Program-made: the position numbers and the translations under genes
Notes under the pieces: model-generated
What the model was told of the DNA's origin: nothing
Databases searched by the model: none
What the model saw: the letters and a program-made list of their open reading frames with translations, nothing else
Shown: piece by piece, positions 1 through 33,304 of the stretch
Layout: each line of letters begins with the position of its first letter
Numbering within the stretch: the first letter of the stretch is position 1
NCBI RefSeq assembly: GCF_016901035.1
Contig: NZ_JAFEUF010000057.1
Span: 447 to 33,750, forward strand
Reading direction: 5' to 3'
Origin: Streptomyces durocortorensis
GTDB lineage: Bacteria > Actinomycetota > Actinomycetes > Streptomycetales > Streptomycetaceae
Length of the DNA stretch: 33,304 bases

Positions 1-41
1 CGCCGCCCCCGGCCCGGCCCCTGTCGCCCGTCCCCCCTCGT

Positions 42-98
42 GGGGCCCCGGGGGGCGCCCCCCCCCGGGGGGGGGCGCGCCCCCCCCCCCGGGGCCCC
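42..98 (-). terminator. G/C-run hairpin downstream of lysS
   Basis: The block GGGGCCCC at 42-49 is repeated at 91-98, and since it is self-complementary the two copies can pair as the outer arms of a large hairpin whose interior is long runs of G and C (about 50-90). It begins 18 bases beyond the lysS stop and could end lysS transcription. There is no U-run. The homopolymer runs are also places where sequencing errors gather, so the exact bases may be unreliable. Confidence 0.4.
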
Positions 99-116
99 TC
101 CGTCGTGCGTGCCCCG

Positions 117-1883
117 TTACGCGCCCAGCAGCCTGCGCACCCGGTCCGCCCCCACCGCGAGCAGCAGCGTGGGCAGGCGCGGGCCCGTGTCGCGGCTGAC
201 GAGGAGACGGTAGAGCAGCGCGAAGAAGGACCGCTGCGCGGCCTTCAGCTCGGGCGTCGGCTTGGCGTCCGGCTCCAGGCCCGCCAGCACCTTCGGCACG
301 CCGTAGACGAGCGTGGTCAGCCCGTCCAGCGACCAGTGCGTGTCCAGGCCCTCCAGGAGGAGGCGCAGGGACTCCCGGCCCTGGTCGTCGAGCGAGCCGA
401 GCAGCTCCTTGTCGGGCTCGTCCCGGACGATGGTGCGGGCCTCGGCCGGGACCTGGGTGGTGATCCAGTTCTCGGCCCGGTCCAGGCGCGGGCGCGCCTC
501 GTCCAGCGAGGTCAGCGGGTTGTCCGGGTCCAGCTCGCTGAGGATGCGCAGCGTCTGGTCCTCGGCGCCGGCGGTGATGTCGGCGACCGAGGCGAGCGTC
601 CGGTACGGCAGCGGGTGCGGGGTGCTCGGAAGCTCCCCGGCGGCCGTGCGGACGGCCCGGGAGTGCGCGGCGGCGTCGGCGGGCAGCACCGTGCCGTCGG
701 CGACCTTGCGGCCCAGCGAGTCCCACTCGTCGTACAGCCGCTGGATCTCCTGGTCGAAGGCGATCTTGAACGACTGGTTGGGCTTGCGGCGGGCGTAGAG
801 CCAGCGCAGCAGCGGCGCTTCCATGATCTTCAGCGCGTCGGCCGGGGTGGGCACCCCGCCCTTGCTGCTGGACATCTTGGCCATGCCGGAGATGCCGACG
901 AAGGCGTACATCGGCCCGATCGGCTGCACGCCGTCGAAGACCTCCCGGACGATCTGGCCGCCGACGACGAAGGAGGAGCCGGGCGAGGAGTGGTCGACGC
1001 CGCTGGGCTCGAAGATCACGCCCTCGTAGGCCCAGCGCATCGGCCAGTCGACCTTCCAGACCAGCTTGCCGCGGTTGAACTCGCTCAGCCGGACCGTCTC
1101 GGCGAAGCCGCAGCCCGAGCAGGTGTAGTTCAGCTCGGTGGTGTCGTCGTCGTAGGAGGTGACGACGGTGAGGTCCTTCTCGCAGTTGCCGCAGTAGGGC
1201 TTGTACGGGAAGTAGCCGGCGCTGTTGCCGCTGCCGTCGTCCTCGTCGGCGGCGCCGGAGCCCTCGGCGGCCTCCAGCTCGGCCTCGTCGACCTTCTTCT
1301 GCTGCTGCGGCTTCTTGCCGCCCTTGCCCTGGGCCGCCGGGTCCTTCTTGGTCCGGTAGCGGTCGAGGACGGCGTCGATGTCGGCGCGGTGCTTCATCGC
1401 GTGCAGGATCTGCTCGCGGTAGGTCCCGGCGGTGTACTGCTCCGTCTGGCTGATTCCGTCGTACTCGACGCCCAGCTCGTCCAGGGCCGCCGTCATGGCG
1501 GCCTTGAAGTGCTCGGCCCAGTTCGGGTGGGAGGAGCCGGCCGGGGCGGGCACCGAGGTCAGCGGCTTGCCGATGTGCTCGGTCCAGGTCGCCTTGTCGA
1601 CCCCGGGGATGCCCTCCGGGACCTTGCGGTAGCGGTCGTAGTCGTCCCAGGAGATCAGGTGGCGCACGGTGTACCCGCGGCGGCGGATCTCGTCGGCGAC
1701 CAGGTGCGGGGTCATGACCTCGCGGAGGTTGCCGAGGTGGATCGGGCCGGACGGGGAGAGCCCGGAGGCGACGACGACCGGTTTGCCAGGCGCACGACGC
1801 TCCGATTCGGCGATGACATCGTCCGCGAAGCGGGAGACCCAGTCGGTCTCGGTGCTGGTCTGACTCTCGGCCACGGTCGGCAC
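117..1883 (-). CDS. lysS: Lysyl-tRNA synthetase, class I
   Basis: This cytoplasmic enzyme charges tRNA-Lys with lysine using ATP. It is the class I (archaeal-type) LysRS, not the common bacterial class II enzyme. The 588-residue product has an N-terminal Rossmann catalytic domain with the HIGH-type motif HLGN at residues 49-52. It has two CxxC-type cysteine pairs in the middle (CGNC and CSGC), probably binding zinc, and a KMSSS signature at about 336-340. Its C-terminus is helical, as expected for anticodon binding. A charged K/Q/E-rich stretch with poly-Q lies between about residues 180 and 215 and looks like a low-complexity insertion. The start used is a GTG at 1883 with AAGGA almost touching it. 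A second GTG at 1874 has better spacing and may be the true start. The gene is divergent from argS. Confidence 0.96.
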
Positions 1884-1970
1884 GTCCTTCTCTCGTTCTG
1901 TCGATTCCCGGTGGGTTGCCGACCATTCTCCCAGCTACCACCCGCAGCGCGAAAACGGCTTTACGCACCG

Positions 1971-1979
1971 TGGGATACT
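1971..1979 (+). promoter_or_regulatory. Possible extended -10 for argS
   Basis: TGG followed directly by GATACT fits an extended -10 element 42 bases before the argS ATG. I see no convincing -35. This is a weak call based only on the short motif. Confidence 0.25.
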
Positions 1980-2020
1980 GGACCGATCCCTTGTACTCCT
2001 ACGGAAACGGCAGCCAGACC

Positions 2021-3805
2021 ATGGCCTCGGTCCCTTCCCTCGCTTCCACGCTCCAGCAGCAGCTGGCGGACGCCCTGACGGCAGCCCTGCCGGATGCCGG
2101 CACCGCGGACCCGCTGCTGCGCCGAAGCGACCGGGCCGACTTCCAGGCCAACGGCATCCTGGCGCTCGCCAAGAAGCTCAAGGGCAACCCGCGCGAGCTG
2201 GCCGCCCAGGTCACCGCCGCCCTTCCGGCCGGTGAGCTGATCAAGGACATCGAGGTCTCAGGACCCGGCTTCCTCAACATCACGCTCGCCGACAAGGCGA
2301 TCATCGAGACGCTCGCCGCCCGGGCCGCCGACGCCGAGGGCCGGCTCGGCGTGCCGCCGAAGGCGGAGGCCGGGACCACGGTCATCGACTACGCCCAGCC
2401 GAACGTGGCCAAGGAGATGCACGTCGGCCATCTGCGGTCGGCGGTCATCGGCGACGCCATGGTCAAGATCATGGAGTTCACCGGCGAGAACGTCGTCCGG
2501 CGGCACCACATCGGCGACTGGGGCACCCAGTTCGGCATGCTCATCCAGTACCTGATCGAGCACCCGGGCGCCCTGAAGCACGAGGACGGCGCGACGGGCG
2601 GCGCGAGCGACGGCGAGGCGGCGATGTCGACGCTGAACCGGGTCTACAAGGAGTCGCGGGTCCTGTTCGACTCCGACGAGGAGTTCAAGGCCCGGTCCCG
2701 GGACCGGGTGGTGGCGCTCCAGGCCGGTGACCCGGAGACGCTGGAGCTGTGGCAGGGCTTCGTCGACGAGTCGAAGATCTACTTCCACTCGGTCTTCGAC
2801 AAGCTCGACATGGAGATCGCCGACGCGGACATCGTCGGTGAGTCCGGCTACAACGACATGCTGGAGGAGACCTGCCGGATCCTGGAGGAGACGGGCGTCG
2901 CCGTCCGCTCCGAGGGTGCGCTGTGCGTGTTCTTCGACGATGTGAAGGGCCCGGACGGCAACAAGGTCCCGCTCATCGTCAAGAAGACCAACGGCGGTTA
3001 CGGCTACGCGGCCACCGACCTCTCCGCGATCCGCAACCGGGTCCAGGACCTCAAGGCCGACACCCTGCTCTACGTGGTCGACGCCCGGCAGTCGCTGCAC
3101 TTCAAGATGGTCTTCGAGACGGCCCGGCGGGCCGGCTGGCTGAACGAGGACGTCAAGGCCGTGCAGCTCGCCTTCGGCACGGTCCTCGGCAAGGACGGCA
3201 AGCCGTTCAAGACCCGTGAGGGTGTGACGGTCCGGCTGGAGGACCTCCTCGACGAGGCGGTCGAGCGGGCCACGGCGGTCGTGCGGGAGAAGGCCGAGAA
3301 AGTGGGCCTGTCCGAGGAGGAGATCGTCGAGAACGGCCGGTACGTCGGCGTCGGCGCCGTGAAGTACGCGGACCTGTCGACCTCCGCCGTACGGGACTAC
3401 AAGTTCGACCTGGACCAGATGGTGTCGCTGAACGGCGACACGTCGGTGTACCTCCAGTACGCGTACGCGCGGATCCGGTCCATCCTGCGCAAGTCGGGCG
3501 ACGCGGTCCCGGCCGCCCACCCGGAGCTGGCGCTGGCCCCGGCGGAGCGCGCGCTCGGTCTGCACCTGGACCAGTTCGGCGAGGTGCTCTCCGAGGTGGC
3601 CGCGGGCTACGAACCGCACAAGCTGGCCGCGTATCTCTACCAGCTGGCGTCGCACCTGACCACGTTCTACGACCAGTGCCAGGTGCTCAGCCCGGACAAC
3701 GCCCCCGAGGTCGTCGAGAACCGGCTCTTCCTGGTCGAGCTGACCGCCCGGACCCTGCACCGGGGGATGGCACTGCTGGGCATCCGGACGCCCGAGCGGC
3801 TCTGA
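2021..3805 (+). CDS. argS: Arginyl-tRNA synthetase
   Basis: This class I synthetase charges tRNA-Arg with arginine. The 594-residue product has the N-terminal Add1-type tRNA-binding domain at about residues 1-105. The HIGH motif appears as HVGH at 134-137. In place of KMSKS there is FKTREG within the motif-2 region, as is normal for many ArgRS. The C-terminal DALR anticodon-binding domain contains the typical YLQYAYARI segment. I chose ATG 2021 because homologous domain sequence begins there. The frame stays open upstream to 1916, but that part reads as non-coding. Only a weak purine-rich stretch precedes the start. The gene is divergent from lysS, with 137 bases between them, and a strong hairpin follows the stop. 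Confidence 0.96.
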
Positions 3806-3830
3806 CGGCGTCCGCTGTACGTACGTCGGG

Positions 3831-3857
3831 CCCGGCACCTGTTCCGCAGGTGCGGGG
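3831..3857. terminator. Hairpin between convergent argS and ABM gene
   Basis: Arms GCACCTG (3835-3841) and CAGGTGC (3847-3853) pair perfectly around a 5-base loop. The stem extends outward with one mismatch to about 3831 and 3857. It lies between the argS stop and the end of the converging gene, so it can serve both strands. It has no U-run, which is common for Streptomyces. Confidence 0.65.
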
Positions 3858-3878
3858 GCCGATCGCGTACGGGCAGGC

Positions 3879-4226
3879 TCAGGGTGCGGTGAGCTCCACG
3901 ACGACGTCGTAGACGGCCGGGTTCGGGGTGACCGGCTGCGCGGTCTCCTCGCGCGCGGCCCGGGTCCGGGAGGCGAAGTCGGGGTCGGCGGTGGCGGCCT
4001 CCCATGCCTCCTGGCTCTCCCAGTGGGAGACGTTGACGAGCTGGAAGCGGGAGTCCGACGAGCGGGCCCGGTGCATCCGGGAGTCGATGAAGCCGGGCTT
4101 GTCCCGCATGAGGCGGGCCCGCTCCTCCCACTTCCCGACGAACGCGTCGAGTTCGTCGGCGGCGATCTCGAAGACGTTGATGAAGGTGACGTACGAGTCC
4201 GGGGTTAAGGCGCTCTCTGTGGTCAT
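3879..4226 (-). CDS. Antibiotic biosynthesis monooxygenase (ABM) domain protein
   Basis: This 115-residue protein has the dimeric alpha+beta barrel pattern of the ABM family. It contains an N-terminal strand (YVTFINVFEI), the helix with KWEERARLMRDKPGF, and the strand QLVNVSHWES followed by EAWEAA. Family members act as small cofactor-free oxygenases, haem-degrading enzymes or ligand binders, and the sequence does not say which applies here. No biosynthetic cluster surrounds it, so antibiotic synthesis should not be assumed. It lies just downstream of the 4255-4695 gene on the same strand, with a short hairpin between them. The name rests on the fold-level pattern and the physiological role is unknown. 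Confidence 0.82.
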   Translation of the reverse strand: MTTESALTPDSYVTFINVFEIAADELDAFVGKWEERARLMRDKPGFIDSRMHRARSSDSRFQLVNVSHWESQEAWEAATADPDFASRTRAAREETAQPVTPNPAVYDVVVELTAP

Positions 4227-4240
4227 GCCGCAACCCTAGA

Positions 4241-4256
4241 AGCCGGCCTCCCGGCT
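4241..4256 (-). terminator. Short hairpin at the stop of the upstream gene
   Basis: AGCCGG (4241-4246) and CCGGCT (4251-4256) pair around a 4-base loop and overlap the stop codon at 4255-4257. The stem is only 6 bp. It could be a weak terminator or could affect translation of the following ABM gene. Confidence 0.3.
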
Positions 4257-4695
4257 ACTGCGGGCGGCCCAGCGCCCACCCGGACACATCGGAGAGGCGC
4301 CCGCGCCACAACGGCAGGGAGACGGGCGTCATGGCCCCGGAGACGAGGGTGACGTCCCGCAGATGGATCCAGCGGGGCAGCCGGGCCGCCCCCGTCGCGT
4401 CCTCCTCCGCGCGCAGTTCCCGTACGCCCTGGTCGACCGTCTCGGGGAACTCGGCGAGCAGGTTGGCCCCCTCGCCCTCGACCTGGCGCAGGCTCCTGGC
4501 CCACTCGGCCTTCCACTGCTCGTGCCCGATGACGTCCCCGTGCAGGAGGCCGCCGGGGTGCGTGAGGGTGAGGGGCAGGCTGGAGCGCGGGTCCTCGTCG
4601 AGGAGCTGGATGAGCAGCTGGAGCTGAAGATCCGGCAGGGGTTCGGTGATCACCGCTGCGGACGGTGCCGGCGAGGTCTCGGCGGTGGCGCTCAT
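4255..4695 (-). CDS. Small conserved protein, possibly GvpU-like
   Basis: This 146-residue soluble protein has no signal or membrane segment. After a flexible N-terminus of about 20 residues there is a helix rich in Leu and Gln (LQLQLLIQLLDE), then a strand-turn-strand core (LPLTLTHPGGLLHGDVIG). A charged helix and a C-terminal strand pair follow, with IHLRDVTLVSG. The core pattern resembles the gas vesicle accessory protein GvpU as I remember it, with a helix, then a hydrophobic strand and a GG..GxxIG turn. I cannot verify this, and no other gvp gene is in the window. It precedes the ABM gene by 28 bases, so the two may be co-transcribed. The function is unknown. Confidence 0.7.
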   Translation of the reverse strand: MSATAETSPAPSAAVITEPLPDLQLQLLIQLLDEDPRSSLPLTLTHPGGLLHGDVIGHEQWKAEWARSLRQVEGEGANLLAEFPETVDQGVRELRAEEDATGAARLPRWIHLRDVTLVSGAMTPVSLPLWRGRLSDVSGWALGRPQ

Positions 4696-4781
4696 GGGCC
4701 CTGCCCTTCACGTGGTGGACGGCGGTCGTCTCCCCCGCCTTCCCGGCGAGCGCCGGACCACGCCCCCTGCCGCCCCCGGTC

Positions 4782-5993
4782 TCAGAGGAAGCGGCGGATG
4801 GGCACGACGGCCGCTTCCTTGGCCCGCTGGACGAGGTCGCGGCGCTTCCACCGGCCGCGCTCGATCAGCACGCTGTTCTCGCGGTCCTCCTCGAAGTGGC
4901 CGTCGAGGGTGGCGGTGAAGTCCTGGTCGAGGACGGCGAGCATGACTTCCTCGTCGTGGTCGAGGGAGCGCCGGTTGAAGTTGGTGGAGCCGATGAGCGA
5001 GGCGACCCGGTCGATGGTGAGGGTCTTGGTGTGCATCATCGTCGGCTGGTACTGGTAGATCTTCACGCCGCAGTCGGTCAGGTCCTCGTAGTAGCGCTGC
5101 CCGGCGAGCTGGCAGACCCGCTTGTCGGTGTGCGGGCCCGGCAGCAGGATCTCGACCTCCACCCCGCGCGCGGCCGCGGCGCACAGCAGCCCGGTGAAGT
5201 AGGCGTCGGGGGCGAAGTAGGCCGTGGTGAGGCGGATGCGCTCCTCGGCGGACTCCAGGACGACCCGGATCAGGGTCTGCATGTCCTGCCAGCCGAAGGA
5301 GGCGGAGCCGCGTACCACCTGGACGACGGAGTCGCCGTGGTGCTCCTCGGTGACGAACCGGTCGCGGTCGTCGAACAGCTCGTCGTGGCACTCGGCCCAG
5401 TTCTGGGCGAACGCGGCGGCCAGTCCGTCGACGGCGGGCCCGGTGACCTGGACGTGGGTGTCGCGCCACTCGTGCTCGTTGCGGGCGTCGCCGCACCATT
5501 CCTCGGCTATCCCGACGCCGCCGGTGAACGCGGTCTGCTCGTCGACGACGAGGACCTTGCGGTGGCAGCGGTGGTTCTGCTTGAGCGGTGAGAGGTAGAG
5601 GGGCTTGCGGAACCAGGTGACGGTGACCCCGGCCTCTTCCATCATCGCCAGCTGGCCCTTCTCGATGAGCCGCGATCCGAACCCGTCGAGCATGAGCCGC
5701 ACCCGGACCCCGGCGCGGGCGCGGTCGGCCAGGGCCTCGGCGAACTGGTGAGCGATGTCACCCCGCCAGTAGACGAAGGTCATCAGATCGACGGTGTGTT
5801 CCGCCTCACGGATGGCCTTCAGCATCGCGCCGAAGATGGCGTCGCCGTTACGGAGCGGGACGAGGGAGTTCCCCTCGGTGGCGGCGATACCGATCAGCCG
5901 CTCAAGTCTGCGTCTGAGTCGTTGGGAGCGTTCCTCGCAGGTACGGTCCTCCGGGGCCGTGCGATCGGAGGCTTCGGCAGCAGTGGCGGACAT
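4782..5993 (-). CDS. Phospholipase D-family protein, cardiolipin synthase-like
   Basis: This 403-residue member of the PLD superfamily has two HKD catalytic motifs. The first has H144, K146 and D151 (in HRKVLVVD, followed by GG). The second has H321, K323 and D328 (HTKTLTID), followed by GSTNFNRRS. Two such motifs form one active site that moves phosphatidyl groups, as in bacterial cardiolipin synthases. Those enzymes usually have N-terminal membrane helices. This protein lacks them and starts with a charged, Arg-rich region, so it may be a peripheral phosphatidyltransferase or phospholipase. It has about 180 bases of upstream non-coding DNA and 86 bases separate it from the next gene. The family is certain and the substrate is not. 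Confidence 0.9.
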   Translation of the reverse strand: MSATAAEASDRTAPEDRTCEERSQRLRRRLERLIGIAATEGNSLVPLRNGDAIFGAMLKAIREAEHTVDLMTFVYWRGDIAHQFAEALADRARAGVRVRLMLDGFGSRLIEKGQLAMMEEAGVTVTWFRKPLYLSPLKQNHRCHRKVLVVDEQTAFTGGVGIAEEWCGDARNEHEWRDTHVQVTGPAVDGLAAAFAQNWAECHDELFDDRDRFVTEEHHGDSVVQVVRGSASFGWQDMQTLIRVVLESAEERIRLTTAYFAPDAYFTGLLCAAAARGVEVEILLPGPHTDKRVCQLAGQRYYEDLTDCGVKIYQYQPTMMHTKTLTIDRVASLIGSTNFNRRSLDHDEEVMLAVLDQDFTATLDGHFEEDRENSVLIERGRWKRRDLVQRAKEAAVVPIRRFL

Positions 5994-6172
5994 GAATCAC
6001 CTGTGGGTTCGCGGGCGGGGCGGCCGCACGCCGTCATCGAGCGGTGGTGAGGCTGCCAGAACCTCGCAGACTGTACTCCCGAGTTCTGGACATGTGTACG
6101 ACCGCTTATCGGTCAGCCGCCGAGATGAACCGATGCACGAACTTCGACCGATACGTCATTGAATGACCGGAA

Positions 6173-7018
6173 TCAGCGCCGCTTCTCCTGCCCTCCGTCC
6201 CAGGTCGCCGTGTCGGGGTCGATGCCGTGGGCACGCGCGCCTGCGTCGATGAGGCGACGGAACCACATCGCGAGGCCGGGGCGGATGCCGTCGTAGTGAG
6301 CGGCGAATCCCGCATCGGCCTCGTACATGCGGCCGAGGCAGACCTGCATCTGCCGGGTGAGGGGGAAGTACGCGGCGAAGACCTCGCGGTGCCGGTCCAC
6401 GAGCCGGTTCGCCTCCGGGCTGCCGGGTGGGACGCCGGCGTCCATCGCCTCCCCCAGGGCGCGGTCGAGGCCCGCGATGTCGTCGGCGACGGCCTGCCAC
6501 TCCTCCGGGCCGCGCGAGGCCGAGCGTTCGGCGTACTGCCGCCACTGCGTCGTGTCTCCGTAGCGCCGGCGGGCCTGGGCCGGACCGTCCGGATCCCATC
6601 CGGGGCCGAAAATGGCGACCTGCTGTTCGTCCGTCAGCAGCGGGCCGCCCTCATGGGCCTCGATCATCCGGTCGAGGCCGGCGCCGAGCCGCTGGAGGCG
6701 GTCGATCCGTTCGGCGACCTGGGTGCGCTGGGCGCGCAGTGCGCCGAGCGCGTCCGCGGTCGTGTCGTCCAGGACGGCCCGGATCCGCTCCAGGCCGAGA
6801 CCGAGCTCACGGTAGGCGACGATGCGATGCAGGCGTTCCAGATCACCGGCGGTGTAGAGCCGGTATCCGGCAACCGTGCGCAGCGACGGTCGCGCCAGAC
6901 CGATCCCGTCCCAGTGGTGCAGCGCACGGACGGTCACGTCCAGACGCGCCGCGACCTGACCGACGGTCAGGCCGTCGGCGCCGGCATCGGCATCGGCGGT
7001 GTCAGGCATGCCTCTCAT
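6173..7018 (-). CDS. MerR-family regulator with TipAS effector domain
   Basis: The 281-residue product has an N-terminal MerR winged helix at about residues 16-85 (LTVGQVAARLDVTVRALHHW, then GYRLYTAGDLERL). A dimerising coiled coil follows at about 95-150. The C-terminal TipAS-like helical domain contains EEWQAVADDIAGL and a run of helices up to residue 275. In TipAL of Streptomyces this domain binds thiopeptide and other antibiotics and activates transcription. The coding start overlaps the end of the VOC gene by 17 bases (ATG 7018) or 8 bases (ATG 7009). Neither start has a clear ribosome site, so translation is probably coupled to the VOC gene. The pair looks like a drug-sensing module. 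The inducing drug cannot be read from the sequence. Confidence 0.9.
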   Translation of the reverse strand: MRGMPDTADADAGADGLTVGQVAARLDVTVRALHHWDGIGLARPSLRTVAGYRLYTAGDLERLHRIVAYRELGLGLERIRAVLDDTTADALGALRAQRTQVAERIDRLQRLGAGLDRMIEAHEGGPLLTDEQQVAIFGPGWDPDGPAQARRRYGDTTQWRQYAERSASRGPEEWQAVADDIAGLDRALGEAMDAGVPPGSPEANRLVDRHREVFAAYFPLTRQMQVCLGRMYEADAGFAAHYDGIRPGLAMWFRRLIDAGARAHGIDPDTATWDGGQEKRR

Positions 7019-7538
7019 TGTCGGCGAGGCCGTCGCCGGGCGGGGTGATGCCCATGGCTTCGAGGTTCCGCGCCTCCTGGCTCGCCGGATCGAAGGGCTT
7101 CGCCGCGGTGAAGACGACCCGCGCGTTCTCGGGGGTGATCACCTCCACGTCGCGGGTGTTCCAGGGTGTGTCCCGCGGACCGTCGACCGCGTACGGGCGC
7201 AACGCACGACAGGCCTCGGCGAGGGCGTCGACCTGGCCGAGCACGCCCGCGAAACTGAAGCCCATCGCCGGTGGCTGCTCCGGAACGCTCGCCGCCGAGA
7301 CGAGGAGGACGTCCTGGAACGCCCACCGGCGCAGATGCACCATCGTGCCGGGGACGCCGAACAGCTCGAAGAACCCGAGCCCACGCACCCAGAAATCCAC
7401 CGACGCCGCCAGATCGCTGGTGGGGATCGTCACGAACGCGGGCATTCCGTAGATGCCGCGGAACGGCTCCGGCGGAACCGCGTCCGGGCCGGGGGCGGGC
7501 ACAGGACTCATCTCGAACGCGTTGTAGTAGTCGCTCAT
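7002..7538 (-). CDS. VOC (glyoxalase/bleomycin-resistance) superfamily protein
   Basis: This 178-residue protein shows the paired beta-alpha-beta-beta-beta units of the vicinal oxygen chelate fold. It opens with a strand (MPAFVTIPTSDLAASVDFWVRG) and continues with GFFELF, VHLRRWAFQDVLLVSA and a second half with TRDVEVITPENARVVF. Members include antibiotic-binding resistance proteins, glyoxalases and dioxygenases. The last segment has the usual acid position replaced by N/A, so metal-dependent catalysis is doubtful and drug binding is plausible. It is the first gene of a two-gene unit with the TipAS-type MerR regulator, whose start codon lies inside it. The link to drug resistance is inferred from this neighbour. 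Confidence 0.85.
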   Translation of the reverse strand: MSDYYNAFEMSPVPAPGPDAVPPEPFRGIYGMPAFVTIPTSDLAASVDFWVRGLGFFELFGVPGTMVHLRRWAFQDVLLVSAASVPEQPPAMGFSFAGVLGQVDALAEACRALRPYAVDGPRDTPWNTRDVEVITPENARVVFTAAKPFDPASQEARNLEAMGITPPGDGLADNERHA

Positions 7539-7586
7539 GCACCCGACTCTCCGGCCTCACGCTACGTGAGGGTCAAGCCGGAATCG

Positions 7587-9017
7587 TCAGGACTGCCCGG
7601 TGCGCTCCCACCCGTAACCGGGACCGCCGTAGACGTACTCCGGCCGCCCCTTCATCCCGCTCGTACGGAACGGCTTCCCGCGGTCGTCGATCCGCAGCAC
7701 CCCCTCCTTGCCGCCGCTGCTCCACTCCAGCTCCAGGTACCAGGTGACGTCGTAACTCACGGCCTTCATGTCGAGGTTGAAGACCTCCACGTCCTCGGAC
7801 GACACCTTGTACGGGAAGTCCACGGCCGGGACCTCGATGTCCCCCTGCGTCCCCGGCACCGGCCGCAGGACGGGGTTCCCGGCGTCGAGGTGGGAGGCGA
7901 AGGACTGGGGCGTGATCCCGCTGCCGCAGCCGTTGCCCATCCGGTACGCCGACCAGGGCAGTGGAGCCTTGCGGGACACGACGCGGACGTGCATGCCCTT
8001 GAGGACGACCGCCTCGCGGGAGGTCCCCTGCACGGTGAGCTGGAGCAGCATGTTCCCGGCGTCGACCCCGCCGTACGACTCCGCCCAGCCGCGCCGCTCC
8101 GGTGACGCGGGCGGCGGATCGACGTCGTCGGGCTCCCGGTTCACCAGGTAGTGCTGGCCGCAGGGTTCTTCCCAGTTGTACGAGGAGATGCTGACGGTCG
8201 GCGGTGCGCCGAGGCCCGTACCGCTCCCGCCATCGCCGCCCCCGCTCTGGGACTGCCCGGCGTCCGAGCCCGCCGAGGGCTTCGCGGACGGCTGCCCCGA
8301 GGACGACGCGGACGCGCCCGGCGAGGAACCGGACGGGCTCGGGCTCGCGGAGGGCCGGGGCGTACCCGAAGCGGAGCCCTCCGGAGCCGCCGCGAGGCCT
8401 CCTCCCGCCTCCTCCACCCGGTCCGCGGCGCTCCCGCCGCCCTCCTTCCCCGACCCGGCGAGATCGACGGCGACGACGGCGCCGGGCACGAGGAGCGCGG
8501 CGACCCCGGCGGCGGCGATGAGCGCCCGCGTACGCCGGGAGAGCCGGGACCACCGGGAGCCCGGGCCCACGCCCGGCCGGTCGCCGCTGCCGACGCCACC
8601 TGACGTGACGGACGGCTCGGACGCCTGGGGCAGGTCGGATTCCCGGGGCGGCTCGGACGCCTGGGACGGCTCGGATTCCTGGGGCACCGGGGGCGGTTCA
8701 CTCGGCCCGGCCACACCAGGAACGGCGTCAGGCACCACAGCAGGTGCGGCCGCCCCCGCCGGAGGCCGCCGCCGGGCCGCGTCCGCCACGATCCACCGCC
8801 GGTGCACCTCCACCAGCTCGTCGCCCGAGGCCCCGCACACCCGCGCGAACCGCTCCACCGGAGCGAACTCGTTCGGCACGGCGTCCCCGTTGCAGTACCG
8901 GTGGAGGGTCGACGTGCTGACGTGCAGCTTCCCCGCGAGCACCCCGTAGCTGCGCCCCGAACGGTCCTTCAGATCCTTCAGCAGAGCCGCGAACTCCACG
9001 GCCTCCGGCGTCGCCAC
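7587..9017 (-). CDS. Membrane-anchored HTH protein with an outside domain
   Basis: This 476-residue protein has three parts. An XRE-type HTH lies at about residues 8-75 (RSYGVLAGKLHVSTSTLHRYCNG). A Pro/Ser/Glu-rich linker follows, then one hydrophobic helix at about 164-185 preceded by RRTR, so the N-terminus should stay inside the cell. After a second Ser/Pro/Gly-rich linker (about 190-270) comes a globular C-terminal domain beginning PPTVSISSYNWEEPCGQHY, likely outside the cell. The layout suits a one-component transmembrane sensor or a cytoskeletal-type (RodZ-like) anchor. Streptomyces has many such proteins of unknown role. The GTG start has GGGGAG eight bases upstream, and an inverted repeat lies 23-48 bases upstream. 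I do not know the ligand or target. Confidence 0.85.
   Translation of the reverse strand: MATPEAVEFAALLKDLKDRSGRSYGVLAGKLHVSTSTLHRYCNGDAVPNEFAPVERFARVCGASGDELVEVHRRWIVADAARRRPPAGAAAPAVVPDAVPGVAGPSEPPPVPQESEPSQASEPPRESDLPQASEPSVTSGGVGSGDRPGVGPGSRWSRLSRRTRALIAAAGVAALLVPGAVVAVDLAGSGKEGGGSAADRVEEAGGGLAAAPEGSASGTPRPSASPSPSGSSPGASASSSGQPSAKPSAGSDAGQSQSGGGDGGSGTGLGAPPTVSISSYNWEEPCGQHYLVNREPDDVDPPPASPERRGWAESYGGVDAGNMLLQLTVQGTSREAVVLKGMHVRVVSRKAPLPWSAYRMGNGCGSGITPQSFASHLDAGNPVLRPVPGTQGDIEVPAVDFPYKVSSEDVEVFNLDMKAVSYDVTWYLELEWSSGGKEGVLRIDDRGKPFRTSGMKGRPEYVYGGPGYGWERTGQS
8614..8685. repeat. Four 18-bp tandem units within the linker coding region
   Basis: Four imperfect 18-base units run without gaps (8614-8631, 8632-8649, 8650-8667, 8668-8685). 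Each encodes six linker residues of the type S-E-P/D-x-x-x. They sit inside the membrane HTH gene and keep the frame, so copy-number change would only alter linker length. Confidence 0.8.
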
Positions 9018-9039
9018 GACGGCGCTCCCCTTCCTCGTG

Positions 9040-9065
9040 CGTCCCGGAACGGCGTTCCAGGGACG
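9040..9065. promoter_or_regulatory. Inverted repeat upstream of the membrane HTH gene
   Basis: GGAACG (9046-9051) and CGTTCC (9053-9058) flank a single G. The match continues outward as CGTCCC (9040-9045) and GGGACG (9060-9065) with one extra base. The site is 23 bases before the GTG of the HTH gene and within the region shared with the divergent lipoprotein gene. It could be an operator, perhaps for the HTH protein itself. No regulator is known for it. Confidence 0.5.
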
Positions 9066-9212
9066 CGGAATTCCCGCAGGTCACCGTATGCGTAGACGTT
9101 CCAGCATCCCCAATGGTTCGGCAGGCGTTGCGGCCGGATTCCGCCACCCCACAAGCTCGGACCAGACCACAGCAGGACCGCAGATCAACCGAGTACGGGG
9201 AGTACCACCGCC

Positions 9213-9929
9213 ATGCGCACCAACCGCATCCGCACCACCGCCATCGCCGCCACCGCCCTCGCGGCCGCCCTCTCGCTCACCGCCTGCGGCGGCGACGACA
9301 AGGCCATGGGGACCAAGCCGGCCGGCTCCGCCGGGGCCGCGACCGCAGCAGCGACGAACACCGACGGAGAGGCGACGAGCACCGACGGCAAGGCACAGCA
9401 GGACGCGCCGGAGACCGGCGCACCCGAGACGCAGACCGTCCCCGCCGAGAGGAAGCACGCGGGCGGCAACGGCAAGAAGCCGGAAGCCGCGCCGAACACG
9501 GGGGCGGCGGCGTCGATCCCGGTCTGCTCGGCCCAGAACTCCAGGGTGACGGTCTCCGACGTGCGGCGTCCGATCAACCACCTGCTGCTCACCGTGACCA
9601 ACACGGGCTCCAAGGACTGCGCCACGTACCACGCGCCGTTCCTCCGCTTCGACGGCGCGCAGGCGGTGTACCCGATCCTTGACGAGAGCAAGCCGCAGGC
9701 GGTCGTCGTGCTCTCCCCCGGCGAGAAGGCGTACGCGGGCATCTCGCTCTCCGGCGAGCCCGGCGAGAACGAGCTGCACAAGAGCGAGAACCTCGGCGTG
9801 ATCATGGTCGACAAGAACAACAAGCCCAAGGGCGAGGTCACGCTGAAGCTCCCGGCGGAGACGTACACCGACCACCTGGGCTTCGTCACCTACTGGCAGT
9901 CGGACATCAACAGCGCCCTGGGGATCTGA
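9213..9929 (+). CDS. DUF4232-type lipoprotein
   Basis: This 238-residue secreted lipoprotein has a signal peptide with N-terminal Arg residues, an Ala-rich core and the lipobox LTAC, so Cys25 should carry the lipid. A flexible Ala/Thr/Gly/Glu-rich spacer runs to about residue 100. The C-terminal domain has the DUF4232 pattern with a Cys at its start (IPVCSAQNSRVTV) and another in the segment TNTGSKDCATYHAPF, possibly forming a disulphide. The family is frequent in actinobacteria and has no assigned role. The start has GGGGAG ten bases upstream. The gene is divergent from the membrane HTH gene and a perfect 13-bp hairpin follows its stop. Confidence 0.88.
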   Translation: MRTNRIRTTAIAATALAAALSLTACGGDDKAMGTKPAGSAGAATAAATNTDGEATSTDGKAQQDAPETGAPETQTVPAERKHAGGNGKKPEAAPNTGAAASIPVCSAQNSRVTVSDVRRPINHLLLTVTNTGSKDCATYHAPFLRFDGAQAVYPILDESKPQAVVVLSPGEKAYAGISLSGEPGENELHKSENLGVIMVDKNNKPKGEVTLKLPAETYTDHLGFVTYWQSDINSALGI

Positions 9930-9975
9930 GCCTCGCGGGACACCCCGGGCCAACGCCTGACGTGCCGTAACCCCC

Positions 9976-10008
9976 CGCGACCCGTACAGATTTCTTGTAC
10001 GGGTCGCG
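9976..10008 (+). terminator. Perfect 13-bp hairpin after the lipoprotein gene
   Basis: CGCGACCCGTACA (9976-9988) and TGTACGGGTCGCG (9996-10008) pair perfectly around a 7-base loop, 47 bases past the lipoprotein stop. No T-run follows. It probably ends lipoprotein transcription before the XRE regulator gene. Confidence 0.65.
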
Positions 10009-10047
10009 CGCGCGTGAAGTGGGTGCCGGGGTGGCATGGGGAACCGT

Positions 10048-10872
10048 ATGCACCCCAGAAAGCGACAGCGTAAGAACGCGTCGACGATGAAGCTCGTGGG
10101 CAAACTCCTGGCCCGGTTCCGCACCGAGGCGGGCATGACCCAGGTCGAACTGGCCCTGGCCGCGGGCGTACAGGAGGACACGATCGCCTCCATCGAGCAG
10201 GGCAGGCGCTCGCTCGTACCGGATCTGGCGGAGACGATCGACGACCTGCTGGACACGAAAGGCGCGTTGTCGACGGCGGTCGACAACATGCCCGAGTACG
10301 ACCTGATCCCGCTCTGGGCCGAGCACTACCTCAACATGGAGCACGAGGCGCTGGCGCTCTCCTGGTACGACAACCAGGTCATCCCGGGCCTGCTCCAGAC
10401 GAAGGCGTACGCGGAGGCGGTGTTCAGCAACAAGATCCCGGTCTACAGCCCGGAGGAGATCGAGACGCAGACGACGACGCGGCTGCAACGCCAGCAGATC
10501 CTGGACCGGAAGAAGCCGCCGACGATCAGCATGGTGATCTGGGAGCCGGTGCTGATGATGAGACTGACGTCGGACGAGGACCACCGGGAACAGCTGCGCC
10601 ACCTCTACGCGATGGCCCAACTCCCTGGCGTCTGCCTCCAGGTGCTCCCACTGGACGGCCGGGCCCACGCGGGCCTCAACGGCCCCTTCACCCTCCTGGA
10701 GACACCGGACCACCAGCACATCGCCTACACCGAGACCCAGCGCGGCAGCCACCTGATCTCGGACCGGAACGAGATCAGCATCCTCGCCCAGAAATATGCG
10801 ATGCTGCGAGCCCAGGCGCTCACCCCGCTGGAGACCCTGCGCCTGCTGGCCCGTTTACTGGGAGAGACATGA
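10048..10872 (+). CDS. XRE-family regulator with DUF5753 (WhiJ-type)
   Basis: The product of about 274 residues has a basic N-terminus, an XRE helix-turn-helix (LLARFRTEAGMTQVELALAA to IASIEQGRRS) and then the DUF5753 domain with the signature AEHYLNMEHEALALSWYDNQVIPGLLQT. This is the architecture of WhiJ and its many Streptomyces paralogues, which influence development and antibiotic production. It overlaps the next gene by ATGA, and that gene encodes the usual small DUF397 partner. I chose ATG 10048 because GGGGAA lies five bases upstream. ATG 10036 and ATG 10087 are alternatives. The family and pairing are clear. The target promoter and the signal are not known. Confidence 0.9.
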   Translation: MHPRKRQRKNASTMKLVGKLLARFRTEAGMTQVELALAAGVQEDTIASIEQGRRSLVPDLAETIDDLLDTKGALSTAVDNMPEYDLIPLWAEHYLNMEHEALALSWYDNQVIPGLLQTKAYAEAVFSNKIPVYSPEEIETQTTTRLQRQQILDRKKPPTISMVIWEPVLMMRLTSDEDHREQLRHLYAMAQLPGVCLQVLPLDGRAHAGLNGPFTLLETPDHQHIAYTETQRGSHLISDRNEISILAQKYAMLRAQALTPLETLRLLARLLGET

Positions 10873-11111
10873 GCACCGCACTGAACTGGTTCAAGTCGAG
10901 CTACAGCGGCGACGAAGGCGGCCAGTGCCTCGAAGTCGCCTACGACTGGCGGAAGTCGAGCCACAGCGCCGACGAAGGCGGGGCCTGCGTCGAGATCGCC
11001 GCGCACCCCGCCGCCGTCCACGTCCGTGACTCGAAGGACATCGAGGGCCCGACCTTCACCGTCGCGCCGCAGGCCTGGTCGGCGTTCGCCGCCTACGCGG
11101 CCACCGCCTGA
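10869..11111 (+). CDS. DUF397 protein with a duplicated motif
   Basis: This 80-residue protein belongs to DUF397, the small partner family found next to WhiJ-type regulators. The family motif W-x-KSS-x-S-x-x-x-G-x-C-V/L-E-V/I-A appears twice in a row: residues 7-26 (WFKSSYSGDEGGQCLEVA) and residues 27-46 (WRKSSHSADEGGACVEIA). A single C-terminal half follows (VHVRDSKD, then FTVAPQAWSAFAAYA). Most family members have one copy, so this looks like an internal duplication. The start overlaps the regulator's stop by four bases, so the two should be made together. DUF397 proteins are thought to act with, or antagonise, the regulator. The exact mechanism here is unknown. Confidence 0.92.
   Translation: MSTALNWFKSSYSGDEGGQCLEVAYDWRKSSHSADEGGACVEIAAHPAAVHVRDSKDIEGPTFTVAPQAWSAFAAYAATA
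10887..11006 (+). repeat. 60-bp in-frame tandem duplication in the DUF397 gene
   Basis: Two 60-base units (10887-10946 and 10947-11006) are similar at the DNA level and include near-identical stretches such as GACGAAGGCGG. They encode the two successive DUF397 motifs. Confidence 0.8.
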
Positions 11112-11139
11112 CCCTCACCCCCGCTCAGCACCGCAAGCC

Positions 11140-11706
11140 TCACCCCCGGACCGTCTCGTAACGGAGCATCGCGACCCCGTTCCCGAAGGTCCGGGTCTCC
11201 ACCAGCCGGAGCATCTGCCGATCCTCGGTGTCCTGGAAGAAGCGGCGGCCCCGGCCGAGGATGACGGGGTGGACGTAGATCCGGTACTCGTCGATCAGGT
11301 CGGCCTGCCGGAACGACTCCAGCAGATGCGCCCCGCCGACCGCCAGATCCCCCGAGGCGGCGTCCCGCAGCCCGCGCACCTGCTCGGGGTCGACCTCGTG
11401 CAGCAGGGTCGCGTTCGGCCCCACGCTCTCCAGCGTCCGCGAGAAGACGAACTTCGGCACGTCCCGCCAGATCCCCGCGAATTCGGCCATCACCCCCTCG
11501 TTGGCAGGGTCCTGATCGGCGGTCGGCCAGAACTCCTCCATCAGCTCGTAGGTGACGCGCCCCTCGACGAAGCCGCCCATGGTCCGGAAGTAGTCGTTGA
11601 AGTGCTGATGCAGCTCGTCGTCGACGGTGTGCCAGTCGATGTCGTGGTCGGGCCCCTCGAAGAATCCGTCGAGGGAGAGCGAGATGGACGTGATGATCCT
11701 GTTCAC
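11140..11706 (-). CDS. Dihydrofolate reductase-like (RibD C-terminal) protein
   Basis: This 188-residue protein of the RibD C-terminal/DHFR-like family binds NAD(P)H and may reduce a small heterocyclic substrate. The start MNRIITSISLSLDGFFEGPD is typical. GxVTYELME (ligand-binding helix), FVFSRTLE, and the nucleotide-binding segment GDLAVGGAHLLESFRQADLIDEYRIYVHPVILGRG follow in order. The start is a GTG at 11706 with AGGAG six bases upstream, although the frame stays open to 11829. The gene is convergent with the DUF397 gene, and 28 bases separate their stops. It is a stand-alone protein without the RibD deaminase domain, so a role in riboflavin synthesis is unlikely. Its substrate is unknown. 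Confidence 0.87.
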   Translation of the reverse strand: MNRIITSISLSLDGFFEGPDHDIDWHTVDDELHQHFNDYFRTMGGFVEGRVTYELMEEFWPTADQDPANEGVMAEFAGIWRDVPKFVFSRTLESVGPNATLLHEVDPEQVRGLRDAASGDLAVGGAHLLESFRQADLIDEYRIYVHPVILGRGRRFFQDTEDRQMLRLVETRTFGNGVAMLRYETVRG

Positions 11707-11840
11707 GGCGGCTCCTGCCGGATCGGCCCGGCCGACGGTGACCGGGCGGCGCGCAACGGGGCTCGACGATACGTCCCCCGCACCCGGTCCACCGGGAAAT
11801 GGACGCTGCCGGTACCGGCGTCGGCACACGGATGGCGGCC

Positions 11841-11846
11841 TAGCCT
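11841..11846 (+). promoter_or_regulatory. Candidate -10 for a leaderless transcript
   Basis: TAGCCT lies six bases before the ATG at 11853 and no ribosome site is present, which fits transcription starting at the A of the ATG. No clear -35 is visible. Confidence 0.4.
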
Positions 11847-11852
11847 GGGCAC

Positions 11853-12224
11853 ATGATCACCTGCGTCGTGCGGTACACCATCGACCCGAAGAAGATCGCG
11901 GCCTTTGAGCGGTTCGGTACCCGCTGGATGGAGCTGGTGCAGGCCCACGGCGGCACGCACCACGGCTACTTCCTCCCGGCGGAGGGCGCGAGCGACGAGG
12001 CGCTGGCCCTGTTCAGCTTCCCGAGCCTGGCCGCGTACGAGGAGTACCGGCAACTGTTCGGCCGCGATCCCGCGTTCATCGAGGCGGACCGCATCCGCGA
12101 CGAGAGCGGCTGCGTGCTGCGCTACGAGCGCACCTTCATGCGCCCGCTGCTCCCGGCCGACCTCGCGGGTGCCGACGCCGTGCCCGGGCCGACGCCCGGG
12201 GAACCGCGGCCCCGGACGCCCTAG
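11853..12224 (+). CDS. NIPSNAP-family protein
   Basis: This 123-residue protein has the dimeric alpha+beta barrel fold of the NIPSNAP family. It shows the first strand ITCVVRYTIDP, the helix KIAAFERFGTRWMELVQAHGG, HHGYFLPAEG, then ALALFSFPSLAAYEEYRQLF and a final strand VLRYERTFMRPL. Family members are small proteins of largely unknown role in bacteria. About 20 residues rich in Pro and Gly follow the domain. A TAGCCT hexamer six bases before the ATG and the absence of a ribosome site suggest a leaderless mRNA. It is divergent from the DHFR-like gene. Confidence 0.85.
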   Translation: MITCVVRYTIDPKKIAAFERFGTRWMELVQAHGGTHHGYFLPAEGASDEALALFSFPSLAAYEEYRQLFGRDPAFIEADRIRDESGCVLRYERTFMRPLLPADLAGADAVPGPTPGEPRPRTP

Positions 12225-12313
12225 TTCCGCGCCCGTCGCGCCGCGCGGTGGGCGGTGACGCCCCTGGCAGGACGCAAGGACCGCCTGCCCCGCTCGTTGT
12301 CAGTGCCGCCGCT

Positions 12314-12319
12314 TAGGCT
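12314..12319 (+). promoter_or_regulatory. Candidate -10 for a leaderless transcript
   Basis: TAGGCT lies seven bases before ATG 12327 with no ribosome site between, which fits a leaderless start. The -35 region is not recognisable. Confidence 0.4.
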
Positions 12320-12326
12320 CCCCACC

Positions 12327-13169
12327 ATGGCGACGCTCCCGAATCCTCTCCCCGACCCGGCCGCCTCCGGCCTGGATCTCCCGGCCGGCTCCCTGGTGGA
12401 CGCCACGCTGGACGGCCCCTGGCACGAGCCGCTCCTCTGGTACGCGGACGGCCCGGCGACCCCGCGCGACTGGGCGGACCTGCGGGCGGCCGGGCGGCGG
12501 CTCGGGCTGCTGCCGGTGCTGGTCACGGGCGGACGGCGCGACCAGTGGCCCGAGGACTGGGACCTCTGCCCGGACGACACGTCGTACCCCGGCGACCACG
12601 ACGCGGAGGAGGTCCTCGCGGGGTACTGGGCGGACCACGTGGACGACGCTGACGACGAGCTGGGCGACGGCGCGGCGGCCGACGACCACGACGAGGACTC
12701 CCCGGCCCCCGGCTCGTCCTGGCCCGGCCTCGCGCCCGTTCCCGCCCAGGAGGCGGCCGAGGACGCGGACACGGTGGCCGCAGGCCTCGCGGGCGTCATC
12801 GCCGCCGACGCCGACGCGTGGCTCGGCGGGGCCCGGATCGCCCTCGTCCCGGCCCGCCGCAGCGCCGACATACCGGCCGCGATCGGCTGGTCGGGCCCGA
12901 TGAACCACGAGAACGACGTGGCCCGGCTCTGCGCGGTGCTCCGCTCCTGGGAGGACCGCTACGACGCCCGGGTCGTGGTGCTCGGCTTCGACACGATGAT
13001 CGTCTCCGTGGGCCGCCCGCCCGCCACGATCGAAGAGGCCCGCGCCCTGGCCGCCGAGCACTACGCGTTCTGCCCGGACAACATCGACCAGTCCCCGCCG
13101 CACGACCTCGACGCCTACGCCGAGAAGGCCGTGCTCAACCAGGAAGCGTGGTCCTTCTGGTGGGACTGA
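12327..13169 (+). CDS. DUF4253 domain protein
   Basis: The 280-residue soluble protein has an N-terminal part with WHEPLLWYADG and RRLGLLPVLVTGGRRDQWPEDWDL. A very acidic linker follows at about residues 105-135. The C-terminal DUF4253 domain (about 170-280) runs from LCAVLRSWEDRYDARVVVLGFDTM to an FCPDNIDQ motif and ends in WSFWWD, the usual family end. The biochemical role of DUF4253 is unknown. Its stop codon lies within the start of the next gene, an overlap of 22 bases if that gene starts at GTG 13148, so the two are probably co-translated. I chose ATG 12327 because the sequence upstream of it reads as non-coding. Confidence 0.88.
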   Translation: MATLPNPLPDPAASGLDLPAGSLVDATLDGPWHEPLLWYADGPATPRDWADLRAAGRRLGLLPVLVTGGRRDQWPEDWDLCPDDTSYPGDHDAEEVLAGYWADHVDDADDELGDGAAADDHDEDSPAPGSSWPGLAPVPAQEAAEDADTVAAGLAGVIAADADAWLGGARIALVPARRSADIPAAIGWSGPMNHENDVARLCAVLRSWEDRYDARVVVLGFDTMIVSVGRPPATIEEARALAAEHYAFCPDNIDQSPPHDLDAYAEKAVLNQEAWSFWWD

Positions 13170-15205
13170 ACACGGACCGTACGGCCGGGCAGCGATCGGA
13201 CCTGTCCCGGATCAAGGCCTGGTGGCGCACGCTCGGCGGCGACGGCTTCGTCGCCCTGCCTCCCCCCACCCGCAGCCGCTACACCCAGTCCGACGGCCAC
13301 GAGGACGCGGCCGAGCTGTTCGCGACCCAAGGCATCCCCGAGACCGCCTCCTTCGCGTACTGGCACTGGCAGTCCCACGACGCCTTCGCCCGCTCCGGCG
13401 ACCTCCAAGGCGTGCTGTACCTGCACTGGGGCGGCGACCACGCCACGGTCGCCACCGGCCTCGGGGAGGGCCCGCCCGGCTACCGGATCGTCGACAACGG
13501 TCCGCGGGGCGCCTTCCAGCTGGACCGGGTCACGGCGACGGACGCCGACGGACTGCCCGACCCCGAAGACACCACGGGTGTACGCCAGTTCCTCTCCCGC
13601 ATCGACGAGCCCCGCAGCCGGAGCACCCGCTCCACGGAGTACGACCCGCTGGCCCCAGCAGAGGAACGCTGGCTCCACGACCGGCTGGCGGACCCCGTGG
13701 ACCTGGACGCCGCCGCCCGCTTCGCCGCCCCGCTGGAGCACCGGCAGGCGCTCACTCCGAACGAGACGGCACGGCTGCTGTCCGCCTGGCGGGAGACGTA
13801 CGCCGGACGGCTCACGGCCTGGCGCGGATGGCGTTCCGTGTTCCTCGCGCTGCTGCGCCAGGAGCACCCGGAGGCCTGGGAGGTGGCCGCCGAACTGGGC
13901 GCGGAGGCGGCGTACGCCCTCGCCGCACACCCGTCCCCGCGCTCGCTGGAGCTGCTGCGCGCCTGGGCGCTGACCGGTGACGACGGTGCCGTACGCGGCT
14001 GGTTCCGCGCCCACCACGCCCTGCGCGAACCGGACCCGGTGCGCGCCGCCGCCACGCTCTCCGAGGAGCTGACGGCCCGCACAGCGCCCGAGACCGCGCA
14101 GACCGGCCTCCTCCGCGCGCTGCGGGAAGCCGTCACCGACGAGCCCGACCCCCGCCGCTCCGCCGGCGACGCCTTCTTCCCCTTGCTCCTCGCCACCATC
14201 CGGTTCGCCACCGACGACCGCCTGCCGCGCCCGCTGCGGGTCGCCGCCGCGCAGGCCGCCGCCGACACGGCCGACCGCGTGCGCGAAGCGGCCGGCCGCC
14301 TCACCGACACCGCCGAAGCGGCCGATGCACTGTCCGCCGTGGAGCGGTACGAGGCCGCACGCGACGACCTCCTCACCGGCACCGGACCCGACCTCACCGG
14401 CTACGAGGGCGGCCTCGGCGACATCTACCACCGCTACCGCACCCTCTCCCCCGCCGACGCCCGGTGGCTGCACGACCGGCTCGCCGACCCGGCCACCGGC
14501 GTCCAGGGCATCGCGTACTGCCTGGAGCTGCTGTACGCCCACGGCGAGGCCACCGAAGCGGAACTGCTCGCCCTCCTCCCCCGCTGGAAGAAGGAGCTGA
14601 CCAAGCAGTACCGCACCACGTACACCGAGTGGCGCCACCCGCTGGTCACCCTGACCTGCCTCGCCCAGGACCTGGAACACCCGGCCGCTGCCGACCTGCT
14701 GGCCTGGTGGTCGAAGCCCAAGCCGCTCTGGAAGGATCCGGTCCGGCTGCTCACCCACCTCGGAGCCCCCGACGGGGCGAAGGCCGCCGAGCTGTGGGAG
14801 TTCGTCGTCTCCGGCGGGCACGACACCGGCCACCTGATGACGTGGGTGCTGCTCCGCGCCCGCCTCGACGGCACGCACCCCCTGCACGTCGCCGAGCGGC
14901 TGATCGGCGAGCCGGGCATCCGCCCGTACGTCCTGCACCGCGTCCTGATCGGAGTCGCCGACCCCGCCCAGCCGCTCTGGCACTACGCGATAGACCCGCG
15001 CAGCCACAGCTGGTGGCACCGCGCCCAGGAGGTGGCGGACGATCCCCGACTCTCCGCCGAGGCCCGCGCGATCGGTATGAAGGCAGCCCGCGAGCACTAC
15101 GTCACGCGCTACCCGGACCAGGTCCGCCCACCCCTCACGGAAGGCGAGGTGGACGCGGCCCGCGCCTGGCTGGAGGCCCGCGCCGACCGGACCGCCGCGG
15201 ACTGA
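13148..15205 (+). CDS. Large helical protein of unknown function
   Basis: This protein of about 685 residues matches no family I recognise. The first 150 residues form a compact domain with aromatic-rich segments (SFAYWHWQSHDAF, GVLYLHWGGDHATVATG). The rest is Ala/Leu-rich and helical, like armadillo or HEAT-type repeats. The segment RWLHDRLADP occurs twice, at about residues 174-183 and 439-448, and marks two related modules. There are no membrane helices or signal peptide. The start is uncertain. GTG 13148 is preceded by AGGAA and overlaps the DUF4253 gene by 22 bases, and GTG 13160 is also possible. Both suggest translational coupling to DUF4253. The two proteins may work together, but no role can be named. 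Confidence 0.8.
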   Translation: MVLLVGLNTDRTAGQRSDLSRIKAWWRTLGGDGFVALPPPTRSRYTQSDGHEDAAELFATQGIPETASFAYWHWQSHDAFARSGDLQGVLYLHWGGDHATVATGLGEGPPGYRIVDNGPRGAFQLDRVTATDADGLPDPEDTTGVRQFLSRIDEPRSRSTRSTEYDPLAPAEERWLHDRLADPVDLDAAARFAAPLEHRQALTPNETARLLSAWRETYAGRLTAWRGWRSVFLALLRQEHPEAWEVAAELGAEAAYALAAHPSPRSLELLRAWALTGDDGAVRGWFRAHHALREPDPVRAAATLSEELTARTAPETAQTGLLRALREAVTDEPDPRRSAGDAFFPLLLATIRFATDDRLPRPLRVAAAQAAADTADRVREAAGRLTDTAEAADALSAVERYEAARDDLLTGTGPDLTGYEGGLGDIYHRYRTLSPADARWLHDRLADPATGVQGIAYCLELLYAHGEATEAELLALLPRWKKELTKQYRTTYTEWRHPLVTLTCLAQDLEHPAAADLLAWWSKPKPLWKDPVRLLTHLGAPDGAKAAELWEFVVSGGHDTGHLMTWVLLRARLDGTHPLHVAERLIGEPGIRPYVLHRVLIGVADPAQPLWHYAIDPRSHSWWHRAQEVADDPRLSAEARAIGMKAAREHYVTRYPDQVRPPLTEGEVDAARAWLEARADRTAAD

Positions 15206-15253
15206 GCCCTCGTACTCATACGGGCGGCGGCCCCTCGCGGTTGACTCGGCCAC

Positions 15254-15655
15254 ATGAGCGAGAACAGCCACGACGGCGACAGCGGAACCGGCAGCACCCC
15301 GGCGGGCGACCCGGTGTGCGGTCCCGACGAGGACCCTCACGCCTGGATCGCCCCGCTGATCTCCTCGGTCGTCACCGTGCCGCTGGGGCTGGCCGCCCTG
15401 CTCTACGGCGCGCTCTCCCCCATGGAGTGCGACTCCTGCAACGGCGAGGTGGTCGAACGCTTCCACGACAGCTGGATGATCGGGTGGACCGTCCTGTGGA
15501 TCGGCCTGCTCATCGCCCTGGCCGTGCTGATCGCGAGCTGGGCGGTCCCGCACCAGCTCCGCTACGCCGCCCGCCGTGTGAGCCTGGCCCTGGCCGCACC
15601 TGCCACCGTCGTGGTCACTTTCGTAGCATTCATGGCACTGGTCGACTGGCCCTGA
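15254..15655 (+). CDS. Small membrane protein of unknown function
   Basis: This 133-residue protein has an acidic, Gly/Ser-rich N-terminal tail of about 30 residues. Three likely membrane helices follow: about 35-55 (LISSVVTVPLGLAALLYGAL), 75-97 (IGWTVLWIGLLIALAVLIASW) and 110-130 (VSLALAAPATVVVTFVAFMA). Between the first two is a short loop with CDSC, which might be a redox or metal pair. I do not recognise a family. It stands 48 bases after the large helical protein and seven or more bases before the HEAT-like gene, so the run from 12327 to 16153 may be one transcript. Confidence 0.7.
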   Translation: MSENSHDGDSGTGSTPAGDPVCGPDEDPHAWIAPLISSVVTVPLGLAALLYGALSPMECDSCNGEVVERFHDSWMIGWTVLWIGLLIALAVLIASWAVPHQLRYAARRVSLALAAPATVVVTFVAFMALVDWP

Positions 15656-15673
15656 CAGAAAGTGTCCACCCCC

Positions 15674-16153
15674 ATGAACGACACGAACCTCACGACCACG
15701 ACGGAAGCCGCGTCCGCGGCCGAAGCCGCAGAGCGCCTGATAGCCGAATTCCGTGCGCTGCCCGCAGGCAGCGACCGCAAGCGCGAGATCATCACCGAGC
15801 TGGACGACAACACGCAGGCGCTGCCGTTCCTCGTCTCGGTCGTCGCGGACCCGGGCGAATACGACCTCGCCCGGGTCGAGAGCGCCACCGTCCTGCGCCT
15901 GTGGCCCCCGGCCGACCCGGCCCTGCGCCACCAGGCGGGCCGCGCCCTGCTCACCGCACTGCGCGACCCCGAGGAGGACCTGGTCCGCCAGTACGCGGCG
16001 ATGTCCCTGGCCCCCTACACGGCCGACCCGGTCGTCGCCACGGCCCTGGACACCACCGCGCGGGCCGACGAGGACCCGCTCGTACGGGACAGCGCCCGCT
16101 TCTCCATCAAGGAGGCCCACCGGCTCCAGGGCGCGGGCGCGGGCAGCCCCTGA
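15674..16153 (+). CDS. HEAT-like repeat protein
   Basis: This soluble all-helical protein of about 159 residues has repeated helix pairs of HEAT type. Examples are ARVESATVLRLWPPADPALRHQAGRALLTALRDPEEDLVRQYAAMSLAPY and DEDPLVRDSARFSIKEA. Such repeats usually bind another protein. The start could be ATG 15674 or the in-frame GTG 15662. The latter sits closer to a purine stretch after the preceding stop, and neither is decisive. It is the last gene of the plus-strand run that also holds DUF4253 and the large helical protein. It is convergent with hsdR. Confidence 0.72.
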   Translation: MNDTNLTTTTEAASAAEAAERLIAEFRALPAGSDRKREIITELDDNTQALPFLVSVVADPGEYDLARVESATVLRLWPPADPALRHQAGRALLTALRDPEEDLVRQYAAMSLAPYTADPVVATALDTTARADEDPLVRDSARFSIKEAHRLQGAGAGSP

Positions 16154-16165
16154 ACGCTGGTGCCA

Positions 16166-16190
16166 TCGGGCGACCCTGCACCGGGCCCGA
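16166..16190. terminator. Weak hairpin between convergent genes
   Basis: TCGGGC (16166-16171) and GCCCGA (16185-16190) can pair around a 13-base loop, between the HEAT-like gene and the end of hsdR. There is no T-run and the loop is long, so the call is weak. Confidence 0.28.
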
Positions 16191-16214
16191 AGGGACTACT
16201 CAGTGCGGGCCTCT

Positions 16215-19200
16215 CTATGCCAATGCCTCCGCCATGTCCTCGGCCTGCTTCAGGACGCGCTCGATCGCCGCGGGCTGCTTGTCCGGCGGATAGCCGTACT
16301 TACGCAGCAGTCGGAGTACGCGGGCCATGATCCGGTCCCGGGCCTGCTCCTTCAGCTTCCAGTCGACCGTGACGTCGTTGCGGATCTGCTCGTACAGCTC
16401 GTGCGCGATCCGCGCGAGGATCGAGTCCTCCATCTGCTCGACCGCCGAGGGGTCGGCCGCCAGCGCGTCGTAGAAGGCCAGCTCGTCCTCCGTCAGGCCC
16501 AGCGTCTTGGCACGGCCACGGTCGGCGGACACCTCCTGCGCCAGCTCCACAAGGAACTTCATGAACTCGGCCGCTGTCAGAAGCCCGTTCGTGTACCGGT
16601 TCATCGCGGCCCGCACCCGGTTGGTGAAGGTCTCCTGCCGAGTGAGGTTGCGGGGATGCGCGTCCCTGATCTCCTTGAGCAACGCCCGTCGCAGGGCCTC
16701 GATGGCAAGGTTCGGATGCTTGGACGCGCGGAGCTTCGGCAGCATGGACTCGTCCAGATGCGACAGGTCCGGCTTGGTGAGCCCGGCCGCGTCGTAGATG
16801 TCCACGACCCCGTCGGCCGCGACGACCGAGGCATTGAGCTGGGCGATCAGCAACTCCACGTCCGCCGCCGTCGCGGTGCCCTGCTCCTCCCGCTCCTCAG
16901 CGGTGTACTTCTCCCGTGACTTGCTCACCGTCTCGAAGAACCGGATGTCGGGCAGCAGGTCCTGCACACGCGGATCGGTCGGACAGAGCGAGAACGCCTG
17001 GCGGAGCAGACCCGCGTGGTACATGAACCGCTGTCTACGCGTCGCCTGCTCCGGCTCCAGACCCGGCTCCGGCGTGATCAGGAACTCCAGTACCTCGGTG
17101 AGCGCCTCCCGGTAGGCGCGTGAACCGCCCGCCGCGAGCGCCCGGCGCCACGGACAACCGTGCAGGACGTCAACGATCTGCTGATGGCTCTCCCGCACCA
17201 ACTGGACGGCCCCCGCAAGGTCGGCACCCAGCATGGGGTTAGCCTGATCCTGCTCGGAGTACTCGGCGAGGGCTTCCTTGATCTCCCCTATGACTCCCTG
17301 GAAGTCGACGACCAGCCCGGAAGGCTTCCCCGGCCAGGTGCGGTTGACGCGGGCGATGGCCTGCATGAGGGCGGCTCCACGCATGCGCTTGTCCAGGTAG
17401 AGCGTGTGCAGAGGCGGCGCGTCGAAGCCGGTCAGCCACAGGGACTGGACGATGACCAACTCCAGTTCGTCGTCGGCATCGGTCACCCGATCCTGGATCT
17501 TCTTCAGCCGGGTGGACGTGCGAACGTAGTCGGCGACCTCCTCACCGTCCGTGGCGGCGTTGCCGGTGAAGACCACGCGGATACGCCCGGTGTCGTCAGT
17601 CAGCAGCTGCGACTTCGGGTCACGCGCCCCGGCCCAGTCAGGGCGAAGCCGGACCACCTCCTCGAACAGCCGGGCAGCGATCGCTCGGGAGGCACAGACG
17701 ACCATGCCCTTACCCGGCCGGCCGGTCAGTTTCCTCATCTCCGTACTGCGCGCGTCCCAGTGGTCCAGGAGGTGCTCGGCCAGCTCGCGGACGCGTCCGG
17801 ACGACCCGATCAGGTCCTCGTACCGCCCGAACTGCTGACGGGCGGCACGCTTCTCGCCCTCGGACAGCCCCTCGATCAGGCCCTCCGCGCGGGCGTCGAG
17901 ATCGTCGAGGTCGGCATTCTCGATGAGCTCGACCTGGACGAGGTGGGGCTCGTAGAAGACGGGCACGGTCGCCCCGTCGTCCACGGCCTGGGTGAGGTCG
18001 TAGGTGTGGATGTTCGCGCCGAACACACCTTGCGTGCTGCCCGTGCTGTTGTTGATGGGAGTGCCGGTGAAAGCGATGAAAGTGGCGTTCGGGAGGGCAT
18101 CGCGCAGGTTGCGGGCGTAGCCGTCGATGAAGTCGTAGTGGCTGCGGTGGGCCTCGTCGACAACGACGATCACATCACGGCGCGGCGAAATCTGCGGGTG
18201 CCGGACACCAGCCCTACGCTCGGCCTCGGTCAGCCGGAACTTCTGCAGCGTGGCGAACACGACTCCGCCGATGCTTGTCGGGCTGTTCAGCAGTTCGCGC
18301 AGCTGTCCGGCGTCGGCGGCGGTCTGCGGCTCCTCCTTGACCCTCTTACGGAGGGTGTCACTGGCGGTGAACGTCCGGAACAGCTGATCGTCGAGGTCGA
18401 TCCGGTCGGTCAGCATGACGAACGTCGGGCTGGACAGTTCGGGCTTCGATGCCGCCTTTCCCACGTAGAAGAGCATCTCCTCGCTCTTCCCAGCCCCCTG
18501 CGTGTGCCAGACGACACCCGCCCTGCCGTCCGTCGCGAGGGCCGACTCGGTGGCGCGGACGGCCGCGTTCACGGCGATGTACTGGTGTGCCTTGGCAAGC
18601 TTGACCGTGTTGACGTCGCCAGACTTCTCGGCGGAGTACGAGAGGAAGTGCCCGATCAGGTCCAGGAGACGGGCCGGCTCGAAGGCCCCGTACAGCATGC
18701 GCTCCAGGGCCCGCCCGTCCTGGCGTTCGGACTTCCGCAGCATGCGGTCGTCGTCATCGGCGTGCCAGGGGGCCATGTGCTGCCAGGGCGTGAACGGCGT
18801 GCCCATACGGGCGGTGAGCCCGTCCGAGGCGAGCATCACGAGGAACGTGGCAAACGTGCCGGTCTGCTTCAGCTCGCGCCGATAACCCTGGAGCTGGTCG
18901 TAGGCGGTGCGAGCACTGTCGTTGCTGTCGGCCTTCTTCAGCTCGATGACGGCGAGCGGAAGCCCGTTCACATACAGGACGATGTCGAATATGAACGTCC
19001 GGTCCTTGACGCTCTTGACCCGGACCTGGCTGGCGGCCACCAGATCGTTGGCGTGTGGATCGCCGAAGTCGACGGGCCGGATGACGGAGTGCCGTGTATC
19101 GCCAGTGACCGGGTCCTCGTACGGGACGGAGACACCGCTGATCAGCCGCTCGTAGAACCGGTGGTTCTCGCGCAGGTCGTGCTGGGTGAGCTGAGTGAGG

Positions 19201-19448
19201 AGCAGGGACACGGCGTCGTCGGCCACGCTCTCGGGCAGCTGCGGGTAGCGACGCCGAATCGCCTTACGGAGGTTCGGGTACAGGACGAGGTCCCCCCACC
19301 CCTGACGCACCCCGTACGAGGGCCCCAACTCGGCCCCGGGCACATGCAGCCACCCGATTTCGCCGAGCACCTCCAGGGCGTGCAGCTCCAACTCCTGCTC
19401 GGTGAGCCGGTCTATGGGGGGCTCACCGTTTGGGTTGGCCTTCCTCAT
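16215..19448 (-). CDS. hsdR: Type I restriction enzyme, R subunit
   Basis: This is the motor-nuclease subunit that, with HsdM and HsdS, moves along unmodified DNA using ATP and cuts it. The product is 1077 residues, which is full length. The N-terminal PD-(D/E)xK nuclease has D155 and the pair E169-x-K171 (in VIELKK). The helicase part has Walker A GAGKS at 318-322, DEAH at 431-434 and motif III FTGTP at 460-464, and later helicase motifs including RVNRTWPGK. A helical C-terminus that docks on the methylase follows. All catalytic residues I can check are present, so it looks active. ATG 19448 overlaps the hsdS stop as ATGA and has GAGGAGG upstream. The frame is open further upstream, but that part lies inside hsdS. 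It is the last gene of the defence operon. Confidence 0.96.
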   Translation of the reverse strand: MRKANPNGEPPIDRLTEQELELHALEVLGEIGWLHVPGAELGPSYGVRQGWGDLVLYPNLRKAIRRRYPQLPESVADDAVSLLLTQLTQHDLRENHRFYERLISGVSVPYEDPVTGDTRHSVIRPVDFGDPHANDLVAASQVRVKSVKDRTFIFDIVLYVNGLPLAVIELKKADSNDSARTAYDQLQGYRRELKQTGTFATFLVMLASDGLTARMGTPFTPWQHMAPWHADDDDRMLRKSERQDGRALERMLYGAFEPARLLDLIGHFLSYSAEKSGDVNTVKLAKAHQYIAVNAAVRATESALATDGRAGVVWHTQGAGKSEEMLFYVGKAASKPELSSPTFVMLTDRIDLDDQLFRTFTASDTLRKRVKEEPQTAADAGQLRELLNSPTSIGGVVFATLQKFRLTEAERRAGVRHPQISPRRDVIVVVDEAHRSHYDFIDGYARNLRDALPNATFIAFTGTPINNSTGSTQGVFGANIHTYDLTQAVDDGATVPVFYEPHLVQVELIENADLDDLDARAEGLIEGLSEGEKRAARQQFGRYEDLIGSSGRVRELAEHLLDHWDARSTEMRKLTGRPGKGMVVCASRAIAARLFEEVVRLRPDWAGARDPKSQLLTDDTGRIRVVFTGNAATDGEEVADYVRTSTRLKKIQDRVTDADDELELVIVQSLWLTGFDAPPLHTLYLDKRMRGAALMQAIARVNRTWPGKPSGLVVDFQGVIGEIKEALAEYSEQDQANPMLGADLAGAVQLVRESHQQIVDVLHGCPWRRALAAGGSRAYREALTEVLEFLITPEPGLEPEQATRRQRFMYHAGLLRQAFSLCPTDPRVQDLLPDIRFFETVSKSREKYTAEEREEQGTATAADVELLIAQLNASVVAADGVVDIYDAAGLTKPDLSHLDESMLPKLRASKHPNLAIEALRRALLKEIRDAHPRNLTRQETFTNRVRAAMNRYTNGLLTAAEFMKFLVELAQEVSADRGRAKTLGLTEDELAFYDALAADPSAVEQMEDSILARIAHELYEQIRNDVTVDWKLKEQARDRIMARVLRLLRKYGYPPDKQPAAIERVLKQAEDMAEALA

Positions 19449-20677
19449 ACGGCCTCCTCTACAACACGGACGGCGTCCTTGACGCGGAGCTTCCCGGTGA
19501 CGAGTTGGGGGAGGAGGGTGTCGCGGAGGTCGGCGAGGGTGCGGTTCTCGAGCCTGGCTGCCTCCGCGCGGGCGTGCAACGGCGCACACCGCCGGTCGAA
19601 CGCAGCTAGCGCCGACTCTGTGGGCAGCGAGATCCTGAGCGAGCGGATATCGCTGAGACTGAGGTAATCCGCCATGTCGGTCTGGCCCTTCATCCCGGCA
19701 GCCTGACGCCAGAAATCCTGGCCTCGCAGCCAGTGGAACAGGTAGGGAGCAGAGAACGGCGCATCACCCACAGGCCGGAAGAAGCAAACCTGGGGGCTGT
19801 ATACGAACTCGGCGTCGTGAGGGGAAATCATCGCCACTCGACCGACGGTCCCCTTGGTCGTGAGGACAACATCTCCGGCGCGAGAGGTCTTTTGCCTCAT
19901 CGCCGACCGAAACTCTTCCCTCACATGATCACCAAAGGACGGGGCGATAGTCCCGTCGCCTACTTCTGCAACCCGCAGGATGGGAAGCCCCGGTGTTCCG
20001 TGCTCAGCCGCTTTGGTTCTGTATCCATCACCGAACCGCAACGAACCTTCGGCCATGAGCTGACCGAGAGTCGCGTGCCGCGCTGAGCCCTCCTGCTGGA
20101 CAGCAACTCTATAGAAGGCGTCGCCCAGATCCAACCCTGTTGCGCAAAGCCGCTCGTTGAAAGCGGTCTTGTCGTCCAGGGCACCGAGAACCTCCGCGAC
20201 AGCCCGCTGATCACTAATTTGCGGGAGACGAATTTGAGCCCTGAGAAGCTCAGTTTGCCTAATTCCAAGTACCGTCGTACCAGATGCCCTAGCATTCAGC
20301 TGCCCCTGCATATAAGACGACTGAAGAGAATAATAGAGGAAGCGCCCATCAAGAACTCCTCGCCTCCCTCGTAGGCCGAAAACTCTCTGCCCCAAACAAA
20401 GAGGATCGTTTGTTTCAATCAGCGCACACTGCCCTAGCGGGGCCTCGGAAGTGAGGATTACATCATTCTTTTGCGTTGAGTTTGGCATCCATTTCTCGTA
20501 GAGCGCAAAAGGCACCCGCCTGGCTTCCACCAACGGGATCCGCTTCCCACTCTTGACCAGCAGAGCCGACACGACGGGAACCCCTTCGTCTGTGAATTCA
20601 CCACCGAGTTTTTTGGGGGTCTTACCACGGTGGTCAATCAACGTTTCCAAGACTTCACCCAAAGGAAACTCACGCAT
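19445..20677 (-). CDS. hsdS: Type I restriction enzyme, specificity subunit
   Basis: HsdS recognises the two halves of a split DNA target and guides both methylation and cutting. The 410-residue protein has two target-recognition domains. Each is followed by a conserved helix: ASGTTVLGIRQTELLRAQIRLPQISDQRAVAEVLGALDDKTAFNERL after the first, and SLSDIRSLRISLPTE then ENRTLADLRDTLLPQLVTGKLRV after the second. I chose ATG 20677, which overlaps the hsdM stop as TGATG and has GGAGG five bases upstream. GTG 20680 is the alternative. The stretch coding for the first recognition domain is clearly less GC-rich than its neighbours, which fits exchange of specificity domains. The recognition sequence cannot be predicted by eye. 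Confidence 0.93.
   Translation of the reverse strand: MREFPLGEVLETLIDHRGKTPKKLGGEFTDEGVPVVSALLVKSGKRIPLVEARRVPFALYEKWMPNSTQKNDVILTSEAPLGQCALIETNDPLCLGQRVFGLRGRRGVLDGRFLYYSLQSSYMQGQLNARASGTTVLGIRQTELLRAQIRLPQISDQRAVAEVLGALDDKTAFNERLCATGLDLGDAFYRVAVQQEGSARHATLGQLMAEGSLRFGDGYRTKAAEHGTPGLPILRVAEVGDGTIAPSFGDHVREEFRSAMRQKTSRAGDVVLTTKGTVGRVAMISPHDAEFVYSPQVCFFRPVGDAPFSAPYLFHWLRGQDFWRQAAGMKGQTDMADYLSLSDIRSLRISLPTESALAAFDRRCAPLHARAEAARLENRTLADLRDTLLPQLVTGKLRVKDAVRVVEEAV
20150..20640. other. Low-GC segment within hsdS
   Basis: About 490 bases coding for the N-terminal recognition domain contain many A/T-rich words (for example GATCGTTTGTTTC and CATCATTCTTTTGCG) and codons ending in A or T. These are rare in the surrounding genes. 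The boundary is estimated by eye. It suggests that this domain was acquired from another source. Confidence 0.6.
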
Positions 20678-22287
20678 CACACCCTCCCCAGCTGCTCGTC
20701 CACAGCCTTCGCCAAGCGCTCCGACTCCGCGAACTGCTCCCGCAACAACGCACTCAGCCGCGCGATCTTCGCCTCCACCGGCTCCGCGTCCGGATCGGCC
20801 TCCGCCTCCGCCGTACCCACGTACCGCCCGGGCGTCAGCACGAAGTCATGCTCCGCGACCGTCTCCAGCCCCACGCTCGCGCAGAACCCGGGCACATCCT
20901 CATACGCCGCCGCGCCCGCCACGCCCCGCCACGCCCGCACCGTGTCGCCGACGCGGCCGACGATCTCCTCCGGGGTCAACTCCTTCAGCGTGCGGTTCTT
21001 CATCACGCCGAACTCGCGCGCGTCGATGAACAGGACCTCGCCCTTACGCCCCCGCACCCACGCCGAGTGCCGGCCCTTCCCCTCCGCCAGGAACCACAGG
21101 CACGCCGGAATCTGCGTCGACCGGAACAGCTGTCCGGGCAGCGCGATCATGCACATCACCAGGTCGTCCTCGACCATGCCCCGGCGGATGTCACCCTCGC
21201 CGGACTGCTTGCTGCTCATCGAGCCGTTGGCCAGGACGACGCCCGCCCGGCCGCTCGGCGCGAGCTTGCTGATCATGTGCTGGAGCCACGCGTAGTTCGC
21301 GTTGCCGACGGGCGGAGCCCCGTACGCCCAGCGCCGGTCCATGCCGAGCATCTCCCCGCCCCAGTCGGAGATGTTGAAGGGCGGGTTGGCCATGACCACG
21401 TCCGCCTTCAGAGCCGGATGCTGGTCGTTGCGGAAGGTGTCGGCCGGCTCGTCGCCGAGGTTGGCCTCGACGCCATGGATGGCCAGGTTCATGTGGGCCA
21501 GCTGCCAGGTGGTCTGGTTGAGTTCCTGCCCGTACACCGCGACGTTCAGCGGGTTGCCGCCATGCGACTCGATGAACTTCTCCGCCTGCACGAACATCCC
21601 GCCCGACCCGCACGCCGGGTCGTAGACCCGCTCGCCCGGCTGCGGCTCCAGGACCTCCACCAGCAGCTGCACCACGCTCTCCGGGGTGAAGTACTCCCCG
21701 CCCTTGCGGCCCTCCTTGAGCGCGAACTCGGCCAGGAAGTACTCGTACACCTCCCCCATGATGTCCCGCGCGCCCTTACGGTGGCCGTCCTCACCCAGCT
21801 GTTCCTGGAAAGCGAGCCGGTCCAGGAGCCTGATCAATCCGACAAGGCGTTCCTCATCGACCCGTCCACTGGCGTAGATCTTCGGCAGGGTCTTCTTCAA
21901 CGCCGGGTTCTGCGCCTCGATCGCCAGCATCGCCGCGTCGATCGCCTCACCGACGGTCTGGCCCTCCACCGTCGTGCCCGCCCGTTCGAGAACGGCCTCC
22001 CAGCGCGCGGCCTGGGGCACGTAGAAGATGCCGGCGCCGGTGTACTCGCGTCGCTCCTCCAGCGTGCTGAGGATGTCGGCCTCGCTCCAGCCGCCCTCTT
22101 CCCTCAGCTCGGCCTCCAGCTGCGCGCGCTTCTCACTCATCGCGGCCGAGACGTATTTGAGGAAGACAAGGCCCAGCACGAAATGCTTGTAGGCGGCAGC
22201 GTCCAGACTTCCGCGCAGCTTGTCCGCGGACTGCCACAGGATCTGCTTCATGTCGGCGGGCTCGGTCTTCTTCTTACGGGGTGGCAC
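20677..22287 (-). CDS. hsdM: Type I restriction enzyme, methylase subunit
   Basis: HsdM transfers a methyl group from S-adenosylmethionine to N6 of adenine in the target chosen by HsdS, protecting host DNA. The 536-residue protein has the N-terminal HsdM helical domain (MKQILWQSADKLRGSLDAAAYKHF from about residue 13). The SAM-binding motif I is DPACGSGGMF at about 223-232 and the catalytic motif IV NPPF is at 301-304. I chose GTG 22287 because the family's basic start (PPRKKKTEPAD) follows it. The open frame further upstream lies in the preceding methylase gene. The ribosome site is weak. The gap to the preceding gene is 49 bases, the only real spacer in the operon, so a separate internal promoter cannot be excluded. 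Confidence 0.95.
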   Translation of the reverse strand: MPPRKKKTEPADMKQILWQSADKLRGSLDAAAYKHFVLGLVFLKYVSAAMSEKRAQLEAELREEGGWSEADILSTLEERREYTGAGIFYVPQAARWEAVLERAGTTVEGQTVGEAIDAAMLAIEAQNPALKKTLPKIYASGRVDEERLVGLIRLLDRLAFQEQLGEDGHRKGARDIMGEVYEYFLAEFALKEGRKGGEYFTPESVVQLLVEVLEPQPGERVYDPACGSGGMFVQAEKFIESHGGNPLNVAVYGQELNQTTWQLAHMNLAIHGVEANLGDEPADTFRNDQHPALKADVVMANPPFNISDWGGEMLGMDRRWAYGAPPVGNANYAWLQHMISKLAPSGRAGVVLANGSMSSKQSGEGDIRRGMVEDDLVMCMIALPGQLFRSTQIPACLWFLAEGKGRHSAWVRGRKGEVLFIDAREFGVMKNRTLKELTPEEIVGRVGDTVRAWRGVAGAAAYEDVPGFCASVGLETVAEHDFVLTPGRYVGTAEAEADPDAEPVEAKIARLSALLREQFAESERLAKAVDEQLGRV

Positions 22288-22336
22288 GGGGCACTCGTTT
22301 CTCTCGTGGTTCAAGGGGATGCAGCGATGACCCTCG

Positions 22337-24472
22337 TCAGGGCCCCGAGTTCCGATCAGGCCTTTTGCGCAGCCGCAGGTCACCGTCCGCGACACCCGCC
22401 GCCAGCCGTTCGGCCAGCGTGTCCAGCGCCGACAACTGCCGTCGCACGTCGGCACGGTGGCGCTCCGTCTCGGCCAGGACGGCATCGAGGTCGGCGATCT
22501 CCCCCACCGGCAGCTGTGGCAGATCCATGTCCTTCACGCTCACCCTCCGCACGAGCGATCCGCTCCCACGCTGTTGGTTGCGGGGCGCGGCCAGCAGCCG
22601 GGCCAGTGCGTGAGGGCGCATCCACAGGTTCCCCGGACGGCCCGTCCCGCCCTCCGCCAGGTCCATCAGGTACTTCCGGTAAGCGGCGATGCGCAACCCT
22701 TGCACCGGTGCCAGCAGAACGCAGCCGCCCGCGTCGTCCACCTGCGTGCGGACGCCATGCTCGGTGAGCAGGAAGACATCGCCCTGCTCGGTCATCTGGG
22801 TCTGCGGATAAGCGGCGAGTTCTTCCAGCATGATGCGACGCTGCCCGAGAGGCAGGGCGCCGAGCATCTCCTCACGGCCGATCACCGGTACACCCGCGTC
22901 CCCGATGTCGCTCTCCCTGATGCGGTGACCCGGCAGGAGCCGGAGCTGTCCTGCCCTCAGCTGTCCACCGACCTTGAAATGCTCGGCACGTACCTCCCTT
23001 TTACCGACGCCGAGATCACCGATCCACTGCTTCAGGTGGGGCAGCGCCACATACGCGTTCTGCCGCGCCTCCACCGTGGCCGCGAAATGATCGAGCCCCT
23101 TCTCCGGTGAGGCGAGCCGGTGCGCGGGCAGCAGAGACCGTCCGTCCAACAGATAGGAGCTGCCGGGCCCGGCCGTATCCACCCGCACGCGCTGAGCCTC
23201 CTGCGGCACAGGCGTCGCGGTGCTGCCCAGCAGCCCCACGGTGTTCCGCTGCCAGGCGTCACCCACCCGACGCGCCAGGCGGTCCGCGTCGATCAGCAGC
23301 GTGTGAGGATTCGTAGGCGGGCGCCACGTGCCCCGCAGCACCAGCAATGCGTGCTCGGCACCGGTACGGAAGGTATGGATGCGACGGGGCAACTGGATGA
23401 TCGCTTCCACCGCACCGGACTTGAGCAGGTACTCCCGCATCCGGGTATTGGCCGTCCCTGTCGCGCCACGGGGCCGGGACAGCGTCCAGGAAGGGACGAC
23501 CACAAGGGCCTGCCCGTCCTCCCCCAGACGCCGGACCGCTTCCAGGGCCCACTTCAGCGGACCTTCCTCGTCCCGTTCGTGCTCTCCCGAGGCGTAGGGC
23601 GGGTCGGCCACCACCAGGTCAGCCGGCGGAAACCCCAGCGGGCCCCGGACGGACCCCGAAACCGCGGAGTGCGCCGGGGGCAGACGAACACCGTCCAAAT
23701 CCTCCGGCGTGGGGCATACCAGAATCTCCCCGGCAGACCAGTGGGCAAGCAGCCGGTAATTCAGCACCGTCCGCCGCAAGGCATCGGGCTCCACGGCGGC
23801 CACGTAGTTCTCGCCGTCGTCGGCGTCGAGTGCCAGCAGGACATCCCCGGCCCCCGCACACAGGTTGAGCACGACCACAGGCTTTGCTGCCGACAGAACC
23901 GGCTGTGCGAGGACGTCGATCAGCTCGACGACAGGCAGCGGAGTCGCGTCCATGGCCAGGTCGGACTGAAGGCGTCCGGCCAGCTTGAGCACCGCTTCGG
24001 CCGCGGCACCGGTGCTGCCCAGCTCTCCGATCAATTCGCGTACGGTACGCAGCAACTCCGTGTCAGCGGCGTCGAAATCAGCCAGCAGGCTTACAGGCAG
24101 GCTCTCTTCTGCACTGCCTCCGCCCTCCCCCTCCATAGCAACGACGGCCAGCGCCCTGACAATCAGCTCGTCAGGTCCCAGCATCCCGTGCCCGAGCATG
24201 ACCAACCGCCGCGACCGGAGCCCGTCACGGAAACGTTCGCCGTACGTCGGCAGAGTGCCGTCGGGGTGCGGTTCACCGTCGGGCACAGGCCGCTCGTCCA
24301 GCCAGCGCCCGATCTCCTCCGCGTCGAACAACGGCTTGCTCTCGGAGCCACCGACCGGCTCGGGGAAGGAAGCGTGCCGCCGCCGCCAGTTACTGACCGT
24401 GGGCCGGCCAACCTCGGCGAGCTCCTTGATCTCGCCGAGGGTGACCGGCTCGTACCGCCGCCGCTCCGTCAC
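22337..24472 (-). CDS. HTH-adenine methylase with HsdS-like C-terminus
   Basis: The 711-residue protein combines three regions. An N-terminal helix-turn-helix lies at residues 11-60 (TLGEIKELAEVGRPTVSNWR, then LFDAEEIGRWL). The N6-adenine methylase core has motif I NLCAGAGD at 203-210 and motif IV DPPY at 290-293. A C-terminal part ends in SVKDMDLPQLPVGEIADLDAVL plus a long helix, as in HsdS. It therefore looks like a fused methylase and specificity subunit, with its own putative target-recognition region at about 430-640. HsdM in the same operon has NPPF, so these are two different enzymes. There is no nuclease domain. The GTG start overlaps the abi stop as GTGA. It may modify DNA alone, work with HsdR, or regulate the operon through its HTH. 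None of these is proven. Confidence 0.85.
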   Translation of the reverse strand: MTERRRYEPVTLGEIKELAEVGRPTVSNWRRRHASFPEPVGGSESKPLFDAEEIGRWLDERPVPDGEPHPDGTLPTYGERFRDGLRSRRLVMLGHGMLGPDELIVRALAVVAMEGEGGGSAEESLPVSLLADFDAADTELLRTVRELIGELGSTGAAAEAVLKLAGRLQSDLAMDATPLPVVELIDVLAQPVLSAAKPVVVLNLCAGAGDVLLALDADDGENYVAAVEPDALRRTVLNYRLLAHWSAGEILVCPTPEDLDGVRLPPAHSAVSGSVRGPLGFPPADLVVADPPYASGEHERDEEGPLKWALEAVRRLGEDGQALVVVPSWTLSRPRGATGTANTRMREYLLKSGAVEAIIQLPRRIHTFRTGAEHALLVLRGTWRPPTNPHTLLIDADRLARRVGDAWQRNTVGLLGSTATPVPQEAQRVRVDTAGPGSSYLLDGRSLLPAHRLASPEKGLDHFAATVEARQNAYVALPHLKQWIGDLGVGKREVRAEHFKVGGQLRAGQLRLLPGHRIRESDIGDAGVPVIGREEMLGALPLGQRRIMLEELAAYPQTQMTEQGDVFLLTEHGVRTQVDDAGGCVLLAPVQGLRIAAYRKYLMDLAEGGTGRPGNLWMRPHALARLLAAPRNQQRGSGSLVRRVSVKDMDLPQLPVGEIADLDAVLAETERHRADVRRQLSALDTLAERLAAGVADGDLRLRKRPDRNSGP

Positions 24473-25137
24473 AGCACAATCTCCTCCTCGCCCGAGAGGA
24501 CCCGGGCCTTGCGGGCCAGGACCGCAGGAACCTGGCTGTACTTCTCGTGACGCGCTGCCAGCGCAGGAGCGACGAGTGCCGTCAACTCGACGGCCGTACG
24601 GAAGTCCTCCTCCAAGCGGCGGTGGCAGACCCGCTCGTGGTGGGCGATGCGGTTGCGCAGCGTCCGCATGATCCCCAACCGGTCATGAAGGTTCTGCCGC
24701 CCCACGCCGTTGAAGCAGTGACGCAGCGCCGGGTTCCAGTACCTCATGTCGTAGTTGCCGTGCCCGCCCTTGCTGACCAGGCTCACCCAGAAGCCGAACG
24801 ACATCGACGCAACGACGTCGCTCGGGCTGAACTCCCCTCGCTCGGCCAGCTCGTCCTCGGCACCGCGGATCTTCCGCATGCCCCAGCTGTTGGGCTCCGC
24901 CCTCCGCAGGTTCCACCAGTCGCTGCGGCCGAACTTGCCGGTGAGCTGGCGGTGCACCCTGTTCCGCAGGCTCACCTCCAGATCCCGCAGCGGGCTGTAC
25001 AGCGCACGCGCCACCTCCGCGTCCCAGGCGTACAGCCGCAAGGCCACCACGACGTCGCCATGGCACTCCTCCAGGAACGGCAGAAACCGCTCCGGGGAGA
25101 TCGCAGCCACTAACTGCTCCTCGCTGCTCTCCGCCAT
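24469..25137 (-). CDS. Abi-like protein with HEPN-type motif
   Basis: This 222-residue protein resembles the Abi_2/AbiD/AbiF group of abortive-infection proteins. It is soluble and helical. Residues 50-62 contain LRDLEVSLRNRVH and residues 159-170 contain TLRNRIAHHERV. The latter gives the R-x4-H pattern (R161, H166) of HEPN RNases. Such proteins usually stop growth by cutting RNA, and the target here is unknown. I chose ATG 25137, preceded by GGAAGGA about nine bases upstream. A GTG at 25146 is also possible. It is the first gene of the defence operon and overlaps the second methylase gene by GTGA. Co-expression with a restriction system suggests a back-up suicide role like PrrC, which is inference. 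Confidence 0.8.
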   Translation of the reverse strand: MAESSEEQLVAAISPERFLPFLEECHGDVVVALRLYAWDAEVARALYSPLRDLEVSLRNRVHRQLTGKFGRSDWWNLRRAEPNSWGMRKIRGAEDELAERGEFSPSDVVASMSFGFWVSLVSKGGHGNYDMRYWNPALRHCFNGVGRQNLHDRLGIMRTLRNRIAHHERVCHRRLEEDFRTAVELTALVAPALAARHEKYSQVPAVLARKARVLSGEEEIVL

Positions 25138-25230
25138 CGCCCGCACTTCCTTCCCTCCCGCCACCGTGTTACGGTTCCGGGGTACGCCTTGGAGTCCTGT
25201 CACCGCTTGCTTCGCCGCATAGCACACAGC

Positions 25231-25246
25231 CCAGGGCAGAGCCTGG
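25231..25246 (-). ncRNA. Small hairpin in the abi leader
   Basis: CCAGG (25231-25235) and CCTGG (25242-25246) flank six bases. It directly follows the long hairpin on the transcript and might stack on it. It is weak alone and is listed because of its position. Confidence 0.35.
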
Positions 25247-25294
25247 TGATACGCCCTGTACTGCCCACCTCAATTAGGCAGTGCAGGGCATCAC
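25246..25294 (-). ncRNA. Long hairpin in the leader of the abi operon
   Basis: GCCCTGTACTGCC (25253-25265) and GGCAGTGCAGGGC (25277-25289) pair with one wobble around an 11-base loop. After a two-base bulge (25251-25252), GTGAT (25246-25250) and ATCAC (25290-25294) extend the stem to 18 pairs. No U-run follows on the minus strand, so it is not a normal terminator. It could be a structured RNA working with the Abi protein, an attenuator or an operator. Confidence 0.5.
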
Positions 25295-25344
25295 TGTTCT
25301 TGCCGTGAGAGCCGAGCTGACGCTCCCCTCACCGCGATGAGATC

Positions 25345-25373
25345 AATCTAGCGCTTCCTTCCCCAGATGTGAA
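25345..25373 (-). promoter_or_regulatory. Promoter of the abi-methylase-hsd operon
   Basis: On the minus strand TTCACA (25373-25368) and TAGATT (25350-25345) are separated by exactly 17 bases. This is a good match to a sigma-70/HrdB promoter, with predicted start near 25338 and a leader of about 200 bases before the abi ATG. It is the only convincing promoter seen for the operon. Confidence 0.55.
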
Positions 25374-25392
25374 GCCGCGCGAGCTAGCACTT

Positions 25393-25412
25393 GTGAGAAG
25401 CGGGGTTCTCAC
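25393..25412. promoter_or_regulatory. Palindrome upstream of the abi promoter
   Basis: GTGAGAA (25393-25399) and TTCTCAC (25406-25412) flank six bases. The centre is about 30 bases upstream of the -35. This is a suitable place for a dimeric HTH regulator, perhaps the HTH-methylase itself. It lacks a U-run and so does not look like a terminator. Confidence 0.45.
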
Positions 25413-25443
25413 TGGTGACGCGACGCTCTATAGGTACATGAAA

Positions 25444-25472
25444 AGCGGGCCACGGCTCCACCGTGACCCGCT
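25444..25472 (-). terminator. Terminator of hemB
   Basis: A 12-bp stem (arms 25444-25455 and 25461-25472, one wobble or mismatch) with a 5-base loop is followed on the minus strand by TTTT. It lies 15 bases after the hemB stop. It separates hemB from the defence operon, which is transcribed in the same direction. Confidence 0.8.
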
Positions 25473-25486
25473 CCAGTCGAACCAGG

Positions 25487-26497
25487 TCAGCCCTGCCCGG
25501 CGTCGCGCCCCAGCCACTGGGCCGCCTCGGTCGCCCAGTAGGTGAGGATCATCTGCGCCCCGGCCCGCCGGATCCCGGTCAGGCTCTCCAGGATCGCCTT
25601 GTCCCGGTCGATCCAGCCCTTCTCGGCGGCGGCCTCGATCATCGCGTACTCGCCGCTGATCTGGTACGCCGCGACCGGCACGTCCGCGACCTCCGCAACC
25701 TTGGCGAGGATGTCCAGATACGGTCCGGCGGGCTTCACCATGACCATGTCCGCACCCTCCGCCAGGTCCAGCGCCAGCTCCCGCAGCGACTCGCGGGCGT
25801 TGGCCGGGTCCTGCTGGTAGGTCTTGCGGTCACCGGTCAGCGAGGATCCGACGGCCTCGCGGAAGGGGCCGTAGAAGGCGGAGCTGTACTTCACGGTGTA
25901 GGCGAGGATCGACACGTCCTCGTGGCCGGTCTGGTCCAGGGCGTCCCGGATCACGCCGACCTGGCCGTCCATCATGCCGCTGGGGCCCACCACATGGGCC
26001 CCGGCGTCCGCCTGGACCTGGGCCATCTCCGCGTACCGCTCCAGCGTCGCGTCGTTGTCCACCCGGCCGTCCGCCGTCAGGACCCCGCAGTGGCCGTGGT
26101 CGGTGAACTCGTCCAGACACAGGTCCGACATGACGATGAGGTCGTCGCCGACCTCCTCGCGCACCGCGCGCAGACCGAGCTGGAGGATCCCGTCCGGGTC
26201 GGTTCCCACGGTCCCCCGGGCGTCCTTCTTCCCGTCCTCCGGCACCCCGAAGAGCATGATCCCCGAGACCCCGGCCGAGACCGCCTCGACGGCCGCCTTC
26301 CGCAGGGTGTCCAGGGTGTGCTGGTACACGCCGGGCATGGCCGAGACGGCGACCGGGGCGTCGATGCCCTCCCGGACGAACGCGGGGAGGATCAGGTTCG
26401 CGGGGTCGAGCCGTGTCTCGGCGACCATCCGCCGCATCGTCGGGGTCGTCCGCAGCCGCCGGGGGCGGGAGCCGGGGAAGTTTGCGTACGCAGTCAT
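25487..26497 (-). CDS. hemB: Porphobilinogen synthase (delta-aminolevulinate dehydratase)
   Basis: HemB joins two molecules of 5-aminolevulinate to porphobilinogen, the second step of tetrapyrrole synthesis. The 336-residue protein has the two active-site lysines K203 ([14 protein letters not shown]) and K255 ([12 protein letters not shown]). The metal segment [14 protein letters not shown] keeps cysteines at 127 and 137 but has Asp at 129 where the zinc enzymes have Cys, so metal use may be mixed. I chose ATG 26497, since [13 protein letters not shown] is the start of similarity and a purine-rich GAAGG abuts it. It is separated from the rex-hemACD operon by a strong terminator, so it probably has its own promoter, which I cannot identify. 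Confidence 0.96.
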
Positions 26498-26623
26498 CCT
26501 TCGACGATAGACCCGTGCGCCCCACGGTCTTACCGACACCTGCGCCGGGAAAGGCACAGGCGCAGGCTGTTGACAGGCCCCTGCGGGCGGCCCGGAAAAG
26601 ACGCCGGCCCCGGAAAGGACAGC

Positions 26624-26651
26624 GGGCCCGGCCGCCGAAGCGACCGGGCCC
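26624..26651 (-). terminator. UUCG-loop terminator of the rex-hemACD operon
   Basis: On the minus strand GGGCCCGG and CCGGGCCC enclose CGC-TTCG-GCG with one U-G pair. This gives a continuous 12-pair stem capped by a stable UUCG loop. It starts 20 bases after the hemD stop and is followed by a short pyrimidine stretch (CCTTTCC). Confidence 0.75.
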
Positions 26652-26670
26652 ACTCACCCTCGTACTGCCG

Positions 26671-28341
26671 TTACGTCGTCGTCCGACGTCTGCGCGCCCC
26701 CGGGCGCCGCTCGCTCGGCCGGGTCACCGGGTCACCGGCCTCCTTCGCCGCGTCCCGGCGCTGCGCGCCGAAGGCGGCGAGCGCCTCGGCGAGCTTGTGC
26801 ACCGACGGCTCCGGGGACAGCACGTCGACCCGCAGGCCGTGCTCCTCGGCGGTCTTCGCGGTGGCCGGGCCGATACACGCGATGACGGTCACGTTGTGCG
26901 GCTTGCCCGCGATGCCGACCAGGTTGCGCACCGTCGAGGACGAGGTGAACAGGACCGCGTCGAAGCCGCCGCCCTTGATCGCCTCGCGGGTGTCGGCCGG
27001 CGGCGGCGAGGCGCGGACCGTGCGGTACGCGGTGACGTCGTCGACCTCCCAGCCCAGCTCGATGAGCCCGGCCACCAGGGTCTCGGTGGCGATGTCGGCG
27101 CGCGGCAGGAACACCCGGTCGATCGGGTCGAAGACCGGATCGTAGGGCGGCCAGTCCTCCAGCAGCCCGGCGGCGGACTGCTCGCCGGAGGGCACCAGGT
27201 CCGGCTTGACGCCGAAGTCGATCAGCGCGGCGGCGGTCTGCTCGCCGACCGCGGCGACCTTGATCCCGGCGAAGGCGCGGGCGTCGAGACCGTACTCCTC
27301 GAACTTCTCCCGGACTGCCTTGACGGCGTTCACGCTGGTGAAGGCGATCCACTCGTAGCGTCCGGTGACCAGGCCCTTGACCGCGCGCTCCATCTGCTGG
27401 GGCGTACGCGGCGGCTCGACGGCGATCGTCGGGACCTCGTGCGGCACCGCACCGTAGGAACGCAGCTGGTCGGAGAGCGACGCGGCCTGCTCCTTGGTAC
27501 GCGGGACGAGCACCTTCCAGCCGAACATCGGCTTGGACTCGAACCACGCGAGCTGGTCGCGCTGGGCGGCGGAGCTGCGCTCTCCGACCACGGCTATGAC
27601 CGGCCGGTGCCCCTCCGGCGAGGGGAGCACCTTGGCCTGCTTGAGGGTCTGGGCGATCGTCCCGAGGGTCGCCGTCCAGGTGCGCTGGCGGGTGGTGGTG
27701 CCCGCGATCGTCACGGTGAGCGGGGTGTCGGGCTTGCGGCCCGCCGAGACCAGCTCACCGGCGGCGGCCGCCACCGAGTCGAGCGTGGTGGAGACGACGG
27801 CGGTGGCGTCGCTCGCGCCGACCTCGCTCCAGCACCGGTCTGAGGCGGTACGGGCGTCGACGAAACGGACGTCCGCACCCTGCGCGTCACGCAGCGGCAC
27901 CCCGGCGTACGCGGGCACGCCGACGGCGTTCGCGATGCCCGGGACCACCTCGAAGGGCACCCCGGCGGCGGCACACGCGAGCATCTCCGCGCCGGCGTCG
28001 CCGTCGAGCCCCGGGTCGCCCGCGACCGCACGGACCACCCGCCTGCCGCCCTTCGCGGCCTCCATGACAAGATTGGCCGCATCCCTGAGAACGGGTACAC
28101 CGGCGGCTGTTGACGAGACGTCAACAACCGTCAGCTCAGGCGTGCTCACACCTTCCCGCGCATGGCTGCGAACGACGTCGAGCACATCGGGCTCGGCGAC
28201 AAGGACGTCCGCGCTCGCGAGCGCTTCGACAGCGCGCAGAGTCAGCAGTCCCGGGTCGCCGGGACCGGCGCCGAGGAAGGTGACCTGGCCTTGGGCGGAC
28301 AGGACCGGAAAGTCGGATGCGGCGGGGCCGGTGGGGCTCAA
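26671..28341 (-). CDS. hemD: Fused uroporphyrinogen-III methylase-like/uroporphyrinogen-III synthase
   Basis: The 556-residue protein has two domains. Residues about 17-250 resemble SUMT/CobA, with VTFLGAGPGDPGLLTLRAVEAL and VVPGIANAVGVPAYAGVP. The region from about 280 on is HemD, which closes hydroxymethylbilane to uroporphyrinogen III (VLVPRTKEQAASLSDQLRSYG, IAFTSVNAVKAVREKF, DAVLFTSSSTVRNLV). Fusions of this kind are common in actinobacteria. The methylase half has APRD-type residues after VPLRD rather than the usual THR, so its activity is less sure than that of the synthase. I chose TTG 28341. It overlaps the hemC stop as TTGA and has GGGGGAG eight bases upstream. It is the last gene of rex-hemACD. 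Confidence 0.92.
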   Translation of the reverse strand: MSPTGPAASDFPVLSAQGQVTFLGAGPGDPGLLTLRAVEALASADVLVAEPDVLDVVRSHAREGVSTPELTVVDVSSTAAGVPVLRDAANLVMEAAKGGRRVVRAVAGDPGLDGDAGAEMLACAAAGVPFEVVPGIANAVGVPAYAGVPLRDAQGADVRFVDARTASDRCWSEVGASDATAVVSTTLDSVAAAAGELVSAGRKPDTPLTVTIAGTTTRQRTWTATLGTIAQTLKQAKVLPSPEGHRPVIAVVGERSSAAQRDQLAWFESKPMFGWKVLVPRTKEQAASLSDQLRSYGAVPHEVPTIAVEPPRTPQQMERAVKGLVTGRYEWIAFTSVNAVKAVREKFEEYGLDARAFAGIKVAAVGEQTAAALIDFGVKPDLVPSGEQSAAGLLEDWPPYDPVFDPIDRVFLPRADIATETLVAGLIELGWEVDDVTAYRTVRASPPPADTREAIKGGGFDAVLFTSSSTVRNLVGIAGKPHNVTVIACIGPATAKTAEEHGLRVDVLSPEPSVHKLAEALAAFGAQRRDAAKEAGDPVTRPSERRPGARRRRTTT

Positions 28342-29324
28342 AGTGCTCGCTCCCCCATAAGACCGGCCGCACCCTTGGCGAGCATCTCGGACGCGAGTTC
28401 GCGACCGAGGGCCGCCGCGTCGTCGTGCGACGTGGGGACGGGACCGGTGGTGGACAGCTGTACGAGCGAGGAACCGTCGGTGGTACCGACGACTCCGCGC
28501 AGGCGCAGTTCGTTGACAACCTGTCCGTCGACCAGGAGGTCGGCCAGCGCACCCACAGGTGCGGAGCAGCCGGCCTCCAGGGCGGCGAGCAGGGCACGCT
28601 CGGCGGTCACGGCGACCCGGGTGTACGGGTCGTCGAGCTCGGCGAGCGCGGCGGCGAGGTCGGCGCCGGACGCGGCGCACTCGATCGCCAGTGCTCCCTG
28701 GCCGGGAGCGGGCAGGACGGTGTCGACCGGCAGGAAGTCGGTCACCTCACCGCTCCGGCCGAGACGGCTGAGCCCGGCGGCGGCGAGGACCACCGCGTCG
28801 AGCTTGCCGTCCCGCACGAACCCGATCCGCGTGTCGACGTTGCCCCGGATGGGGACGGTCTCGATCCGCAGTCCGTGGGAGCGTGCGTACGCGTTGAGCT
28901 GCGCCATCCGGCGCGGCGAACCGGTACCGATGCGGGCGCCGTCGGGCAGCTGCTCGAAGGTCAGCCCGTCCCGGGCGACGAGCGCGTCGCGCGGGTCCTC
29001 GCGCTGCGGCACGGCCGCCAGCACGAGGTCGTCGGGCTGGCTGGTCGGCAGGTCCTTGAGCGAGTGGACGGCGAAGTCCACCTCGCCCCGCAGCAGCGCC
29101 TCGCGCAGGGCGGCGACGAAGACGCCGGTGCCGCCGATCTGCGCCAGGTGCTCGCGGGAGACGTCCCCGTACGTGGTGATCTCGACGAGCTCGACGGCGC
29201 GCCCGGTCACCTCGCGGACCGCCTCGGCGACGAGCCCGGACTGGGCCATGGCGAGCTTGGAGCGCCGGGTGCCCAGCCGGAGCGGCGCGGCGCTCCGCGC
29301 GTCCGGCGATGAGTTGTCGGTCAT
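28338..29324 (-). CDS. hemC: Hydroxymethylbilane synthase (porphobilinogen deaminase)
   Basis: HemC joins four porphobilinogens into the linear tetrapyrrole hydroxymethylbilane. The 328-residue enzyme begins with LRLGTRRSKLAMAQ. It has HSLKDLPT at 87-94, the Arg-rich stretch GTGSPRRMAQL, and the dipyrromethane-cofactor cysteine C253 (in EAGCSAPVGAL). The ATG at 29324 overlaps the hemA stop by four bases (ATGA), and the stop overlaps the TTG of the next gene. It should be controlled with rex and hemA by Rex. Confidence 0.96.
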   Translation of the reverse strand: MTDNSSPDARSAAPLRLGTRRSKLAMAQSGLVAEAVREVTGRAVELVEITTYGDVSREHLAQIGGTGVFVAALREALLRGEVDFAVHSLKDLPTSQPDDLVLAAVPQREDPRDALVARDGLTFEQLPDGARIGTGSPRRMAQLNAYARSHGLRIETVPIRGNVDTRIGFVRDGKLDAVVLAAAGLSRLGRSGEVTDFLPVDTVLPAPGQGALAIECAASGADLAAALAELDDPYTRVAVTAERALLAALEAGCSAPVGALADLLVDGQVVNELRLRGVVGTTDGSSLVQLSTTGPVPTSHDDAAALGRELASEMLAKGAAGLMGERAL

Positions 29325-30829
29325 GACCGCCCTCTATTCGGGTCGTTCAGGTCGGCCCGGGAGACGGCGGCCACCGTCTGCGGGTCGAGGTCGAAGAGTT
29401 CTCGCAGCGCGTCCGCGTACCCGGCGCCGCCGGGCTCGCTGGCCAGCTGCTTGACCCGCACGGTGGGCGCGTGCAGGAGCTTGTCGACGACGCGGCGCAC
29501 GGTCTGGGTGATCTCGGCGCGCTGCTTCTCGTCCAGGTCGGGGAGACGGCCGTCCAGCCGGGCGATCTCGCCGGCGACCACGTCGGCGGCCATGGTGCGC
29601 AGGGCGACCACGGTCGGGGCGACATGCGCGGCGCGCTGGGCGGCGCCGAAGGCGGCCACCTCGTCGGAGACGATGGTGCGGACCCGGTCCACATCGGCGG
29701 CCATCGGGGCGTCGGCGGACGCCTCGGCGAGCGACTCGATGTCGACGAGGCGCACACCGTCGACGCGGTGGGCGGCGCCGTCGATGTCGCGCGGCATGGC
29801 GAGGTCGAGCAGGGCGAGCCGGACCGGTCCGGTGGACTGGGCGGGCACCGTGACACGGCGCGTCCCGGTCCGCGGACCGGCGTGCGCGGCGGAGGCGACG
29901 GACCCGTTCTCCACCCAGGCGGCGTGCTGGTCGACGTCGTCGGGGGCCGGGGTGACGGTGACCGTCGGCCGCTCGGGCGCGGCGTCCAGGCTCACGCCCA
30001 GGGCGTCGGCGAGGGCGTCGGCGGTGAGCACGAGGCCGGTGGAGCCGGTGCAGGAGACGACGATGTCGGCACGTGTCAGTTCGTCGCCCACCGCGGACAT
30101 CTCGACGGCGCGGGCGCGCACGGCGGTGTCGTCGCCCTGCTGGAGGATCTCCACCAGGCGGTCGGCGCGGGCGCGGGTCCGGTTGGCGACGGCGATCTCG
30201 GCGCAGCCGGTGCGGGCGAGGGTGGCGGCGGCCAGCGAGGACATCGAGCCGGCGCCGATGACCAGGGCGCGCTTGCCGCGGGCCCAGCACTCGGGGTCGG
30301 CCCCGGCGGCGAGCTGCTCCAGCCCGAAGGTGACGAGCGACTGCCCGGCCCGGTCGATCCCGGTCTCGCTGTGGGCGCGCTTGCCGACCCGCAGGGCCTG
30401 CTGGAAGAGGTCGTTCAGCAGCCGTCCGGCGGTGTGCAGCTCCTGGCCGCGGGCGAGCGCGTCCTTGATCTGGCCGAGGATCTGGCCCTCGCCGACGACC
30501 ATCGAGTCGAGCCCGCAGGCCACCGAGAACAGGTGGTGGACGGCCCGGTCCTCGTAGTGCACATAGAGATACGGAGTGAGCTCGTCGAGCCCGACGCCGC
30601 TGTGCTGGGCGAGCAGGGTGGAGAGCTCGGCGACGCCCGCGTGGAACTTGTCCACGTCCGCGTACAGCTCGATGCGGTTGCAGGTGGCCAGGACCGCGGC
30701 CTCGGTCGCGGGTTCCGCGGCGAGGGTGTCCTGGAGCAGCTTGGCCTGGGTGTCGGCAGCGAGGGAGGCCCGCTCCAGTACGGAGACGGGGGCGCTGCGG
30801 TGGCTCAGTCCAACGACGAGGAGGCTCAT
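29321..30829 (-). CDS. hemA: Glutamyl-tRNA reductase
   Basis: HemA reduces glutamyl-tRNA to glutamate-1-semialdehyde with NADPH, the first and rate-limiting step of the C5 haem pathway. The 502-residue enzyme has the catalytic Cys50 in ATCNRIELY, the helix HLFSVACGLDSMVVGEGQIL, a Rossmann segment (VIGAGSMSSLAAATLARTG) and a C-terminal dimer helix. Between about residues 290 and 330 it carries a Pro/Thr-rich insertion not needed for the fold, as in other Streptomyces enzymes. It overlaps rex by ATGA, so its expression should follow Rex and thus the cellular NADH/NAD ratio. Confidence 0.96.
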   Translation of the reverse strand: MSLLVVGLSHRSAPVSVLERASLAADTQAKLLQDTLAAEPATEAAVLATCNRIELYADVDKFHAGVAELSTLLAQHSGVGLDELTPYLYVHYEDRAVHHLFSVACGLDSMVVGEGQILGQIKDALARGQELHTAGRLLNDLFQQALRVGKRAHSETGIDRAGQSLVTFGLEQLAAGADPECWARGKRALVIGAGSMSSLAAATLARTGCAEIAVANRTRARADRLVEILQQGDDTAVRARAVEMSAVGDELTRADIVVSCTGSTGLVLTADALADALGVSLDAAPERPTVTVTPAPDDVDQHAAWVENGSVASAAHAGPRTGTRRVTVPAQSTGPVRLALLDLAMPRDIDGAAHRVDGVRLVDIESLAEASADAPMAADVDRVRTIVSDEVAAFGAAQRAAHVAPTVVALRTMAADVVAGEIARLDGRLPDLDEKQRAEITQTVRRVVDKLLHAPTVRVKQLASEPGGAGYADALRELFDLDPQTVAAVSRADLNDPNRGRS

Positions 30830-31587
30830 GCGGGCATCACGGCGGGCATGTCCCCGTCGGGTCCTTTTCGGCCGGCGGGCGTGGCGCGCATCGGGGGCGC
30901 GCCCTCGTCCTCGGCGGCGGCGTCCTCGCCGGCCTTGCGCTGCTCGTGGAACGCGAGGATCTGGAGCTCGATGGAGAGGTCGACCTTGCGCACGTCGACG
31001 CCCTCGGGCACCGAGAGGACGGTGGGCGCGAAGTTCAGGATGGAGGTCACACCGGCGGCGACGAGCCGGTCGCAGACCTGCTGGGCGGCGCCGGGTGGGG
31101 TGGTGATCACGCCGATGGACACACCGTTGTCGCTGATGATCCGGTCGAGGTCGTCCGTGTGCTGGACGGCGATCCCGGCCACCGGCGTACCGGCCATGGC
31201 GGGGTCGGCGTCGATCAGCGCCGCGACCCGGAAGCCGCGCGAGGCGAAGCCGCCGTAGTTGGCGAGGGCCGCGCCGAGGTTACCGATGCCGACGATCGCG
31301 ACCGGCCAGTCCTGGGTGAGCCCGAGCTCACGGGAGATCTGGTAGACGAGATACTCGACGTCGTACCCGACACCGCGGGTGCCGTAGGACCCGAGGTAGC
31401 TGAAGTCCTTGCGCAGCTTCGCGGAGTTGACCCCGGCCGCGGTCGCCAGTTCCTCGGAGGAGACCGTGGGTACGGATCGCTCGGAGAGCGCGGTGAGGGC
31501 GCGCAGGTACAGCGGAAGTCGGGCGACGGTGGCCTCGGGAATTCCTCGGCTACGGGTCGCCGGTCGGTGAGTTCGGCCAGTTGCCAC
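30826..31587 (-). CDS. rex: Redox-sensing repressor Rex
   Basis: Rex is a dimeric repressor that leaves DNA when NADH rises. The 253-residue protein has a winged helix at about residues 15-85 (ATVARLPLYLRALTAL, SSEELATAAGVNSAKLRKDFSYLG). The Rossmann domain begins VAIVGIGNLGAALA, with GIGNLG at 100-105. I chose GTG 31587, which has AGGAG five bases upstream. The frame stays open upstream through the operator, which cannot be coding. A Rex operator lies 78 bases upstream. In S. coelicolor Rex represses its own rex-hemACD operon and respiratory genes, and the same order here supports that role. Confidence 0.96.
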   Translation of the reverse strand: MATGRTHRPATRSRGIPEATVARLPLYLRALTALSERSVPTVSSEELATAAGVNSAKLRKDFSYLGSYGTRGVGYDVEYLVYQISRELGLTQDWPVAIVGIGNLGAALANYGGFASRGFRVAALIDADPAMAGTPVAGIAVQHTDDLDRIISDNGVSIGVITTPPGAAQQVCDRLVAAGVTSILNFAPTVLSVPEGVDVRKVDLSIELQILAFHEQRKAGEDAAAEDEGAPPMRATPAGRKGPDGDMPAVMPA

Positions 31588-31664
31588 GGTGCTCCTGCGG
31601 GATGAGCGGGGCTGCAGGCGGCCGTATGTCCCAAGACCGCCCCGTCGAATGCAGGCTATGCCTT

Positions 31665-31680
31665 TGTGAACGCGTGCACA
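31665..31680. promoter_or_regulatory. Rex operator (ROP)
   Basis: TGTGAACGCGTGCACA closely matches the S. coelicolor Rex operator TGTGAACNNNTTCACA, with one mismatch (G for T in the second half). It lies just downstream of the likely -10, over the expected start of transcription, where binding would block RNA polymerase. Confidence 0.9.
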
Positions 31681-31707
31681 AAGATAGTGTCCGTTTTGTC
31701 CGGTCAA
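31681..31707 (-). promoter_or_regulatory. Promoter of the rex-hemACD operon
   Basis: On the minus strand TTGACC (31707-31702) and TATCTT (31686-31681) are 15 bases apart. Shifting the -35 one base to TTTGAC gives 16. The spacing is slightly short, but the Rex operator directly follows the -10, which supports the call. Confidence 0.55.
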
Positions 31708-31708
31708 A

Positions 31709-31722
31709 GTGACCGGGGTCAC
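31709..31722. promoter_or_regulatory. Second palindrome upstream of the rex promoter
   Basis: GTGACC (31709-31714) and GGTCAC (31717-31722) flank GG, just upstream of the -35. It differs from the Rex consensus, so another regulator may bind here. No protein is known for it. Confidence 0.35.
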
Positions 31723-31844
31723 GCGCATTTCCCGCGCGATCCCGGAACCGGGGACCGCATCAGCCCGTTGCAGCCTCGAAGGGGGCAAAGCGGTACACAC
31801 TCCTCACATCTACGCCCCCGAGGCCACTCAAAACGCCCGCAATG

Positions 31845-32135
31845 TTAACCGGGTTTCGCGTCCGCACCCAGCGCCTTGCGCAGTCTCGCCGGGTCCACCC
31901 GCCAGAACGTGTGCTGTTCGCCGTCGATCAGCACCACCGGAATCTGCTCCCAGAACTCCTTGTACAGCTCCTCGTCCTCGGTGATGTCCTTCTCCACCCA
32001 CGACGCACCGGTCTCCTCGCAGACCGCGCTCACCACCGCCCGCGCGTCCTCGCAGAGATGGCAGCCAGGCTTTCCGACCAGCGTGACCACCCGCTCGGCG
32101 GGCTTCTTCCGATGACGTCGCAACAGAGGGCTCAT
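31845..32135 (-). CDS. Glutaredoxin-like protein
   Basis: This 96-residue thioredoxin-fold protein has the redox motif C25-H-L-C28 ([15 protein letters not shown]), followed by [27 protein letters not shown]. The cis-Pro in IPVVLIDG is typical of the fold. It belongs with small glutaredoxin-like proteins (DUF836 type). In mycothiol-producing actinobacteria such proteins may reduce mycothiol-mixed disulphides, but that is inferred from the lineage. I chose ATG 32135, which has GGAG about five bases upstream (ATGGAGAGCATG). The next in-frame ATG upstream is 32144. It is the gene upstream of rex on the same strand. Confidence 0.87.
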
Positions 32136-32281
32136 GCTCTCCATTCTGCGCCCGCCGGACCCGGATCCCGAGCCTGTCCGCCCCCACCGCGGCCCGCCCG
32201 GAATCGCCCGATTCACCATTCCGACCCGAAGCGTTCACGCCGCCGCATCGCGGCAGGTCGGGAAGGTACGGGCGGACTGGC

Positions 32282-32287
32282 TATGCT
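32282..32287 (+). promoter_or_regulatory. Candidate -10 for a leaderless transcript
   Basis: TATGCT ends six bases before the ATG at 32294 and no ribosome site is visible, so the HAD gene may be transcribed without a leader. The -35 is not clear. Confidence 0.45.
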
Positions 32288-32293
32288 CACCGC

Positions 32294-33253
32294 ATGGCCG
32301 CTCTTGGATGGCTCACACCCCGTAGGCGTTCCGCTACCGCACGGAGCGTCCTGGCAGGCGAGGCCGCCGCCGAGGCCGCACGCAAGACCTCGGCCGCCGA
32401 CGACGACTCCGCCCTCCTGACCAAGGCCCCGGAAGTAGCGGACGCGACACCCCCCGAGGAGCCCGCGTTCCCGGTCGCCGGGGACGACCGCGCCGCCGCC
32501 TTCTTCGACCTCGACAACACCGTCATGCAGGGCGCCGCGATCTTCCACTTCGGCCGCGGCCTCTACAAGCGCAAGTTCTTCGAACGCCGCGAACTCACCC
32601 GGTTCGCCTGGCAGCAGGCCTGGTTCCGGCTGGCCGGCGTCGAGGACCCCGAACACATGCAGGACGCCCGCGACAGCGCCCTGTCGATCGTCAAGGGCCA
32701 CCGCGTCTCCGAGCTGATGTCCATCGGCGAGGAGATCTACGACGAGTACATGGCCGACCGCATCTGGCCCGGCACCCGCGCCCTGGCCCAGGCCCACCTG
32801 GACGCCGGACAGAAGGTCTGGCTGGTCACCGCCGCCCCCGTGGAGACCGCCACCATCATCGCCCGCCGCCTCGGCCTGACCGGCGCGCTCGGCACCGTCG
32901 CCGAATCGGTCGACGGCGTCTACACCGGCCGCCTGGTCGGCGAACCGCTGCACGGCCCCGCCAAGGCGGAGGCCGTCCGCGCACTGGCCGCCGCCGAAGG
33001 GCTGGACCTGGAGCGCTGCGCCGCCTACAGCGACTCGCACAACGACATCCCGATGCTCTCGCTGGTCGGCCACCCCTACGCGATCAACCCGGACACCAAG
33101 CTCCGCAAGCACGCCCGCGCCCGCGACTGGCGGCTGCGCGACTACCGCACCGGCCGCAAGGCGGCCAAGGTCGGTATCCCGGCCGCCGCCGGTGTCGGCG
33201 CGCTCGCGGGCGGCACGGCAGCCGCCGTCGCCCTGCACCGCCGCCGCCGCTGA
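32294..33253 (+). CDS. HAD-IB family phosphatase
   Basis: The 319-residue protein is a member of the HAD-superfamily subfamily IB (SerB/phosphoserine phosphatase-like). It has D72 and D74 in [11 protein letters not shown], motif II in [11 protein letters not shown], a lysine in [12 protein letters not shown] and motif IV in [11 protein letters not shown]. The C-terminus (about 290-315) is a Gly/Ala-rich hydrophobic segment ending in RRRR, which could anchor it in the membrane. An N-terminal region of about 60 residues before the first motif is low in complexity. Phosphatase chemistry is well supported. The substrate is not. It is divergent from the glutaredoxin-like gene. Confidence 0.92.
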
Positions 33254-33304
33254 CCCGCCCACGCGCCCGCGGCCCCGTTTCCACCACCGCGCCCCGTGCC
33301 CGCC

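Follow-up and report, generated by a model that had tools for sequence, protein, structure and literature searches.

A Streptomyces operon joining type I restriction genes to an AbiF-like HEPN gene preceded by a putative antitoxin RNA

The window, a stretch of 33,304 nucleotides from Streptomyces durocortorensis, carries abi, an HTH-methylase gene (product HTHMT), hsdM, hsdS and hsdR on the minus strand, confirmed as a five-gene defence operon (Table 1). The genes, overlaps and 49-base gap described in the earlier note are real: abi overlaps the HTH-methylase gene (GTGA), hsdM overlaps hsdS (TGATG) and hsdS overlaps hsdR (ATGA), and the gap lies between the HTH-methylase gene and hsdM. In type I systems HsdM is the modification subunit, HsdS confers specificity and HsdR is the motor and nuclease. 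Here HsdM matches Pfam HsdM_N and N6_Mtase (346.9 bits) and has the motifs DPACGSG and NPPF, HsdS matches Methylase_S, and HsdR matches HSDR_N, SWI2_SNF2 and T1RH-like_C and has GAGKS, DEAH and D...ELK; together, with motor and nuclease motifs in HsdR, they constitute a type I restriction-modification (R-M) set.

Table 1. Genes and upstream features of the operon, with positions in the window.
Feature	Position	Strand	Description
hsdR	16215-19448	-	start ATG; motor/nuclease subunit
hsdS	19445-20677	-	start ATG; specificity subunit; recognition domains differ strongly between most loci
hsdM	20677 to about 22287	-	putative GTG start; type I modification subunit
HTH-methylase (HTHMT)	22337-24472	-	start GTG; 711 aa; HTH, N6-methyltransferase and S-like C-terminal domain (HTH and S-like domains assigned by eye)
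abi	24469-25137	-	start ATG; 222 aa; Abi_2 HEPN protein with AbiF-like predicted fold; RNRIAHH (Rx4H)
RNA core, candidate Abi antitoxin	25164..25243	-	about 80 nt; outer 7-bp stem, asymmetric bulge, 3-bp inner stem; covariation
Hairpin 5' of RNA core	25246..25294	-	GCCCTGCACTGCC...GGCAGTACAGGGC; in the minimum-energy structure
Promoter TTCACA-17-TAGATT	25345..25373	-	follows the palindrome by 20 bases; one site observed against 0.0 expected from shuffles
Operator-like palindrome TGAGAA-N6-TTCTCA	25394..25411		sole exact copy in the 7.96-Mb genome

Gene order is conserved. The HTH-methylase gene was found at 18 distinct Streptomyces loci; abi and hsdM are its immediate neighbours in every one, and 17 have all five genes including hsdS and hsdR, which bears out the proposal that the extra pair belongs to the operon. 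Counted from the HsdM side, the association is looser. A close HsdM occurs in 19 genomes: the seven with HsdM at at least 70% identity all carry abi and the HTH-methylase; in the 12 with HsdM at 52-59% no such pair was found beside HsdM, neighbourhoods having been read in two of the 12, both of which have a distant HTH-methylase without abi. These 12 genomes, and Abi-family genes that elsewhere lack R-M relatives or stand beside other methylases, would suit accidental neighbours, i.e., a common type I system beside two unrelated cargo genes. Such an accident is very improbable, given that the order persists at identities to the window as low as 39% (Abi) and 52% (HTHMT) in locus L079, and that flanking genes differ between five-gene loci while the upstream palindrome is common to all 18. 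Among phages, five distant Abi matches were found (<33% identity); among plasmids, no HTHMT match at E<=1e-20 was found.

Abi belongs to the Abi_2/AbiD/F HEPN family, with a Pfam Abi_2 match of 27.9 bits (cut-off 25.6) and an Rx4-6H motif; R161, N162 and H166 are invariant across 13 sequences (L077, with a frameshifted abi, was left out of alignment A5). In Foldseek the predicted Abi model matches 8vz6, the PbAbiF-ncRNA structure, with probability 1.00 (next 0.14; E 4.6e-3). Structural alignment gives Z 12.6 and rmsd 3.2 over 203 of 222 residues (next row Z 5.4), where helical bundles with Z under about 13 may share merely a common arrangement. A PbAbiF fold is thus predicted by comparison of a model with a solved structure; phmmer against PDB sequences returned a chance-level match alone (E 0.63). 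The back-up RNA-cutting layer proposed in the earlier note agrees with the HEPN motif and with an AbiF-like fold, and a linkage of HEPN proteins with R-M systems has been proposed before (PMC3710099). The Abi_2 genes 'embedded in R-M operons' of Anantharaman 2013 represent the same family and neighbourhood type; an RNA partner and a second HTH-methylase are not mentioned in the available part of that text (PMC3710099). The best PADLOC match of Abi (46.6 bits) is PD-T4-5 of E. coli, a distant AbiF/D relative giving Abi defence, which differs in being plasmid-borne and, in the available part of its description, has no R-M partner (PMC9519451).

The region of about 275 bases 5' of abi, containing a palindrome, a promoter and a structured RNA, was absent from the earlier note. 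Each of the 18 five-gene loci has one copy of the palindrome, exact in 16 and carrying a single mismatch in the other 2; it occurs in none of 53 other loci. In several loci the symmetry continues beyond the arms in differing letters, a feature left unexplained by a plain operator. The spacing of promoter-proximal sites sets the face of the helix on which they lie. In other loci, too, promoter-like pairs follow the palindrome, some of them weak.

HTHMT is a divergent methylase (Pfam N6_Mtase, 28.2 bits; cut-off 20.4). Methylases of this kind have motifs I and IV, the DPPY-type element being motif IV, and at this locus the corresponding sequences are CAGAGD and DPPY. The claim that all catalytic motifs are intact holds for this locus. 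Among relatives, HTHMT motif IV is not uniform (3 of 14 rows of alignment A6 have SPPY, and L044 of A2 has DPPF), and L079 has a degenerate motif I. At its C-terminal end HTHMT has a recognition-like domain that stays constant (median identity 65%, 17 loci), though the recognition domains of the paired HsdS usually change. This constant domain, the divergent methylase and the single-copy palindrome are easier to reconcile with a dedicated regulator than with a second general methylase, and the idea of modification by two enzymes finds no support in the form proposed. From these patterns, HTHMT probably regulates the operon through the palindrome; against such a role, it might methylate many sites, and the palindrome could bind another protein.

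It is doubtful, and yet worth weighing, that HTHMT serves as a genuine second modification enzyme or as an M1M2S-style second M subunit with HsdM, the palindrome then belonging to another regulator. Motif I and D/SPPY are largely retained, HTHMT adjoins hsdM in every one of the 18 loci, and in structure it comes closest to PacII M1M2S and further type I M subunits (E 8.4e-14); a profile search found the type I-like methylase 7vru (E 1.1e-5). Besides the constancy of the S-like C-terminus, this reading is opposed by the abi-less relatives in L065 and L066, in which the PPY motif is missing (by eye) at the corresponding place, and by the C-terminal half of the HTHMT model, which is too poor to use (mean pLDDT 63). 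HTHMT is also weakly similar to mad2 (27 bits) and mad1 (14.9 bits) of MADS, and HsdS to mad5. Identity with MADS was rejected on NCBIfam scores of 61.9 bits for MAD2 (HsdM; cut-off 720) and 29 for MAD5 (HsdS; cut-off 400); no MAD model was listed for HTHMT or Abi in that search.

Between the promoter and abi lies the structured RNA. Without an imposed structure, RNAalifold gave 13 pairs, 6 of them with kept changes on both sides. The structure of Table 1 has 88.5% of cells paired, versus 33-49% when slid, and 38 double-change cells versus 14.7 in shuffles, none of 500 shuffles being as high; the number of further pair types was not above shuffles. The outermost helix is weak (paired 77% in alignment A3, 61% in A4), and the outer stem of the window has one mismatch. 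Alignment A3 omits 8 of 38 abi upstream sequences, whose patterns were unmatched (L056, L057, L059-L064), and includes L049 added by hand. The hairpin preceding the core has other letters in L041, L043 and L044 with pairing preserved. The stability of the whole leader region is not unusual (z -1.02), which counts against an antitoxin RNA.

An RNA model, R1, gave 19 matches at E<=4.2e-12 in 246 genomes, every one 5' of a training-set abi, and the next at 4.9e-4; genus-wide matches are mostly training-set members, with 35 weak rows at E 4.9e-4 to 0.1. On the eight Streptomyces abi genes that A3 omits, and which were therefore untrained, R1 matched three and missed five. Outside training it was applied to 29 loci, nearly the best-scoring of 76 class-wide abi matches besides the window: all 18 closer loci, including 16 that belong to other genera, matched (E<=1.4e-11), as did 4 of 11 distant abi genes (E<=1.2e-3), while 6 were missed and another was found only at E 0.12. 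In a class-wide scan with flanks of up to 7 kb searched on either side, 10 of 30 matches at E<=2.7e-6 showed no abi, and the RNA can therefore occur in the absence of the toxin; one further match has merely an abi fragment nearby. Nine other matches are weak (E 3.6e-4 to 0.0083), and among those fetched (all but that in G430) one, in G246, lies by abi. The RNA also precedes abi in L056, L057 and L060, where no relative of the R-M proteins of the window was found. Its presence there and 5' of many abi genes in other genera makes it a more constant partner of abi than any R-M protein.

Rfam gave no match in the whole window at gathering score; at E<=10, seven abi loci and the window leader gave weak matches far under cut-offs, none of them abiF. 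Identity of the leader RNA with Rfam abiF (RF03085) was rejected, as a whole-genome scan had no match at this place and recovered a positive control elsewhere (G000:C600, 47.1 bits). Judged by titles and the start of abstracts, no paper on this RNA or operon was found. C. difficile AbiF is neutralised by an upstream ncRNA, RCd22 (PMC12373285), and a PbAbiF-AbiFr pair is described from Prevotellaceae (PMC12737573). The pair studied here resembles AbiF and abiF RNA in its predicted HEPN fold, in an RNA directly 5' on the same strand, and in the outer stem, asymmetric internal loop and 3-bp inner stem of both RNAs; it differs in RNA sequence and in its coupling to hsdMSR and an HTH-methylase. A structured RNA directly 5' of a toxin gene is the layout of type III toxin-antitoxin loci. 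On sequence grounds, the RNA is probably an antidote or restraint of Abi.

PrrC, kept inactive by its type I enzyme and encoded with hsdMSR in the EcoprrI operon, is likewise a HEPN RNase and a possible second layer (PMC3710099); the present operon differs by its HTH-methylase and upstream RNA. Identity of Abi with PrrC or RloC was rejected, since its 222 aa contain Pfam Abi_2 alone and no ABC ATPase domain. By analogy, HsdMSR and/or HTHMT proteins could silence the RNase, leaving the RNA as a mere cis-regulatory leader of abi. This is unlikely. It would suit the abi relatives that adjoin type I genes in other layouts (abi - half HsdS - hsdM - hsdR in L058; abi - S-like gene - AAA_21 ATPase - hsdM in L055), and RCd22 also affects abiF expression (PMC12373285). 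It is at odds with the RNA 5' of abi in L056, L057 and L060 and in other genera, and attenuation gains no support, as no terminator-like site was found in 25100-25500.

Preference is given, with moderate confidence, to a reading in which type I restriction is coupled to an AbiF-like HEPN RNase provided with an RNA antitoxin of its own, and HTHMT probably acts as a regulator through the palindrome. The sequence-based support for this arrangement consists of gene order, palindrome, promoter pattern, RNA covariation, RNA-abi linkage and the predicted fold match. The parts are known, their combination is new and the RNA function is predicted. With a conserved RNA and a unique-site promoter 5' of abi, a DNA-cutting defence appears to be wired to an RNA-controlled growth-arrest toxin. 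The first layer would be an ordinary type I R-M enzyme (HsdM, HsdS, HsdR), and the second the AbiF-like RNase, probably a dimer. The RNA of about 80 nt, transcribed just ahead of abi, would bind the RNase and hold it inactive, RNA and Abi forming a type III-like toxin-antitoxin pair with an RNA family other than Rfam abiF. One promoter may drive RNA, abi, HTHMT and hsdMSR as a single transcript, and HTHMT may bind, perhaps methylate, the palindrome just upstream of the -35 element, setting expression. Were a phage to shut down host transcription or disable the R-M enzyme, the pool of RNA could run out or HTHMT could lose control, and the freed RNase would presumably cut RNA and stop growth.

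More speculatively, actinobacteria may use RNA-gated AbiF-type RNases as effectors of DNA-modification systems. Nine Streptomyces loci (L046-L054) have the same kind of RNA-abi pair, an HTH-N6-methylase and their own conserved upstream site; no relative of this hsdR was detected there, and a half HsdS follows in the six of the nine tested. In such loci the RNase would replace the restriction nuclease, methylation status or methylase occupancy would control the RNA-antitoxin switch, and the five-gene operon would represent the form in which hsdR was retained as well.

AbiF-ncRNA pairs are proposed ancestors of Cas13 (PMC12373285, PMC12737573). If the preferred arrangement is true, a separate RNA family, unmatched by any Rfam model here, spans many actinobacterial genera, and restriction-modification is directly linked, at the genetic level, to an RNA-gated toxin. 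Back-up of R-M by a HEPN toxin could then be tested by simple deletions, the RNA and the operator both being defined.

As to the surroundings of the operon, the fetched stretch on the abi side holds no heme-synthesis genes in 11 of the 18 loci; such genes adjoin the other seven (the window, L040, L041 and L069-L072).

The five minus-strand genes of the operon, described in the earlier note, were borne out by gene reading, as were their junctions: GTGA between abi and HTHMT (the HTH-N6-methylase gene), where the abi 3' end sits in the GTG start of HTHMT, TGATG between hsdM and hsdS, ATGA between hsdS and hsdR, and 49 bases between the HTHMT stop and a GTG fitting as hsdM start. In Pfam, Abi falls into Abi_2 (27.9 bits, cut-off 25.6), HTHMT weakly into N6_Mtase (28.2 bits), HsdM into HsdM_N and N6_Mtase, HsdS into Methylase_S, and HsdR into HSDR_N, SWI2_SNF2 and T1RH-like_C. 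The hemB gene of a heme-synthesis cluster precedes the operon in the window and in the compared locus L040. Heme biosynthesis genes flank the operon also in L041 and L069-L072.

HTHMT at 57% identity or more is found in 7 of 246 same-genus genomes, and in each of these 7 the five-gene order is that of the window. The named-genome search gave 13 HTHMT loci, all in Streptomyces and two of them records already found, so that 18 distinct loci were pooled. The earlier note had proposed a count of the gene order; in 18/18 loci abi, HTHMT and hsdM are direct neighbours, and hsdS and hsdR follow in 17/18, the exception being L078 (hsdS and hsdR not found, hsdM match cut). In L077, abi is frameshifted. 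The linkage of the abi-HTHMT pair to hsdMSR holds when seen from HTHMT (18 loci), and is looser when seen from HsdM (19 genomes with a close HsdM). All seven genomes with HsdM at 70% identity or more carry the pair, whereas protein searches found no pair in the 12 genomes with HsdM at 52-59% (neighbourhoods read in two); two of these 12 have a distant HTHMT without abi. Seven of the 27 abi matches across the 246 genomes lie in five-gene operons. Nine others (L046-L054) adjoin a different HTH-methylase, and stretches of up to 20 kb there contain no hsdR match. Among the remaining 11, hsdM or hsdR matches occur near L055, L058 and L028; near the other eight, relatives of the window's R-M proteins were not found.

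Upstream regions of seven five-gene loci align with invariant blocks, though their Abi proteins are mostly 47-58% identical, and other abi genes are preceded by the same element in altered sequence. The alignment A3 comprises 30 sequences (18 five-gene, nine of the L046-L054 class, L055, L058 and L028; 8/38 left out). With no structure supplied, RNAalifold gave 13 pairs, six with kept changes on both sides. In the named structure, 88.5% of cells are paired (33-49% with partners slid), and double-change cells number 38 vs 14.7 in shuffles (0/500 reach 38). Eight pairs have double changes (6/500 shuffles as high); further pair types are not above shuffles (498/500 as high). The stability of the window's leader is not unusual (z -1.02), which counts against a structured RNA. 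Independent sequences aligned to the covariance model R1 have 83.8% of cells paired, a value reached by 3/500 shuffles; their double-change cells number 20 vs 10.7 shuffled (0/500 as high).

Over the 246 genomes, R1 has 19 matches at E ≤ 4.2e-12, each directly 5' of an abi gene from the training set, and the next best is at E 4.9e-4. Outside training, 29 abi loci came from a class-wide search. R1 matches 18/18 of L112-L129 at E ≤ 1.4e-11, 16 of them from other genera, and 4/11 of the more distant L130-L140 at E ≤ 1.2e-3, one more at E 0.12 and six without any match. All these matches are 5' of abi on the same strand. Among eight Streptomyces abi genes outside training, three have a weak match and five none. 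The class-wide R1 scan gave 30 matches at E ≤ 2.7e-6, 19 near an abi gene, one near an abi fragment and ten with no abi within 7 kb each side (in two contigs, less on one side). These ten strong matches (L142-L151, also L160-L169), without abi in the stretches searched, count against the RNA as a partner of abi, and may be orphan RNAs or remnants.

Identity with Rfam's abiF RNA was ruled out, since at E ≤ 10 RF03085 matched neither the window's leader nor any of seven abi loci. Elsewhere in the same genome RF03085 has one match (47.1 bits, cut-off 37), just 5' of another Abi_2 gene (116.7 bits). This match serves as a positive control, and the organism thus carries two different RNA-Abi pairs. 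Both RNAs share a common plan of outer stem, asymmetric internal loop (3' side longer) and 3-bp inner stem.

The AlphaFold2 model of Abi (13 sequences) has pLDDT 87. Searched with Foldseek against 350,542 chains, the model matches 8vz6_A best, a PbAbiF dimer in complex with ncRNA (TM 0.65, E 4.6e-3), at probability 1.00 vs 0.14 for the second-ranked chain. VIA-align of the model with 8vz6 gives Z 12.6 over 203/222 residues (rmsd 3.2), a range in which, by its own warning, Z below about 13 may be common among helical bundles. The runner-up scores 5.4, and HEPN toxins account for several of the other rows. Both this gap and the coverage favour a true match of the predicted fold. R161, N162 and H166 are invariant (13/13 sequences). 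PbAbiF/AbiFr is described in PMC12737573 (in excerpt), and AbiF of C. difficile is neutralised by direct binding of RCd22, the RNA upstream of its gene (PMC12373285, in excerpt).

The palindrome TGAGAA-N6-TTCTCA occurs once in the 7.96 Mb genome, 5' of the operon. Allowing at most one mismatch, all 18 five-gene loci have it (16 exact), in one copy per locus (386 kb searched) and roughly 224-309 bases 5' of abi; it is found in 0/53 other loci, many of them short. Downstream of it the window has the promoter-like pair TTCACA-17-TAGATT (none expected by shuffling); 10/18 loci reach 8/12 matches vs 6.9% of shuffles. The distance from palindrome end to -35 is 8-10 or 20-21 bases, and these spacings, about one helical turn apart, suggest contact with RNA polymerase. 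In L069, L071, L072, L073, L075, L077, L080 and L081 the arms are lengthened by 4-14 complementary bases, which differ between loci and are more than a plain operator needs.

In HTHMT, a divergent methylase domain (D/SPPY) lies between an HTH at the N-terminus and an S-like C-terminus; the HTH and the S-like part were assigned by eye. Conservation in HTHMT is highest in the S-like C-terminus, where a median of 65% of the window's residues are kept. In HsdS, by contrast, 9/17 loci show no detectable match to recognition domain 1, and domain 2 keeps a median of 12%, though one locus reaches 88%. Because the S-like C-terminus is constant and the HsdS recognition domains are not, HTHMT probably recognises an invariant feature as HsdS varies its target; the obvious candidate for that feature would be the unique palindrome. 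The closest structural matches of the HTHMT model are type I M subunits, with PacII M1M2S at the top, so HTHMT may act as a second M subunit. Distant HTHMT relatives in L065 and L066 seem by eye to lack the PPY catalytic motif, which suggests a non-catalytic role.

The mechanism considered most likely draws on observed anatomy, conservation, covariation and predicted fold; its trigger and every interaction in it we infer. HTHMT would set the promoter level, the structured RNA, transcribed first, would hold the Abi dimer inactive, and HsdMSR would restrict and modify DNA. Transcription shut-off, or disarming of the R-M side, would lower the RNA level, and the RNase would halt growth. AbiF-ncRNA pairs are already known, and HEPN and Abi2 genes have been linked to R-M operons, with PrrC as an analogy (PMC3710099, in excerpt). 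Among the papers searched, titles and abstract openings showed nothing on the RNA family or the five-gene operon, hence the view of known parts in a new combination. These parts come with a new RNA partner family, a dedicated upstream site and a constant HTH-methylase that links them.

Coordinates of the operon, its upstream elements and related loci
Feature	Coordinates	Strand	Content
Five-gene operon	window 16215-25137	-	abi, HTHMT, hsdM, hsdS, hsdR
Structured RNA (core)	window 25164-25243	-	
Palindrome	window 25394-25411		
Heme genes	window 25487-29324		hemB, hemD (with methylase domain), hemC
RF03085 match	G000:C600:5672-5707 (L171:2673-2708)		abiF RNA
L046-L054 class, example	L049:5781-10363		RNA, abi, HTH-N6-methylase; hsdR match absent
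Other layout	L055:9501-15876		RNA-abi, S-like gene (just below Pfam cut-off), AAA_21 ATPase, hsdM
Other layout	L058:1739-10421		RNA-abi, half HsdS, hsdM, hsdR
Distant HTHMT relative	L065:8992-11157		adjoins hsdMSR, without abi
Distant HTHMT relative	L066:4383-6464		adjoins hsdMSR, without abi

The L046-L054 loci have a conserved upstream site (9/9) unlike the five-gene palindrome, GGTTAACA followed by a TGC-rich stretch. A half HsdS lies 3' in all six loci tested (L046, L048, L049, L051, L052, L053). The flanks of two loci tested hold a THAP4-like heme-binding gene (L048) and a FUR-type gene (L049), and genes of similar size flank other loci of this class.
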